From: an uncultured Bacteriovoracaceae bacterium | GTDB lineage: Bacteria > Bdellovibrionota > Bacteriovoracia > Bacteriovoracales > Bacteriovoracaceae | NCBI GenBank assembly: GCA_950054155.1 | Contig: CATLOT010000023.1 | Location: forward strand, 1 to 58,714 | Reading direction: 5' to 3' | DNA length: 58,714 bases | In this document: positions 1-58,714 of the stretch, one piece after another | Layout of the letters: each line of letters begins with the position of its first letter | Numbering within the stretch: position 1 is the stretch's first letter | Notes under the pieces: model-generated | Database searches by the model: none | What the model saw: only the letters and a program-made list of their open reading frames with translations | What the model was told of the DNA's origin: nothing | Program-made: the position numbers and the translations under genes

Positions 1-74
1 CAATATTGCCGAGTTATGAGAAGACGGAAGTCCTAGAGCATATACAATAGAGTGGAAGCAAAGACGGGTGCAGC

Positions 75-458
75 TCAATCAATTGGTCCTCCTTTTAAGG
101 AGGTAAAAAGACAACGATCAAGCTGATTACTCCCCTCACACAAAAGGCGCGACTCTTCTTTAAGAGAGCTGGTAAAAGGCACGAAGCGAAAGTCCTTCCC
201 CTTAGTCTGTGAAAAGCCTTTTCTAATCGCTTGCCGCACGACTCTGAGTTTTAAATCCTCACGAGGAAGATCACAAACTTTGACTCCCCAAATTTCTCGG
301 GCGCGCATACCAGTTTCTAGAGCCATTAAGTACACCACATAGACCCAGCGCTTACTTGATCCGATGGGATACTTTTCATTGGCAAAAGCAAGAAAGCTTT
401 GAGCTTCACTCTTATCCCAGAAAGAAATAGTTTCTTGTCTTTTATGAATAAGTCCCAT
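75..458 (-). pseudogene. Tyrosine recombinase (integrase) remnant
   Basis: This 127-residue reading frame matches the middle of a phage-type tyrosine recombinase. It carries the box around the first catalytic arginine (ETGMRAREIWG, near residues 48-58) followed by the basic beta region (KGKDFRFVPF). A full integrase has about 300-400 residues. Here the N-terminal core-binding domain is absent, and the frame stops before the H-x-x-R and tyrosine boxes. Just past the stop a different frame reads FHSIVYALGLPSSHN, which resembles the next part of an integrase and suggests a frameshift. It lies at the end of an operon-like minus-strand run of island genes. It is probably inactive. An unusual short recombinase is possible but unlikely. 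Confidence 0.7.
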
Positions 459-459
459 T

Positions 460-1017
460 CTAGAAATAACTTAGCGATTTTGTATTTTCTACAAAAGGTT
501 CGAGGTTTAAATATGGAAAGCCACTACCTTGAACCATGTCACCCTCTTTATAAATGTTTAGCTCTCTATTTTGGTCTGGGCTCAAATAAAAAGTAGTGTT
601 TCTACAATCAATCTCTATGAAATAATCATCTTCTAGTTTAAATTCTTTCACAAATTTACCAATAAAAATCCACTTGCTATTGGCTGGATACATATCCACT
701 TCCCCATTTATCTTCTCATACGAAAAGCTGTTTCGTTCAGCTAGCTGCTTACGTAGATCATCATCAGGATGGAACTTTTTTATTTCTCCACTAAATAACA
801 TTAAAGGCACTTCTATGACCTTACCCATGAGTAAAGGCACATGTTCACGTGGCTCATCTTTTAACAGGCCTTCATTGTGAAGGTTATTATCCGTACATCT
901 AAAAATTGCTTCATTCTCAAGGATTTTTACTGTCCAAATATCTCTCTCAAAATGCCCTGGTAAGAAGTCTAAAATTTTCAGTTTTGTGCATTTGAGATCG
1001 TTAGTTGAGGTAGTCAT
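460..1017 (-). CDS. Hypothetical protein in the toxin-antitoxin operon
   Basis: I do not recognise this 185-residue protein. It is soluble, with no signal peptide or membrane segment, and is rich in charged residues and aromatics. A central stretch (LMGKVIEVPLMLFSGEIKKF) and the C-terminal half look beta-rich. The start at 1017 has a GGAGG sequence about 12 bases upstream, inside the end of the antitoxin gene. Only 3 bases separate it from that gene, so the two are probably cotranscribed. Its stop abuts the integrase remnant. It could be a third component of the toxin-antitoxin module or unrelated island cargo. Confidence 0.6.
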   Translation of the reverse strand: MTTSTNDLKCTKLKILDFLPGHFERDIWTVKILENEAIFRCTDNNLHNEGLLKDEPREHVPLLMGKVIEVPLMLFSGEIKKFHPDDDLRKQLAERNSFSYEKINGEVDMYPANSKWIFIGKFVKEFKLEDDYFIEIDCRNTTFYLSPDQNRELNIYKEGDMVQGSGFPYLNLEPFVENTKSLSYF

Positions 1018-1020
1018 TAT

Positions 1021-1329
1021 TTAAGAAGCCTCCAACTTAATACTTAAAGGCCTTAAAGATGAATATAGGTCAACAAGACGATCAATCGTAAAATGCTCTA
1101 TCCGGTGTAATATGATCTTATTAACAACGGCCTTATCGACACCTAGTCTTCTACTCAGCTCGGCCTGTGATATTTTTTCCTCTTTAAGAAGCTTCACGAA
1201 CTCTTGGCACAGCTTATATTTTAAAACATCAGAGTAACTAGCTTCTTTGTAATCAATAACGAGAGTTGGCTCAGCATCCTTAAGTTCGTTTAAGATACTT
1301 TCAATTTCATTCGCATTTGGAAAGGCCAT
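1021..1329 (-). CDS. XRE-family HTH antitoxin (HigA-like)
   Basis: This 102-residue protein has a Cro/C1-type helix-turn-helix in its C-terminal half. ISQAELSRRLGVDKAVVNKII (about residues 53-73) shows the usual A-E-L-S-x-x-L-G-V pattern. The N-terminal third is acidic and probably binds the toxin. The gene starts directly after the stop of the upstream toxin-like gene, with one base between them, which is the toxin-first order of HigBA modules. Antitoxins of this type neutralise the toxin and repress their own promoter. An inverted repeat just upstream of the toxin gene is a candidate operator. The family call is firm. The partner assignment is inferred from gene order. Confidence 0.8.
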   Translation of the reverse strand: MAFPNANEIESILNELKDAEPTLVIDYKEASYSDVLKYKLCQEFVKLLKEEKISQAELSRRLGVDKAVVNKIILHRIEHFTIDRLVDLYSSLRPLSIKLEAS

Positions 1330-1330
1330 T

Positions 1331-1639
1331 TTACTTCACTCCTCTATCTTTAAATGCTGTAATCACGCCGATATAGACCTCTTCAGTCTCAAGCAGCCAA
1401 ATAAGTCTGTAATTGCGACTCTTTGCAATTATCTGTGAGACAAAATATTCAAAGTTATCACTTTCCTTAACTGAGCTGTAATTTCTTCCATCCAGCAGTC
1501 TTACTAAATCTAAAATCAGCTCGTCATTAATATGATCTGAATGCTTATCCACATGCGGATCAATAATAACTTTAATAATCTTCCTATCATTTATGAGAAT
1601 CGGTGAACTTAAGTCATAACTTCTTCTTTTTTCTTCCAT
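1331..1639 (-). CDS. Putative type II toxin of a HigBA-like pair
   Basis: This 102-residue protein lies one base upstream of an XRE antitoxin. It is small and soluble. Its C-terminal half reads like a compact beta-sheet (NFEYFVSQIIAKSRNYRLIWLLETEEVYIGVITAFKD split across residues 62-98), with the charged/aromatic alternation typical of RelE/HigB-like or DUF4258-like mRNA interferases. I cannot place catalytic residues with certainty. The first residues, MEEKRRS, follow AAGGATTTT at a good ribosome-binding distance. If it is a toxin it would act on ribosome-bound mRNA. The assignment rests mainly on size, fold impression and linkage to the antitoxin. Confidence 0.6.
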   Translation of the reverse strand: MEEKRRSYDLSSPILINDRKIIKVIIDPHVDKHSDHINDELILDLVRLLDGRNYSSVKESDNFEYFVSQIIAKSRNYRLIWLLETEEVYIGVITAFKDRGVK

Positions 1640-1654
1640 AAAATCCTTCTTAAA

Positions 1655-1692
1655 ACACTAGCATATGTAGATAAATCTGTCTACACACTAGC
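1655..1692. promoter_or_regulatory. Candidate operator/promoter of the toxin-antitoxin operon
   Basis: Just upstream of the toxin gene, TGTAGA (1666-1671) and TCTACA (1680-1685) form an inverted repeat. Two direct copies of ACACTAGC (1655-1662 and 1685-1692) flank it. Read on the minus strand, TAGACA and TAGTGT are separated by 17 bases and could be weak -35 and -10 boxes inside the repeats. This is the layout expected for autorepression by an antitoxin. The sequence symmetry is seen directly. The regulatory role is inferred. Confidence 0.4.
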
Positions 1693-1726
1693 TTTTGAGA
1701 AAAGAGAAAATACCGACCACGAAAAT

Positions 1727-1789
1727 GTGTGCCAAAAGTGTGCCATCAGTATCCGAAAACCATCGAACTCTTCCGAAAATTTACGAACT
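1727..1789. repeat. Two sets of short direct repeats near the island junction
   Basis: GTGTGCCA occurs twice (1727-1734, 1738-1745). Next to it a 17-base unit of the form CCGAAAA-NNNN-CGAACT with a 20-base period occurs twice (1753-1769, 1773-1789). They lie in a gene-free stretch between the toxin gene and the tRNA fragment. Short direct repeats at this position are typical of arm-type sites for tyrosine recombinases and excisionases, which is the likely role. No experimental or comparative support is available from the window. Confidence 0.4.
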
Positions 1790-1871
1790 TGAATGTACAG
1801 TTAAATGATTAATATCATTGAGCTTTTCTAATGATTTCTGCGAGTTATTGAATGGCTTAAAAAGAGCTGAA

Positions 1872-1921
1872 TCTGCTTGCCATGCAGAAGGTCGCCTGTT
1901 CGAATCAGGTTGCCCGCTCCA
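1872..1921 (+). other. 3' fragment of tRNA-Gly(GCC): attachment site of the island
   Basis: The segment folds as the 3' two thirds of a tRNA. The anticodon stem TCTGC/GCAGA encloses TTGCCAT (anticodon GCC, 1879-1881). A T arm follows with the loop TTCGAAT, then the acceptor strand TGCCCGC, T and the encoded CCA (1919-1921). No matching 5' acceptor strand (GCGGGCA) or normal D arm is found upstream, so this is not an intact gene. Such fragments arise when an element integrates into the 3' half of a tRNA gene. The intact tRNA-Gly should lie at the other end of the element, left of the window. Confidence 0.75.
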
Positions 1922-1946
1922 TTTTTCTCCCCTAAAATCCTTACTC

Positions 1947-2354
1947 ATGATTAAAGATAATGTCATTTTGGTTATCGACCAAAACCTTAATCGTCGTAAT
2001 AACTTAAGCGCTCGCTTTAGAATGCAAGGCTATGCGGTTGAATTTGTCAGCAGTGGCCTTCAGGCCCTTAATTACCTGGAGGAAAATGTTGAGAATAAAT
2101 CCAAAGGTTATAAGCTTGTTCTCATAATGGAAGACAGTGAGGATATGCCAGGTCGAGAGATCATGCTTCTTATGAGGGAAATCATTCCTAAAAAATCTGA
2201 CCTTCCCATTCTCATGGCCAATAAAGACAATGATCCCACGGTTATTATTGAAACCATACAAGAAGGTGCCAACGACTATATCGTTGACCTTCAAAACGAG
2301 GGCAAAATCATGAACAAGGTTCTTAAGTTCGCGCCTCTTCCAGAGAAAAAGTAG
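1947..2354 (+). CDS. Atypical single-domain receiver protein
   Basis: This 135-residue protein has the fold pattern of a CheY-like receiver: VILVIDQN at strand 1, GYAVEFVSSGLQALNYL, LVLIMED at strand 3 and EGANDYIV near the end. Several signature positions deviate. The acidic pair is D-Q, the residue at the phosphoacceptor position of strand 3 is methionine with acidic residues just after it, and the usual K-P after strand 5 reads D-L. It may not be phosphorylated in the usual way. The start at 1947 lies 26 bases after the tRNA-Gly fragment. The longer upstream open frame only reads through the tRNA sequence. There is no output domain. Confidence 0.7.
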   Translation: MIKDNVILVIDQNLNRRNNLSARFRMQGYAVEFVSSGLQALNYLEENVENKSKGYKLVLIMEDSEDMPGREIMLLMREIIPKKSDLPILMANKDNDPTVIIETIQEGANDYIVDLQNEGKIMNKVLKFAPLPEKK

Positions 2355-2428
2355 CGCTACACCTTGGCAAAATGATGCAGAGGTCCTAGAATGCCCTTCA
2401 TTATCAAATTAAACCAAAAGTTATTTAA

Positions 2429-2641
2429 GTGAAGATACTCCTTTTCATTCTTATCACTCTCTCTTGCCAAGCCGACGATTCAGGGGTGAATAATATATCT
2501 GTTGAGAGTAAAGAAGAGAGAGTGAAAGAGGCCCTTCCCCAAAAAACCGAAGCCCATTATCAAGTGCGCTATGAAACGGTTATTCGCCAACAGATTAAGG
2601 CCATAAAAGAACGTGAAGATAAATCTCCTCAAAAGATTTGA
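2429..2641 (+). CDS. Small predicted lipoprotein
   Basis: This 70-residue protein starts with GTG. A short hydrophobic leader (KILLFILITLSC) ends in a lipobox-like T-L-S-C, so Cys13 would be lipidated. The mature part is polar and rich in Glu, Lys and Gln. The end of the gene overlaps the start of the following glycosyltransferase gene by 29 bases, which suggests translational coupling. No function is recognised. Its short length and weak ribosome-binding site leave some doubt. Confidence 0.5.
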   Translation: MKILLFILITLSCQADDSGVNNISVESKEERVKEALPQKTEAHYQVRYETVIRQQIKAIKEREDKSPQKI

Positions 2642-4472
2642 TAACCTCTCTCTCCTGAAGCTTATGACCTGGTTTTTTGGTCTAAGCTTCATCACTTACT
2701 CAGCTTCAAATTTCGTTTTTAATATTTTTGATATTTACTTTCTCCTCTGTCTTCTTTTGTGCTGCCCGCTTCTCTTTACAGGGGGAGAGGATAAATCTCA
2801 CGGGGACTCATCCCTGAACACTAAAAATGTCCTCTTCTTCACTCTCGTTTATTTCGCCGTGAGGCTCATGAAATTTAACGAAATGAATATTTGGATTGAT
2901 GAATACTCGCAATATCGTCGATCCCTCTCTCGAGATCTCTATCAATCTGCCTTTGCGGAAAGTCAGCCCCCCTTAGACTATCTCTTTACCTTTCTTTCAG
3001 TTCAGTTATTTGGGGCAAAAGCATTTGCCCTAAAAGTTGGACCACTCCTTTGGGGATACCTTTCTCTTTTCGCCCTTTTTTTTATGGGCCAAACTCTAAA
3101 GGTCTCTAAGAAGATCAACCTCCTCATGACAACCCTCTACTTGGGTCATCCCCTCATCATTGGCTACCACCTAGAAGGTAGGCCTTACTCGCTTGCTCTC
3201 TTCTTGGGCTTTCTTTGCTTCAATGCCCATCTTTCCTTTAAAAAGAATAAGACTTCGCCACTCCACCTGCTAAGCGCCAACATTCTCTTCTTACTCTCAA
3301 TTGGTCTTCAACCTGTCGTCTTTATCATTTCGACCTTTCTATCTTTCGTTCTTATTCTTCCTCATAAGAAGAGAACTTATACCTTAGTAAACTTTTTTTC
3401 ACTTCTCCTCGTTATTCCCCTTTATCTGTGGCTTATCTCTAAGAATTCGAATGGCTTCCACGGAGATAACGATACACTCATTTTCAGCTTTAACTTCACT
3501 ACGCGCTTCTTTGAAGAAGGCCTCCTCTTTTTAAAGGGAAGTCTTCTTTATACTGGAATTTTTGTCATCTCCCTCCTTTATTCAAAACATAAATTCAAGA
3601 AAAACCTGCCTTCATTTATTCCTCTCTTCCTCTTTATTCTTCTCAATTTCATCATTTTTAGTACTCTGATAAAATGGAACTTCCACTTACGCTACATTTT
3701 ACTAGCGACCCCTTTCTTATTTTTCGCTCTCTTTAATCTTCTAAAAGACATTCCGATTGCTGAGAATATTTTCCATACAATAATGTCCTTTCTTGTTGCG
3801 ACCAATCTTGCAAGAATCCCCATTCCTCTCCACGAGAACTACTACTTCTTTGGTCATAAAGATTGGAAATCTCTTCACCACTACCTTAATCAAAATGTTA
3901 GCGAGAATGATGAGATTTTAAGGATCAATTTTGGTCATCCTTTCGATTTTAGAGTTGGTACTCTCATTGGCCGAGATCTCTATGCAAAACCCTCCCTCCT
4001 CGATCGGCTAGAACACCGCTCCCTCCTAGAAGGAAAACTCAAGAAGACACTCTCTTACAATCCGAAAATTGATTATTGCCGACCCCAGTCAGGACATCTC
4101 TTCATCGTTTACGAAAACACAAGAAACTCTAGTAAGGTGAGAGTGCATGAATCTGATAGTGCCTACCACCAAATCGTTTACAAAGGAGCAGGCTTAACTG
4201 TCGCCAAAGTTCCCCTTACAACCAACAAGGCCATCACCTTAAAGTCCTATTTTGAATGGCTTGTTCAGGAATTTGGCTCCGGTATTAATAATTATGCCAG
4301 TGTCGAAAGCCTGTACCTCTATGATCAACTCTTCTCTCCTCAACCGAATGAGGATTATAGCTACTTTTTTGAAAGACTATTCTCGACTCCTCCTTTAAGG
4401 AAGAGAGGTCAAACTATTAAATCGCTTCTTAAAGCGACACCAAAAACACCTTGTAAATTGTCTAAGTCTTAG
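2613..4472 (+). CDS. GT39/ArnT-type integral membrane glycosyltransferase
   Basis: This 619-residue protein resembles the GT-C superfamily (dolichyl-phosphate mannosyltransferase/ArnT group). These enzymes transfer a sugar from a lipid-phosphate donor on the outer face of the inner membrane. A first hydrophobic region is followed by MNIWIDEYSQY with the characteristic D96-E97 pair in the first outer loop, then ESQPPLDYLF, a common second landmark. About ten further hydrophobic segments follow to roughly residue 400, and then a soluble C-terminal domain. The GTG start overlaps the upstream lipoprotein gene. Donor and acceptor cannot be told from sequence; lipid A, glycan or protein are possible. 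Confidence 0.7.
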   Translation: MKINLLKRFDNLSLLKLMTWFFGLSFITYSASNFVFNIFDIYFLLCLLLCCPLLFTGGEDKSHGDSSLNTKNVLFFTLVYFAVRLMKFNEMNIWIDEYSQYRRSLSRDLYQSAFAESQPPLDYLFTFLSVQLFGAKAFALKVGPLLWGYLSLFALFFMGQTLKVSKKINLLMTTLYLGHPLIIGYHLEGRPYSLALFLGFLCFNAHLSFKKNKTSPLHLLSANILFLLSIGLQPVVFIISTFLSFVLILPHKKRTYTLVNFFSLLLVIPLYLWLISKNSNGFHGDNDTLIFSFNFTTRFFEEGLLFLKGSLLYTGIFVISLLYSKHKFKKNLPSFIPLFLFILLNFIIFSTLIKWNFHLRYILLATPFLFFALFNLLKDIPIAENIFHTIMSFLVATNLARIPIPLHENYYFFGHKDWKSLHHYLNQNVSENDEILRINFGHPFDFRVGTLIGRDLYAKPSLLDRLEHRSLLEGKLKKTLSYNPKIDYCRPQSGHLFIVYENTRNSSKVRVHESDSAYHQIVYKGAGLTVAKVPLTTNKAITLKSYFEWLVQEFGSGINNYASVESLYLYDQLFSPQPNEDYSYFFERLFSTPPLRKRGQTIKSLLKATPKTPCKLSKS

Positions 4473-4596
4473 ACACATTGATTCAGCTGTAAACGATTGC
4501 CCCCCTGCAATAGCCTCATTTTAATACTTTAGCCCCTCTTTTTATTGGCATTGATCTTGAAGTTATTACTCACATACGAACTGTTATGGAGGAATT

Positions 4597-5661
4597 ATGA
4601 ATTATCGTCATCTTGCTGTTGCCACTCTACTCTTTGGAATGGGCTGGTCTACAAACGTCGTCTATGAAGTGCAGACTGGTAAGAATCTATGGCGTGGCCT
4701 AGCCTCCGAAGCAGAGACTCAAATTGAAAAAGCTGAAAAGGTTCTCACCGCTGAGAATTTAAAAGAACATATCGATGGCATGGATACGCGTGCTGATCAG
4801 ATGGTTACCCTTCACAAAGAAGTCAAAGAAGGACTTGAAGATAAAGACGTCGCAAAACTTATCTCAATTAGAGATGAGAAGCTCCCTAAGCTTAAAGAGG
4901 TACTTAAGAAACATGAAGAAGATCACGACCTCTTCAAAGCCTTTATGGATCAAGAAATTGCTCAAAGTGAGCAAGACCACATCCTTGAAGATGTTAAAAG
5001 GATTGCCTCAATATTAGAAAAAGTTGAAGACATAAAGATAGAGGTTATTTCTGGTGATATCAATGATCTAATGAAAATAGCCCTTGAGGAAAAAGCCTTA
5101 GCTCAAGAAAAAACAATCACAGAGCTTAGTGAAAATATTTGTCGTCAAAATAGAGAACTCTCTTCCCTCTCCACGAAGATTGAAGACCTCATAAAGAAAC
5201 AAGAGAAAGTCTTTGCTCGCGTTGAAAAAGAAGAGGAAGAAAAGAAAAACGCAGAAAAGGAAAATCAAGTTCTCGCTCTCGATCCGGCAATGCTATTTGA
5301 AGCCTTTTCTTCTCCATATCAAATGCCTTCGCAAGACTTCTTCAATATGCCTCAGATGACAGGGCTTCAAAGTCAATCTAATCCATTTGGGATTGATATG
5401 AATTTCCTCATGATGACAAAAATGCTTTCTCAAACCAGCGGTTTTGGCCCAAGAGCAAGTGTTAACTATGCACCTGTCTACAACCAACAAAGAACATACT
5501 ATGGCATGCCCAATATGAATTATGATCTTTTCCAGCCTCAAGCAATGAATCAGAGACAAGAGCAAATGCCCCAGCTCCCCAACCAAGGCACCCTCCTTCC
5601 TGGATTTAATTTTACGAGAGGAAATGGAAACGCTGGAGAAATTCCACTAGGAATACAATAA
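4597..5661 (+). CDS. Exported coiled-coil protein with Met/Gln/Asn-rich C-terminus
   Basis: This 354-residue protein has a weak N-terminal signal-like segment (HLAVATLLFGMGWSTNVVY). A long, highly charged region with heptad-like spacing follows (about residues 35-225), probably an alpha-helical coiled coil. The last 130 residues are low complexity, rich in Met, Pro, Gln, Asn, Phe and Tyr. A strong GGAGG precedes the ATG. The next gene, 16 bases downstream, encodes a shorter protein of the same architecture, so the two probably form an operon and may work together at the cell surface. I know of no named family for it. Confidence 0.65.
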   Translation: MNYRHLAVATLLFGMGWSTNVVYEVQTGKNLWRGLASEAETQIEKAEKVLTAENLKEHIDGMDTRADQMVTLHKEVKEGLEDKDVAKLISIRDEKLPKLKEVLKKHEEDHDLFKAFMDQEIAQSEQDHILEDVKRIASILEKVEDIKIEVISGDINDLMKIALEEKALAQEKTITELSENICRQNRELSSLSTKIEDLIKKQEKVFARVEKEEEEKKNAEKENQVLALDPAMLFEAFSSPYQMPSQDFFNMPQMTGLQSQSNPFGIDMNFLMMTKMLSQTSGFGPRASVNYAPVYNQQRTYYGMPNMNYDLFQPQAMNQRQEQMPQLPNQGTLLPGFNFTRGNGNAGEIPLGIQ

Positions 5662-5677
5662 GAAAAGGGAATTAAAA

Positions 5678-6307
5678 ATGAAGTCACTCTTAACGATTAG
5701 CCTTTTTTCTTTCATCGCAGGAAGTGTTTTCTTAAGCACTTCTAGCGAACAGCCCCTGACCTGTAAGGCAGCAGGAAGGTCTATCTCTTCGGTTGAAAGT
5801 CCAGCAGAAAGTGAAGAACTTATCGAGAAGGCCCAACAAGTCTGTGTCCAAGAAGAGAAAATTAATAGTCTTAAGGATGATCTTGACCGCTTAGAAAAAG
5901 AGAGGGAGAAGATTCTCGCTACTTTAGAAAAGCTCGACTCGAATACCGAGAAAGAACAAGAGGAAGAGAAGGAAGAAGCTCTCGCCTCTCAGCCACAAAT
6001 TATTATTATCAATAATTCTTGGCCATCTATGGCAGCCCAACTCAATACAGCACCGACCATAAGTTATGGCTATAGTCCCTTTCATAACTCAAGCTCTGAA
6101 AGTCTTTCCCAGTACTTTCAAATGGCGATGGCCCACCGTCTGAACTTTGCGATGAGTGAGAATGATTACTGGCATCCAGAGTGGGACACCAATGGTCACC
6201 TTACTAACCCTCAATATGGCTTTGGTAGTGGAACCTGGAATTTTATTGAAAATATGTATAGAGAACCCACTTCTTACAATCAATTCCAGAGTAATTACGT
6301 CTACTAA
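5678..6307 (+). CDS. Exported coiled-coil protein, partner of the upstream gene
   Basis: This 209-residue protein begins with a clear signal peptide (LLTISLFSFIAGSVFLSTSS). A charged helical region (about residues 45-100, with EKEQEEEKEEA) is followed by a C-terminal half rich in Asn, Ser, Tyr and Trp without repeats. The layout of leader, coiled coil and uncharged aromatic tail mirrors the neighbour at 4597-5661. Cys29 and Cys52 could form a disulfide once exported. An AAGGGA ribosome-binding site precedes the start. The function is unknown. Confidence 0.65.
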   Translation: MKSLLTISLFSFIAGSVFLSTSSEQPLTCKAAGRSISSVESPAESEELIEKAQQVCVQEEKINSLKDDLDRLEKEREKILATLEKLDSNTEKEQEEEKEEALASQPQIIIINNSWPSMAAQLNTAPTISYGYSPFHNSSSESLSQYFQMAMAHRLNFAMSENDYWHPEWDTNGHLTNPQYGFGSGTWNFIENMYREPTSYNQFQSNYVY

Positions 6308-6342
6308 AAGCACAAAGAGGCAATTTTTTCCTTAATAATTCG

Positions 6343-6439
6343 AAGACCTACCCGATAAAGAATCATGGGCTGACAGAGAACCTCTCAGCACCTGGGCTAC
6401 AGACCGCCCAAACCCACGAATGAAAGGAAGGAAGGTCTT
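6343..6439 (+). promoter_or_regulatory. Structured leader with riboswitch-like architecture
   Basis: The leader of the zinc-ribbon gene can be closed by AAGACCT (6343-6349) pairing with AGGTCTT (6433-6439), directly before the ATG and overlapping the AAGGAAGG ribosome-binding region. Inside are two hairpins. One has GCTG/CAGC and AGAG/CTCT (6369-6389) with a three-base loop. The other has GGGC/GCCC (6394-6409). The closing stem could mask translation initiation. It matches no riboswitch consensus that I can recall. The pairing is seen in the sequence and the regulatory role is inferred. Confidence 0.4.
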
Positions 6440-6685
6440 ATGAGTCTTGAAAGAAGGACATCAAAAACAAGTCGATTAATCATCAAGAAATGCCATGTCT
6501 GCGGCACTCTCAATGAGGGCTATAAAGAGACAAAGAAGTGCGGAGCTTGTAATAAATCTTTTCTCCCCTCTAATTACTTTGGAAAAGTTCATGCCTTAAA
6601 TTCAAAGGAATTTGATGAGCTCTTCTCTCACTCTGACGAATTGCATGAAGAGGATCTTATCAAAGGAATTAATGTCCTTTGGTAA
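6440..6685 (+). CDS. Small zinc-ribbon protein
   Basis: This 81-residue protein has two C-x2-C knuckles, KKCHVCGT and KKCGACNK (residues 18-21 and 33-36), 11 residues apart. This is a compact zinc ribbon of the kind found in small nucleic-acid- or protein-binding factors. The C-terminal half is acidic (FDELFSHSDELHEEDLI). The AAGGAAGG ribosome-binding region upstream is strong but may be masked by a hairpin-rich leader. The next gene, recJ, begins 77 bases later on the same strand, but nothing shows a shared role. The exact family is not recognised. Confidence 0.6.
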   Translation: MSLERRTSKTSRLIIKKCHVCGTLNEGYKETKKCGACNKSFLPSNYFGKVHALNSKEFDELFSHSDELHEEDLIKGINVLW

Positions 6686-6762
6686 TGCTTAATCAATAGC
6701 TTTTCGACGCGTTACTTTCGTTTTCCTATTCGATCACCCCTCAAGCGTGCTAACGTCATGAG

Positions 6763-8493
6763 ATGACAGAGACAGTAGGAATCAGACAGCAAAAACAGAC
6801 CTTAAACCCAGTTATTCAAAGATTATTTGAAAAGAAAGGCTGGGGCCCAAAAGAAATTGAAGAATTTTTAAGCTGGGATCTTAAATCGCTCCCTCCCCTT
6901 ACAGAAATGATGGGAATGCAGGAGTGCTCCGAGAGAATCCTCTCTGCTCTTGAAAATGATGAATTGATTGGTATCTACGGCGACTATGATGTTGACGGCA
7001 CCACAAGTTGTGCGCTCTTTTATCATTTCTTTCAAATGATCGGTACCAAAGTAGAACTGATTCAACCGAGCCGCTTTGTTGAAGGTTATGGTCTTCATGC
7101 AAGTAGCATCGATCTTTCTCTCAATAAAGGTATCAAGCTTCTTATTACTGTAGACTGTGGCATTACTAATAATGAAGCTGCTGATTACGCCAAAGAAAAA
7201 GGCCTTGACCTCATTATTACCGACCACCATAAGGATGCACGCGACACCATGCCTGATGCTGTCGCCGTTGTTAATCCCAACCGCAGGGATGAGCCCGAAG
7301 ATTCTCCCCTAAGACCTCTTGCTGGTGTTGGTGTCGCCTTTGCTGTTTGCTGGGATCTCAAGCGAAGACTTGAAGAGAAAGGTCAGCAATGCCCGTCACT
7401 CTATCCCTTACTGCAATTTGTTGCGGTCGGAACAATATGTGATCTGGCCAAACTTACTCCCATGAATATTAAACTTGTTCGTCATGGCCTAAAGCAACTC
7501 CCTAAGACTCAATATGCAGGACTCAAGGCTTTTCTCTCGCCAGAAGAGAGAAGACTGACAAGTATTCCTAGTGAAAAGCTCTCCTTTAATATCGGTCCTC
7601 TTATTAATTCTAAAGGAAGATTAGACCACCCCGAAAAAGCCCTTAACCTTCTCATCAGCGAAAATAGTTCTGAAGCCTATGAATACTATACTCATCTTGA
7701 GTCGAGTAATAAGGAACGTAAATTTATTCAAGCCGAGGTTTTTGCTGAAGCGAAAGAGAAGTTTCTTAAAGGCTTTGATGGATCAGATCCTCTCATTGCC
7801 ATTGTTTATGATGAAGCCTGGCATGAAGGCGTCATAGGAATTGTGGCAAGTAAACTTGTGGAAAGCTATAAAGTTCCCGCCATTGTTTTCACCGACGCCG
7901 AAGAGGAAGGAATAATAAAAGCTTCAGCCCGTGCGGCCGGAGATCTTAATATTTTCTTTTGCCTCAATGAATGCAAAGAATACTTTGTTAAGTTTGGAGG
8001 ACATAAGGCGGCAGCTGGTTTAAGTATGCCTAAAGAGAATCTTGAGCCCTTTAAAAAGAAAATGAATGAGCTTCTAAAAGAGATCCCCTCTATTGAAAGA
8101 ACAGCTCAATTTTCTTATGACCTAGACATTGCCCCTCAAGAAATCACACCAAGATTGGTCAAAGAACTAGAGGGCTTAGAACCCTACGGAATGGGCAACG
8201 AAAAACCCCTCTTTAGAATGAAGGGAATTAAACTAGCAAACTTTGATGTCTTAAAAGATGTTCATGTGCGATGGACTTTCGCTCCTCTTGACCCCGCGAT
8301 CAAAATGCCACCGCTCAAGGGAATTAGCTTCAATTACATTGGAGCCTTTGAAAAGACTCATCCCCAGCAGATTTTCACAAAACAAAATCAACAAGGTGAG
8401 TTAACGGCTTATTTTACCCTGGGAATTAATCGTTTTAACGGAAATGAGTATATTCAACTCATGGTAGAAAAGTTGGCCCTCGACGATCTGTGA
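6763..8493 (+). CDS. recJ: Single-stranded-DNA-specific exonuclease RecJ
   Basis: RecJ degrades single-stranded DNA 5' to 3' in recombination and mismatch repair. The 576-residue protein has the DHH phosphoesterase motifs: DYDVDGTTS (about residues 73-81), a DCG motif in LLITVDCGITNN, the DHH motif in ITDHHKDARD, and a DHHA1-type domain with GGHKAAAGLS near residue 415. Its length is close to the usual 560-580 residues. The start is the first of two nearby ATG codons and has no strong ribosome-binding site, so the exact N-terminus is less certain than the identity. It converges on the cyclophilin gene. Confidence 0.95.
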   Translation: MTETVGIRQQKQTLNPVIQRLFEKKGWGPKEIEEFLSWDLKSLPPLTEMMGMQECSERILSALENDELIGIYGDYDVDGTTSCALFYHFFQMIGTKVELIQPSRFVEGYGLHASSIDLSLNKGIKLLITVDCGITNNEAADYAKEKGLDLIITDHHKDARDTMPDAVAVVNPNRRDEPEDSPLRPLAGVGVAFAVCWDLKRRLEEKGQQCPSLYPLLQFVAVGTICDLAKLTPMNIKLVRHGLKQLPKTQYAGLKAFLSPEERRLTSIPSEKLSFNIGPLINSKGRLDHPEKALNLLISENSSEAYEYYTHLESSNKERKFIQAEVFAEAKEKFLKGFDGSDPLIAIVYDEAWHEGVIGIVASKLVESYKVPAIVFTDAEEEGIIKASARAAGDLNIFFCLNECKEYFVKFGGHKAAAGLSMPKENLEPFKKKMNELLKEIPSIERTAQFSYDLDIAPQEITPRLVKELEGLEPYGMGNEKPLFRMKGIKLANFDVLKDVHVRWTFAPLDPAIKMPPLKGISFNYIGAFEKTHPQQIFTKQNQQGELTAYFTLGINRFNGNEYIQLMVEKLALDDL

Positions 8494-8499
8494 GGGCCA
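8474..8499 (+). terminator. Possible terminator at the end of recJ
   Basis: TGGCCCTC (8474-8481) and GAGGGCCA (8492-8499) form a perfect 8-base-pair stem with a 10-base loop across the recJ stop codon, followed by the moderately T-rich ATCTCTTATT. The stem is strong but the T run is poor, so termination efficiency is uncertain. It lies between two convergent genes. Confidence 0.4.
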
Positions 8500-8506
8500 T
8501 CTCTTA

Positions 8507-9046
8507 TTAGTCGCGAATTACAGTTACTTTTTCCATGACAACTGGAGTTGTAGGACGATCATTAATATCTGTTTCTGTTGCTCCAATCTTTCTCACAGTC
8601 TCAATGCCTTCAATCACTTTTCCAAATACAGTGTGACGACCATCAAGGTGAGGAGTCGGCGCTAAAGTAACAAAGAATTGAGAGCCATTTGTTCCAGGAC
8701 CAGCATTGGCCATAGAAAGAATCCCCTCTCCCTCATGACGAAGTTCGGGAAGACACTCATCAATAAAACGGTATCCTGGTCCACCAGTACCGATTCCCTC
8801 AGGACATCCGCCTTGGATAACAAATCCACCGATCACACGATGAAAAACGAGACCATCATAGAAAGGTCCGCCTTTCTTGGTTTCTTGACGACCTTCAGCG
8901 AGGTTTACAAAGTTCCATACTGTTTCAGGACATTCTTTTGCATAGAGCTCAGCGGTGAACTCACCAAGATTAGTCTTGAAATGGGCTTTGATTCTGTCGA
9001 GATCTTCTTTATGATCATTCTTCTTTACACTTCCTAAACCGAACAT
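8507..9046 (-). CDS. Cyclophilin-type peptidyl-prolyl cis-trans isomerase
   Basis: This enzyme catalyses cis-trans isomerisation of X-Pro bonds. The 179-residue protein shows the cyclophilin core: FHRVIGGFVIQGG with the catalytic Arg, ILSMANAGPGTNGSQFF, and LDGRHTVFGKVIEG. It has no signal peptide, so it is probably cytoplasmic. The start at 9046 is chosen because AAGGAG precedes it. A longer open frame upstream would add 33 residues lacking cyclophilin similarity. An unusual feature is the N-terminal charged stretch VKKNDHKEDLDRIKAHFK before the first strand. It lies 10 bases after the lipoprotein gene on the same strand. Confidence 0.92.
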   Translation of the reverse strand: MFGLGSVKKNDHKEDLDRIKAHFKTNLGEFTAELYAKECPETVWNFVNLAEGRQETKKGGPFYDGLVFHRVIGGFVIQGGCPEGIGTGGPGYRFIDECLPELRHEGEGILSMANAGPGTNGSQFFVTLAPTPHLDGRHTVFGKVIEGIETVRKIGATETDINDRPTTPVVMEKVTVIRD

Positions 9047-9056
9047 AATATTCTCC

Positions 9057-9833
9057 TTAATAGAATTTAGTCTTATATTTTCCTTCAAATACTTTAGGCA
9101 CAGTTTTACCTCTAGGAGCATAGAGCACAATACTCTTTTCTTCAAAGAGATCTGAGAGGTAGATATGATAGCGAGTACTCAACTCCCCCTCTAAAGAAAA
9201 AGGGGTGAGAAGCTCATAGGTTAAAAGTCGAATATTTTTATTGGCTAAGCCTTCTTTTCGCATCCAGGTTTCCATGGCAAAGCGACTCTTACAGAGGGTG
9301 AGAAAGACAGGATGACCATCGGCAAAGCGCTCAGAGTTCACGAGCGCCTTGAGCTTCTTTTCCTTTCCCTCATTGATAAGCGGATCAACCCACAGGAGGT
9401 TGAGCTTCTTATACTTAGGAATACGAAAAACTCTAATTCCCGCTTGGATTTGTTCGCTCACGCGAAAGAAAAGGCGCTCCTCCTCTTTAAAGGGAATATG
9501 GTCGACTTCATTACTTTCTTTAAGCTTACGAAGTTCGTTATTAAACATCAGTTGCAATTGAATCGCTTGTTCGTAATTAAGTGAGAGTGAGTCTCTGACT
9601 TTAGAAAGCTCAAAGAACTTCATCACACCATCGCGACGACAGCTCCCCGCCTCTGAAAAGTTAGCCCAATAGGGAACTTCGGGAAGAAAATAGCGTGTCA
9701 CACCAGAGGAGAGAAAGTATTCCCCTACCTGCCGTCTTCTCATGTCATAGTCATCCGCTTTCTCGGGCGTTTGAGTGCATCCGAAAAGACATGCCATAAT
9801 CACTATGAATGACAGGAAGTTAAATTTCTTCAT
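9057..9833 (-). CDS. Predicted lipoprotein of unknown function
   Basis: This 258-residue protein starts with a lipoprotein signal (FIVIMACLFGC), lipobox L-F-G-C with Cys19 as the lipidation site. The mature part is mixed alpha/beta with no motif I recognise, although LLWVDPLINEGKEKKLKALV and the final beta-rich third suggest one folded domain. Cys64 and Cys182 could form a disulfide. The start codon overlaps the stop of the upstream oxidoreductase gene (TAATG), so the two are translationally coupled. No function can be inferred from sequence alone. Confidence 0.7.
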   Translation of the reverse strand: MKKFNFLSFIVIMACLFGCTQTPEKADDYDMRRRQVGEYFLSSGVTRYFLPEVPYWANFSEAGSCRRDGVMKFFELSKVRDSLSLNYEQAIQLQLMFNNELRKLKESNEVDHIPFKEEERLFFRVSEQIQAGIRVFRIPKYKKLNLLWVDPLINEGKEKKLKALVNSERFADGHPVFLTLCKSRFAMETWMRKEGLANKNIRLLTYELLTPFSLEGELSTRYHIYLSDLFEEKSIVLYAPRGKTVPKVFEGKYKTKFY

Positions 9834-11104
9834 TACGCCCTACTAAAGAAGCGAAAAATATCTTCTCTCGCTTTTTCTAATGCTTCAAAACCATCCTTGG
9901 GGAGTCTCTGCTCCCCATGGGAAATGGGAAAATAGCCCGGCTCTTTGGCCCTTAACATCTCCCCACTTGCAAAGTCCTGTGACAGACCTGCGAAGCCTTT
10001 TTGGCCGATTATACAATCCTGACCAAGAGTCACAAGATCTCTCTTCTCATCATCAGGATTTCTCCATGGAGGAATTTCCATCGTCATAAAAATTTCTTGC
10101 TGATCAATTAACTTATCACAAGAGCTAACAGAATAGCCTTCAAAGAGTCTGAGCCTTGGCTCGGGAAATTCAGGTTGAGGAACTTTCACACGCTCATACT
10201 GAGGAAGCTCTCTCCACTTAAGAATTTCTTTTTCCGTTTGCTGACAACTCTCTCTCCAAGAATTCATTTCATCTGAAATTAAGGTCCTGACCTTTTCTTG
10301 CAGTGGTGACAAGTTGTTCGAGTTGAAAAAGGATTCAAACGTCCGCTCTTTGTCTGTGACAATATTCAGAACCTTGTCCCCACTTTGAAGCCAGTCAAAG
10401 AGAGAGAGGAAAGTTAAGGCGCTAAGAGCACCATCTCCAACAATGGTTACCTTTTTATGTTCTTTAACGGCCTCTAAATCCCTAAGGGCATCAAAGCCAT
10501 AGAGGAAAGAGCCCATTTCTTTAAGCGCTCTTTCGTTAAGAGCAAAGTTCTCACCAGAGCCCAGAGGAAGAGGATTTTGAAAAGGGCCTCTTGTATCAAA
10601 GACCAAATCAAAATCTTCAAAAGATTCAACCTGAGACTTTAAAGAATCAAGAATATTCCCCTCAAGCTTTTCAGCAAGTTCTGGATTTTCTTTTAATTGC
10701 TCGTCGACCATTCCAGAGGGATTCAACCCGTAAGTCACACGAAAGAGATCATAGAGACGGGAGTGGTCCTTAATTTCTTCTGTTTGATGAAGAAATCTCT
10801 TTTGGACTCTTAATACTTTTCGGCCATAGACATGGCCTCTCAACTCGTCGATAAGGGGACTGTAGTAGTCCTCCCAGAGACTTTTAAAGTCAGTGGGACT
10901 GTTGTTGAGATTCAATCTCTCCCTTGTACGAGCGCGTGTGTAATCCGTGCTCTCTATAGGGAGTTCTCCGAAGTTTTCAGCTAAGAATTTTATTTTAGTT
11001 CCAAGGTCACCCTGTCCTATAACTCGGACATCAGCACCCTCATGAAGAAATTCAGCAGCGGCCTCAATAGCAAGAGGACCGCTTCCAATGACAGCAATTT
11101 TCAT
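9833..11104 (-). CDS. FAD/NAD(P)-binding oxidoreductase-like protein
   Basis: This 423-residue protein carries two dinucleotide-binding signatures. One is at the N-terminus (KIAVIGSGPLAIEAAAEFL) and a second near residue 213 (KVTIVGDGALSALTFLS), the two-Rossmann arrangement of pyridine-nucleotide-disulfide-type flavoproteins. The CxxC redox pair of disulfide reductases is missing, so it is not a thioredoxin-reductase-like enzyme. FDTRGPF near residue 170 resembles the FAD-contacting region before the second domain. The substrate is unknown. It is coupled to the downstream lipoprotein gene, which may indicate a shared envelope-related role. Confidence 0.65.
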   Translation of the reverse strand: MKIAVIGSGPLAIEAAAEFLHEGADVRVIGQGDLGTKIKFLAENFGELPIESTDYTRARTRERLNLNNSPTDFKSLWEDYYSPLIDELRGHVYGRKVLRVQKRFLHQTEEIKDHSRLYDLFRVTYGLNPSGMVDEQLKENPELAEKLEGNILDSLKSQVESFEDFDLVFDTRGPFQNPLPLGSGENFALNERALKEMGSFLYGFDALRDLEAVKEHKKVTIVGDGALSALTFLSLFDWLQSGDKVLNIVTDKERTFESFFNSNNLSPLQEKVRTLISDEMNSWRESCQQTEKEILKWRELPQYERVKVPQPEFPEPRLRLFEGYSVSSCDKLIDQQEIFMTMEIPPWRNPDDEKRDLVTLGQDCIIGQKGFAGLSQDFASGEMLRAKEPGYFPISHGEQRLPKDGFEALEKAREDIFRFFSRA

Positions 11105-11145
11105 GGGTTAGGAAATATCACCAAAGAGACTGTGGGGCAAATAGA

Positions 11146-11604
11146 TTACAGGAAATATACCTTATTTGAGCCCTTATCGAGACTTGAGTGTTCAGCAAAC
11201 TTATACATAAAGTCGATGAAACTCTCTACAGCAGCAAAGCTTGGCATCGACTTATCGAATTCACACCCATACTGCATATAAGTTTGACCATCCTCATCAA
11301 CGAATTCACGGCCATACTTAACTTCCATGACGACAGGAATAAAAGTCTTCTTAGTGAAGTACATTCTCATCGTGATTTCAGTAGTTTCTTCAATTTTTGT
11401 GTCTCTCGCTCCATTCCAAGGAACCTGAAAGAGGCAACCATCATGCGAAACATCAACAAGGCTTACGGGATAAATCGTGCCACCTTGGTCTACAACCGTG
11501 TAAGCGCCGAGAAAGTTATTAAAGAGGATACGCTCAAACTGACGACGCTTAAGTTCAATATTCTCTTTTCTCTTCTCTAAAAAATCTAATACCTTATCGG
11601 CCAT
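11146..11604 (-). CDS. PilZ-domain protein (candidate c-di-GMP receptor)
   Basis: This 152-residue protein has the two PilZ signatures in order: R21-Q-F-E-R25 (RxxxR) and D51-V-S-H-D-G56 (D-x-S-x-x-G), 26 residues apart. A beta-barrel-like region with EVKYGREF and QYGCEFDKS follows. In this family these residues bind cyclic di-GMP, and binding is plausible because both motifs are complete. The helical N-terminus (EKRKENIELKRRQFE) precedes the barrel. The start at 11604 follows AAGGAG. An upstream in-frame ATG would add ten residues with a worse site. Its target is unknown. Predatory and motile bacteria often use many PilZ proteins. Confidence 0.8.
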   Translation of the reverse strand: MADKVLDFLEKRKENIELKRRQFERILFNNFLGAYTVVDQGGTIYPVSLVDVSHDGCLFQVPWNGARDTKIEETTEITMRMYFTKKTFIPVVMEVKYGREFVDEDGQTYMQYGCEFDKSMPSFAAVESFIDFMYKFAEHSSLDKGSNKVYFL

Positions 11605-11662
11605 TGAAGACTCCTTGAATTGTTTATGCTTCAAGGACTATTCGGCTTATTGGGCAGCAAAC

Positions 11663-12652
11663 TTAAAGATTTTTGCTCCACTGAGGGTTTTGAGAAACTT
11701 CTTCTGAGATACGCTTAAAGGACTCTAATCTACTGAAAATACGTTCAGTTTCCTGATCGCTCCACTCGGTTTTTGCTCTTTGCCAAAAAGCACACCCTTT
11801 AGAGTTCTCTTCGTGATGACAGTTGTTGAATTTGCAGTGAATTGCAATTTCCTCAAGATCTGGGAAAAAGCTTATCATTTCCTCGGGATCGATATCCTCT
11901 AAGCTAAAAGAGCGAATCCCCGGACTATCAATTAACTTAAATGTTGGAAGATAAAGAAGCTCAGACCATGTCGTGGTGTGAGAGCCCTTGCCTACTTTTC
12001 CAACCTTGTGAGTTTTTAACTCAACCTTGCCGTCTGCTAGAGAAGTGATGGTATGACTCTTTCCCACACCTGACTGACCGAGAAAAATAGCTGTTCGCTC
12101 TTTCAACGTTTCTTTAAGCTCCACCCAGCCCTTCTCTAAAAAGCGAGGTCCATACTCTTCCCCCTTTAAGGCAGAGACTTCAAAACACTCAACTCCTAAT
12201 GGCTCAAGCCTCTTTTGTTCCCACAGAATATCAGTTTCACTGTCATCAAGCTGATCACATTTATTAAAAACCACAATCGGCTTAATACCCCACTGACAGG
12301 CGCGAACAAGGAAGCGATCCACAATCCCCTGCTTAAACTGAGGCTTACTAACGGAGCTTAAAATCACAAGTAGTGAGCAATTAGCCGCCGTTACTTTCTT
12401 CTTTTGCTCTCGAACAGAAATCCTAAAGATTTCACTTTCACGAGGTAACACTTCTTCAATGCTATATTCACCTGACTCTTCATAGAAAGAAAGGTTAACA
12501 AAATCACCGACGACAACCGTGTCCCCTTTTAGGAGGTTCCCCTTCGCAGTAGCTTCAACGACTTCCAATGTATCGAGGAAGGCGCATGAAAAGACGCGCT
12601 GGGCGCTTCTTATCACTTGAGCTCGTTTGTAATTTGCTTCATTCGCCGTCAC
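11663..12652 (-). CDS. rsgA: Ribosome small-subunit-dependent GTPase RsgA
   Basis: RsgA checks late assembly of the 30S subunit and hydrolyses GTP. The 329-residue protein has an N-terminal OB-fold, then circularly permuted G motifs: G4 as NKCDQL first, then G1 GQSGVGKS and G3 DSPGIR. It ends with a zinc motif (CKFNNCHHEENSKGC). This order is diagnostic. The start overlaps the end of the upstream FAD-oxidase gene by 14 bases, so the two share a transcript. Confidence 0.95.
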   Translation of the reverse strand: MTANEANYKRAQVIRSAQRVFSCAFLDTLEVVEATAKGNLLKGDTVVVGDFVNLSFYEESGEYSIEEVLPRESEIFRISVREQKKKVTAANCSLLVILSSVSKPQFKQGIVDRFLVRACQWGIKPIVVFNKCDQLDDSETDILWEQKRLEPLGVECFEVSALKGEEYGPRFLEKGWVELKETLKERTAIFLGQSGVGKSHTITSLADGKVELKTHKVGKVGKGSHTTTWSELLYLPTFKLIDSPGIRSFSLEDIDPEEMISFFPDLEEIAIHCKFNNCHHEENSKGCAFWQRAKTEWSDQETERIFSRLESFKRISEEVSQNPQWSKNL

Positions 12653-14000
12653 GCTGACCTCTTAAAAATCCAAAGGGGAAAAAGACTAAGCTTGGATCCA
12701 TTTCTTTCTTTAGTATAGCAAAGAGTTTCTCTTGTGCGCAGGTGTAAAAGGGTTTGATAAAGTCCTGCTTAAGTAGTCCAATTCCATGTTCTGCAAAAGG
12801 ACTTCCCCCAACCTCTTTAACCCAGTGATAAAGCTCTTCGAGAAGATCCTGACACTGACTAACCTGCGCTTGAGTGGGCATAAAATTAAAGTGAAGATGG
12901 GCATCACCAAAGTGTCCAAAGAGGTTATAGCGAATCCCTTTTTGAGAAAGCTCTCTGTATTTTAGAAGAAGCTCTTGAAACCTCTCACCACTCACTTGAA
13001 TATCTGTTCCTTTTTTGACGACCCCAACTTGTGAGTTTCTCTCAAAAACCCTTCTTGGAATGGCCATCCGAAGAGAGATCGCTCTATTTTCACTGACAGC
13101 AAAGAAGTCATCTGGGCCAATATGCTTTAGTTGGCTTAAGAGATTGTCATAGATATTTTCAAGCTCACTCTCTCGTACTTCTAGGTACACTATATCTTTG
13201 CCTTCACGGGGTCGATCCTCAGGGTCGAGATAGCGCCAAGAGTTCTCATCAAGCAACTCACAAGAAAGGACATCTTGGCGAAATTCTTGGACGGCTTCAA
13301 AGAGTTCAAGGTGAGCAGTGAAATCTTCCTCCCACTTGGGAAGAGCGACAAAGAGATAATGGACATTCTCTAAGGGGGTCGTCTTAAAGACGCCCTTCGT
13401 GACAACTCCAAGTTGTCCCTCAGTACCGATAAGAAGATCTGTCTCCTTTTCAAAGCGAGGGAAAGGACCATTCTTAAACGAAGCATAACCTGCAAATGTA
13501 TTTTGGTAATTAAGAATCTCTTCTTGGTAGGAAGATAGGTGAGAGCTTTCCACTAAGTCTCTCTCGGCACTCAAAACCTCATCCTCTCCCCTGAAATTAA
13601 TGAAGGCCAATTCTACGACCTGATCGCGTAAAGTACCAAAACCAAAACAACGCTCACCCGTACAGCTTGTGCTGACCCCGGCAAGAACACAGGCCAGCTC
13701 CTCAGTGGGAGCGGTCATAATATCTCGCCCCTTAGAGCGGCAAAAAGCCTTGGCCTCAGACCAAGTCACAGGGCCTTCAACATGAAGCTGCTGACGTTCA
13801 TCTAAATGACATTTCTTGGGAAGTTGCGAAAGGTCCCCCATACACCAATCACCCCAGCTATTCTCTTGAGCGTATTGGGCCAATTGATCGTAGGCGACAA
13901 CGGTGGAGGTCTTACTCCCATGGTAAATCGTGGCCGTGCCCTTTAAAATATGCCCTCTCACCTCATCGAGAGAGGTGAAGGTCTTCTTGGTCATTGTCAT
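12639..14000 (-). CDS. FAD-linked oxidase (GlcD/D-lactate dehydrogenase type)
   Basis: This 453-residue protein matches the FAD-binding type 4 (PCMH) oxidase family, which oxidises 2-hydroxy acids such as D-lactate or glycolate. Landmarks are a weak FAD-binding N-terminal half (SCTGERCFGFGTLRD), GTEGQLGVVTKGVFKTTPLE near residue 205, the C-terminal GHFGDAHLHFNFMP with metal- or substrate-binding histidines, and EHGIGLLKQDFI. The usual PGG near the N-terminus is not obvious, so the FAD pyrophosphate loop is divergent. There is no membrane segment. The substrate is not determined. It shares a transcript with rsgA. Confidence 0.75.
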   Translation of the reverse strand: MTMTKKTFTSLDEVRGHILKGTATIYHGSKTSTVVAYDQLAQYAQENSWGDWCMGDLSQLPKKCHLDERQQLHVEGPVTWSEAKAFCRSKGRDIMTAPTEELACVLAGVSTSCTGERCFGFGTLRDQVVELAFINFRGEDEVLSAERDLVESSHLSSYQEEILNYQNTFAGYASFKNGPFPRFEKETDLLIGTEGQLGVVTKGVFKTTPLENVHYLFVALPKWEEDFTAHLELFEAVQEFRQDVLSCELLDENSWRYLDPEDRPREGKDIVYLEVRESELENIYDNLLSQLKHIGPDDFFAVSENRAISLRMAIPRRVFERNSQVGVVKKGTDIQVSGERFQELLLKYRELSQKGIRYNLFGHFGDAHLHFNFMPTQAQVSQCQDLLEELYHWVKEVGGSPFAEHGIGLLKQDFIKPFYTCAQEKLFAILKKEMDPSLVFFPFGFLRGQRDGE

Positions 14001-14075
14001 GGCTTATTGATACCACGGGCGATTTAGCCCCCCAATCTTTTAGTCGAAAAAAACTACGCGCTTCTCAGCAAATTC

Positions 14076-14104
14076 TTGACATCTGGGCCTAAAGCCCCTA
14101 AATT
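14076..14104 (+). promoter_or_regulatory. Promoter of the tRNA-Arg gene
   Basis: TTGACA (14076-14081) is followed after exactly 17 bases by TAAATT (14099-14104). This is a near-consensus sigma-70 promoter placed 19 bases before the mature tRNA-Arg start. The spacer contains GGGCCTAAAGCCC, a small inverted repeat. Confidence 0.75.
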
Positions 14105-14122
14105 TCGAAGTTCATGTAATGT

Positions 14123-14199
14123 GCATCCGTAGCTCAGTTGGATAGAGCACTCGCCTTCTAAGCGAATGGTCGCAGGTTCGAATCCTGCCGGATGCGCCA
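14123..14199 (+). tRNA. tRNA-Arg(TCT)
   Basis: The 77-base gene has the acceptor pair GCATCCG/CGGATGC, a D arm with GCTC/GAGC, anticodon loop CTTCTAA with anticodon TCT, T loop TTCGAAT and an encoded CCA at 14197-14199. The outermost pair of the anticodon stem is a C-A mismatch; the other four pair. The discriminator base is G. A strong promoter lies directly upstream. An ISL3-type element starts 32 bases after the gene, which itself is intact. Confidence 0.95.
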
Positions 14200-14231
14200 C
14201 TTAATTCTCCATAGAAATCACCAGTAATTCA

Positions 14232-15568
14232 GACTCTTATCCCTTCATGGTGGAACACACCGCACTCAAGCCCTAGCCATAGGCATTTAGAACCTTCAAT
14301 CTGTAATTCGCAAACGACTTAAATCCGTAAGCCCGCTTCTGCACGAGCTTTGAGTTGTTATTGAAGGCCTCGGTTCTAGCATTGGTAATACGAGTTGAGA
14401 AGTAACGCAGGATCTCCTCAGCCCACTTTTTGAGGGTATTTTTAAGGCGCTGGAGGGGTTTGAGCTTCTTTGTCTCTAACCATTTGATAAGCGCATTTAA
14501 GGATCTTCTGGCCTTACCAAGCCCTCGGCAGCGGTAGACGGTATGAAGCTTTTCCTTGGCCCAGTAGGCATCAAAAACATCAGGGTTTTTCTTAAGCCAA
14601 TGATCAAGTTCGATGCGATCTTCAAAGTGGAGATTTCCTCTATTTCTTAGGAGAAGCTTTCTCATTTTGTGTGTTCTCTTGTCTCCGGTTACAGCGATAC
14701 GATTTGAGTTTAGAGTGGGAGTGATAAGTCTTAAAACGTGGAACTTATCAGCGACAATTTTAGCGTTTGGAAAGAACTTTTGAACGAAGGTTTTATAGCT
14801 ATCGGCCAGGTCAATGACCACGTGGGTGACATTTTCTCTGCCAGGAATATAGCTTAATCCTTCAATAAGTTTTTGATGAGACTTGCCTTGAATAAGCTCT
14901 TTTGGACGTTTGTTTTGATAGTCGACAATGAGGGTGGCAAAGTTTCGAGCACCACGGCGTTTGTCCTTACTGAAGCCGTGTTCATCGATTCCAATAGTTT
15001 TAGGCCAGGGATTATTTTGCCTTTCTTTTTGTTTTAAGCGCAGCTGTTTGTAGTAAGACTTATAAATAGTTTTGTATCCACAACGATGAGCTTTTTTGAC
15101 TCTTTTGAGGTCTTGGAAGTTTTCACAGGCCCAGTAAATAGAGCGTACAAATCGCTGAGTTAAACGACCACCCTTATTAACCCCCTGAATAGGCTCAGTA
15201 AAAACACTCTTACAACTAGGACAACGGAAACGACGTTTAGTAACCTTTAAAGTCATGTACTTGCCCCTGATTGGAGCATCCTTGAGGGTAATGGTTCTTT
15301 TGTCATGAACCTTTGTTGAGGGTGTCGCACATTTAGGACAGACTTCAAACTTTGAGCGTTTGATAGCGACCACGGTAAAGTTAGCAATTCCACTCTTATA
15401 GGAGTGAGAAAATTTCAGTTCAGGAAGTAGAAAGGTTTGGATAAGATGTTGATAAGGCATAGAGGTCTCCTTTTATAGTTAAGCGTCAACTCAATTATAA
15501 ATAGAAGATTTCTATGCCTTTTTTTGTGCCTTATGATGCGGTGAAAACACCCTCAAGTGTGAAGAGCC
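14232..15568 (-). mobile_element. ISL3-family insertion sequence
   Basis: A single ISL3-type transposase gene is bounded by imperfect terminal inverted repeats of about 39 bases. The left end starts GACTCTT (14232) and the right end, read inwards, starts GGCTCTT (15568). The inner parts share GGTG and a CACCGCA block. The resulting length is 1337 bp. No identical 8-base target duplication is visible, with flanks GTAATTCA and AAAGTTAA. The insertion is therefore old or rearranged, or the ends are slightly misplaced. The transposase frame looks intact. Confidence 0.75.
14273..15460 (-). CDS. ISL3-family transposase
   Basis: This 395-residue protein has an N-terminal zinc-finger region (CPKCATPSTKVHD and, about 38 residues later, RCPSCKSVF), a helix-turn-helix region, and a DDE catalytic core. 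The core shows TIGIDEHGFSKDKR with the first Asp, HVVIDLADSYKTF and ADKFHVLRL with the second Asp region, and a C-terminal Glu in RITNARTEAFNNNSKLVQKRAYGFKSF, the ISL3 signature. The length is close to the usual 400 residues and there is no frameshift, so it may be active. AAGGAGACC upstream provides a good ribosome-binding site. Confidence 0.93.
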   Translation of the reverse strand: MPYQHLIQTFLLPELKFSHSYKSGIANFTVVAIKRSKFEVCPKCATPSTKVHDKRTITLKDAPIRGKYMTLKVTKRRFRCPSCKSVFTEPIQGVNKGGRLTQRFVRSIYWACENFQDLKRVKKAHRCGYKTIYKSYYKQLRLKQKERQNNPWPKTIGIDEHGFSKDKRRGARNFATLIVDYQNKRPKELIQGKSHQKLIEGLSYIPGRENVTHVVIDLADSYKTFVQKFFPNAKIVADKFHVLRLITPTLNSNRIAVTGDKRTHKMRKLLLRNRGNLHFEDRIELDHWLKKNPDVFDAYWAKEKLHTVYRCRGLGKARRSLNALIKWLETKKLKPLQRLKNTLKKWAEEILRYFSTRITNARTEAFNNNSKLVQKRAYGFKSFANYRLKVLNAYG

Positions 15569-15592
15569 AAAGTTAATCCATGCTACTTAATT

Positions 15593-15736
15593 AAGTCGGC
15601 AGGATTCGGTCTTTCTTGGGTTCGCCGAATGCTTGCGCGCGTGCAAAATGCGGCCAAGCATTTTGACCACGCAGCTTTACCGTTGTGACTTGTGGCCGCG
15701 TCAGCGACACAAGGCATGGGCGGAGACCAGCTCCGC
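15593..15736. repeat. GC-rich multi-hairpin block beside the insertion sequence
   Basis: This 144-base stretch is clearly richer in G and C than its surroundings and packed with inverted repeats: ATTCGG/CCGAAT (15604-15609, 15625-15630), AATGCTTG/CAAGCATT (15628-15635, 15655-15662), CTTGTG/CACAAG (15689-15694, 15708-15713) and GCGGAG/CTCCGC (15720-15725, 15731-15736). It begins with CGGCAGGATTCG (15597-15608), the exact reverse complement of 12 bases of the tRNA-Arg T-arm region. It may be a dispersed structured repeat, a tRNA-associated remnant or a small RNA. No protein-coding frame is convincing. Confidence 0.5.
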
Positions 15737-15745
15737 TAAAAGAAA

Positions 15746-16084
15746 TTAAAAAAGAGACTGATAAACCTCTTCATCAAAACCAATGGCCAGGACCTCTCCA
15801 TCTTTTTCAAGAATAGGTCTCTTTATAGCCGACAAGTTTTCAAGAAGAAGAGACTCTTTACCAGCAGCATTTGCAGCTTCATAGTCCTCTTTAATCTTTC
15901 TAAAAGTAGGACCGCGCTTATTGGCAGGAAAATCACCAAAGAAAGACTTCCATCTCTTTAGCATCGTCTTATTGGGGGTTTCTTTTTTAAAGTTAAAGAA
16001 GCTGTATTCTACACCTTGCTCTTCAAGAAAATCTTTAGCTTTTTTAACGGTATTACAATTGGGAATTCCGTACATTTGATACAT
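15746..16084 (-). CDS. ArsC/Spx-family (YffB-like) protein
   Basis: This 112-residue protein of the arsenate reductase/Spx thioredoxin-fold family has the N-terminal GIPNCNTVKKAKDFL, where Cys10 sits in the position of the redox cysteine. KRPILEKDGEVLAIGFDEEVY follows near the C-terminus, as in the YffB subgroup. It has a single active-site cysteine and none of the C-terminal features of RNA-polymerase-binding Spx. Members are often named arsenate-reductase-like, but the physiological substrate of YffB-type proteins is uncertain, so the arsenate label should not be taken literally. AGAGG precedes the start. Confidence 0.85.
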   Translation of the reverse strand: MYQMYGIPNCNTVKKAKDFLEEQGVEYSFFNFKKETPNKTMLKRWKSFFGDFPANKRGPTFRKIKEDYEAANAAGKESLLLENLSAIKRPILEKDGEVLAIGFDEEVYQSLF

Positions 16085-16105
16085 GGCAACCTCTAAAAGA
16101 AATGA

Positions 16106-16771
16106 TTAATCATTACTCTTAGAAATATCATGAATGTCACGAACTTTAAACTGAGAGAGCACCCTCTTCAGGACAACGGGAAGTACTCCACTGAGGCGAC
16201 TCTCACTAAAGAGCGCATAAATCCAAGAATCACTGCTATAGGTATTAAGGAGCTGAACCGATGGATTCTGTCCCTGTTCTAGTGTTTTTATCTCACAATC
16301 TTTTGGATCACTCAGGACATGATTTGTCCGGCACACAGAAGGCCTATCATCATAGACCTGGCAGGCCCCATCCTCATCAAGAAACACACAACCTCTGGAT
16401 TGGTAGTCGAGTCTGTAAAATTGAGAGGCCGACTCCCCCGCCTCTGCTTGTCTAAAAAGTTTCTCAAGATCAATACGAATGTCACCCTGCTGGATTTTTT
16501 CAGCAAGAATAAGGGCTTCACCTTCTGTTACCGAGACCTGAGTGTGGCAACAACCCGTGCAGCCCTTAGCGCATTGAACGAGCTCTCTAACGAGTGGGTC
16601 ACTAAACTGACTTTTAAGCTCTTCGTTAACTTTCTTGTGAACATACTTCGCCTGCTTTACGGGGTCTCTCATCTTTGAAAGCTTGCGGCTCATTTGCTTG
16701 ATAAGTTTTCTAAAGGAGGAGTCATCCTTGAACATATTATAAGTTCGCATCACAACTGCTGGCATGGACAT
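16106..16771 (-). CDS. YkgJ-family cysteine-cluster protein
   Basis: This 221-residue protein has the clustered cysteines of the YkgJ/UPF0153 family, proposed to chelate zinc or iron. They are CAKGCTGCCHTQVSV around residues 67-81, then GCVFLDEDGACQVYDDRPSVCR about 45 residues later. The helical N-terminus (LIKQMSRKLSKMRDP) and the C-terminal tail have no known role. GAGGAGG gives a strong ribosome-binding site. It lies upstream of the Spx-like gene on the same strand with 21 bases between, probably in one transcript. The function of the family is unknown. Confidence 0.85.
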   Translation of the reverse strand: MSMPAVVMRTYNMFKDDSSFRKLIKQMSRKLSKMRDPVKQAKYVHKKVNEELKSQFSDPLVRELVQCAKGCTGCCHTQVSVTEGEALILAEKIQQGDIRIDLEKLFRQAEAGESASQFYRLDYQSRGCVFLDEDGACQVYDDRPSVCRTNHVLSDPKDCEIKTLEQGQNPSVQLLNTYSSDSWIYALFSESRLSGVLPVVLKRVLSQFKVRDIHDISKSND

Positions 16772-16894
16772 GAGTCCTCCTCAGGCAAAATTCGCGATCT
16801 TCATAATTAAGGATCACTTCTCAATTATACATGGCGCACAATTACGGTTGATCAACGGGGAAATCTTTGCCTTGTGAAAGGAAGTGTTCTATTA

Positions 16895-18859
16895 ATGAGC
16901 GTTGATATCACGACTTTAAATGAAGGAAAGCCCTTGATTTTATGCTCTTTTCGCCACCTCTCACTCAGTTTTGGAAGCAAGGTCATCTTTCAAGATGCTG
17001 AACTCATTATCAACAAAGGTGACCGAATCGGCCTCCTTGGTCTAAATGGAAAGGGAAAGTCATCCCTCTTCAAAGTCCTCGAAGGAAAGGTTTCACCTGA
17101 TCAAAGTCAACCGCCCTTCACTTTTGATAAGTCAGCACAATTTAGTTTCTTCCACGTACCTCAAGAAATACCAACAGAAATTCCCCTTGAGACATCCTCT
17201 TCTGATCTCTTTTGGTTTTTCTATCCGGATCTCTATGAAACGTTTAAGGATCTTGGCGAGGTCAATGATCTTCTCAGTCAAAACTCAGACGATGAAAAGC
17301 TTCTGAAAAAACAAGAGTCACTTCTTCATAAACTTGACCACGCAGGAGCTTGGGATTTTCACCAAAGTTACCTCTCTTACTGTAAAAGCCTAGGTGTTGA
17401 AGACGAACAGCTTAGCCTAAAAGAAATGAGCGGCGGCCAAAGAAAGAAGTGTCTCATTGCTCTTGGTCTTAGCCATCCCTATGAAATGACTTTTTGGGAC
17501 GAGCCTACCAACCACTTAGACATAGAGACGATCCGCTCTTTTGAAGAAGAGTTGCTTTCAAGTGACAAAACTTATGTGCTCACGACTCACGACCGCTATC
17601 TTCTTGGAAAGACGACAAATAGAATCTTTCAAATCTCAAATCAACAAATAACCAGCTTTGATGGTAGCTATACCCAATACCTAGAGCTGCAAGCACAAAA
17701 AGAAGTCGAGCGCTTAAAACTTCTCAATCGACTCAAAAATAGTTTCAAGCGTGAGGACGCTTGGATGAAACAAGGGATCAAGGCAAGAGGGACGCGCTCT
17801 AAAAAGAGAGTTGAGAACTTTAATAATCTCAAAAAAGACATTCAGTCTGTTAAAGAAAGTGCCAGACGAGAGCTTGAACTCAAAGTAAGCTCAACTCATA
17901 AGAAGTCTAAAATCCTCGTGGATGTCAAAGACTTATCTTTTAGCTATGGCAGCAGCTCTGAATCTCTTTTTCATTCGCTTTCTTTTGATGTTTATAGAGG
18001 TAATAAAATAGGACTTATTGGTCCAAACGGAACAGGTAAAACAACTCTTCTTAAATTAATATCAGGTGCACTCGCCCCCAGTGAAGGAAAAATTAAGCGG
18101 GCTCCAGACCTTGAAGTTTGTCTCTTCTCTCAGATGAGAGATGAACTTCCTCTAGAGAAAACACCTTATGAATTATTAGGTGATGGCACCGATCAAGTCT
18201 CTCTACCAGGAGGTGGCACTCAACATGTGATGAGTTACTTTAAATCCTTCCTCTTTGATGGAGGCGAAATTCACCGCCCCCTTTCAACCTTCTCAGGAGG
18301 AGAGAGAAACCGCCTTCAACTTGCTCTTAATCTTAAAAAGCCCGCCGATATTTGGATATTTGATGAGCCGACAAATGATCTCGATCTTGAAACTCAGATC
18401 ATCCTTGAAAAGACACTCGATCAATTTAAGGGTTCCATCATTCTCATTAGTCACGACCGTGCCTTTCTTAAAAATGTCACTAACCGCCTGTTCGTTTTAG
18501 AGAACGGCATATTAGAAACCTTTGAAGGTGGCTATGAACAAGCAGAAGAATACCTTGAAGCAAAAGCCCTTGAGAAAGTTATCCTCAAGGATCATGCTAA
18601 AGAGAGCACTAAGAATATCCCCAAAGCCCCTGAAGAAAACCCAAAGCCCACAAAACCCAAAGACACTTCTAAGCTAGAAGCTGAAATCGAACAAACAGAA
18701 GCGCTAATTGGAAAGATTGAGGGCCTTATTAACGAACTTGGGGCCCTTCAATCAAACCCTGAGAGCGTTGAAAAGTTGGGCCAACTCTCGCTCAAACTTG
18801 AAGAAAAAGAAGAGCACTTACTAACGCTATACGAAAAACTCGAATTAGAAAAAAGGTAG
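16895..18859 (+). CDS. ABC-F family ATPase (Uup-like)
   Basis: ABC-F proteins are soluble tandem ATPases that act on ribosomes or, for Uup, on DNA-related processes; they are not transporters. This 654-residue protein has two ABC cassettes. The first shows GLNGKGKSSLF, the signature MSGGQRKK and the Walker B region FWDEPTNHLD. The second shows GPNGTGKTTLL, FSGGERNRLQ and IFDEPTNDLD. The helical linker between them is basic. The C-terminal coiled coil (EAEIEQTEALIGKIEGL onwards) favours Uup over other subtypes. The ATG at 16895 was chosen over an upstream GTG at 16874; AAGGA lies between. Confidence 0.88.
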   Translation: MSVDITTLNEGKPLILCSFRHLSLSFGSKVIFQDAELIINKGDRIGLLGLNGKGKSSLFKVLEGKVSPDQSQPPFTFDKSAQFSFFHVPQEIPTEIPLETSSSDLFWFFYPDLYETFKDLGEVNDLLSQNSDDEKLLKKQESLLHKLDHAGAWDFHQSYLSYCKSLGVEDEQLSLKEMSGGQRKKCLIALGLSHPYEMTFWDEPTNHLDIETIRSFEEELLSSDKTYVLTTHDRYLLGKTTNRIFQISNQQITSFDGSYTQYLELQAQKEVERLKLLNRLKNSFKREDAWMKQGIKARGTRSKKRVENFNNLKKDIQSVKESARRELELKVSSTHKKSKILVDVKDLSFSYGSSSESLFHSLSFDVYRGNKIGLIGPNGTGKTTLLKLISGALAPSEGKIKRAPDLEVCLFSQMRDELPLEKTPYELLGDGTDQVSLPGGGTQHVMSYFKSFLFDGGEIHRPLSTFSGGERNRLQLALNLKKPADIWIFDEPTNDLDLETQIILEKTLDQFKGSIILISHDRAFLKNVTNRLFVLENGILETFEGGYEQAEEYLEAKALEKVILKDHAKESTKNIPKAPEENPKPTKPKDTSKLEAEIEQTEALIGKIEGLINELGALQSNPESVEKLGQLSLKLEEKEEHLLTLYEKLELEKR

Positions 18860-18886
18860 AAGATAACAAATTCAACAACTTAAATC

Positions 18887-18959
18887 CATTTAAAACACTT
18901 GTTTTAAATGTGAAATAGTCCTATATTAAACAAGTGTTTAATTCAAACAATTGTTTAAA
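18887..18959. promoter_or_regulatory. Three palindromic operators, probably for the TetR regulator
   Basis: Three copies of a palindrome with an ACA-NN-TGT core lie in a row. Site 1 (18887-18910) has 11-base arms CATTTAAAACA and TGTTTTAAATG. Site 2 (18925-18942) has ATTAAACA and TGTTTAAT. Site 3 (18942-18959) has TTCAAACA and TGTTTAAA with one mismatch. Site 1 covers the -35 box, site 2 the -10 box and likely start point, and site 3 the leader. The operon's last gene encodes a TetR repressor, the natural candidate to bind here. Confidence 0.7.
18899..18927 (+). promoter_or_regulatory. Promoter of the efflux operon
   Basis: TTGTTT (18899-18904) and TATATT (18922-18927) are separated by 17 bases, a plausible sigma-70 promoter about 45 bases before the TolC-like start codon. 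Palindromic operators overlap both boxes. Confidence 0.6.
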
Positions 18960-18971
18960 AAAGGATTATTT

Positions 18972-20432
18972 ATGTTCTTCAATAATTCGCTTCTTCTATG
19001 CGCTCTGATGTTCCTGTCCTTATCGGCAAGTGCACAAAGTAAGGAAGATACGATCTTCATTGACGAAGCTTTTCTCAAGGAAAGTCTCAAAGAAAACCCA
19101 CCTACTATTGATCAAATCAATGCAACTCTCTACGGGGCAAAGATTGAAGAGAGTCAGATTGATGACCGCTTTAATACAAGTCTTGAAGCGAGTGGGAACT
19201 ACTACAAAACAGATGAGAAGCAATTTGCGACCTTTATCCCTGTGACGAGTCCAACGACAAATTACGAAGTTAAGGTAACTCGTGGTTTTACCAATGGTGT
19301 CTCTGTAGGGCTTAGAGGTTTTACAGATCAGTTTTCCAACAACTTTGTGAGAGATGCCTCCACAACTGGTGTTAGCGTTCTTCTCGGGGTTAATCTTTGG
19401 AAAGATCTTATTTCAGGTCGCACTAAGAGCCAGCTTGAAAGAGCACGCGCCAATAGCGAGCAAGCAAAGTGGGAAAAAGAAATTGCTCTTGCAACATTTC
19501 AAAACTCTCTTCGTAAGATTTACTGGAGTATGGTCGCCAATGAAGAAGCCTTAAAGATCTCGAGAGCACTTATCAAAACAAGTGAAAAACAAGTGAAAGA
19601 AGCTCAAAGAAGATTTAAAAATAATATTGCTGATGAAGGGGAAGTTGCGAGGTACCAATCTCAACTCAGTGCTCGTAAAGCCAATATTATTTCTCTTCAA
19701 TATGAAAAAGAGTCAATTGTTCAACAGCTCAAAGAACTTCTTCCTCACGTTTCATTAAAAGAAATTAAGCTCAAGCCTTACAGCATCGAAGATACAATTG
19801 GAAAGGTTCTGGCCTGTACCGCAACCATTGCCAGTGAAGGTGCCCCACCTTTAAAGAACACCCACTATGATGAGATTGTTGAAATGCTCTCTAAGAAAGA
19901 AGACCTTGAAGAGAAAATTAACAATAGTTATGACGATATCGATGTAGAGTTTCAGTCTGAATTTGGTTTAAAGGGTCGCTCTAATTCAAGAAGTGACTCA
20001 CTATCGGACCTTGGGGACGATGGTAGAGATAATCTTGCAGTTGGTCTGACCTTAAGCATTCCCCTTGAAAGTAAGAAAAAGACCACCAGAGAAATTCTCA
20101 ATAAAGCAACCAAGCTCCGTTATCGTTCTCAAAAGCAAAGAGAGATGGCCCGTATCAAGGCCTACCACACGCAGACGGTAAGACAAGTTAGCCTTCTCAG
20201 AGAAATGATTCGAAATCAGCAGCAAAACACTAAATTCTTAGGTCAGTCTCTTAAAACCTCTAAGAAGAAATATAATCAAGCGAGGCTTACTGTTGAGCAA
20301 CTTGTTCAAGAGCAGGACTCTTATCTTCAGTCAAACCTTGATGAGATTAGAACCAAGCTGACAGTGATTAACACACTCTTTGATTACCTTAGTGTTTATA
20401 CTCAAACCCCTTGTTCCTTAAACAATATTTAA
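18972..20432 (+). CDS. TolC-like outer-membrane efflux channel
   Basis: This 486-residue exported protein has a signal peptide (SLLLCALMFLSLSASAQ) and the long helical repeats of the outer membrane efflux protein family. Segments such as RARANSEQAKWEKEIALATFQNSLRKIYW and the second-half counterpart around NKATKLRYRSQKQREMARIKAY show the two-fold structural repeat (given here only as landmarks). It would form a trimeric channel across the outer membrane and periplasm for the RND pump encoded next. The start at 18972 follows AAGGAT; an upstream TTG is less likely. It is the first gene of a three-gene operon under three palindromic operators. Confidence 0.85.
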   Translation: MFFNNSLLLCALMFLSLSASAQSKEDTIFIDEAFLKESLKENPPTIDQINATLYGAKIEESQIDDRFNTSLEASGNYYKTDEKQFATFIPVTSPTTNYEVKVTRGFTNGVSVGLRGFTDQFSNNFVRDASTTGVSVLLGVNLWKDLISGRTKSQLERARANSEQAKWEKEIALATFQNSLRKIYWSMVANEEALKISRALIKTSEKQVKEAQRRFKNNIADEGEVARYQSQLSARKANIISLQYEKESIVQQLKELLPHVSLKEIKLKPYSIEDTIGKVLACTATIASEGAPPLKNTHYDEIVEMLSKKEDLEEKINNSYDDIDVEFQSEFGLKGRSNSRSDSLSDLGDDGRDNLAVGLTLSIPLESKKKTTREILNKATKLRYRSQKQREMARIKAYHTQTVRQVSLLREMIRNQQQNTKFLGQSLKTSKKKYNQARLTVEQLVQEQDSYLQSNLDEIRTKLTVINTLFDYLSVYTQTPCSLNNI

Positions 20433-20448
20433 TTCCTAGGAATTTATT

Positions 20449-23400
20449 ATGAGAAATATAGCTCACTTTTTTATTGATAATTCTAAGTTCACTATTGTCC
20501 TTACTCTTGGTCTCCTTATTTTAGGAATACAAGGTCTTGGGAAAATGAACTCTGAATCCTACCCCACTGTTGACTTTGCTCAAGCCTTTGTCACCACTCA
20601 CTATGATGGTGCATCCGCAGAGGATATCGAGACAAAAATTACAAAACCCATTGAAGATAAAATTCGAGAAGTCTCAGGTATCAAAGACGTGAAATCGGTC
20701 TCACAAGCCGGCCTCTCTAATATCTTCATTAGGGCAGACATGGATAATGTCGACGATGTTGATGAAGTTATGGCAGATCTTCAAAGGGCTGTCGATGGCG
20801 TCAGCGATTTACCACCAGACCTTATCGACGATCCTGTTTACACTGAAATAAAGTCAGAAGAATTCCCAGTTCTTGAAGTTGCCGTTATTGGGCCTAACGA
20901 AGGAAGAGCACGCGATCTTATCGCTGATGCTCTCAAGGAAGAATTTGAAGACAATAAAATGGTTAAAGAAGCACGCCTTACTGGCTTTGCTCCTCGCCGC
21001 TTTCAGATTCGTCTTGATTACCCCAAACTCAATGAATACCACATCGGCGTCAGAGAAGTTATTGGAAAGATTCAATCACGTAACGTGAATGTTCCAGGAG
21101 GAAATCTCAAAGAAGCAGATACTCAAAAACTTCTTCGTCTTGAAGGAAAGATTAATAACGCTGAGGAACTTGAAAATATCCTTATTCGTTCAAACTTCTC
21201 TGGTCAGAAAGTCTACTTAAAAGACATTGCCAAGATTGAAGATTCAGAAGAGGAGATAACCGTACGAACTCGTTACAACGGTCAAGAAGCGACTCTTATT
21301 ACCGTTAGTAAGAAGGGCGGTACTGATACCATTACACTTGTGAATGCGATTGAAAACAAACTTGAAAGCTTTAGAAAACGCTACGGTGAGGACTACACCT
21401 TCAGTGTCTATAATAATGAGTCTAGTAAGGTTGCGAATCGTCTTGATGTCCTGGCCTCTAATGCGATTAGTGGTCTTCTTCTTGTCATTATTTTCCTTTT
21501 TATATTCCTTCCAGGAAAGATTGGTCTTATGGCATCGATTTCACTCCCGCTAGCTATTATGGCAACTGTCGGAATGATGCCAAACTATGACATGAACCTT
21601 AACGCGATTACCATTCTTGCTCTTGTCATTGCTCTTGGGATGCTTGTTGATAACTCAGTTGTTATCGCAGAAAACTATGTTCGCCTTCAGCATGAAGGAC
21701 GCACTCCACTTGAAGCTGCCCTTGAGTCAATTCAAACCCTATGGCTCCCTATTACAGCAACTGCTTTTACGACAATTTCAGCCTTTCTTCCCATGCTAGT
21801 AACAAAAGGGATTATGGGTCAGTTTATTAAGTTTATCCCCATTGTTGTGACAATCTCTCTCCTTGCCTCCTTGGTTGAATCATTCTTCCTCCTTCCCATG
21901 CGCCTCGTTCTCGGTGGTGGGAAAGTTAAAGAAGTTGAAGAGGGGCAAAAGAAAGATTGGTTTGAAGGCTTTCAAGATAAGTTCGAAGGTCTCATGGACT
22001 GGTCAGTTCGCCACCGTTACCTCATGCTCGTTGGTTTCTTTGTTAGTTTTGGTGTCAGTGTTTTCCTTATGGTTGGTGCTAATAAGTTCATTTTATTTCC
22101 ACCAGATCAAACCGAGATTTATATCGCACGTGTTGATATGGAAAATGGTACAAGACTTGAGCAAACCAATCATGCCCTTGAAAAATTAAGTGCTGACATT
22201 AAAAAAGCGATGGGTGAAGATGCTGCTCATATCGTTGCCAGAGCGGGGTCTTCAAAAGTACAACCCAACGACCCTAAAGCAAAAGATGGTAACAATGTCG
22301 GTATGGCCACTATTTATGTAACAGAGGAGGCGAAGAACAACCTCACCCACATTGATGGCCTTAAAAAGCTCCGCGCTATTGATTGGAAGCCTTACGCATT
22401 CAATGTCTCATTTGAAGCACAAATCAACGGTCCTCCAGTTGGTAATGATATTGAAGCAACCTTTCGTTCAAACTCTTTTGACGATCTCGACGCCCTCATC
22501 GGAAAAATCACGGCTGACCTTTCTCAAGTAAAAGGAATCAGTGATCTTAAAACAGACGATGTTCTAGGAGACAATGAGGTCTATATCGATATCGATTACA
22601 TCAAAGCTGATCAGCTTGGCCTTAGCGTTGACAGTATTGGAACGACAGTCCGTGCTGCTATAGCAGGTCTTATTGTCTCTGAAGTGACTCTCGACAACAA
22701 AGACGTGGATCTCATGGTAGGCTTTAAAGAGCCTTTTAGAAAGAACGTAAAAGATCTCGATTCTCTCATGATCATGGACAACAAAGGTAACCTCGTCCCC
22801 CTTGGTTCCATTGCTAAATTCAGAGAAGTTCAAGGTGCTCCACAAATTAAGAGATTCGATTACAAACGAAGTAAAACTCTGACTGGTAATGTTAACGATG
22901 AGTTTATTACCGCCCAAGTTGCTAACAAAAAGCTTGAAGAGCTTTACAATAAGTACAGTGGCGACTACCCATCGGTTTCACTTATCTTTGGTGGTGTCGC
23001 AGAAAGTACAAATGAATCAATGGAATCACTTGCTGATGCTCTTAACCTCAGTTTAATTGGTATCTTTGCTCTGCTCGTTTTCCTCTTTCGTTCATTTTTA
23101 AGACCTATCATTATCATGACTACGATTCCTCTAGGTCTCCTTGGGTTTTCTATTGCCTTTTATCTCCACCAGCGTCCTATCAGTTTTCTGGCCTTGATTG
23201 GTATTATTGGTCTAGGCGGTATTATTGTTAACTCTGGTATCGTTCTTATCTCGTTCATTGATCAGATGCGAGATGAAGGCAAACTTGATCTTCATACAAT
23301 TTTAGTAAAGGCTTCAGGTCTTAGACTTAAGGCAGTACTTGTAACTTCACTCACAACAATTAGTGGACTCATCCCTACTGCTTATGGAATTGGTGGGACG

Positions 23401-23586
23401 GATGCAATGCTTGTTCCTATGACTCTTGCTATGGCATGGGGACTTACTTCAGGAACAATTCTTACTCTTGTATGGGTGCCTTGTGCCTATGCTATAAACG
23501 AAGACTTCGTCTCTCTTGCTTCTCGCGTGGTTAAAAGAAAACCAAAGAACGATATGCAACTGGGCGAAAGTCTGGAAGTTAAATAG
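20449..23586 (+). CDS. RND-family efflux pump (HAE1/AcrB type)
   Basis: This 1045-residue inner-membrane proton-driven pump has two six-helix bundles and two large periplasmic loops. The proton-relay region reads GMLVDNSVVIAENY, with D401 followed by N402 where AcrB has two aspartates. In the second half the lysine-bearing motif of AcrB reads IIVNSGIVLISF, with valine in place of lysine. This D-N type is also seen in other HAE1 members. The substrate is unknown. It lies 16 bases after the TolC-like gene and before a TetR gene. No periplasmic adaptor gene is nearby, so the adaptor must come from elsewhere. Confidence 0.93.
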   Translation: MRNIAHFFIDNSKFTIVLTLGLLILGIQGLGKMNSESYPTVDFAQAFVTTHYDGASAEDIETKITKPIEDKIREVSGIKDVKSVSQAGLSNIFIRADMDNVDDVDEVMADLQRAVDGVSDLPPDLIDDPVYTEIKSEEFPVLEVAVIGPNEGRARDLIADALKEEFEDNKMVKEARLTGFAPRRFQIRLDYPKLNEYHIGVREVIGKIQSRNVNVPGGNLKEADTQKLLRLEGKINNAEELENILIRSNFSGQKVYLKDIAKIEDSEEEITVRTRYNGQEATLITVSKKGGTDTITLVNAIENKLESFRKRYGEDYTFSVYNNESSKVANRLDVLASNAISGLLLVIIFLFIFLPGKIGLMASISLPLAIMATVGMMPNYDMNLNAITILALVIALGMLVDNSVVIAENYVRLQHEGRTPLEAALESIQTLWLPITATAFTTISAFLPMLVTKGIMGQFIKFIPIVVTISLLASLVESFFLLPMRLVLGGGKVKEVEEGQKKDWFEGFQDKFEGLMDWSVRHRYLMLVGFFVSFGVSVFLMVGANKFILFPPDQTEIYIARVDMENGTRLEQTNHALEKLSADIKKAMGEDAAHIVARAGSSKVQPNDPKAKDGNNVGMATIYVTEEAKNNLTHIDGLKKLRAIDWKPYAFNVSFEAQINGPPVGNDIEATFRSNSFDDLDALIGKITADLSQVKGISDLKTDDVLGDNEVYIDIDYIKADQLGLSVDSIGTTVRAAIAGLIVSEVTLDNKDVDLMVGFKEPFRKNVKDLDSLMIMDNKGNLVPLGSIAKFREVQGAPQIKRFDYKRSKTLTGNVNDEFITAQVANKKLEELYNKYSGDYPSVSLIFGGVAESTNESMESLADALNLSLIGIFALLVFLFRSFLRPIIIMTTIPLGLLGFSIAFYLHQRPISFLALIGIIGLGGIIVNSGIVLISFIDQMRDEGKLDLHTILVKASGLRLKAVLVTSLTTISGLIPTAYGIGGTDAMLVPMTLAMAWGLTSGTILTLVWVPCAYAINEDFVSLASRVVKRKPKNDMQLGESLEVK

Positions 23587-23595
23587 GAGCTCATC

Positions 23596-24240
23596 ATGGT
23601 TAATTTAACAAATAGTCACATCGAAGTGACCGATACAAAGTCTAAGATTCTTGCAGTAGCGAACGAACTTTTCTCTAAGCAAGGCTTTGACGGTGTTTCC
23701 GTCAGAGACCTTGCTAATGCTGCAGATGTTAATGTTGCAGCGATTAATTACCACTTCAAGAATAAGCTCAACCTCTACCACGAGATTCATGAGTACAATT
23801 ACGATTGGATTGCCAAAGAACTTACTCTCATCAGTGAAAGAGAAGACATTACAGTTTCAGATATTGCCTATGAGATGTATCGCCTCTTCTCTGAGAATGG
23901 CACAATTCTCATTAATTCATTCAAGTTGATTCTTTCAGATCATCTTTGTCCCGATGAAGAGATGCTTAAGAATCAATCAAAGATTGAATCGTTTGGCCCT
24001 CCTGGTGGTGAAGCTCTCTTCAAGGTTATCACCAAAGAGGTTGGAACCGATGTCCCTGAGGAGAAACGCGATTGGGCCATGAGGATGATGTTTGTTACGA
24101 TTGTGTATATTGCGACCTTGATCAATACAAGATATGTAAAAGCTCGTTGTATGGGTGAAGCCTGGCTAGAAGACATTGAGGCTAAAGAGTTAGAAATACG
24201 AGAGCTTGCTAATGCCTTAATTGATAGAATCCAAAAATAA
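23596..24240 (+). CDS. TetR-family transcriptional regulator of the efflux operon
   Basis: This 214-residue protein has a TetR DNA-binding domain: KILAVANELFSKQGFDGVSVRDLANAAD (in two parts, residues 18-45) and the recognition helix VNVAAINYHFKNKLNLYHEI. The C-terminal ligand domain is variable, with CPDEEML and a helical end. It resembles the CecR/YbiH-like group. It lies 9 bases after the RND gene, behind AGGAG. As the last gene of the operon it very likely represses the promoter upstream of the TolC-like gene, where three palindromes are found. The inducing ligand is unknown. Confidence 0.88.
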   Translation: MVNLTNSHIEVTDTKSKILAVANELFSKQGFDGVSVRDLANAADVNVAAINYHFKNKLNLYHEIHEYNYDWIAKELTLISEREDITVSDIAYEMYRLFSENGTILINSFKLILSDHLCPDEEMLKNQSKIESFGPPGGEALFKVITKEVGTDVPEEKRDWAMRMMFVTIVYIATLINTRYVKARCMGEAWLEDIEAKELEIRELANALIDRIQK

Positions 24241-24278
24241 GTTAAGGATCTGTAAATTTAAGCCGAATAAGTGATCAT

Positions 24279-25118
24279 ATGTGTCGCTTATTTGGCTTTC
24301 GTTCCGTCATTTACAGTCAGGTCCACTCGAGTCTTGTCGAGGCAGAGAACGCACTAGGACTACAAAGTAATGACCATCCTGATGGATGGGGTGTTGCTTA
24401 CTACGTTCAAAATAGTCCGCATGTGGTGAAGTCAGCAAAAGCTGCTATCGGCGATAAAATCTTTAAAAGAGTAAGTGGTGTTGTGAGCTCTCAAACTGTC
24501 GTCGCTCATATTCGAAAGACGACGATTGGGGACAATAATATTCTCAACACTCACCCCTTCCAATTTGGAAACTGGATCTTTGCTCATAATGGCAACATTA
24601 CAGACTTTGATATCAAAAGAGAGACTGTCCTCGCCCATGTCTCACCTCAGTTTAGACGCTTTATTCTTGGTGATACTGACAGCGAAGTTATTTTCTACTT
24701 TCTTCTCTCTCACATGGCGACACGCTTTGAACTTGATGAAAAAGGAATCGATGCCAAGCTTTTAAGTGAGGTGATTCTAGAAGCTCTAGCAGAGCTTGAA
24801 AGAATTGCTGGCATCAAAGCGCCGAAAGATGACTCTGGACCTGACGCCACTTACTACACTTTTATTCTCACTAATGGAAAGGTTATGCTTGGGTATCAGG
24901 GAGGTAAGAACCTCTATTACTCCACCTATAAAACAAAATGTGGCGATCGAGAGAATTGCCCTTCCTTTTCTCCTGAGTGTGAAGCCCCCTCTCAGAGTGG
25001 TTTTATCAACCATTTAATATTCTCGAGTGAGCCCCTAAGTGGTGAGAATATTTGGATTCCAATGGAATTAGGGCAAATAATTGCTGTTGATCAACATATG
25101 AAGCTGGTTATTGGCTAG
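24279..25118 (+). CDS. Class II glutamine amidotransferase (YafJ/EgtC-like)
   Basis: The 279-residue protein begins MCRLFGFRS, so Cys2 becomes the N-terminal nucleophile after removal of Met, as in class II glutaminases that release ammonia from glutamine. HPDGWGVAYY, VVAHIRKTTIG and FAHNGNI are the further conserved boxes. It has only the glutaminase domain and no synthetase partner in the neighbourhood, like YafJ of enteric bacteria, whose function is unclear. The start is fixed by the need for Cys2. The gene follows the efflux regulator by 38 bases but is probably functionally unrelated. Confidence 0.88.
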   Translation: MCRLFGFRSVIYSQVHSSLVEAENALGLQSNDHPDGWGVAYYVQNSPHVVKSAKAAIGDKIFKRVSGVVSSQTVVAHIRKTTIGDNNILNTHPFQFGNWIFAHNGNITDFDIKRETVLAHVSPQFRRFILGDTDSEVIFYFLLSHMATRFELDEKGIDAKLLSEVILEALAELERIAGIKAPKDDSGPDATYYTFILTNGKVMLGYQGGKNLYYSTYKTKCGDRENCPSFSPECEAPSQSGFINHLIFSSEPLSGENIWIPMELGQIIAVDQHMKLVIG

Positions 25119-25224
25119 CAAAGAAATTTTAACCCACTGACATAGTAGACTTAATTTAAGGTAAAATAGTACCGAAGAAGAGTTAAACGGAATCTTCCTC
25201 TTAAGAACTACTCGGAGACTCTCA

Positions 25225-25674
25225 ATGAAATCAATCTTTTTTATCCTTCTCTTTTCTCTTACTACTGCGGCCTTTGGACGTGCTCCGGCAGTTGAACCTA
25301 TTCGTGGCATTAGTATTAAAGAATACAAAGAGGTTGATCCCGCTTCTGATCCCGGTTTTGATTGGCGCCAAGACAGCCTTACCGTTCAAAACACCGGTCT
25401 CATTACAACGAGAGAGCCCGCCCAGAAAGACCTTATTACTAATACGACTTCTCAAAAGAAATCATGGCCGACTTATGCTTTCCTCTTTAGCCTCCTCACC
25501 CTTCCCTTTATTCTGTGGTACTCAGTGATGAAAGGACTTGAAGGACATGAGATGGCCGAGCATGGATCGACGGGAGAGAATTATCCCCATCATGACAATA
25601 CGGTCGACCTTCTCTCGGAAAGAAATAAGAGAGAGGAACAAGCGAAGAAAGATCACATTTCTAAAGCTTCTTGA
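25225..25674 (+). CDS. Exported single-pass membrane protein of unknown function
   Basis: This 149-residue protein has an N-terminal signal peptide (IFFILLFSLTTAAFG). A polar region of about 60 residues is followed by one hydrophobic segment (AFLFSLLTLPFILWYSV, near residues 83-99). The tail is His- and Glu-rich (EGHEMAEHGSTGENYPHHD) and could bind metal. No family is recognised. A ribosome-binding site is weak (GGAGACTCTCA). Its 3' end overlaps the convergent gene at 25653-26312 by 22 bases. Confidence 0.6.
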   Translation: MKSIFFILLFSLTTAAFGRAPAVEPIRGISIKEYKEVDPASDPGFDWRQDSLTVQNTGLITTREPAQKDLITNTTSQKKSWPTYAFLFSLLTLPFILWYSVMKGLEGHEMAEHGSTGENYPHHDNTVDLLSERNKREEQAKKDHISKAS

Positions 25675-26312
25675 TCATCAGGGTTATACCATTTGCCTGA
25701 GCCGAGATACTTATAGACTCGGCTCATCCTGCCATACTTCACAATCACTTCTCTAATGTAATCATGATCGAGATCGAAAAGACTCACTTCATATTTACGT
25801 TGATGATAGTGATCCCGAAAGTCGCGTGTCTCATCCCAAAGAACAGGCCCTTTATAAACACTCGCGGTCTTAAGGTCCTTATTATCAATGGTCAAAAGAT
25901 AAAGCCGTGAAGTTCCTTTAAAGTTAAGGTAACGAGTGACCCCTTCATAGAAATAGAGAAGATAGGCATCCGTCGTCTTACTAAGAGTCCTCTTTTGAAT
26001 ACGAAATAAACGTGACCATGCTCCATGGGCTTGGATCAAGTAACGAAAAGCCTGACGACCTTTATTATCGAAAAGATAAATCCAGTCCTCACCGTCTTGC
26101 TTGGCCGTATAGAGACTCTCGGGTCGATCATCCCCTGTCATATCGAGGTAGTGGCGATTAGAACGTGCCTTTAAGCGATAAACCTTCTCTTCTTTTTGCT
26201 TGGCCTTTTCTTGATCGGCATAGAGAAATAGCTCGCGAAATATTTTCTCGTCCTGGGCCATTACAGGGCTCAGCATCAGAAAAAGAGAAATTACGCATCG
26301 CTTTAAATACAT
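25653..26312 (-). CDS. Exported protein with FG-GAP-like acidic repeats, unknown function
   Basis: This 219-residue protein has a signal peptide (CVISLFLMLSPVMAQ). The mature part contains two short acidic motifs of the type seen in calcium-binding FG-GAP/VCBS-like repeats: YLDMTGDDRPESLY and SLFDLDHDYIREVIVKYG. Between them is a beta-rich region with many aromatic residues. It is probably periplasmic or surface located. Similar domains of unknown role are common in predatory bacteria, though I cannot name this family. It overlaps the convergent neighbour at its 3' end. Confidence 0.6.
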   Translation of the reverse strand: MYLKRCVISLFLMLSPVMAQDEKIFRELFLYADQEKAKQKEEKVYRLKARSNRHYLDMTGDDRPESLYTAKQDGEDWIYLFDNKGRQAFRYLIQAHGAWSRLFRIQKRTLSKTTDAYLLYFYEGVTRYLNFKGTSRLYLLTIDNKDLKTASVYKGPVLWDETRDFRDHYHQRKYEVSLFDLDHDYIREVIVKYGRMSRVYKYLGSGKWYNPDDQEALEM

Positions 26313-26437
26313 GAAATCATTTTACCAAACTTACTCCTAGGGCACTAAAGCGGGCAAAAGAAACCTTTTCAATGGCCCATGCCCTCGATAAAATAACAAA
26401 ACGCAACACTCAACTATTTTCGATTGGAAGGAGCATC

Positions 26438-27187
26438 ATGGAGCTATCAATTGCCTACGTTAAGAATGAATCTCAAGTTCTCTATCAACAGTACTCAGAG
26501 GACAGTGTAGGTAAGCCTCAGATCTTTGAGCTTGAAGATCTTGATAGCAAGGATCTTCACGGCATCATCCTTCCTAAAGAACTTCTTGAGTCTGATGAAC
26601 TAAAAGAGAAACTTTCTAAAACTCAGCGCTATGCTCCTATTAAGACGATTGCTTCTGAACAAATGAGTGTTGATCAATTTGACTCCCTAGGAAAAGAGGA
26701 AGCTTTAGAGCTGACCAAGAATATTTATACGAGCTGGACCATTCGCAATAACCTCAATCTTGTTGAGAATATGTTTGCTAATCTTGAGCACCTCAAAGGA
26801 CTGTTCCCAAATGACAGAACGGCCTTCTTTGAAGAGTTGTGGCATACACTGCGCTCAAACCTTGGTGCCACCACACTGACTCTTGCTTATAATCATCTGA
26901 AAAAAGCGGAAAAAGAGAATGAAAAGAACCAACTCATTAGAGTTGTCGTTGAGGGAACATCAAAGCCCAACCCAAGTGAAAATAAAGAATTAGGCGAAGC
27001 CCTTTTTAAGAACTACGAAGGTAAATTTGCTAAGCCTTTTGAAGTTTACTCTTGGAACCGTGAAACGGGCGAGGCTGTCTTTCTTGTTATGGTAAAAGAA
27101 AGTCCTGCTATTATAATGGCAAACCTCTTTGACCTGACTCCACTTCAAAGAGCAGCTCTCAACTGTCTCTTTGAAGGGCTCCAGTAA
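26438..27187 (+). CDS. Hypothetical protein
   Basis: I do not recognise this 249-residue protein. It is soluble, acidic and largely helical, with no signal peptide or membrane segment. The middle carries FFEELWHTLRSNLGATTLTLAYNHLKKAEKE, split over residues 138-168. The end has an alternating beta pattern (EVYSWNRETGEAVFLVMVKES). The start at 26438 is chosen because GGAAGGAG lies six bases before the ATG; the open frame extends 22 codons further upstream without a comparable site. It is transcribed divergently from the exported protein to its left. Confidence 0.6.
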   Translation: MELSIAYVKNESQVLYQQYSEDSVGKPQIFELEDLDSKDLHGIILPKELLESDELKEKLSKTQRYAPIKTIASEQMSVDQFDSLGKEEALELTKNIYTSWTIRNNLNLVENMFANLEHLKGLFPNDRTAFFEELWHTLRSNLGATTLTLAYNHLKKAEKENEKNQLIRVVVEGTSKPNPSENKELGEALFKNYEGKFAKPFEVYSWNRETGEAVFLVMVKESPAIIMANLFDLTPLQRAALNCLFEGLQ

Positions 27188-27194
27188 ATTTAAA

Positions 27195-28016
27195 TTACTT
27201 AAGATACTTTAAGTGATGTTGGATATGATCATTTAAGAAAGTACTAATAAAATAGTAACTGTGATCGTATCCCTCTCGCTTTTGACACTGTAGTTCTTGG
27301 CCGGCTTCTTTGCAGAACTCTTCAAGATTCTCTGTGAGTAGCTGAGAAGGATAGAATTCATCGGCAAGGCCTTGATGAATAAGGATCGTCTGGTCATGTT
27401 TCTTGCCACTCTTAATAAGCTCACAAGCATCATATTCCTTCCAAGACGATTGATCTTCGCCTAAATAGCCTTTAAGAGCTTTCTTACCCCAGTCACAATT
27501 CATCGGGTTTACGATGGGAGAGAACGCAGAAATACAGCGAAAGACTTCAGGGTTTCTAAGACCAAGAACAAGAGCACCATGACCTCCCATGGAGTGGCCC
27601 ATGATACTTATCTTCCCGATACCAAACTCCTCTTTAATCAATGAGACGATATCTTTAGTGATGTAATCGTCCATTTGGTAGTTTTCACGATAAGGAGCTT
27701 GTGTCGCATTGACGTAGAAGGAGGCGCCACTGCCAAAATCATAGCTCTCATCGGCTCCTTCTATATCAAGTCCTCGCGGAGAAGTGTCAGGACAAATGAT
27801 CATCGTCTTCGTTCCGGCAAGAAGAGACTGAACTCCAGCCTTTGTAATGAAGTTCTCTTCAGTACAAGTTAAGCCCGAGAGCCAAATGATTGCGGAATCG
27901 ACTTCTTCTTGAGGTTTAAAATAAGAGAAGCTCATTGTCGTTGAAGTTGCATGAGAAGAGTGGCTTGCAAAGACACTCTCCCCTCCAAAACTCTTATGCT
28001 TTTTTCTGACTTCCAT
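27195..28016 (-). CDS. fghA: S-formylglutathione hydrolase
   Basis: This esterase D family enzyme hydrolyses S-formylglutathione to formate and glutathione, the second step of glutathione-dependent formaldehyde oxidation. The 273-residue protein has the nucleophile motif GHSMGGHGAL (Ser in G-x-S-x-G), the N-terminal family signature YFKPQEEVDSAIIWLSGLTCTEENF and a late His region (GYDHSYYFISTF). The length is typical. It lies 8 bases downstream of the class III alcohol dehydrogenase gene that makes its substrate, in one operon behind a strong promoter. Confidence 0.93.
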   Translation of the reverse strand: MEVRKKHKSFGGESVFASHSSHATSTTMSFSYFKPQEEVDSAIIWLSGLTCTEENFITKAGVQSLLAGTKTMIICPDTSPRGLDIEGADESYDFGSGASFYVNATQAPYRENYQMDDYITKDIVSLIKEEFGIGKISIMGHSMGGHGALVLGLRNPEVFRCISAFSPIVNPMNCDWGKKALKGYLGEDQSSWKEYDACELIKSGKKHDQTILIHQGLADEFYPSQLLTENLEEFCKEAGQELQCQKREGYDHSYYFISTFLNDHIQHHLKYLK

Positions 28017-28024
28017 TGTGCCTC

Positions 28025-29152
<1,128 letters not shown>

Positions 29153-29178
29153 TTAAAATAATAATTTTAACTAAGCTA

Positions 29179-29207
29179 ATATTAGGGATAAATGGGATTT
29201 CTGACAA
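29179..29207 (-). promoter_or_regulatory. Promoter of the frmA-fghA operon
   Basis: Read on the minus strand, TTGTCA (29202-29207) is followed after exactly 17 bases by TAATAT (29179-29184), close to the sigma-70 consensus and 36 bases before the dehydrogenase ATG. No FrmR-type repressor gene or clear operator palindrome is present, so expression may be constitutive or controlled from elsewhere. Confidence 0.65.
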
Positions 29208-29228
29208 TAGATTGTCTAGAGCTTTACT

Positions 29229-29573
29229 CTATGAGCCAAAAGAGCCTAAGGCCTCTCCTGCTAAGACATGAAAGTGAGTATGGAAAATGGTTTGCCCTCC
29301 ATCGCGCCCTAGATTCGTGACCACCCGAAAACCAGTGTCAGAGAGACCTGCTTCAGTGGTAAACTCTTTAATGGCCGCATAAACAGCGAGAACTCCCTCG
29401 CTATCACTACTCATCATTTCATTGATATTTTCGGTGTGCTTCTTTGAGATGAAGAGATAGTGCTCTTTTGCTTGAGGATAAATATCTTTAAAGCCTAGGA
29501 CCTGATCATTCTCAAAAACAATATCCGTTTTGAGTTCCCCAGAGACAAATTTACAAAAGAGACAATCACTCAT
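29229..29573 (-). CDS. HIT-family nucleotide-binding protein (HINT-like)
   Basis: This 114-residue protein has the histidine triad at its C-terminus in TIFHTHFHVLAGE (H-x-H-x-H), with CLFCKFVSGEL at the N-terminus as in the Hint branch. Such proteins hydrolyse AMP-lysine, AMP-NH2 or similar nucleotide adducts. Length and motifs fit a complete single-domain member. It lies 17 bases downstream of murA on the same strand and is preceded by AAAGGTGG. The physiological substrate in bacteria is not settled. Confidence 0.92.
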   Translation of the reverse strand: MSDCLFCKFVSGELKTDIVFENDQVLGFKDIYPQAKEHYLFISKKHTENINEMMSSDSEGVLAVYAAIKEFTTEAGLSDTGFRVVTNLGRDGGQTIFHTHFHVLAGEALGSFGS

Positions 29574-29589
29574 ATGGCCACCTTTAAGA

Positions 29590-30843
29590 TTATTCTTTTA
29601 CCCTTTCTATAGTCGCACCAAGACCTGCAAACTTTTCACCAATCTTCTCATAACCACGATCAAGGTGATAAACCCTTTGAACCTCAGTGACTCCCTCGGC
29701 ACAGAATCCGGCAAGAACAAGGGCAGCGGAAGCGCGAAGGTCAGTACACATCACAGGAGCACCTTTTAAGGGAGCACCACCTTTAACAATGGCCGAATTT
29801 CCTTTGATACGAATATCTGCACCCATTCGCTGAAGCTCAGGAACATGCATGAAACGATTTTCAAAAATATGCTCAGTAATAATGGAAGTTCCCTCTGCCT
29901 GCGTGGCCAGAGCGACCATTTGGGCCTGCACGTCTGTTGGAAAACCTGGATAAGGAGCTGTATCGATTTCTCCCCCGACAATTTTTGAGGGAGAGACCTT
30001 TACCCAATCCTCTCCTCTTTCTAGCTTAGCCCCCATCTGCTCTAGTTTCTCAAGAACAGCATCGAGGTGAACCGGATTGAAGTTATTAACTTTAATCTCT
30101 GACTGGCTCATAAGTCCGCCGATAATATAGGTGGCTGCTTCGATACGATCACCTATGGCCGTATACTCACAACCTCTTAGAGAGTCTACTCCGTGGATGG
30201 TAATAGACTTAGAATCAAGTCCCTCTATTTTAGCCCCCATGGCCTGGAGGAAGTGACCAAGATCTGTAATTTCAGGCTCAAGTGCTGCATTTTCAATAAC
30301 TGTCGTGCCCTCAGCAAGGGTTGCGGCCATCATAAGATTTTCAGTGGCACCAACGGAAGGAAAATCAAGAGTCAGGTGAGCTCCTTTTAAACGGTCCACC
30401 TTAGCTTCAACATAGCCCCCTTCAATCGTAATTTCTGCGCCCATTTTTTCTAAATTCTTAAGATGAAGATCGATAGGACGAGTTCCAATGGCACAGCCTC
30501 CAGGAAGACTGACCCGTGCTTTCTTAAAACGGCTTAATAGTGGTCCAAGAACACATATTGAAGCTCTCATGGTTTTAACAAGTTCATAGGAAGCTTCATG
30601 GGTTTTTAGCTTTTGCGTTTGATAAGTAAAAGTACCGTCTTCAACTTGCTCAATCTCAACACCTAAGTGCTCAAGGAGCTTATTCATTGTTCTAATATCG
30701 CGAAGATTTGGCACTTCTTTAAAAGTAACTATACCTTCAGCGAGAAGAGCTCCGGCCAAGATAGGAAGATAAGCATTCTTTGCTTTTGAAATACTAACTT
30801 CACCTTTAAGTCCCGTGGGGCCATTTACTTTTAACTTATCCAT
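29590..30843 (-). CDS. murA: UDP-N-acetylglucosamine 1-carboxyvinyltransferase MurA
   Basis: MurA transfers enolpyruvate from PEP to UDP-GlcNAc, the first committed step of peptidoglycan synthesis. The 417-residue protein has the EPSP-synthase fold signatures, [21 protein letters not shown] at the N-terminus, and [15 protein letters not shown], whose Cys is the fosfomycin-sensitive catalytic residue. [16 protein letters not shown] closes the second domain. AAGGAAATAAT precedes the start. It lies one base after prmC on the same strand, continuing the rho-prfA-prmC-murA run. Confidence 0.97.
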
Positions 30844-30844
30844 A

Positions 30845-31819
30845 TTATTTCCTTATAAGAAGAAAGCGATCTCTTTGTGTTAAGTCTTGGATCAACTTAG
30901 CTTCTTTATTAAATATTTTTTCTAATTGTTCTCTTTGTTTTTGAAGATGATCTTCATGCCCTTCCATCAGAAAGACACCATTTTCCTTGAGACTATTAAA
31001 ACATTGGTTAAAAAAGTCCTCAAACCATTTATCGTAAATATCATCATCAATGAATAAAGCTTCATGAGGTTCATGAAGAAGCACTTGATGATGAACACCC
31101 GCCTTATCTGCTTTCGTTTTGATATAAGGAGGATTTGAGAGAATAATATCAACCCTCTTTTCAAAGTCAGAAAGGCGATCTCTGAGGTCGACTTTTATTT
31201 GGTGCTTACTTGATATTTTAAACCCAAGCTTGAAGTGATTAATTTTAAAAACTTCCAGCGCATCTTTTGAGTAATCACTAGCGTAGTAAGTGACCGTTTT
31301 ATTTTCAATTTCTTGCAGCAGGGAAAGGGCAATTGTTCCTGGGCCCACCCCCACTTCTGCAATTTCAATCGTCTCTTGAGAGTGAGTATTCACTTCTTTA
31401 ATAGCCTGCTCAACAAGCAATTCCGTTTCTTGGCGGGGAATGAGAACCCTCTCATCCACATAGAATTCACTATTATAGAAATAACTTTGATGGCTTATGT
31501 ACTGAAGGGGCACTCCATCGATGAGAAGCTGTTTAAAACTCTTCCAAATGGTTTGGTTTTGTTCTTGATGTTGCCCTGGGCTTGTGGTGCTTTGAAAATG
31601 ACCAAGAAAAGACTCGTACTCAAAGAGCAGCCTCTTTGCTGAAAGCCCAGGGTAGGAAGCACGCCAGTTTCCAGGATTATCACGATAGAAGTTCTCAATG
31701 GCCTCTTTGATAAACCCTGACTCCTTTCTAGTCTTCCTGTCCCTTAAGAAGCTCTGCTTGATTATGGGCGATAAGGGCATCAATAACTTCACCCAGGTCA
31801 CCTTCCATAATTTTATCAA
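30845..31819 (-). CDS. prmC: Release factor glutamine methyltransferase PrmC
   Basis: PrmC methylates the GGQ glutamine of the release factors RF1 and RF2. The protein has the SAM-binding motif IAEVGVGPGTIALSLL and the signature ILSNPPYI. It follows prfA, its substrate gene, as in many bacteria. The start is unclear. The first ATG (31819) gives 324 residues but overlaps prfA by 92 bases, and a second ATG lies at 31780. A strong AAAGGAG (31721-31727) sits nine bases before an ATC codon (31709-31711) at residue 37, with no ATG, GTG or TTG nearby in frame. Family alignment suggests that the true protein begins near there. Confidence 0.85.
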   Translation of the reverse strand: MIKLWKVTWVKLLMPLSPIIKQSFLRDRKTRKESGFIKEAIENFYRDNPGNWRASYPGLSAKRLLFEYESFLGHFQSTTSPGQHQEQNQTIWKSFKQLLIDGVPLQYISHQSYFYNSEFYVDERVLIPRQETELLVEQAIKEVNTHSQETIEIAEVGVGPGTIALSLLQEIENKTVTYYASDYSKDALEVFKINHFKLGFKISSKHQIKVDLRDRLSDFEKRVDIILSNPPYIKTKADKAGVHHQVLLHEPHEALFIDDDIYDKWFEDFFNQCFNSLKENGVFLMEGHEDHLQKQREQLEKIFNKEAKLIQDLTQRDRFLLIRK

Positions 31820-32801
31820 GACTATAAAGAGTTAGCCCAATACGGTGGTCTGAACAACGCCCTTGAGGATAGTTATAAGTACGAATCCTCTCTGAACGAT
31901 CACCTGTCCCTACAAGGCCTTTTCTTTCAGCCGCCTCTTTATCAGCCTTAGCTTGGGCGATTTTATCAAAGATACGGGCAGCAAGAATCTTTAAAGCTTT
32001 ATCTTTATTTTTAAGCTGTGATCTCTCATCCTGACAGGACACAACTTCTCCTGTTGGAATATGAGTAACCCTAACAGCAGAGTCAGTTGTGTTAACGGAC
32101 TGTCCACCAGCTCCAGAGGAGCGGTATACGTCAATTCGAACTTCATTGAGGTCGAGTTTGAAATCAATCTCATCAGCTTCTGGAAGAATGGCTACCGTAA
32201 TCGTTGATGTATGGATTCTTCCCTGAGATTCAGTCTTGGGTACTCGCTGAACACGATGAACCCCAGACTCATACTTAAGCTTTGAGTAAACTTTGTCGCC
32301 AGAGACAGAGAAGATGACTTCTTTCATGCCTTCATCTCCAGCTGACACCGAGATGTCCTCTGTCTTAAAACCAAGCGAGCGGCAATAGTTATTGTACATG
32401 CGGTAGACGTCACCAACGAAGATGGAAGCCTCATCACCCCCAGCCCCTGCTCTGATTTCAACGATAACGTTCTTATCATCAAGAGGATCTTTAGGGAGAA
32501 GAAGAAGCTTTAAGCGCTCCTCAAGCCCAGGAATTTCGCTCTCTTTTTCAGAGAGCTCTTCCTTGGCCATCTCTCGCATATCTTCGTCTTTCTCGTTTTT
32601 CAGAATTTCTTTGGCTTCCTCAACATCAGCTTTGATCTGCTTATATTCTTTGTAGGCGGCGACAATATCTTCAAGATTGGCGCGCTCTTTTGTGATCGCT
32701 TGATATTCCTCTTGCCTCTCATAGAGAGTGGGATCACCCATTTTCTCAGTTAGGGTGTCAAAGCGATCGACAACAGCATCAAGCTTATTAAAGATGGACA
32801 T
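31728..32801 (-). CDS. prfA: Peptide chain release factor 1
   Basis: RF1 terminates translation at UAA and UAG. The 357-residue protein has the GGQ peptidyl-hydrolysis motif at residues 232-234 (SSGAGGQSVNTTDSAVR) and the RF1 tripeptide P188-K-T190 in VPKTESQGRIHTST; RF2 would show SPF. The N-terminal helical domain is complete, and the length is typical. AAGGATAAGC precedes the start. The glutamine of GGQ would be methylated by the product of the following gene, prmC. Confidence 0.97.
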   Translation of the reverse strand: MSIFNKLDAVVDRFDTLTEKMGDPTLYERQEEYQAITKERANLEDIVAAYKEYKQIKADVEEAKEILKNEKDEDMREMAKEELSEKESEIPGLEERLKLLLLPKDPLDDKNVIVEIRAGAGGDEASIFVGDVYRMYNNYCRSLGFKTEDISVSAGDEGMKEVIFSVSGDKVYSKLKYESGVHRVQRVPKTESQGRIHTSTITVAILPEADEIDFKLDLNEVRIDVYRSSGAGGQSVNTTDSAVRVTHIPTGEVVSCQDERSQLKNKDKALKILAARIFDKIAQAKADKEAAERKGLVGTGDRSERIRTYNYPQGRCSDHRIGLTLYSLDKIMEGDLGEVIDALIAHNQAELLKGQED

Positions 32802-32809
32802 GCTTATCC

Positions 32810-34057
32810 TTATCCGTTCATTGAATCGAGGAACTCACCATTAGTTTTAGTCTTGGTAATACGACTAAGCATGAACTCCATCGCATCGATCGTGTTCATG
32901 GGGTGAAGAACTTTTCTTAAAACATACACTCTTGCAAGGTCATTATCTTCCATAAGGAGGTCTTCCTTACGAGTAGATGACTTATTGATATCAAGAGCGG
33001 GGAAAATACGCTTCTCAAGAAGCTTACGATCAAGTTGAATTTCAGAGTTACCCGTACCTTTGAATTCTTCAAAGATAACCTCATCCATTCTTGAACCTGT
33101 ATCAATAAGAGCAGTGGCAATAATAGTAAGAGAACCACCCTCTTCAATATTTCGAGCAGCACCAAAGAATCTCTTTGGACGATGAAGAGCATTTGAATCA
33201 ACACCACCAGAGAGAATCTTACCAGATGGAGGAACAACGGTGTTATAAGCACGAGCAAGACGAGTGATTGAATCCAGAAGGATAACAACATCTTTTCCGG
33301 CTTCTGTAAGACGCTTGGCCTTCTCAAGAACCATTTCCGCAACCTGAACGTGACGGTTGGCCGGTTCATCAAAAGTAGAAGAAACGACTTCTGCTTTAAC
33401 ATTTCTCTTCATATCGGTAACTTCTTCTGGACGCTCGTCAATCAGAAGAACGATCAGTACCGACTCTGGATGATTATCTGTAATTGAATTAGCAATATCT
33501 TGAAGAAGAACTGTCTTACCTGCTTTTGGAGGGGCAACGATAAGAGTTCTTTGACCAAAGCCTTGAGGGACATAGAGGTCAATTATTCTTGTGCTGTAAT
33601 TTGTGGGCTTTGATTCAAGATTGATTTTTCTTTCTGGATAAAGAGGAGTGAGGTTATCAAAGAGAACTGTCTTCTTATGCTGCTCAGGAGTCTGGTCATT
33701 AACAGTACTTACTTTCAGAAGGGCAAAATATCTTTCACCATCTTTTGGCGGGCGAATCTCACCTTCAATAGAATCACCTTTCTTAAGACCAAAGCGACGA
33801 ATTTGACTTGGACTCACGTAAATATCATCGGCACCAGGAAGGTAGTTATAACCAGGAGAGCGAAGGAAACCAAATCCATCGGGAAGAATTTCGAGAACTC
33901 CACCACCAAAGATTTGCTCGTCGTTATTTGCTTTTGCCTTAAGTACAGCAAAAATAACTTCGTGCTTTTTCATAGCACTTGAGTTTTCTACTTTAAGCTC
34001 AGTCGCAAGTTTATTGAGCTTTTTAATTTCCATTTCTCTTAAATCGTTGAGATGCAT
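32810..34057 (-). CDS. rho: Transcription termination factor Rho
   Basis: Rho is a hexameric RNA helicase that ends transcription of unprotected RNA. The 415-residue protein starts with a helical N-terminal part ([15 protein letters not shown]), then the cold-shock-like RNA-binding domain ([20 protein letters not shown]) and the ATPase domain with the P-loop [26 protein letters not shown] and the Q-/R-loop region ([20 protein letters not shown]). All are standard. It starts the rho-prfA-prmC-murA-HIT run on the minus strand. The presence of Rho fits the scarcity of strong hairpin terminators in this window. Confidence 0.98.
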
Positions 34058-34260
34058 TAGGTTTAACCCCTCTTAAAAATGAATGTTATTTGATTATTAT
34101 CGATAGATGATGTGTAGTTCTAATTCCTCTTAATTTTCTACTATTTTTTGAAAATTGAATAAATTTGATGATATTGGTTTCCCAATGAAGCAGAAGCTTT
34201 TGCCAAGGCCTTATGGGTTTTTCGGTTAGGAATAGGGTAATATTATCCTAAGGATTTTTT

Positions 34261-34731
34261 ATGTCAAGAGAACAAGAAGGTATTAAAGAAGAAGAAGTGC
34301 GCGGACAAACGCTCTTGGGGATCGACTATGGTGAGAAATTTATCGGTCTCTCGCTCTTCACTGTCGGTCGCGACCCCTTCCCCTTTCTCCACGGTAGAAT
34401 CGTTGCCTCGCAAGTTGCCGATCCTAAAGAAGAAATTAAGAAAATAGTGGAAGAGGAAGCCGTTGATATCATCATCCTTGGCCTCCCTCACCTCACCGAC
34501 GGTACAGAGTCCACAATGACTCTTAAGGTCAAGAAATTTGGAGAAAGTCTAAGTGCCTACCTTGAAAATATGCCTTTATACTTTCAAGATGAAACCTTAA
34601 GCACCTACGAAGCTCAAGAGCGCATGAAAAGTGATCCCCGCTTTGATTTTAAAGTCGATCTTCAAAAGATTGATGCTCTCTCAGCTGCGATTATAATAGA
34701 ACAATTCCTGCAAGAGCAGGTTATTAAATAA
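34261..34731 (+). CDS. ruvX: RuvX/YqgF-family putative pre-16S rRNA nuclease
   Basis: This RNase-H-fold protein of the YqgF family is thought to trim the 5' end of 16S rRNA; the family was earlier named Holliday-junction resolvase. The 156-residue protein has the first catalytic Asp in LLGIDYGEKFIGLSL, ILGLPHLTDGTES and the late ALSAAIIIEQFL. Its N-terminus has about 15 extra charged residues before the first strand. It is followed 12 bases later by mltG, a frequent pairing. AAGGATTTTTT precedes the start. Confidence 0.9.
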   Translation: MSREQEGIKEEEVRGQTLLGIDYGEKFIGLSLFTVGRDPFPFLHGRIVASQVADPKEEIKKIVEEEAVDIIILGLPHLTDGTESTMTLKVKKFGESLSAYLENMPLYFQDETLSTYEAQERMKSDPRFDFKVDLQKIDALSAAIIIEQFLQEQVIK

Positions 34732-34743
34732 AGTGAGTATTCT

Positions 34744-35790
34744 ATGAAAAAGTATTGGTGGCTCTTTGTTTTAGCTGCTCCTGCTATGGCCATGTCGATG
34801 GCCGCAGTTATGGTCTATTACAAAATTAGTGTATGGGAATATACCGGCGAGCCTATCGTCTTTGAAGTTAAGCCTGGAGAAGGATTCTCTAAGATTAATG
34901 GACGACTTCATTCAAAAGGTCTTATTAGTAGTGCTAAAATTTTTCATCGCTATGCTCAGGTCAATGGTTATATGACCAAGTTCAAAGCTGGTCGCTTTGA
35001 GATAAAGACTGACTCCAATATGCTTGAAATCTTCGATACTCTCCTCAATGGTCAAAGCATTACAAATTCAGTCACGATTCCCGAGGGAAAGAATCTCTTT
35101 GAGATCGCTCAAATCCTTGAAAAAGATAAAATCATTGAAAGTGCTCAAGAGTTTATCCGTTTGGCAAAAGACCCTCAATTTGCTCGTGAACTCGGAATAG
35201 ACGGAGAGCGCGCCGAGGGATACCTCTACCCTGAGACTTATAAATTTACCCCTCAATCAAAAGCTAAGGATGTTATCAAAGCCATGGTCGATGTCTTTAA
35301 GCGAAGAACAGAAGACCTTGATTTCTCTAAAGCTCCCCTCAATTTAAATAAACATGAAGTGGTTATTCTAGCGAGCGTCGTTGAAAAGGAAACAGGTGCT
35401 TCTTTTGAACGCCCTCAGATTGCAGGTGTATTTGTAAACCGCCTCAAAAAACGGATGCGACTCCAAAGCGACCCAACGACAATCTACGGGATCTATGAAC
35501 AATTTAATGGCAATCTTAGAAAACGCCATCTCCTCGAGAAAACCCCCTACAACACTTATAAAATCCCAGCTCTGCCGGCAGGCCCCATTTCTAACCCGGG
35601 CCTTGAATCCATAAAGGCTGTCCTCAACCCCGCTCAACACCAGTTTCTCTACTTCGTGTCACAAAATGATGGAACCCATGTCTTTTCTAAGACCTATCGT
35701 GAACACCGTCAGGCGGTTGATAAATTTCAAAAGAATTATAAGGCCCGCCAGGGAAAAAGCTGGCGAGACCTTAAAGAAAGCGCGAATTAA
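34744..35790 (+). CDS. mltG: Endolytic murein transglycosylase MltG
   Basis: MltG cuts nascent glycan strands and thereby limits their length. The 348-residue protein has an N-terminal membrane anchor (WLFVLAAPAMAMSMAAVMVYY), a LysM-like region, IPEGKNLFEIAQIL, EGYLYPETYKF, the catalytic Glu in ILASVVEKETGASFERPQ, and the C-terminal signature PALPAGPISNPGLESIKAVL. The order and length match the family. It faces the periplasm. It is cotranscribed with ruvX and converges with the flavin reductase-like gene, with one base between the two stop codons. Confidence 0.95.
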   Translation: MKKYWWLFVLAAPAMAMSMAAVMVYYKISVWEYTGEPIVFEVKPGEGFSKINGRLHSKGLISSAKIFHRYAQVNGYMTKFKAGRFEIKTDSNMLEIFDTLLNGQSITNSVTIPEGKNLFEIAQILEKDKIIESAQEFIRLAKDPQFARELGIDGERAEGYLYPETYKFTPQSKAKDVIKAMVDVFKRRTEDLDFSKAPLNLNKHEVVILASVVEKETGASFERPQIAGVFVNRLKKRMRLQSDPTTIYGIYEQFNGNLRKRHLLEKTPYNTYKIPALPAGPISNPGLESIKAVLNPAQHQFLYFVSQNDGTHVFSKTYREHRQAVDKFQKNYKARQGKSWRDLKESAN

Positions 35791-35791
35791 T

Positions 35792-36262
35792 TTAGTAGTC
35801 GAGCCCAGTCTTTCTGATATGGACTTTGGGCTTGGCTTCTTCACTGTGAACTTTTGAAGAGAGAACTTCAGCAAAGAAAACTTCGTGGTCACCAGGAACC
35901 TGAGACTCTAGGTATTTACACTCAATAGATGATTTAGCATCGGTGATAAAGAGACCGCCGTTCTCACCATTTTCATGGGCAATAGAGTTGAAAGGGCTGT
36001 TTTCTGGGTCATAACCAGACCAGAAGTGCCTGAGGTATTGAGTCTCATGATCTCCAACAATATTGATAGCAAATGGCTTTCCTGACTTAATTGCTTCATA
36101 ACCAGGGCGGTCAGCCTTGATTGTAAAAGCAACAACAAGGGGTTCAAATGAAACCTGCTGAACCCAAGAGGCAAGGTAACCATCTTTTTTATCACCGTCC
36201 TGAACTGAGACAATGAAGAGACCTGAAGGTATGTGTCCTACTGCTACGGCCTTATTTGACAT
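35792..36262 (-). CDS. Flavin reductase-like FMN-binding protein
   Basis: This 156-residue protein of the flavin reductase-like split-barrel family binds FMN and typically reduces flavins or acts as a diflavin partner. Landmarks are VGHIPSGLFIVSV, ASWVQQVSFEPLVVAFTIKADRPGYEAI, FAINIVGDHE and the C-terminal ECKYLESQVPGDHEVFFAEV, a common family ending. The start at 36262 is preceded by AAAGGAG; an upstream ATG would add 27 residues of no similarity. A partner monooxygenase is not present nearby, so the substrate is unknown. Confidence 0.85.
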   Translation of the reverse strand: MSNKAVAVGHIPSGLFIVSVQDGDKKDGYLASWVQQVSFEPLVVAFTIKADRPGYEAIKSGKPFAINIVGDHETQYLRHFWSGYDPENSPFNSIAHENGENGGLFITDAKSSIECKYLESQVPGDHEVFFAEVLSSKVHSEEAKPKVHIRKTGLDY

Positions 36263-36618
36263 ATGTTTGCTCCTTTTCTGTAGGCAAATAATACCCTCGA
36301 CTTTAGGTGCTCCAGAGAAAAAGGAAAAGGGCAAATGGGTCAACAGAACGGGATTTCCTAGGGTTTATTTGGCAATACCGAAACCTTACCTCTTACAACT
36401 TTCGTGATTATAGTAAGTTACAGATGATTTTCTTTAAAAAAAAGACTAAAGAAAACCTATTAATCCTCCGAAAAGAGAAGACGCCTATTGGGCCCAAAAC
36501 AAACTGCCCTTATCACTATGGTGCCTTGTCGTTTTTACTTGTGCGCCGTGCAATAGGTCTAATAAAATAGTGGGTAGCTATTTATGGGCGAAATGAATTC
36601 GATTTTAAGGAGGATGCT
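36263..36618. other. Gene-free stretch holding divergent promoters
   Basis: This 356-base stretch separates the flavin reductase-like gene from the DksA-like gene. I see no convincing coding frame. The one open frame of 87 codons starts with GTG, has no ribosome-binding site and a biased basic composition. Near the right end, TTGTGC, 18 bases and TAAAAT could form the promoter of the DksA-like gene, and TTAAGGAGGATGCT is its strong ribosome-binding site. An A-rich tract lies around 36436-36443. Nothing else stands out. Confidence 0.4.
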
Positions 36619-36990
36619 ATGAAAAAAGCACAACTCGATGAACTAAAAGCACAACTGATCAAGATGAAAGAAGACATTCTCAATGGTGGTTATATCAACC
36701 AAAGAGAAGACCTTCACGTTAGCTCAGAGGATCTTCCTGATGAAGCCGATCTTGCCAACAACGTCATCAATCAACAGGTTACTTTCAGTATGAGACAGAG
36801 AGAACTTCTCAAGCTACGCTCTATTGATGAGGCCCTTCATAGAATTGAAAATGGTACCTATTCTGAATGTGAGGAATGTGGCGATGAAATTGGCTTTAAA
36901 CGCCTCAAGAATCAGCCTTTTACTAATCTTTGCATTACTCATGCTGAAGAAGCTGAAAGAGAACAGAGCCGTTTTCTCAGACATGGCTAA
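36619..36990 (+). CDS. DksA/TraR-family RNA polymerase-binding protein
   Basis: DksA-type proteins enter the RNA polymerase secondary channel and tune transcription together with ppGpp. The 123-residue protein has a long coiled coil whose tip bears D41-E-A-D44-L-A46, matching the D-x-x-D-x-A motif needed for activity. The zinc finger follows with C84, C87 and C105, but the fourth ligand is H108 (LCITHAEE) where DksA has Cys. The site is therefore C3H. It has a strong AAGGAGG ribosome-binding site and its own hairpin terminator, so it is a single-gene unit. Confidence 0.9.
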   Translation: MKKAQLDELKAQLIKMKEDILNGGYINQREDLHVSSEDLPDEADLANNVINQQVTFSMRQRELLKLRSIDEALHRIENGTYSECEECGDEIGFKRLKNQPFTNLCITHAEEAEREQSRFLRHG

Positions 36991-37010
36991 TTAAAAAAAG
37001 AAGACACAAA

Positions 37011-37040
37011 AAAGCCGACTATTCAGTCGGCTTTTTTTTT
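37011..37040 (+). terminator. Rho-independent terminator of the DksA-like gene
   Basis: AGCCGACT (37013-37020) and AGTCGGCT (37025-37032) form a perfect 8-base-pair stem with the loop ATTC, followed by an unbroken T run to 37040 and preceded by an A run. It lies 22 bases after the stop codon. The flanking A and T runs could make it work for both strands, including for the small gene at 37059. Confidence 0.9.
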
Positions 37041-37058
37041 ATGTATTTTGCCCTTGGG

Positions 37059-37295
37059 TTAATTGATGGCCCTATAATTCTTAAGCTGGTCTGCTTTCTT
37101 TAAGATTGAATTCACCTGAAGCTTCATTCCCTTCCACTCCTTTACAACTTCTTGTCTCTTTTGGAATTGGATGTGGTCTTGAGTAAGTGGACCTGGTCCA
37201 GCAAGAAGAACAGCTACAGGGAAAAGTGAAAGTACTGTGAAAAGTAGTGTTCCCTTAACTGCATTTTTCATTCTTGTTTTTGATCCAGTGTTCAT
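37059..37295 (-). CDS. Small exported protein of unknown function
   Basis: This 78-residue protein has a basic N-terminus and a long signal peptide (GTLLFTVLSLFPVAVLLAG). About 45 charged, probably helical residues follow (LTQDHIQFQKRQEVVKEWKG). No motif or cysteine is present. The gene is on its own, convergent with the DksA-like gene, and its upstream region contains GGAGGCAACA at a suitable distance. The leader is clear but no function can be given. Confidence 0.6.
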   Translation of the reverse strand: MNTGSKTRMKNAVKGTLLFTVLSLFPVAVLLAGPGPLTQDHIQFQKRQEVVKEWKGMKLQVNSILKKADQLKNYRAIN

Positions 37296-37441
37296 TGTTG
37301 CCTCCGCATTCTGCTTTTTAATAAAATTTTCTTCCTAAGTTCTGCTTCTTTAATCCGTGATGAAATGCCTTCTTCCTAAAGACATGGAGCCTTCCTAGCC
37401 CCCTTCCGTGATGCTTTTATATAGAGCAAGGACCGTGCCAA

Positions 37442-37459
37442 AAAGAACGAATGTTCTTT
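37442..37459. promoter_or_regulatory. GAAC-N4-GTTC palindrome in an intergenic region
   Basis: AAAGAAC (37442-37448) and GTTCTTT (37453-37459) form a perfect inverted repeat around GAAT. The core GAAC-NNNN-GTTC has the form of Gram-positive SOS boxes, but LexA sites differ between phyla and no lexA gene is in the window. It could be an operator for the hydrolase gene at 37567 or for the small exported gene on the other side, or a weak hairpin. It is one of few features in the 271 bases between those genes. Confidence 0.3.
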
Positions 37460-37566
37460 CAGTGATTTAGACGAGGATTACCTAGTGACACAATGACTAT
37501 GCGCACCATGAAAGTATCCTTTTGGGGTGGCATTCTGGGAATGATACCGCTAAGCTTTTCTAAGTT

Positions 37567-38457
37567 ATGGAAATAGTTAATGACTACTTTGACACCGGTG
37601 ATGGTCACAAAATTCATATCGCCCATCTCCCCGTCAAAGAGGCCCTGAAGCAACCCATTCTCTTTATCCACGGGGCTATCGAAGATGGCTCTATCTTCTA
37701 TAGTAAAAAAGGCAAGGGTCTCGCGCCCTTTTTACAAGCAGCGGGCCACCCTTGCTTCGTTCTCGATATGAGGGGCAAAGGAAAGTCCACACCTCCCATT
37801 AGCCCCCAAGCCAATTATGGCCAATTAGAGTTCTTTGATGAGGACCTGCCAAAGGCCCTGGACCATATTCGCAAGTTGTATCCCAACTTAAAAGTAAGCT
37901 TAATCACCCATAGCTGGGGCGGCGTGCTCACCAATGCCTTCCTTCTTATGAATCCCCAGTGGGTCAAAAAGCTAGGTCCCATTATCCACTTTGCGAGCAA
38001 GAGAAGAGTCTCAGTCCTTAACTTCCACCGCTTCTTCTTTATAGATGTCATGTGGTTAACGGTGGGCACTCTCTTTCTCTGGATAAAAGGTTATCTTCCT
38101 AAAGGTGTGATGGGACCAGAGGGAGAGACGAAGAAGAGCTTAAAAGAGAGCCAGCGATGGGTTTACTCGCGCAGGTGGCTCATCAAAGAAAGAGGCATTG
38201 ATCTTCAAGAGTTGGCTATGAGACAAAAGCTTCCTCCTACTCTTTACCTCACTGGCTCTAAAGACTATTGCCTTGGCCATATAAAGGATGTCACCGCCTT
38301 CGCCCTAGAGTCAGGTCACAAAAGGGATGATATTCGGCTCCTCTCCAAAAAAAGCGGTAACTTAGAGGATTATGATCACCTCTCAATTCTCATCTCAAAG
38401 AAAGCCCCTCAGGACCATTTCCTCACTGTCAGAGATTTCCTCACTCTCAGTGACTAA
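37567..38457 (+). CDS. Alpha/beta hydrolase
   Basis: This 296-residue protein has the alpha/beta hydrolase core: ILFIHGAIEDGSIFY with the oxyanion-hole region, FVLDMRGKGKSTPP, and the nucleophile elbow SLITHSWGGVLTNAF (Ser in T-H-S-W-G, a variant of G-x-S-x-G). A probable acid (LTGSKDYCLGH) and a late His (DYDHLSIL) complete the triad. It may act on an ester or lipid. A hydrophobic stretch (FFIDVMWLTVGTLFLWI, about residues 157-173) in the cap region could touch the membrane. There is no signal peptide. The substrate is unknown. Confidence 0.75.
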   Translation: MEIVNDYFDTGDGHKIHIAHLPVKEALKQPILFIHGAIEDGSIFYSKKGKGLAPFLQAAGHPCFVLDMRGKGKSTPPISPQANYGQLEFFDEDLPKALDHIRKLYPNLKVSLITHSWGGVLTNAFLLMNPQWVKKLGPIIHFASKRRVSVLNFHRFFFIDVMWLTVGTLFLWIKGYLPKGVMGPEGETKKSLKESQRWVYSRRWLIKERGIDLQELAMRQKLPPTLYLTGSKDYCLGHIKDVTAFALESGHKRDDIRLLSKKSGNLEDYDHLSILISKKAPQDHFLTVRDFLTLSD

Positions 38458-38611
38458 AGTTTAAACGGCCCCCCACGACTTAAACAAAACATCCCCTTAC
38501 ATAAGGGTCTAAACCTCTGAAATCACAGTGCAATACTTGGCCTTCTCCTTGCTTTATATAGGGGGAGATCATTAAGCTCGCAATTGATTTTAAACGGAGA
38601 AGGTTTAACCC

Positions 38612-39877
38612 ATGACAAAGACAAAGTCCCCTTTTAGGCCCATGACTTTAGGAACTCCTCTACTCTTAGCAACTCTCTTTATGGCCGGACCTGCCATGGC
38701 CCAAACATCAATGAAGAGAAATAGTGGAATTCCCCAACACCTTCTCAATAAGGTTCTTAAAAAGAAGCATCAAAAAGAAATTCTTAAAAAAGAGGAAAGT
38801 AAAAAATCAAAAGTGAGGATCGCTTTTAGTATTAAGAATCTTGATTCTCAATTTGCCAGCTGGGGAGTCGAACCCACCAATACGAAATCATCAATTAATC
38901 TTATTCCTGCTTGGAAAGTTTTTAAAAAGAAGAAAGAAATTATTGTTGCTGTTATTGATACAGGAATTGATCCCAATCATCCTTATCTTAAGACAAATAT
39001 TATCGCCAAAGAGGGTTCTACTTCTGAGAAGAATTATGGAATTGATTTTTCTAAAAATAGAATTAGTAAAACACAACCTATCGATAGTCACGGGCACGGA
39101 ACTCACGTCTCAGGCATTATCAAAAGTGTTTATCCCAATGTAAAACTTCTTCCTCTGAAATACTACAATCCTCAAGCCTCTGGTCAGGATAACTTAAACT
39201 CAACAATTGCAGCATTAAAGTACGCTGTTGATCAGAATGTCGATATTATTAACTACTCTGGTGGTGGACCTGAGCCAGCACTTGAAGAACTTAAAATTCT
39301 TAAAGAAGCTGAAAAGAAAGGGATTCTCATCGTCGCTGCTGCAGGTAACGAAGAATCAAATATTGATGTTAAGTCGAATGCTTATTACCCGGCTAGCTAT
39401 GGCCTTAAGAATATTATTACTGTGACTGCTCATGATAAGAATCTTCAAATGCTCAACTCTTCAAACTGGGGTAAGAGCAGCGTTGATATCTCTGCTCCTG
39501 GTTATCGAATTCGCTCTGCTTTTCCTAATGGCAGAAGTGGTTTTCTCACAGGGACGAGTCAGGCAACAGCCTTTGTCTCTGGTTCAGCAGCACTTCTTAT
39601 GAGTCAATATCCAGAACTTGGTACAGAAGAAATTAAAGCTATTCTCAAAAGATCAGCGAAGAAAGAAGTGACGCTCACAAGCAAGTGTGCAAGTGGTGGA
39701 CGACTCGATGCGGGTAAGGCGCAAATCTTTGCAGCTCAATATATCAAGGCCAAGAAATCACGAGTGCTTGCGACTAAGCGAGAAGTTGCTGGGGTGAGAA
39801 GTAAAAAGAAAGCGATCAAGAGAAAGAATCAAAAGACACAAGGAAAAATCACTTATAGAAGATTAAGAAGCCGTTAA
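38612..39877 (+). CDS. Exported subtilisin-like serine protease (S8)
   Basis: This 421-residue subtilase has a signal peptide (PLLLATLFMAGPAMAQ) and a basic propeptide-like stretch (residues 31-70). The catalytic domain shows D116 in AVIDTGID, H162 in DSHGHGTHVSG, the oxyanion N246 in AAAGNEES and S316 in LTGTSQATAFVSG. The triad is complete. The C-terminal 50 residues are very basic (KKSRVLATKREVAGVRSKKK). Exported proteases are abundant in predatory bacteria, where they help to digest prey, but a role in predation is only an inference. GGAGAAGG precedes the start. Confidence 0.9.
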   Translation: MTKTKSPFRPMTLGTPLLLATLFMAGPAMAQTSMKRNSGIPQHLLNKVLKKKHQKEILKKEESKKSKVRIAFSIKNLDSQFASWGVEPTNTKSSINLIPAWKVFKKKKEIIVAVIDTGIDPNHPYLKTNIIAKEGSTSEKNYGIDFSKNRISKTQPIDSHGHGTHVSGIIKSVYPNVKLLPLKYYNPQASGQDNLNSTIAALKYAVDQNVDIINYSGGGPEPALEELKILKEAEKKGILIVAAAGNEESNIDVKSNAYYPASYGLKNIITVTAHDKNLQMLNSSNWGKSSVDISAPGYRIRSAFPNGRSGFLTGTSQATAFVSGSAALLMSQYPELGTEEIKAILKRSAKKEVTLTSKCASGGRLDAGKAQIFAAQYIKAKKSRVLATKREVAGVRSKKKAIKRKNQKTQGKITYRRLRSR

Positions 39878-40531
39878 TACGCGAAGTGCGAGGTAGCTCG
39901 CACCAATTACAGCAATACTCCCTATAAGAAATTTAACTAAAAAAGTGAGGGGTAAAAGTCCACCAAGAGAAGCCCCTTTAAACCAAGTCTTTATAAGACG
40001 TAGGTCTTTTAAAGAGTCTTTGGGATGAACCCTTTTATCAAGTTCGATTAAAAGTTCAGAGAGTGGCTGATAGAGAATTTTTCCCTCTAAAAGTTCTAAA
40101 CTACGCCATACGCGTGAGAGTTTCCCTTGAGTCAGCCAATATTCAAAAATTAGTTCCTTAGCCTCAAATAAAAAGAGCCTTCTTCTCTCTTCATTTTCAT
40201 CCCCCAAAGAAAAGTACTCCATAAGGACTTTTAAACGACGCTCGAGAGCTCCTTGATACTTCTGGATGACAGAGGATGGAGTCGAAATTCCTATGGCGAG
40301 AAAACGAAAAGCCCAGGGGGAAGAAAAGTGGTACTCATCTCTTAGGCTAAAAAAGCTTCTGTGACCAAAGGGCTCACCTAACTGGTCAATATGAAATTGA
40401 AAGCCACAAGCTTCGCACTCTTTTTCTGAGATAAAAACGCTATGGCACTTTGGGCAAGCCTTCGCCTCAGAAATTGTTCCAATATCGTAGAGGGCATGAA
40501 TTTTCGAGTGGGAAGGCTCAAGATTCGACAT
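39863..40531 (-). CDS. Zinc-ribbon protein with C-terminal membrane segment
   Basis: This 222-residue protein has an N-terminal zinc ribbon (ACPKCHSVFISEKECEACGF, C-x2-C-x10-C-x2-C). A helical middle region, rich in Leu, Glu and Arg, follows, and then one hydrophobic segment at the C-terminus (LPLTFLVKFLIGSIAVIGASYLAL). It would be anchored in the inner membrane with the ribbon in the cytoplasm. No family is recognised. Its stop lies 15 bases inside the convergent protease gene, and its start is 64 bases from the divergent lnt gene. Confidence 0.6.
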   Translation of the reverse strand: MSNLEPSHSKIHALYDIGTISEAKACPKCHSVFISEKECEACGFQFHIDQLGEPFGHRSFFSLRDEYHFSSPWAFRFLAIGISTPSSVIQKYQGALERRLKVLMEYFSLGDENEERRRLFLFEAKELIFEYWLTQGKLSRVWRSLELLEGKILYQPLSELLIELDKRVHPKDSLKDLRLIKTWFKGASLGGLLPLTFLVKFLIGSIAVIGASYLALRVLTAS

Positions 40532-40595
40532 AGAGTTAGAATGCCTTTGTAAGAAGAATTTGGCAATCGAGAACCCGAAACGATATTATAAGTTC

Positions 40596-42242
40596 ATGAA
40601 TTCATTAAATATAAAGCCTTGGGTCCTCTACGCTCTCCTTCCTTTTGTCGGAGGATTACTCTACCCACTAGGGTTTCCTTTTTGGGGCGACACCCACTTT
40701 ATGCCTTTTGCATTTTTAGGAGTCTTTCTTTTTCTCCTAGGGCTTCCTCTTGCCTACGGACAACCCTCTCCGATTGCGGCCACTTCGAAAACCCTTAAAC
40801 GTATTCTTATCACCACGCTTCTTTTTGGTTTAGGTTACTGCCTCTTAGGATATTACTGGATCCCTTACACCCTCAAAGAATTTGGCAATATTCCCTTTCC
40901 TTTTAATAACTTACTAGGAACGGCCTTTTCTCTCATCATTGTTCCCCACTATCTTGTTTTTGGTTTGATTATTTTCCTATGGCGAAAGCTCAATTTAAAA
41001 AAATCATCTCTCGCAGCGGGAGTGAGTACGCGTAACCTTATCTATGCGCTTTTGCTGGTTCTCTTAGAAAAAATGATTCCCCAGCAATTCCCAGCCCACA
41101 TAGGTCATGTTTGGCTTCAGCTAAAACCCTTTCTAGGATTAACACCAATCTTTGGAGCTGCAGTCTACAGTTTAATAAGTTACCTTCTCATTCTCTTTTT
41201 TGTCTCTTGGATAAAAACAGGTAAACGCGATTTCTATGGTCTTGCTCTTGCCCTTATTTTAAGTGTCATCAGCTTTCTCAATCCACTGTCAGAAAATAAG
41301 ACTGAAGAAAAGCTCACAACCCACATCAGAATGGTTCAGGCGAATATTGGAAACTTTATGAAGCTCGATAGTGAGAAAGGTGGACTGGGTTCCATGCGTG
41401 AGATCTATCGTCGATACGAAACCCAAAGTTCACTTAAGCCTGAAGAGAAAATCGATCTTATCATTTGGCCAGAAACAGCCTATCCCCAACTTATCAATAG
41501 TGCGATGATGCGCTTGAGCCCAGCCTTTGTTCCGAGTGTAGTGAGAAGAACGGCACAAAATATGAATGCCCACCTTTTCTTTGGTGGCTATGACAAATCG
41601 GGCAATGATAATAACTACTACTTTGAAACGGAATACAATGCGGCTTTTCTGATCAACCCTGAAGGCGAACTTGATGACCTCTATCATAAGATGATTCTTA
41701 TTCCCTTTGGAGAAAGCCTTCCCTTTGGGCCCTTTAATCCTCTCTTTGCTAAGGTCTTAGAAAATTTAGCTTTCTTTGCCAAAGGAACCCGCTTTACTCA
41801 ATTTAAGCTTCCAAACGGAGCCGAGTTTATCTCTGCCATTTGCTATGAGATCCTCTTCTCTCAATTTATTCGCACCTATCTCAATAAGGTCCCCAATAAA
41901 CCTCACTTTCTTGTCAACCTTACGAATGACAGTTGGTATGGAAGAACCAGTGAACCTTATCAACACAAGTTCTTAGCCCATTGGAGGGCGTTGGAATTTC
42001 AAATTCCAATCGTTAGAATGACGAACACAGGCATATCAAGCATTCTCTTTGCTGACGGTAATGAATCGGAGAGAATTCCTCTCTTTAAGAATGAAACCAA
42101 AGACTATGCCTTAAGAGGACCAAAGAAACCTCAAAGAACTTTTTATCAACACTGGGGCTATATTCCTCTTACCCTCATGGGATTACTCTTTTTCTTCGGT
42201 GCTTGGATTCTCGAAAAAGGTCAGACTAGAGACCCTCTTTAA
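40596..42242 (+). CDS. lnt: Apolipoprotein N-acyltransferase Lnt
   Basis: Lnt adds the third acyl chain to lipoproteins in the inner membrane. The 548-residue protein has about eight membrane segments, then a nitrilase domain with the catalytic Glu in IIWPETAYPQL, Lys in DLYHKMILIPFGESLPFG and Cys in ISAICYEILFSQF. NLTNDSWYG and RMTNTGISS are further family marks, and one more membrane segment closes the protein. A longer form from a TTG at 40560 is possible because neither start has a good ribosome-binding site. It fits the many lipoproteins predicted here. Confidence 0.93.
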   Translation: MNSLNIKPWVLYALLPFVGGLLYPLGFPFWGDTHFMPFAFLGVFLFLLGLPLAYGQPSPIAATSKTLKRILITTLLFGLGYCLLGYYWIPYTLKEFGNIPFPFNNLLGTAFSLIIVPHYLVFGLIIFLWRKLNLKKSSLAAGVSTRNLIYALLLVLLEKMIPQQFPAHIGHVWLQLKPFLGLTPIFGAAVYSLISYLLILFFVSWIKTGKRDFYGLALALILSVISFLNPLSENKTEEKLTTHIRMVQANIGNFMKLDSEKGGLGSMREIYRRYETQSSLKPEEKIDLIIWPETAYPQLINSAMMRLSPAFVPSVVRRTAQNMNAHLFFGGYDKSGNDNNYYFETEYNAAFLINPEGELDDLYHKMILIPFGESLPFGPFNPLFAKVLENLAFFAKGTRFTQFKLPNGAEFISAICYEILFSQFIRTYLNKVPNKPHFLVNLTNDSWYGRTSEPYQHKFLAHWRALEFQIPIVRMTNTGISSILFADGNESERIPLFKNETKDYALRGPKKPQRTFYQHWGYIPLTLMGLLFFFGAWILEKGQTRDPL

Positions 42243-43200
42243 AGAGGTCATGAAGTCTAAGTATTCCCAAGAACTCTCCCTCATGAGTGACGGGTAAAAG
42301 AGAAAAGGGACGTTCTCTCTTTTCCATTAGCTCAAGAGCACGACTGGCAAGTTCATCACTTGAAATGGTCACAGGAGAGGTATTCATTATTTCACTTATT
42401 TTCTTATTCGGATCAAAGTTATCATTTGAAAGAAGTCTTCTGATGTCTCCTTCAACGATAAGACCCTTAAGCTGATGATTGTCACCAAGACAAACGACTG
42501 CCCCAAGAGGAAATTCTGTTAACTTAAGAATCGCTTCTTTGAGAGTGGCCTCTTCCTTTAAAACTCCACATCCTTCTCGTCCAACCATTAAGTCTGAGAC
42601 CTTAAGTCTTAAGGACTTTCCAAGTTTTCCACCAGGATGAAATTGAGCAAAGTCCTCTTTTGAAAGACCTGCCATTGTTTCGTAAACGACGGCCATGGCA
42701 TCACCCATCGCCATAGTAAGAGTAGAACTCGTTGTGGGGGCTTGGTTATTAATACACGCTTCCTTATGGACTTGGCAGTCAAAGACGATCCCGGAAGCTT
42801 GAGCGATAGGAGATTCAACGTCACCCACAAGAGCAATTCTTCTTTGCTTGGGAACCTTGATATAGGGAAAGAGTTTTAAAACTTCCTCGGACTTTCCAGA
42901 ATAACTAATAAGGACAAGAGCATCGTTACTTCTTAATGTTCCGAGGTCTCCGTGAAGAGCTTCAGTGGGATGAAGAAAATGGCTTGGCAGTCCAAGGCTT
43001 GTGAAAGTCGCCGCTAGCTTCTTTCCGACTAGGCCAGATTTTCCTACTCCACAGAAGACCAAATGACCGCGCTCTGCAGTTATGTCGAGAAAGAGTTGGT
43101 GAAGAGCATTGACCTGGTCTTCTTCTAGCCTTTTAGCCGCTTCATTAAGTGCGAATGCTTCCGTACTTAAGACGGTTGCCATAATTTCAACAAAGTTCAT
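42226..43200 (-). CDS. kdsD: Arabinose-5-phosphate isomerase KdsD
   Basis: This enzyme converts ribulose-5-phosphate to arabinose-5-phosphate, the first step to Kdo for lipopolysaccharide. The 324-residue protein has a SIS domain (VFCGVGKSGLVGKKLAATF, HPTEALHGDLG, LISYSGKSEEV) followed by two CBS domains (VSDLMVGREGCGVLKEEATLKEA and ISEIMNTSPVTISSDELASRAL as landmarks). The order and length fit KdsD or GutQ. With no glucitol genes nearby, KdsD is the better name. Its end overlaps lnt by 17 bases, through the palindrome CTCTTTAAAGAG that serves both stops. Confidence 0.92.
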   Translation of the reverse strand: MNFVEIMATVLSTEAFALNEAAKRLEEDQVNALHQLFLDITAERGHLVFCGVGKSGLVGKKLAATFTSLGLPSHFLHPTEALHGDLGTLRSNDALVLISYSGKSEEVLKLFPYIKVPKQRRIALVGDVESPIAQASGIVFDCQVHKEACINNQAPTTSSTLTMAMGDAMAVVYETMAGLSKEDFAQFHPGGKLGKSLRLKVSDLMVGREGCGVLKEEATLKEAILKLTEFPLGAVVCLGDNHQLKGLIVEGDIRRLLSNDNFDPNKKISEIMNTSPVTISSDELASRALELMEKRERPFSLLPVTHEGEFLGILRLHDLFKEGL

Positions 43201-43294
43201 CGTTTTTAAACCTCTTTTTGCCTAGTGCTCTTGCAGACTCTAAAAGCCGCGTTAAAATAGAGATAAGACACTTTTAACACTAGGAATTATAAAA

Positions 43295-43840
43295 GTGAAT
43301 ATCAAGCTTAAAAAGCTCCTTGCATGGGCACCTTTCATTCTACTGCCCTGCCCTCTTATTCTACAGGGATGTAGCTCCTATGAGCAATTCCGTTACATCA
43401 CGGAAGAGTTTGAAATCCCCAATAAAGTCTTTAAGTTCGACTACAACCAAACATGGCTCGCCGTTCTTCAGGTGATGAAGAACTATAATTTAGAGCTCAC
43501 TAATCAAGAAGCTGGAATCATAAAAACTCGCTGGCAAGACAATACCCTAGAAGTAAACTTTGCTGATAGCTTTGGCTCTTCTGACGCTGTTAAGGCGGCA
43601 CGCTTTAAACTCATCATCAATGTTGTCAAAGGTTACAGAGGCAATAAAGAAGTCTCTAAAGTGACGGTCTATCGAAGACAAATGATTGAGCAGGACTTTC
43701 TTCAGGGTTGGAAAGTCATCCCTACTGATGGAATTCTAGAAGAGACGATTCTTTATAGAATTGATCGCAATCTCAAAATAGCCGCTAAACTCAAGAGAAT
43801 CGAAGAACAGAAAGCGAAGGAAATTGAAGCTAACTTTTAA
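43295..43840 (+). CDS. Predicted lipoprotein of unknown function
   Basis: This 181-residue protein begins at GTG, has a lipoprotein signal (AWAPFILLPCPLILQGC) with lipobox L-Q-G-C, and the lipidation site at Cys26. The mature domain, with FDYNQTWLAVLQVMKNYNLELTNQEAGIIKTRW, resembles the general pattern of BamC-like or YajI-like domains: one aromatic helix followed by EAGIIKTRW. The C-terminal helix is highly charged. I would call it an outer-membrane-associated lipoprotein without function. It converges with the HEAT-like gene, overlapping by 4 bases. Confidence 0.65.
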   Translation: MNIKLKKLLAWAPFILLPCPLILQGCSSYEQFRYITEEFEIPNKVFKFDYNQTWLAVLQVMKNYNLELTNQEAGIIKTRWQDNTLEVNFADSFGSSDAVKAARFKLIINVVKGYRGNKEVSKVTVYRRQMIEQDFLQGWKVIPTDGILEETILYRIDRNLKIAAKLKRIEEQKAKEIEANF

Positions 43841-44625
43841 ATCGTTTTGTGGCTGATTCCAACTTTCTTCCAAAAGCGTTTCTTCATTTTGGTGTCAGCA
43901 GGCGAGTTCTTACCTGTGATCTTTTCAAGGGCGTAGTCAATTTCAGGAAAAATATCTTTGTATTTTTCCTTTTGTGCCATACTGAGAAGTGGTTTGAGTG
44001 CTTTTTCAAACTTCAACTCTCCCACTGTCTTGATGGCCTCTTTAATAATATTAGTTCTCTTTTTAGAACCATCTTTTGGAGCGTAGTAGTTTCTCTTATC
44101 ATAGAGCATACTCCAAACCTCAGGGGCCCTCTTTGAAATGCTTAGCTTCCTGATATTATCAAGAGCCTGTTTTCTCACGATAAATGAATTGTCCTTAAGT
44201 GCGACCGCATAAGCGTTATCATAACGACTCTCCCCTAAGGCAAGAAGTGTCTTAAGTGACGCCATTCTCATCACCCAATTGGGATGTCTTAAAAATTTTG
44301 CGAGAAAGGGAGAACTCTTCTTTCCCATGATGCGACCAACGAGAAAGGTCGCTACCCAACGATTCTTCTCCGGGTAGCCGTTAGACTTCATCACTTTGAT
44401 CAGGGCGGGGACTGCTTTACCCGAATAAGAAAGAGCTTGTTTCTTAAGTTTAAGAATCTCAGAGGACTTAAGCTCTTTCTTAAACTCTGCGAGAAGAATT
44501 TTCTCCACTGGAGAAGAGACTTGCGTTGACTTCTTTGCTTTAAGGCGAGGATTAGCACCAAAACAAGATAAACTTAAACAAACAATACCACTAAGGGTTA
44601 TTGCTCTTAGGCCCTGGTACTTCAT
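43837..44625 (-). CDS. Exported HEAT-repeat-like protein
   Basis: This 262-residue protein has a signal peptide ending near GIVCLSLSCFGANP; the cysteine in S-L-S-C could be a lipidation site. The mature part is a series of helical pairs typical of HEAT/PBS lyase repeats, for example HPNWVMRMASLKTLLALGES and DNSFIVRKQALDNIRKL. Such scaffolds bind other proteins. The start at 44625 follows GAGGAG; an upstream ATG at 44664 would place 13 polar residues before the signal. It follows the coiled-coil membrane gene by 13 bases, so they may form an operon. Confidence 0.7.
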   Translation of the reverse strand: MKYQGLRAITLSGIVCLSLSCFGANPRLKAKKSTQVSSPVEKILLAEFKKELKSSEILKLKKQALSYSGKAVPALIKVMKSNGYPEKNRWVATFLVGRIMGKKSSPFLAKFLRHPNWVMRMASLKTLLALGESRYDNAYAVALKDNSFIVRKQALDNIRKLSISKRAPEVWSMLYDKRNYYAPKDGSKKRTNIIKEAIKTVGELKFEKALKPLLSMAQKEKYKDIFPEIDYALEKITGKNSPADTKMKKRFWKKVGISHKTI

Positions 44626-44638
44626 CTCGTTCTCCTCA

Positions 44639-45646
44639 CTAACCGAGCATCTTTTCAAACTCACTTAAGAGTTCAGCTGCTGATTTTTGTTCGCCATCAT
44701 TATCTGGTATGCCTTCACTACTTCCATCTGCTGCAGCATCAACACTTGCTTCAGCCGCAGGGGCTTCTTCTGAGGCAGGCTCTTCAGCCACTGCCTCCTG
44801 TGCCGGGGCTTCTTCAGGTGTTTCCGCTGGTGCTTCCTCAGCAGGAGCCTCTTCTACAGCAGCAGGCTCTTCGGCAACAGCTTCTTCAGCAGGAGCTTCC
44901 TCGACGGCGGCTTCAGGTGCAGCAGCTTCCGCAGGTGCACCCCCTTGAAGTTCAGCAATTGTCTTTTTGAGTTCTTCATTCTCTTGTTGGAATTTCTTAA
45001 GATTTGCGAGGTCCTCTTCGATAATCTCATATTCCATAAGACGCTCTTTGAGTTCATCTCTTTCTTGCGTGACTTTTTCAAGCTCTGCAGGATCAGCTCC
45101 TCCACTCGATGGTGTTGCTGATTTCGCTGCTTCAAGGGCAGTGTTCGATTCTTCTAGTTGAGCCTTAAGACTACTCACTTCACTTCTTAAGATATTAAGT
45201 TCCTCATCAGAATCACCTCCTGAAGAAGAGCGTGCAGCTTCTAACATTTTTTCAAGCTCTGCAATCGTTACATCTTTTTGATTGAGCATGGCCTTAAGGT
45301 TTGCAATCTCTGCATTCTTTGTCGCAAGCTCCTCACTAGAAGCACCACCTACAGAGACACCGCCCGCAGGAAGATCCGATGCTGGAATAATACTGGGAAT
45401 GCCTTCACCGAGCTCAAGTCCCCCTCCTCTAAAAAGAGAAGACTTAAGAGCTGTTGAATTAGCAATAATACTATCCAAATAGTTCTTAACTACTGAAGCA
45501 GGTATCTGATGACTAAGCTGATGAAATTTTCTGCGGTTGTATACCCAGTATGCAATCAGTGCCGCGAAGACAATGACTAAAACCGCCAAAAAGATACTAA
45601 TTGTTTCATCCGTAAATTGCGTGAGAATAACTCGAATCGATTCCAC
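44639..45646 (-). CDS. Membrane-anchored coiled-coil protein with Ala/Glu/Pro-rich tail
   Basis: This 335-residue protein, with a GTG start behind AAGGA, has an N-terminal membrane segment (ISIFLAVLVIVFAALIAYWVY). A coiled-coil region follows (about residues 100-230, for example LEKMLEAARSSSGGD and TQERDELKERLMEYEIIEEDL). Then comes a low-complexity stretch of EEAPAEEAVAEEPAA-type repeats (about residues 238-300) and a short conserved-looking end (GEQKSAAELLSEFEKMLG). The disordered acidic region probably acts as a spacer. The protein may be a polar or division-site scaffold, but this is only a guess. Confidence 0.65.
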   Translation of the reverse strand: MESIRVILTQFTDETISIFLAVLVIVFAALIAYWVYNRRKFHQLSHQIPASVVKNYLDSIIANSTALKSSLFRGGGLELGEGIPSIIPASDLPAGGVSVGGASSEELATKNAEIANLKAMLNQKDVTIAELEKMLEAARSSSGGDSDEELNILRSEVSSLKAQLEESNTALEAAKSATPSSGGADPAELEKVTQERDELKERLMEYEIIEEDLANLKKFQQENEELKKTIAELQGGAPAEAAAPEAAVEEAPAEEAVAEEPAAVEEAPAEEAPAETPEEAPAQEAVAEEPASEEAPAAEASVDAAADGSSEGIPDNDGEQKSAAELLSEFEKMLG

Positions 45647-45740
45647 TATTCCGTCCTTGGAAAATCTATCTAGCTAAAATTATAAAGGTTAGCGTGAATT
45701 CGTGTCAACGCAGAAGGGAAAGCCTGTGTGCAATGATCAA

Positions 45741-45959
45741 CTAACTCTCAAGTTCTCCATTCTCGTTATTAATATTCTCAAGAACCTTCTCTAAATCGGC
45801 ATCAGAGAGCTTCTCCTGTGAAGGTACGCGGTAGCTCTCTGTTACCCAATGACCAAGGTCAACTTCTTTACAGCGCTGTCCACAAAAGGGACGGTATTGA
45901 GAATCATAATAATTGAACTGAGATTTACATTTTGGGCAATTTACTTTCAATACTTTCAT
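45741..45959 (-). CDS. yacG: DNA gyrase inhibitor YacG-like zinc protein
   Basis: This 72-residue protein has the YacG zinc site CPKCKSQF and FCGQRCKEVDLGHWVTESYRVP, with C-x2-C and C-x3-C and the typical D-L-G-x-W. YacG binds the GyrB subunit and inhibits DNA gyrase in Escherichia coli. The N-terminus, MKVLKVNCPKC, is standard. The acidic C-terminal tail (DADLEKVLENINNENGE) is longer than in some homologues. The start overlaps the stop of the aminotransferase gene (ATGA), so the two are coupled. Confidence 0.88.
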   Translation of the reverse strand: MKVLKVNCPKCKSQFNYYDSQYRPFCGQRCKEVDLGHWVTESYRVPSQEKLSDADLEKVLENINNENGELES

Positions 45960-46768
45960 AATTGAATAAAGTCCTTGGCTTTTATTTTATTATACGATTC
46001 TAAGAGCTCAGATCTCATGACAGGAGAAAGCTCCAAGTCATCCCATCTTTTAACAGGAATTAGTCCTCTAAGAGAGTTGACCAGAAAAAGAGCATCAAAA
46101 TTTTCCTGTTCATTCCTATGAATTTTACAGGGAGTGATCTTAGACTGAGGTTCTTTTAATAAATGAGTAAGAGCAATACCTTTAAAGAAATCACCTTGAG
46201 GCGTTTTCCACTCTTTCGTCTCACGTTCTCTAAGAATGATATTCGCTATTGTAGAATCCTCGAGATAGCCTTCACTATTATAAAAAAGAACTTCACTCTT
46301 GAGACAATTTTTTAATCTCAAAGATTCAGCATAGTTCCCTATTTTTATATCTTGTGAGAAAGCTCTCAATCTCTCCTCTCTCTCATGAGAATTGAGGAGA
46401 ACAGGTTCATCGTTACTTTTAAACTCGCTAACCTCTATGAGGAGTGAAAGTTTTTTTAAAGAAGAGTCTTTAAAATAAGTCACTCTCAATTTTAAAGATT
46501 CATTTTTCTCATCTTTAAAAAGTTCACTTCGCTGTAGGGATTCTCTAATTTCATTTTCTATTTGCTTTGGTTCTCTTACTTCTTCGAAGAGATAGCCCAA
46601 TCCTCGCTCCAGTCTTTCAATGTGAGCGTTACCAAAGATCAGACGCTGTTTTGAAACCAAAGCAGTTGTAAAAACAGACATTCCCCAAAGGAAGGCACTC
46701 CCCTGTAAAAAGGTGAGAATATCTCTATTTTCCAGTTCTCTAGAATTTAAGAAGAATTCACTCTTCAT
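45956..46768 (-). CDS. Class IV aminotransferase (PabC-like)
   Basis: This 270-residue protein has the fold-type IV PLP-enzyme pattern: GSAFLWGMSVFTTALV near the N-terminus, a basic region FGNAHIERLERGL, the candidate PLP-lysine in DIKIGNYAESLRLKN, and EGYLEDSTIANIIL, which corresponds to the conserved E-x3-(S/T)-N region. It may be aminodeoxychorismate lyase (folate) or a branched-chain aminotransferase-like enzyme. The adjacent divergent pantothenate operon makes a branched-chain link worth noting. Substrate choice cannot be settled from motifs. It is the first gene before yacG. Confidence 0.75.
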   Translation of the reverse strand: MKSEFFLNSRELENRDILTFLQGSAFLWGMSVFTTALVSKQRLIFGNAHIERLERGLGYLFEEVREPKQIENEIRESLQRSELFKDEKNESLKLRVTYFKDSSLKKLSLLIEVSEFKSNDEPVLLNSHEREERLRAFSQDIKIGNYAESLRLKNCLKSEVLFYNSEGYLEDSTIANIILRERETKEWKTPQGDFFKGIALTHLLKEPQSKITPCKIHRNEQENFDALFLVNSLRGLIPVKRWDDLELSPVMRSELLESYNKIKAKDFIQL

Positions 46769-46862
46769 AAGTCTGACACGCCTTTTCGATATTTAACAAC
46801 CTATGCTAAAAGGTCTTTTAGAACGTTGCCACAGCTTATTAGGGTTTGAAAAGGAGCTCCTC

Positions 46863-47801
46863 ATGAATCAAGATCATTGGCAAGAAGTCACATTAATAGG
46901 TCTTGGCAACCAAGGACTTGCGTGGGCCCAAAACCTTAAAGAGAGCTCACTCATTGTTCACTGCTATCTTAGAGAAAATAGCCCTAAACAAGAGCAGGCT
47001 AAAGATTTAAACCTTAATCTGATCTCATGTGTTGAGCAAGCTAAGGGACCCCTCTTACTTCTCATTCCTGATCACCAGATCTTCTCCTTTATTAAAGAGA
47101 ACTCTATCCCTAAAGGAAGCCCACTCATCTATGCACACGGGGCAAGTTTAATTGAAAATGATTTGCAAGAACTCTTTCCTGAATATTCTCACTGTCTCCT
47201 CGCCCCTAAGGCCATTGCTAGTGAACTAAGAGAAGAATACAAAAGAGGAGGAAAGCTAGGCGCCGTCTACAGCGTGGAATATCCCTCGCCAAATGAAGAG
47301 TCTGAGGAGCTTAGAAGAAAGATCTTAAAACTGGCCCAAGACTTAGGTATTACTGCCGGCCCTTATGAAGTCACCTTTAAACAAGAGACAACAGCAGATC
47401 TCTTAAGTGAACAAAGTCTTCTTTGTGGCCTCATTCCCTACGCGGCGAAAGCTTGCTATGACAGACTTCGCCAAGCCGGAATTCCCCAAGAGCTTGCTTA
47501 CTTAGAGGCATGGCATGAAGTTAAACTCATCGGGAACGCAATGAGTCAAAAGGGTCCTGCAGGTCTCTTTGATCTCATAAGTCCCCATGCTTTGGCGGGT
47601 GCCCACAAAGCGTCCCAGATGCTCTTTGACAAAGAGTACCAAGAAACAATAGAAAAGCTGCTTACGGATATAGAAAACGGTCAATTCTTTAAAGAAGCTC
47701 ACACCTTTTTTACTGAAGATGAGAATCAAAGTGTAGAAGACTTTTGGGGCCGTAGTGAGATCAATCAAACCTACCTTGGTATCAAAGACTCACTTACTTA
47801 A
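46863..47801 (+). CDS. Ketol-acid reductoisomerase-like protein heading the pantothenate operon
   Basis: This 312-residue protein has the class I ketol-acid reductoisomerase fold. It shows a nucleotide-binding G13-L-G-N-Q-G18, then D179 and E183 (ADLLSEQSLLCG) and E215 and E219 (YLEAWHEVKLI), the four Mg-binding acids. Two substrate loops differ from IlvC: KGPGH reads K116-A-I-A-S, and the S-x-T-A-E-Y-G loop reads S240-P-H-A-L-A-G. The family's enzymes can also reduce ketopantoate. Because panB, coaX, coaBC and panC follow directly, a ketopantoate reductase role is likely, in place of PanE. AAGGAG precedes the ATG at 46863. Confidence 0.8.
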   Translation: MNQDHWQEVTLIGLGNQGLAWAQNLKESSLIVHCYLRENSPKQEQAKDLNLNLISCVEQAKGPLLLLIPDHQIFSFIKENSIPKGSPLIYAHGASLIENDLQELFPEYSHCLLAPKAIASELREEYKRGGKLGAVYSVEYPSPNEESEELRRKILKLAQDLGITAGPYEVTFKQETTADLLSEQSLLCGLIPYAAKACYDRLRQAGIPQELAYLEAWHEVKLIGNAMSQKGPAGLFDLISPHALAGAHKASQMLFDKEYQETIEKLLTDIENGQFFKEAHTFFTEDENQSVEDFWGRSEINQTYLGIKDSLT

Positions 47802-47826
47802 AACGAAAGTCAACCGTAAGGAAGAG

Positions 47827-48636
47827 ATGATGACGGAAAAACGAAAACTCGACACCAGAAAAATAAGAAAGAGAAAAGTTCATAAAGGTGAAAAACCACT
47901 TTCAATGCTCACCTGCTATGACTTTCAAACAGCTCAACTTATCGACAACCTCGATCTTGACCTTATTCTCGTTGGCGACTCTCTAGGTAATGTTGTACTT
48001 GGTTATGAAACAACTGTTGAAGTCACTCTTAATGATATGATCACTTTCGGTGCCGCAGTCAAAAGAGGAGCGCCACAAACCTTTACAGTTGTAGACCTTC
48101 CCTTTGGAACCTATGCATCAGTTGAGAGTGGCCTAAAAAATGCGATCGAGCTTTTTCAAAAAACAAAAGCAGAAGCCTTAAAGTTAGAAGGCGCAGCCTT
48201 CACAGAACTTATCGAACGCCTCACTGCTGTTGGTATCCCTGTTATGGGTCACCTTGGTCTTACGCCCCAAAGCGTTCACCAACAGGGTGGTTACTATACG
48301 CATGGTAAAACAACATCAGAAGAGGACCAACTCATTAAAGACGCGATCGCTCTGCAAAAAGCAGGCTGTTTTAGCCTCGTCCTTGAGTGTGTCACTCCTG
48401 AGCTCTCTCAAAGAATCAGTGAAATGCTCTCCATTCCTACAATTGGTATTGGAAGTGGCAATAAAACAGATGGCCAAGTTCTTGTGATCAATGATCTTCT
48501 CAAAATGGGGCCTGAGCGTCCTCCCCAATTTTGTAAACCAGTCGCGGACTTCTATGAACTAAAACGCCAGGGCATCGAGCTCTATCTCAAAGATGTTAAT
48601 GGGCAAAGAAATGAGCCTTCACAAGTTTCACAATAG
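47827..48636 (+). CDS. panB: 3-methyl-2-oxobutanoate hydroxymethyltransferase PanB
   Basis: PanB makes ketopantoate from 2-oxoisovalerate and methylene-tetrahydrofolate, the first step of pantothenate synthesis. The 269-residue protein has the phosphoenolpyruvate/ketopantoate barrel signatures LTCYDFQTAQLIDNL, ILVGDSLGNVVLGYETT, VMGHLGLTPQSVHQQGGY with Mg-binding residues, and ECVTPEL with the catalytic Glu. IGIGSGNKTDGQVLV is the usual late box. The start at 47827 follows AAGGAAGAG; the longer frame overlaps the upstream gene. It is part of the operon with the reductoisomerase-like gene, coaX, coaBC and panC. Confidence 0.96.
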   Translation: MMTEKRKLDTRKIRKRKVHKGEKPLSMLTCYDFQTAQLIDNLDLDLILVGDSLGNVVLGYETTVEVTLNDMITFGAAVKRGAPQTFTVVDLPFGTYASVESGLKNAIELFQKTKAEALKLEGAAFTELIERLTAVGIPVMGHLGLTPQSVHQQGGYYTHGKTTSEEDQLIKDAIALQKAGCFSLVLECVTPELSQRISEMLSIPTIGIGSGNKTDGQVLVINDLLKMGPERPPQFCKPVADFYELKRQGIELYLKDVNGQRNEPSQVSQ

Positions 48637-49303
48637 CTTAGAGAAGCTCAACCTCATTACTGTTGACCTTGGCAATAGTCATCCCCACTATGCTCGCTTT
48701 GAAAAAGGCGAGCTCAAGGAAGTTCATCCCTATTCGCAAGAGGCAAAGACCTCGTTTGGTAACCTCCCCGTTAGAATTTGCTCTGTAAGAAAAGATATTC
48801 AAAGTTCATTCTCTTCCCAAATAAGAGAAGGCAAATTCTGTGACATGAACGTTGAATATGAAAAGACCCTTGGTCATGATCGCCTCATCGGAGTCTTCTA
48901 TTTACACCACGCTCTTGAAAGAGAGTTCATGCTCATTGATGCCGGCACCTTCCTGACTGCTGACTTTGGGGGCCCCCGTGGTTTTGAAGGTGGCTATATC
49001 CTACCTGGCCTTCATACTTTTGCTCAAAGCTATAAAAGGGGTGAACAACTTAACCCTCCCCCCTTTGAAGGCCAAAGCTCTACGCTCCCCCACACAACAC
49101 GAGAAGCGATGAGCGGAGGGGTAAACCTCTATCGGCAAGGCCTCATTTCTGAGCTTAAAGAGCTCGCTCAACAAAGATTAATTGTTCTCACCGGAGGCGA
49201 GGCCAAACACCTAGAAACCTCGTTTTCTCAGGCACTTAGAGAGGACCACCTCCTTCATTACGCATTGTATTTTCAACACGTTTATGAAATATTGCGCCTA
49301 TGA
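48611..49303 (+). CDS. coaX: Type III pantothenate kinase CoaX
   Basis: CoaX phosphorylates pantothenate, the first step from vitamin to CoA. The 230-residue protein has the ASKHA-fold motifs LITVDLGNSHPHYARFEKG (phosphate loop), GHDRLIGVFYLHHA, LIDAGTFLTADF and GFEGGYILPGLHTF. The length is slightly short of the usual 250. The start at 48611 was preferred over 48593; both overlap the end of panB, which implies translational coupling. Its stop overlaps the coaBC start (ATGA). Type III kinases are not inhibited by CoA. Confidence 0.9.
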   Translation: MSLHKFHNSLEKLNLITVDLGNSHPHYARFEKGELKEVHPYSQEAKTSFGNLPVRICSVRKDIQSSFSSQIREGKFCDMNVEYEKTLGHDRLIGVFYLHHALEREFMLIDAGTFLTADFGGPRGFEGGYILPGLHTFAQSYKRGEQLNPPPFEGQSSTLPHTTREAMSGGVNLYRQGLISELKELAQQRLIVLTGGEAKHLETSFSQALREDHLLHYALYFQHVYEILRL

Positions 49304-50532
49304 AAATTGCACTAGGTGTCACCGGCTCCATAAGCGCCTACAAAGCGCTTGATCTGTGCCGTGAACTTACAAAATTAGGTCACAAAGTAAGGGTGATTCT
49401 CACCCGAGGCTCCCTTGAATTCATCCAGCCCAAAGTCTTTACCTACCTTGGTGCTGAAAAGGTATACGACCCAAGTGATGACTTTAGTGAGTTAAGCTCT
49501 CATGATCAGGACCTTCAAGGCAGCGTCCTTCATGTATCACTCGCTAAGTGGGCTGATCAATTTGTCATCGCTCCCTTGAGCGCGAACACTTTAAGTCATC
49601 TGACTGCTGGAGCTGCTCCCGATCTTTTAACCTCACTCTTTCTGGCCTGGCATCAAGACAAGCCCCTAAGTATTTTTCCAGCGATGAACACTCATATGCT
49701 GACTCATCCTTTCGTCAAAGAAAACTTAGAGAAATTCAGTGGCTTTAAGAACTGTTTCGTTGGCCCCACTCAATCGGGCTTACTCGCTTGTGCCGATGTG
49801 GGAGACGGAAAACTTGCCAAGGTCGAAGAAATTCTCAAACTTATTGAGACACGCACTCTAAAAACAAGTAAGAAGACTACGCTCATCACTGCTGGTGCGA
49901 CAGTCGCTCCCCTTGATAATGTCCGCTACCTTACTAATGCGGCCAGTGGTAAGACCAGTATCCCCTTTATTGAAAAGTCTTTATCTCAGGGAGACTACGT
50001 CATTTGTATCGCGGGTATCTACGCAACGAAAGAGCTTGAGCTCTTTAAGCACCATCCTCATTTTAAGATCCAGCGTGTACGCACAACTCGAGAAATGCAA
50101 AAAGCCGTTCTCGAAGCCTTTCCACTATCTGACCTCTATATCTCTACAGCTGCCATTGGTGACTTTGAATTTGTGGCGCAAGAAAAGAAACTTAAGAAAA
50201 GTGACCTCTCTGACTCTTTAAAAATTGAGAGCAGCCCTGATATTCTAAGAAGTGTTCTCGACATCAAAAAACCTCATCAAAAGGTCATCGGTTTTGCAGC
50301 TGAAAGTGACCTCTGTGACGAAGTCCTTCTCACAAAATTTAAGCGTAAACCAGTGGACCTTCTGATTGGTACTCAGGTTCACTCAGGTCTTACTGGGGAA
50401 AACCAAGCTCAAGGTTTTGCCGAAAGCTTTGCGACCTATCGCTTTGTTGATCATCTTGGCAAACTTGGAAAAATCGAATCTATGACAAAAGAAGAAATGG
50501 TCACGAAGGCCATGACTTGTTTTAACTCCTAA
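49300..50532 (+). CDS. coaBC: Bifunctional phosphopantothenoylcysteine synthetase/decarboxylase CoaBC
   Basis: CoaBC joins cysteine to phosphopantothenate and decarboxylates the product to phosphopantetheine. The N-terminal flavoprotein decarboxylase half has GVTGSISAYKALDLCREL, IAPLSANTLSHLTAGAAPDL, FPAMNTHMLTHP and GLLACADVGDGKLA with the active-site Cys. The C-terminal synthetase half has ITAGATVAPLDNVRYLTNAASG and KVIGFAAES. The 410-residue length is typical. The N-R-S-S-G box reads N-A-A-S-G, a mild deviation. It overlaps coaX by four bases and precedes panC. Confidence 0.95.
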   Translation: MKIALGVTGSISAYKALDLCRELTKLGHKVRVILTRGSLEFIQPKVFTYLGAEKVYDPSDDFSELSSHDQDLQGSVLHVSLAKWADQFVIAPLSANTLSHLTAGAAPDLLTSLFLAWHQDKPLSIFPAMNTHMLTHPFVKENLEKFSGFKNCFVGPTQSGLLACADVGDGKLAKVEEILKLIETRTLKTSKKTTLITAGATVAPLDNVRYLTNAASGKTSIPFIEKSLSQGDYVICIAGIYATKELELFKHHPHFKIQRVRTTREMQKAVLEAFPLSDLYISTAAIGDFEFVAQEKKLKKSDLSDSLKIESSPDILRSVLDIKKPHQKVIGFAAESDLCDEVLLTKFKRKPVDLLIGTQVHSGLTGENQAQGFAESFATYRFVDHLGKLGKIESMTKEEMVTKAMTCFNS

Positions 50533-50543
50533 GGGAAATCAGA

Positions 50544-51383
50544 ATGAAACTCGTTACCACTCGCAGTGAACTTTCAAAAATCCAAGAAACCGGTCTCAAA
50601 AACAATACCATTGGTCTTGTGCCGACGATGGGTAATCTTCACCAAGGTCACCTTGAGCTTGTCAAAAGATCCCTTCAGAGAACACAAAAAACAATGGTCA
50701 CCATTTTTGTTAACCCCAAGCAATTTGGACCAAATGAAGACTTTGAAAAGTACCCTCGAACCCTTGAGGCTGATCTTTTAAAACTTAAGGAACTTGATGG
50801 CGCTGACAATATTGTCGTCTTTGCTCCTCAATCGACTCTAGAGATTTATCCTGAAGGCTTTAACACAACCATTGAGGTTCAGGGGCTTGATAATCTTCTT
50901 TGTGGTGCAAATAGACCTGGGCACTTTAAAGGGGTGACAACTGTCGTTTATCAACTCTTCAAATTGAGTGGTGCAGACATGGCCTTCTTCGGTCAGAAAG
51001 ACTTTCAGCAATTTAAAATTATTGAAAAAATGGTCCATGACCTCTCTCTTGAGATTGAACTTGAGATGTGCCCTATCATTAGGGAGCCCTCAGGCTTAGC
51101 TCTAAGCAGTCGCAATCAATATCTTTCTTCCAGTGAAAGAGAAGAGGCCCGTCTTATCAAAGAGACCCTTGATCACTTGAAGGAACTTTTTCTTGAGAAC
51201 AGAGAGAAGGCCCTGAAGAAGCGCGAGGATATTCTCTTTCATGAACCCAGATGGCAGTACCTTGAAGTCCTCGATGGAAGTCATTTAACTGAGGTTTCTG
51301 CTAAGACAAATCAAGTTGTGGTTGCAGGGGCTTTCTTGATGGGAGATACTCGTCTTATTGATAATATTCTTTTTGATCTCTAA
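50544..51383 (+). CDS. panC: Pantoate-beta-alanine ligase PanC
   Basis: PanC joins pantoate and beta-alanine with ATP to give pantothenate. The 279-residue protein has the nucleotidyltransferase motif LVPTMGNLHQGHLELV, NPKQFGPNEDFEKYPR, the pantoate-binding FFGQKDFQQFKIIEKMV and PIIREPSGLALSSRNQYLS with the KMSKS-like loop. All are standard. It is the last gene of the operon. The source of beta-alanine (PanD) is not in this window. AAGGGAAATCAG precedes the start. Confidence 0.96.
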   Translation: MKLVTTRSELSKIQETGLKNNTIGLVPTMGNLHQGHLELVKRSLQRTQKTMVTIFVNPKQFGPNEDFEKYPRTLEADLLKLKELDGADNIVVFAPQSTLEIYPEGFNTTIEVQGLDNLLCGANRPGHFKGVTTVVYQLFKLSGADMAFFGQKDFQQFKIIEKMVHDLSLEIELEMCPIIREPSGLALSSRNQYLSSSEREEARLIKETLDHLKELFLENREKALKKREDILFHEPRWQYLEVLDGSHLTEVSAKTNQVVVAGAFLMGDTRLIDNILFDL

Positions 51384-51400
51384 AGAATAAGGACAGTCCC

Positions 51401-52732
51401 TTGCTTGATAATGAATTCCATATCTCAAATGATGCTCGAGCCTCACTTGTCTCGATTGTTTGCCCCAAGTTTGAAGAGCACAAGAGTGAGGTCGAAACCG
51501 GACGCTCTCTCACTGAACTAAGGGAGCTCCTACGAACTCTTGGAATTCCTGCGGGTTACCAATACGTCCAGACTAGAAATAGTCTAGACCCTGCGACAAT
51601 TCTTGGATCTGGAAAACTAAAAGAAATCGCCACCAAGGCAAAAGATGAAGGCGCAACTCTCCTCGTCTTCGACTTTGAACTGACTGCTTCCCAAATCAGA
51701 AATATTAGAAGAATCACCGATCTTTCAGTGGTCGATCGTGTTCACGTTATTTTAGAGATCTTCGCCCGTCATGCGAGAACTCGTGACGCCAAAATTCAAA
51801 TTGAAATTGCACGCCTTCAATACGTCCTTCCTCGACTCTCTGGTTTTTGGACTCACCTTGGCCGTCAACGTGGTGGTGTTGGTGTTAAAGGTGGCGAGGG
51901 TGAAAAGCAAATTGAGCTCGACCGTCGTATTATCCGCCAGCGTATTGAGTTTTATAAAAAAGAACTCAAGCTTTTGGCCAAGTCTCGTGAGCAGCAAAAG
52001 AAGAAGCGCCAAAATATGGCCGTTACCGCAGCCCTCGTTGGCTATACCAATGCAGGAAAGTCATCATTGATGAACCGCCTCTGCCAGGTAAGTATTAAAG
52101 AGGAGAATAAACTCTTTGCCACACTTGACTCCACGTTTAGGACACTAAACCCTGACACTCACCCACCAATGATCCTCATTGATACTGTGGGGTTTATTTC
52201 TAACCTTCCTAACACCCTTATTGATGGTTTTAAAACCACTCTTGAATCTGCTCTAGAGGCAGACCTTCTTATTATCGTCTGTGACATCAGTGACCCAAAT
52301 TATAAGAAACAACTTCAAGTCACGGAAACCGTTTTAGAAGAGCTAGGTGTTACGGATAAAGAAAAGATTATTGTTTTCAATAAGAAAGACCTTCTCAACG
52401 ATCCTATTAAATCAAAGATTATTAAGAGAGTTCATCCGAATAGTTACGTAGTGAGTTCCTTTGATGATCAGGATATGAGAAACCTAAGAAAAGAAGTCAT
52501 TGATTACTTTTTAGAGAAACAGCAACAGTTTGATCTCTTCATACCTTATGATGAAGGCGCCTCTCATAGCGCTGTCGCTTCGAAGACCAATATCATTAAA
52601 ACGAGTAATCATGAAAAAGGGATCTTCTATCGCGTCCGAGTCCCCGACTTCATTTTTAATCAACTAGGCCTGCAAGACTTTGTCCTTAAGCCAGAAGAAA
52701 GTGAAGATTATCAAAATAAAGAATCTCTTTAG
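51401..52732 (+). CDS. hflX: Ribosome-associated GTPase HflX
   Basis: HflX binds the 50S subunit and splits stalled ribosomes. The 443-residue protein has the N-terminal HflX domain (NSLDPATILGSGKLKEI, LLVFDFELTASQIRNI), the glycine-rich linker (LGRQRGGVGVKGGEGEKQIELDRR in two parts), then the GTPase domain with G1 GYTNAGKSSLMN, G3 DTVGFISNLP and G4 NKKDLL. The C-terminal part is a normal small domain. Translation starts at TTG (51401) after AAGGA. It lies 17 bases after panC and may be cotranscribed with the pantothenate genes. Confidence 0.94.
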   Translation: MLDNEFHISNDARASLVSIVCPKFEEHKSEVETGRSLTELRELLRTLGIPAGYQYVQTRNSLDPATILGSGKLKEIATKAKDEGATLLVFDFELTASQIRNIRRITDLSVVDRVHVILEIFARHARTRDAKIQIEIARLQYVLPRLSGFWTHLGRQRGGVGVKGGEGEKQIELDRRIIRQRIEFYKKELKLLAKSREQQKKKRQNMAVTAALVGYTNAGKSSLMNRLCQVSIKEENKLFATLDSTFRTLNPDTHPPMILIDTVGFISNLPNTLIDGFKTTLESALEADLLIIVCDISDPNYKKQLQVTETVLEELGVTDKEKIIVFNKKDLLNDPIKSKIIKRVHPNSYVVSSFDDQDMRNLRKEVIDYFLEKQQQFDLFIPYDEGASHSAVASKTNIIKTSNHEKGIFYRVRVPDFIFNQLGLQDFVLKPEESEDYQNKESL

Positions 52733-52735
52733 AAA

Positions 52736-52828
52736 CTAAAACGCCCCACTTCTAAAGTAGAGAGTTACTGAAAACACGATTATAACAATCGCGATGCCGA
52801 GGTAAACGATGAGATGATCTCTATCCAT
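52736..52828 (-). CDS. Predicted 30-residue membrane peptide
   Basis: A 30-codon frame encodes a single hydrophobic helix between short polar ends: MDRDHLIVYL, then GIAIVIIVFSVTLY, then FRSGAF. The acidic N-terminus and the basic residue after the helix would place the N-terminus outside by the positive-inside rule. It lies 18 bases downstream of the receiver-like gene on the same strand, so it could be its operon partner. No good Shine-Dalgarno sequence is visible (GGGTAT). The frame is short, so chance is possible, but the composition is that of a real membrane peptide. Confidence 0.45.
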   Translation of the reverse strand: MDRDHLIVYLGIAIVIIVFSVTLYFRSGAF

Positions 52829-52846
52829 ATACCCGACTATTCGGCA

Positions 52847-53176
52847 TTAATGATTTTGATATTGAGTTAAAACTTCATCCATTTGCTCTCTAAGTGCTTC
52901 AAACCTAAAGGGTTTTTCTAGAATGAGGGCATTTGGCCTCTCTCCCTTACGCCCTTCGGGGAGAAGATAGACAACAGGAATCTGCGTAGTAATCTTTTCT
53001 AACCTACTTTCAGCTTCTTCATCGAGAAGGTCCTCATTTATTACAATCAGCTCTGGTGCAAAATCAGGAATACGAAAGTCAGCGTCTTCCCAATCATTAA
53101 GAAAATAAAAGTCGTTAAACGTATTTTTAAAGGTATTAACAATTATATTGTCTGCACTGAGAAGAAAGATTTTCAT
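52847..53176 (-). CDS. Degenerate receiver-domain protein
   Basis: This 109-residue protein follows the receiver pattern. KIFLLSADN is strand 1. PELIVINEDLL is strand 3, where the phosphoacceptor Asp is replaced by Asn. IPVVYLLPEG is strand 4, and ILEKPFRFEALREQM keeps the conserved K-P. The acidic pair after strand 1 is reduced to a single Asp. It cannot be phosphorylated by the usual mechanism and may act as a constitutive or ligand-bound receiver. There is no output domain. It is followed by a possible membrane peptide gene. Confidence 0.7.
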   Translation of the reverse strand: MKIFLLSADNIIVNTFKNTFNDFYFLNDWEDADFRIPDFAPELIVINEDLLDEEAESRLEKITTQIPVVYLLPEGRKGERPNALILEKPFRFEALREQMDEVLTQYQNH

Positions 53177-53240
53177 AAAGGCTTTCTAACTTCTCCATTT
53201 AGTCAGTGTCAAGAGAGCAAGGCCCTGCTATTCTTGCCCT

Positions 53241-53519
53241 ATGAAAAGTGATCTTAAGATTCGATTTATAGACGCTGAAGGGCAGCTCATCTCTTCCTTT
53301 CCTATTGATAAGAGAGAGCAGGCCTTTAAATTTGCTGAAGAATTAGAAGCAATGGGCATCGAATTTAAAATGGAGGAGCCCTCTCTTCCCGAGTCACTTA
53401 TTCTTAGTCTTGGTGCCGATGATAGCGATACAAGTCGCCTCAAAAAAGAAATAGAGGAAGAGATTGATGATCATGGGGCAGACTGCTGCAGCGCACCCAA
53501 AGGCACACTGCTTCATTAG
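53241..53519 (+). CDS. Small acidic protein of unknown function
   Basis: I do not recognise this 92-residue protein. The N-terminal half has a beta-alpha pattern (LKIRFIDAEGQLISSFPIDKREQAFKFAEELEAMGIEFKM read in pieces) like a small alpha/beta domain. The C-terminal part is acidic and ends with a vicinal cysteine pair (HGADCCSAPKG) that could bind metal or be redox-active. There is no signal peptide. The start codon has no clear ribosome-binding site. It is divergent from the receiver gene. Confidence 0.5.
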   Translation: MKSDLKIRFIDAEGQLISSFPIDKREQAFKFAEELEAMGIEFKMEEPSLPESLILSLGADDSDTSRLKKEIEEEIDDHGADCCSAPKGTLLH

Positions 53520-53669
53520 GCGTTCTGGCCCTTTTTCTCCCTAAATTCTTACAAACTCCATCATTAAGCCACTAACGTTTCAAGATATCGTGATTTTCCT
53601 GTTTCCTTCTTGCAAATAATTTGAATATCCCTTGCACCGTGATAAGAATGTAGGGCAGCAGGAGCAATT

Positions 53670-54944
53670 ATGAAATTTAAGCTTTTCTCAGCTCTCGATT
53701 TAAGGGAGCACAAAGTTTTGGAAGTTTTGTGCCCAACAAAGGACGGCCGTTTAAAACAATGGCAGGTCAACTATCTTGCTTTTGCTCAAGATAAGTTTCC
53801 AGGTATTGCTCCACTTGTAATACTTGGTGGTGCCTTTCAAAAATTCCATTCCTTTAAAAAAGAAGTCGAAAAACTTTGTGAACATATGCCCGTTATCCTT
53901 GTCGACCTTCCTGGCCAAGGGGGTAACGATCAAATCGCAACCGAACTTAGTTTTACAGATTACGCCGATATTCTTAAGGCATTTGTCGATAAAATCGAAA
54001 TACCAAAAATTACACCCGTCGCTCTCAGTTACGGAAGTGCCATTGGATTTACCTTCGCTGGTAAATACCCAGAAAATACTGAGCGCCTTATCCTTGGAGG
54101 AACAACTCCAAAGCTAAGAGACTCTGTTCGCTTTCTTTTAGAAGAAAGTATCATCGCTCTTGATGCGGGCAGAATGAAAGATTTCTCAACTGGCGTGATC
54201 CTCAATCTTTTTAATTACTCGCAAAGAAAGCGCACAAAAGTACCGCGCATGCTTATCCGTGGGTTTCATAAATCACTTATGGCGCTCACCGATGCCGATA
54301 AGGAAAGATACAGGTCAAACACTCAGCGCCTCCTCAACCTGAACGGTCTTGAAGATTATCAGCCTCAATGTGAGACACTCGTTATTGCAGGCGAATTTGA
54401 TAACTTTACGACCCCAAGTGAGTGTCTAAGTGTAGCAAGAATGTGCAAGCAATCTCTTGTGGGAATTCTTAGAAACTGTGATCACCTAGCCCCCTTTGTA
54501 AAAAAAGATCTTATGATCAATGTCTATAAAGACTTTGCTCTTCACGGTCATGTTACTGAGAATGAAGGTATTTCTCTTTATCATGGTGAAGAGATTCCTC
54601 TTGAGAAGAAAATTCTTGAACCAAGATGGAGTTATAGTGGAGAAGTTATTCTTCGCTGTCCTGAGACTGGATGGAATGAGAAAGTTGATCTTATCAATGT
54701 GAACTCATATGGCCTTTGCCTTAACTTCCCTAAAGTTCAGGAGCTCTGTGAAAAGCGCATGAAGAAACTTGAAGTCTTCTTTACTGAAGAAGACCTGAGC
54801 TTTGAGACAATCTTCTTTGAAAGAGGACTTGAAGGCATGAGAGGAATCTTTAAGCGTTATGATTTTGATAAGTATGATCGTTTAGAGACATTTTTAAAGC
54901 GGCTTGGAGAAAAGCAAATTATCTTTAGACCAGCCTCTTTATGA
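53670..54944 (+). CDS. Alpha/beta hydrolase fused to a PilZ-like domain
   Basis: This 424-residue protein has two parts. Residues about 30-290 are an alpha/beta hydrolase: VILVDLPGQGG, the elbow VALSYGSAIGF with nucleophile S120, acid D244 (AGEFDNFTTP) and H272 (NCDHLAPF). Residues about 315-424 resemble a PilZ domain: R319 of the R-x3-R region and N343-V-N-S-Y-G348, which fits (D/N)-x-S-x-x-G with Ser replaced by Asn. The second Arg is missing, so cyclic di-GMP binding is uncertain. There is no signal peptide. The next gene, a permease, overlaps it by four bases. Gating of hydrolysis by a nucleotide is an inference. Confidence 0.7.
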   Translation: MKFKLFSALDLREHKVLEVLCPTKDGRLKQWQVNYLAFAQDKFPGIAPLVILGGAFQKFHSFKKEVEKLCEHMPVILVDLPGQGGNDQIATELSFTDYADILKAFVDKIEIPKITPVALSYGSAIGFTFAGKYPENTERLILGGTTPKLRDSVRFLLEESIIALDAGRMKDFSTGVILNLFNYSQRKRTKVPRMLIRGFHKSLMALTDADKERYRSNTQRLLNLNGLEDYQPQCETLVIAGEFDNFTTPSECLSVARMCKQSLVGILRNCDHLAPFVKKDLMINVYKDFALHGHVTENEGISLYHGEEIPLEKKILEPRWSYSGEVILRCPETGWNEKVDLINVNSYGLCLNFPKVQELCEKRMKKLEVFFTEEDLSFETIFFERGLEGMRGIFKRYDFDKYDRLETFLKRLGEKQIIFRPASL

Positions 54945-55744
54945 TTCTTTGGATATTCTTTATTTTACTCGGTACCGTCGTTGGTACTCTTAGTGGTCTT
55001 TTCGGAATTGGTGGCGGAGTTTTAATGGTGCCCGCCATTTATCTGTCCCTCAAGTCAATTGGCATGGAAGATTATCAGGCGCTCATTGTAGGTACCCGGA
55101 CCTCTTTGGCGATAATTCTTTTTACAAGCCTCTCCTCGACCCTAGGTCATAATAAAAGAAATCCCCTAAGATGGGATATTATTAAAGAGCTGAGCCTCTT
55201 TGTCGTCATGGGAACAATTCTTGGCTCTCTCATTGTCCATCTTATTAGTGCACCTGTTCTTAAAGGGATTTTGATGGGCTATATCTTTGTTATCGCCGTT
55301 AAAATGTGGCTCGGTTTTAAGCCCCACCCAGGAGATCACGCCCAAAAACCTCCCATGATTCTCAACGCTCTTGTCGGTATTATTATAGGCTTAAAGTCAG
55401 CTGTCCTTGGAATAGGTGGAGGTACTATTAGTATTCCCTACCTTCAGTGGCAAAATGTAAAGATGGCCCACGCAGCCGGAATCTCTGCTTTCCTAGGGAC
55501 TATCATTGCACTAACCGGAACCTTTACTGGTCTTCTCCAAGAAACATCCCTTGCCATCAGCAACAATCAATTAGGTGATATTTTTCTTCCCGCTCTTTTT
55601 GGGATTTCATCGACGAGCCTCTTCTTTGCGCGTGTGGGAGCAAAGCTTAGCCATCGCGTTGATCAGCAAAAGCTTCGAAAAGGTTTTGCTCTCTTTCTCT
55701 TTCTCATCACCATGAGAAATGTCTATTCACTCTTTGTTAGCTAG
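54941..55744 (+). CDS. TauE/SafE-family anion permease
   Basis: This 267-residue integral membrane protein of the TauE/SafE (DUF81) family exports or imports sulfite, sulfonates or related organic anions. Two inverted halves each contain the glycine-rich signature: GLFGIGGGVLMVPAIYL (about residues 19-35) and VLGIGGGTISIPYLQW (about residues 155-170). Eight hydrophobic segments are visible. Its start overlaps the hydrolase-PilZ gene by four bases, so the two are coupled, and the hydrolase product might be its substrate. There is no direct evidence for that. Confidence 0.88.
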   Translation: MILWIFFILLGTVVGTLSGLFGIGGGVLMVPAIYLSLKSIGMEDYQALIVGTRTSLAIILFTSLSSTLGHNKRNPLRWDIIKELSLFVVMGTILGSLIVHLISAPVLKGILMGYIFVIAVKMWLGFKPHPGDHAQKPPMILNALVGIIIGLKSAVLGIGGGTISIPYLQWQNVKMAHAAGISAFLGTIIALTGTFTGLLQETSLAISNNQLGDIFLPALFGISSTSLFFARVGAKLSHRVDQQKLRKGFALFLFLITMRNVYSLFVS

Positions 55745-55750
55745 TCCTAA

Positions 55751-56743
55751 TTAAAAAAGAGGATAGAACACCTTTGAGAAGCGATTATAATCTTCAAAAT
55801 GGGGCATATGGCCTAATCCCTTAAGATTAATGACCGTAACGAATTTAGGGTTTAGCTTTTTGATTTCACGACCTAGCTTTTGATAGAGACCTAACTTCTT
55901 AGTCACTCCTGCCCTTTTCCAACCTCTTCCCGGCCCTGTTCTATCTCTTGTTCCTAGAACTAATGTCACTGGAACCTTGAGATGAGGAAAGAGACTTACT
56001 ATTTCATTAGCAAAGATCGGCTGATAGGTAAGAGCATTATTCCAGGCCACAAGCTCCCAATCCTCTCCCGCTCTCCAACCCTTAAAAGGAGTTAAAAGAG
56101 CTTCATAACGTTCAGCCCATTTTCCGTCATAATAGTTTTTCTTCTGGTAATTTCTGAAGGCTTCAACAGACTTCTTTTTTTCATTCTTATAAAAAGTATC
56201 CACATCTTTAAATTCGACATAACGAAGATAGTTCTCAAGCCCGATAGGGTTGATCAGAGTTAACTTAGAAACTGAATTCGTCATTGAGGCCAAATGAGTC
56301 GCAACCATACCTCCCATAGAATGACCGACAAGATGATACTTCTCTATTTTAAGAGACTTGATTAATTTACTCGTATTGAGGGCCAATTGCTGCATTGAAT
56401 ACTGATAGGATCTTGGCTTTGTACTTTTTCCAAAGCCAATTTGATCAGGAATGATCACGCGATAGCCCTTTTGAACAAGGTCTTGAGCAATCTGATCCCA
56501 ATAATATCCCGAGAAGTTCTTTCCATGAAGAAGAACAGCGACCCTCTTTGAAGAGGAGTTCAAGTCACCATAGGCCATAACCATCTTTTGGTTTTGGCTT
56601 TCAAATTGATATTCTTTAACGGGAAAAGGGTATTTAAATTGTGTTAATTCGGCATCAAATTGAAGGCGCTTACTTTGCCCGGCACAGGAAGCGAAGAGAG
56701 ATATAAAAAGAGATACGAAGAGAAAATTGAATATTTTCGTCAT
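55751..56743 (-). CDS. Lipoprotein alpha/beta hydrolase
   Basis: This 330-residue protein has a lipoprotein signal (FLFVSLFISLFASC) with lipobox F-A-S-C, so it is likely envelope-anchored. The hydrolase domain shows VAVLLHGKNFSGYYWDQIA (oxyanion region), RVIIPDQIGFGKSTKP, the nucleophile elbow LVGHSMGGMVATHLA, an acid in VLGTRDRTGPG and His in LKGLGHMPHFED. The catalytic set is complete. Such enzymes cleave esters, lactones or halides; the substrate is not determinable. AAGGATG precedes the start. It converges with the permease gene. Confidence 0.85.
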   Translation of the reverse strand: MTKIFNFLFVSLFISLFASCAGQSKRLQFDAELTQFKYPFPVKEYQFESQNQKMVMAYGDLNSSSKRVAVLLHGKNFSGYYWDQIAQDLVQKGYRVIIPDQIGFGKSTKPRSYQYSMQQLALNTSKLIKSLKIEKYHLVGHSMGGMVATHLASMTNSVSKLTLINPIGLENYLRYVEFKDVDTFYKNEKKKSVEAFRNYQKKNYYDGKWAERYEALLTPFKGWRAGEDWELVAWNNALTYQPIFANEIVSLFPHLKVPVTLVLGTRDRTGPGRGWKRAGVTKKLGLYQKLGREIKKLNPKFVTVINLKGLGHMPHFEDYNRFSKVFYPLF

Positions 56744-56775
56744 TTTTCATCCTTGAAAGAGTCACGACCAAGAGA

Positions 56776-57378
56776 CTAATGGGGCTGGCGCTCAAAAACA
56801 AGAAGCCTATTATTAGACGGCATCTCATGATCCTTAAGTAATTTGAACCCGTTCTTTAGGAGAGCAGACTCAACGTCCTCAAAATTTCGAATCCCTGAGC
56901 TTGGATTTCTCTCTTTTAGAGAGGCATCAAATTGTTCATTACTCTCACTTGTAAAAGTGCCATTGTAGTTAAAGGGTCCGTAAAAGAAAACGAGGGCTGG
57001 CTCCCGCAGTCTTTTTCCAAGAAGCTTAAAGAGCGCCTTATCTTCCTTCCAAGACATAATGTGCAATGTGTTTGCACTAAAAACAAAATCAAAAGGTCGC
57101 TTATCTGGAAAGTCATCAACTCCCACTTTTAACGTTTCAGGCCCATGAATATTAGAGAGTTTCGCTTCCTTGAGCCACTCTTTAATTCCAGCATGGTTCT
57201 CTTTGACATCAGAGCAAACCCAATGCAATTTGGGAAAGTGCCCCGCAAAAGCTACAGCGTGTTGACCCGTTCCCGAGCCTATTTCAAGGAGTCGACCTTC
57301 ATGAATGCCATATTCTTTGAGAACACTTAAAATAGGTTCTTTGTTTCGCTCGCATGCTGGTGAGAAAGGTTTATTCAT
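56776..57378 (-). CDS. SAM-dependent methyltransferase, DUF938 family
   Basis: This 200-residue protein matches the DUF938 group of class I methyltransferases. The start MNKPFSPACERNKEPIL is diagnostic, followed by the SAM motif LLEIGSGTGQHAVAFAGHFP, VCSDVKENHAGIK, SANTLHIMSW and LVFFYGPFNYNGTFTSESNE. The substrate is unknown. The start at 57378 overlaps the stop of the small lipoprotein gene by eight bases. A 45-residue longer frame lies in other coding sequence and is not used. There is no clear ribosome-binding site, so it is probably read by coupling. Confidence 0.88.
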   Translation of the reverse strand: MNKPFSPACERNKEPILSVLKEYGIHEGRLLEIGSGTGQHAVAFAGHFPKLHWVCSDVKENHAGIKEWLKEAKLSNIHGPETLKVGVDDFPDKRPFDFVFSANTLHIMSWKEDKALFKLLGKRLREPALVFFYGPFNYNGTFTSESNEQFDASLKERNPSSGIRNFEDVESALLKNGFKLLKDHEMPSNNRLLVFERQPH

Positions 57379-57634
57379 TATCTGATTCCGTTTGTATAAA
57401 GGGGAGAATTTCTTCTTTAACATATTGGTCTGCAAGTTCACGACACTTTTGATACTCACCCTTGCGACCAATGCGATGTTTTTCGGTGAGGCAGCCTCTA
57501 AGATAGGCTGCATGAGAATGCATCAGCAAGGTATTAATAGAGACTTTCTCCTCTAAAACCTTACGCTTTATTTCTTTTTCATACGAGTAATGCCCACATG
57601 AGCTTAAAAGGAGAAGAGGGAGTATAAATCGCAT
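57371..57634 (-). CDS. Small predicted lipoprotein
   Basis: This 87-residue protein starts with MRFILPLLLLSSCGH, a short lipoprotein signal with lipobox L-S-S-C and lipidation at Cys13. The mature part is helical and charged, with two further cysteines (YLRGCLTEK and QKCRELADQ). The start at 57634 is preceded by a weak site and lies one base after the end of the pilin-like fragment. The longer frame to 57754 overlaps that gene and is not supported. It overlaps the methyltransferase start. No function is known. Confidence 0.6.
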   Translation of the reverse strand: MRFILPLLLLSSCGHYSYEKEIKRKVLEEKVSINTLLMHSHAAYLRGCLTEKHRIGRKGEYQKCRELADQYVKEEILPFIQTESDNE

Positions 57635-57635
57635 T

Positions 57636-58010
57636 TTATCTGATACACATGGCACGACACCAGAGCTGATCTTCACTATGCTTGGTAAGATTGAGGTTCC
57701 ACGTTGAATTAAATGATCCCGTAACCTGGCAATTGTCATAATTATTACTATCATCCGCTGTCGTCCTTTGGCCTGCTAAGGCACAAAACTTCCAATTTCC
57801 TAGTGCTTGGGAAGCACTGGTCGTTCCATTGCCGGCTGTTATTTGAAATGACTGTGTCGTGCTCAAGGTATTTACGGCCTGGCAGTTTAAACTGCCATCT
57901 GGGTTAAAGCCTTGTAAAAATTCACCACTAGGACAAGTCATTCCCGCACGAGTAACAGGCTTCCAAGCTCCGCCTTCACATACAGAAAAGCTAGTGCCAT
58001 CAAACCTCAT
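57636..58010 (-). CDS. Exported pilin-like tail domain, separated from its leader
   Basis: The 124-residue frame MRFDGTSFSVCEGGAWKPV onwards looks like the mature part of a pseudopilin or minor pilin. It has four Cys pairs' worth of cysteines (C11, C25, C43, C82, C93, C118, C122), Asn/Thr/Ser-rich stretches and no leader of its own. The missing hydrophobic N-terminus lies directly upstream in another frame (58007-58099), ending at a TGA that overlaps this ATG. Either a frameshift has broken one prepilin gene or the two halves are translated by coupling. The first is more likely. Confidence 0.55.
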   Translation of the reverse strand: MRFDGTSFSVCEGGAWKPVTRAGMTCPSGEFLQGFNPDGSLNCQAVNTLSTTQSFQITAGNGTTSASQALGNWKFCALAGQRTTADDSNNYDNCQVTGSFNSTWNLNLTKHSEDQLWCRAMCIR

Positions 58011-58099
58011 GAGGCCAGGGAGATACCAGCGACAAGGCCTGCCGCCACTAAAACGGAGACGAGCGAAAAGCCATTTTGATCAGATTTTAATTTACTCAT
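58007..58099 (-). pseudogene. Type IV prepilin-like leader, cut by a frame change
   Basis: A 30-codon frame reads MSKLKSDQNG followed by FSLVSVLVAAGLVAGISLAS, then TGA. The charged leader ending in Gly, then Phe and a hydrophobic helix, is the prepilin peptidase pattern of type IV pilins and pseudopilins, except that Glu5 is replaced by Ser. The stop overlaps the ATG of the next frame, which encodes a soluble Cys-rich domain typical of what should follow. The usual long helix continuing beyond residue 30 is missing. I read it as the 5' part of one disrupted prepilin gene. Confidence 0.55.
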
Positions 58100-58132
58100 A
58101 AGTCTTATTTTAAGGGCATTCCCAAAATAAAA

Positions 58133-58158
58133 AAAGCCCCTGTATTAACAGGGGCTTT
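58133..58158 (-). terminator. Rho-independent terminator of rpsA
   Basis: AAAGCCCCTGT (58133-58143) and ACAGGGGCTTT (58148-58158) form a perfect 11-base-pair stem with the loop ATTA. On the minus strand it is followed by a T-rich run (complement of AAATAAAAAAA), about 25 bases after the rpsA stop. The outer A/T pairs make it usable in both directions. Confidence 0.9.
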
Positions 58159-58183
58159 CGACTCATGAGAGTTAAAGTAAGGC

Positions 58184-58714
58184 TTATTCGTCTACTTTAA
58201 ATCCAGCAAGCTTATCAGCAAGAGTTGCTGACTTCACTTCGTCTTTTCCAGCGTAGCCACTTGCTTCAGCATTAGTAGCAGCTTTCATAGAAAGAGCGAT
58301 TTTCTTAGCATCTTTGTCGATAGAGATAACCATCGCCTTAACAGCTTGTCCTTTTTGAACAACCTCTTCAGGCTTCTCTACGCGATCTTCAGAAAGCTCA
58401 GAAATGTGGATAAGACCTTCAATTCCAGTCTCAAGCTCTACGAAGGCACCAAAGTCAGTTACGCGGACAACCGCTGCTTCGATAACAGTTCCAACAGGAA
58501 GTCTTTCTTCGATTTTCTTCCATGGATCTTCTTCAAGTTGCTTAATACCAAGACAGAATTTTTGGTTTTCTTTGTCTACAGATACAACAGCTGCTTCAAC
58601 TTCTTGTCCTTCTTTGAACTCGTCAGCAACGTTAACGTTCTTCTTAGTCCAAGAAAGGTCAGAAACGTGGATAAGAGCGTCTCCATCTTCACCAAGGCCG
58701 ATGAATACACCAAA
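58184..58714 (-). CDS. rpsA: 30S ribosomal protein S1, C-terminal part
   Basis: The frame is open from the window edge to a stop at 58184-58186 and gives the last 176 residues of ribosomal protein S1, which helps 30S subunits to bind mRNA. It contains the end of one S1 domain (FGVFIGLGEDGDALIHVSDLSW), the linker motif KFCLGIKQLEEDPW and a complete S1 domain (GTVIEAAVVRVTDFGAFVEL, ETGIEGLIHISELSEDRV). A variable tail ends in LADKLAGFKVDE. The N-terminal domains are outside the window. A strong terminator follows the gene. Confidence 0.95.
   Translation of the reverse strand, partial: FGVFIGLGEDGDALIHVSDLSWTKKNVNVADEFKEGQEVEAAVVSVDKENQKFCLGIKQLEEDPWKKIEERLPVGTVIEAAVVRVTDFGAFVELETGIEGLIHISELSEDRVEKPEEVVQKGQAVKAMVISIDKDAKKIALSMKAATNAEASGYAGKDEVKSATLADKLAGFKVDE

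Follow-up and report, generated by a model that had tools for sequence, protein, structure and literature searches.

Which enzyme reduces ketopantoate to pantoate in a bacterium whose pantothenate (vitamin B5) operon begins with a relative of ketol-acid reductoisomerase (KARI, IlvC)? In other bacteria this reduction, the sole step between PanB and PanC, is carried out by PanE or PanG, which are separate families of proteins. We addressed this question for a locus in the window, that is, the whole 58,714-nt stretch of DNA analysed here, which constitutes contig 23 of the genome of an uncultured Bacteriovoracaceae bacterium (G000; 3.52 Mb, 99.9% complete) and in which the KARI-like gene is the only candidate found for this step. 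We consider it highly likely that its product is a ketopantoate reductase derived from the KARI (IlvC) fold.

Organization of the operon and pathway content of the genome

The operon consists of the KARI-like gene, panB, coaX, coaBC and panC, in this order, densely spaced and all on the + strand (46863-51383). The first gene (46863..47801, +) encodes a 312-aa KARI-fold protein, the putative dedicated ketopantoate reductase, with matches to KARI_N (3e-16) and KARI_C (3.5e-26) that both lie above the Pfam cut-offs. Its ATG at 46863 is preceded by AAGGAG; a longer frame opens at 46803, but this start is probably not used because no AAGGAG-type site lies just upstream. The second gene, panB (47827..48636, start near 47827, +), encodes the ketopantoate hydroxymethyltransferase that makes ketopantoate (Pantoate_transf PF02548, 8.1e-94; TIGR00222, 286 bits vs a cut-off of 207.55), and it overlaps coaX (48593..49303, with a start at 48593, 48599 or 48611, +), which encodes a type III pantothenate kinase (Pan_kinase PF03309, 4.8e-15). 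A 4-nt overlap (ATGA) connects coaX to coaBC (49300..50532, +), encoding a phosphopantothenoylcysteine decarboxylase/phosphopantothenate--cysteine ligase (Pfam Flavoprotein and DFP; TIGR00521, 270.9 bits vs a cut-off of 219.7), and a gap of 11 nt separates the latter from panC (50544..51383, +), the gene for the pantoate--beta-alanine ligase that uses pantoate (Pantoate_ligase, 3e-90; TIGR00018, 277.8 bits vs a cut-off of 212.75). These Pfam and equivalog matches, together with the coordinates, bear out the gene order and the overlaps or short gaps described in the sequence-only reading.

The divergent neighbor of the KARI-like gene encodes a class IV aminotransferase (45956..46768, -; PF01063, 9e-23) that reached no equivalog cut-off; such a gene is found beside KARI in 46 of the 80 loci of relatives described below. 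This enzyme could supply ketoisovalerate from valine, or it could be PabC-like.

Profile searches of G000 found neither a panE elsewhere in the genome nor a second, canonical ilvC, in line with the earlier placement of the KARI-like gene in the position of panE. Specifically, the PF01450 search retrieved the window gene alone, whereas the profiles for PanE (PF02558) and IlvD (PF00920), each of which was detected in 14/14 control genomes, had no match, and the PanG-type DUF2520 profile (PF10728) likewise found nothing. Without IlvD, the product of KARI cannot be converted to valine or isoleucine by the established pathway; given that no IlvD was found in G000, the window protein therefore has no role in branched-chain amino acid synthesis by a known pathway.

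A KARI fold with a conserved catalytic site and altered loops

The window protein has the class I KARI fold. An AlphaFold prediction made with 35 relatives yielded a complete fold at high confidence (mean pLDDT 95.6, pTM 0.91), and in the Foldseek search against the PDB, all 50 matches listed were ketol-acid reductoisomerases, under that or the older name, with the top KARI matches reaching TM-scores to the query of 0.76-0.89. The alignment confirmed the four metal-binding acids named in the sequence-only reading, including their numbering (D179, E183, E215 and E219), and showed that the remainder of the active site (H92, K116 and S240) is present as well and that the glycines of the nucleotide-binding domain are retained, as in class I KARI. 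Each of the seven catalytic residues is kept by 25 or 26 of the 26 family members compared.

The same alignment shows the two loop changes that had been noted, namely, KGPGH to KAIAS and S-x-T-A-E-Y-G to SPHALAG. These loops presumably contact the substrate, as would be expected from KARI structures in general. The changes are, for the most part, features of the family: Ile replaces the Pro of KGPGH in 25/26 members and Leu replaces the Glu of TAEYG in 23/26, and the H of SPHALAG is a variant of the window genus, the family norm being SPNALxG. In each of ten panB-linked KARIs that are more distant, Ile or Val takes the place of the Pro, and none keeps the Glu.

Despite its fold, the window protein scored below every IlvC equivalog cut-off tested (TIGR00465, 158.4 vs 226.15; NF004017, 150.7 vs 336), whereas the canonical KARI of another genome in the set, G014, passes both (389.2 and 488.8, respectively). 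In Pfam searches, the protein lacks the ApbA domain (PF02558) and the DUF2520 domain (PF10728), and thus belongs to neither the PanE/ApbA nor the PanG family; no helix-turn-helix domain was found in it either.

Distribution of the KARI-panB arrangement

A profile scan of named bacterial and archaeal genomes yielded 111 relatives, of which 80 were kept, those with informative titles being mostly Bacteriovorax, Halobacteriovorax and other Bdellovibrionota. In 77 of these 80 named loci, KARI lies directly 5' of panB on the same strand, a recurrence which argues that the arrangement is not due to chance; the median distance from the KARI stop to the panB start is -4 nt (70 loci measured), and panB is followed by coaX and, in most loci, by coaBC and panC.

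We then surveyed the phylum, using HMM searches for KARI, DUF2520, panB and IlvD in 293 genomes, each at least 85% complete. KARI was detected in 116, DUF2520 in 134, panB in 256 and IlvD in 4 genomes; ilvD was not found in the other 289, and 114 of the 116 KARI genomes lack it. The two putative reductases are distributed in a nearly mutually exclusive manner among the 256 genomes with panB (114 with KARI only, 133 with DUF2520 only, 1 with both and 8 with neither), and the 37 genomes without panB contain KARI once and DUF2520 never. Within the window's own family, 94 genomes have panB (84 with KARI only, 9 with DUF2520 only, 1 with both, none with neither), and the six without panB have neither reductase. 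In other family members, including G023, G028 and G035, the slot before panB is filled by a DUF2520/PanG-type protein, and one genus, g44, includes some species with KARI and others with DUF2520.

The eight panB-containing genomes in which neither profile had a match include one, G236, with a divergent PanG-like protein. Neither KARI nor DUF2520 was detected in G276, G286, G287 and G279 (loci L209, L210, L211 and L212, in that order); the product of the gene preceding panB in L209 carries an HD domain (one copy tested), and its counterparts in L210, L211 and L212 look alike.

Phylogeny of KARI and PanB

The family tree proposed in the sequence-only reading separates the panB-linked KARIs from canonical IlvC. 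In the maximum-likelihood tree, 36 sequences of the panB-linked type, a set that includes two family members not themselves adjacent to panB (L020 and L022), form one side of a branch with support of 100/99, and the canonical KARIs, including the ilv-operon copies of G014 and G090, form another side (100/97). Some branches are long and the bootstrap is not fully settled, so the deeper order in this tree is uncertain.

In the PanB tree, KARI-type and PanG-type operons correspond to separate PanB lineages. The gene order differs as well, KARI-panB-coaX-coaBC-panC in one type versus panG-panB-panC-coaBC or coaC in the other. Because of these two differences, the alternation between KARI and DUF2520 is largely a choice between two whole operons rather than hundreds of single-gene swaps. 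Accordingly, we rejected counting 248 genomes as independent replacements, given that the PanB tree resolves two operon lineages and these genomes are far from independent; Fisher p-values computed for the co-occurrence counts are likewise not to be taken at face value. At least one genome, G057, looks like a single-gene change of the reductase, combining a KARI-type PanB with a DUF2520 protein encoded elsewhere in the genome and no KARI found. Separately, G012 carries a second panB (L078:1429-2283) outside the pan operon, which branches at a great distance from the copy inside the operon in the PanB tree. By appearance only, one of its two neighbors is regulator-like and the other lyase-like.

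Genomes with canonical IlvC and divergent KARI relatives

Two genomes serve as internal controls. G090, the single genome with both KARI and DUF2520, encodes a canonical KARI in an ilvD-ilvB-ilvN-ilvC cluster, and its pan operon starts with panG (DUF2520); G014 has, besides its panB-linked KARI, a separate canonical copy within an ilvBN-C-E-leu operon that lies near ilvD. True IlvC, where present, is therefore a different protein. In G020, a panB-linked KARI coexists with an unlinked PanE-family protein that scores above its cut-off. Most ApbA matches in relatives were generic Rossmann proteins that scored close to the cut-off, and we did not accept them as PanE; the only matches resembling genuine members of the PanE family are those of G020 and G023.

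Several KARI relatives depart from the common form. In G045 (L038:7290-8408) and G052 (L034:112-1242), KARI is fused to an N-terminal MerR-type helix-turn-helix domain, and in G045 the fusion gene heads a panB-coaX-coaBC-panC operon; the domain composition makes an enzyme-regulator fusion possible. Second KARI-like proteins, unlinked to pan genes, are encoded in G025 (L033:7330-8334) and G096 (L208:2098-3105), next to genes for a cytidylyltransferase and a 2-hydroxyacid dehydrogenase, with an SDR gene also present in G096. In these two proteins, the active-site Lys is replaced and the metal site is altered in part (K to R, E to A), and they probably have another new function. Unlinked KARI homologues with changed metal ligands (D to N, E to G or K) were also observed at L041, L042, L195 and L196 (families f4 and f13), in genomes with panB and without IlvD. 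Given such homologues with a broken metal site, the co-occurrence of KARI with panB does not prove one mechanism for all.

Proposed mechanism and alternative explanations

The genes present, the operon, the fold, the catalytic residues, the clade and the co-occurrence across genomes are observed directly; from these we infer the substrate, the cofactor, the role of the altered loops and the loss of isomerization. The KARI-like gene at the head of the operon would encode an NAD(P)H- and Mg2+-dependent 2-dehydropantoate (ketopantoate) 2-reductase descended from class I KARI. Ketopantoate produced by PanB, a 2-keto acid, would be bound by the KARI-fold protein through the metal site and active-site residues that it retains, and hydride transfer from the nicotinamide cofactor would reduce C2 to yield (R)-pantoate; PanC would couple pantoate to beta-alanine, with CoaX and CoaBC carrying on towards coenzyme A. 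Canonical KARI catalyzes a Mg2+-dependent alkyl shift followed by NAD(P)H-dependent reduction of a 2-keto acid (PMC5940873), and ketopantoate would require only the second half of this reaction. The retained metal ligands, Lys, His and Ser fit metal-assisted reduction of a 2-keto acid, and the replaced loops fit a different substrate side chain. No new chemistry would be needed, because ketopantoate reduction is already performed, as a side or second activity, by IlvC of E. coli, Salmonella, Buchnera, C. glutamicum and B. subtilis (PMC4306246, PMC11487621), as the sequence-only reading had noted. Acetolactate isomerization was probably abandoned, since with no IlvD there is no known pathway that would use its product. 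That the window protein is fully dedicated and has lost the isomerase activity is less certain than the reduction itself, because only two losses speak for it, that of the pathway and that of the loop motifs.

The protein might instead be an ordinary bifunctional IlvC that resides in a pan operon by chance and for which ketopantoate reduction is a side activity, as it is for IlvC of C. glutamicum or Buchnera. The retention of all metal ligands and of the catalytic K, H and S would be expected of such an enzyme, and IlvC does stand in for PanE in several bacteria; an isomeroreductase, however, would be useless without ilvD, which is missing here and nearly throughout the phylum, and the alterations of both loops are conserved, the panB-linked KARIs form a separate clade, and the window protein falls short of the TIGR00465 cut-off that the canonical copy of G014 clears. 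We regard this explanation as improbable. It is also quite improbable that the protein reduces another pathway-linked 2-keto acid, for example, ketoisovalerate to 2-hydroxyisovalerate, and that ketopantoate is actually reduced by a protein that has escaped recognition. The reductase activity of KARI does accept many 2-keto acids (PMC5940873), and neofunctionalized KARIs such as BurG exist (PMC9359912), but more than 100 genomes would then have an operon complete except for its reductase, and this scenario would not account for why KARI and PanG alternate in the position preceding panB.

A decaying paralogue or a non-enzymatic regulatory protein is barely conceivable: the MerR-type DNA-binding domain of the G045 and G052 proteins, which belong to another family, makes a regulatory role possible there, but the window protein has no such domain by Pfam, its catalytic residues are invariant or almost so across deep divergence, the frames are intact throughout the family, and the predicted fold is complete. 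Thus, a dedicated ketopantoate reductase evolved from the IlvC fold, as originally suggested for this gene, is supported by the lack of panE, a second ilvC and ilvD, by the alternation with PanG and by the separate clade. Points that count against it are the split into two operon lineages, the eight panB genomes in which the HMMs detect neither family, the additional PanE-family protein of G020 and the unlinked homologues with a broken metal site. With less confidence, although we still favor it, we propose that these proteins comprise an old, phylum-spanning KARI subfamily that lost acetolactate isomerization and represents a ketopantoate reductase family of its own beside PanE and PanG, including the MerR-type fusions, which could regulate the pan operon in response to pathway metabolites.

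Implications and relationship to known enzymes

In Bacteriovorax-like bacteria without branched-chain amino acid synthesis, an IlvC relative has very probably become the dedicated enzyme of a vitamin B5 step. This assignment would fill an apparent gap in pantothenate synthesis for a large group, Bacteriovorax and its relatives, many of which are predators, and would correct the annotation 'ketol-acid reductoisomerase', which wrongly implies branched-chain amino acid synthesis where it is missing. The case resembles a natural experiment in enzyme evolution, in which the side activity of a bifunctional isomeroreductase would have become the main one after the original pathway was lost, with the metal site retained and the loops rebuilt. 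Neither the reaction nor the fold is new; what we describe is apparently an old, widespread and specialised KARI subfamily, and our search of the openly licensed literature turned up no account of a KARI clade dedicated to ketopantoate reduction.

Compared with class I IlvC (EC 1.1.1.86), the window protein shares the fold, the nucleotide-binding glycines, the metal ligands and the catalytic K/H/S, but has KAIAS in place of KGPGH and PHALAG in place of TAEYG, scores below the IlvC cut-offs, and is encoded in a pan operon of a genome without IlvD. The IlvC enzymes that substitute for PanE in C. glutamicum, Buchnera, B. subtilis, E. coli and Salmonella have the same KARI fold and catalyze the reaction proposed here, but they remain branched-chain enzymes with ketopantoate as a second substrate, whereas the branched-chain role of the window protein is gone. 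PanE/ApbA (EC 1.1.1.169) has the same proposed reaction and pathway position but belongs to a different family (PF02558), absent from G000. PanG (DUF2520, PF10728), also of a different family, occupies the same slot before panB in related genomes; Miller et al. 2013 reported its activity, as cited in PMC4207893 and PMC4572677, the latter of which ties PanG-type ketopantoate reductases to DUF2520 proteins. BurG (PMC9359912), finally, likewise represents a KARI clade of its own that has acquired a new function and still uses two Mg2+ ions, but it makes a cyclopropanol and is located in a polyketide cluster.
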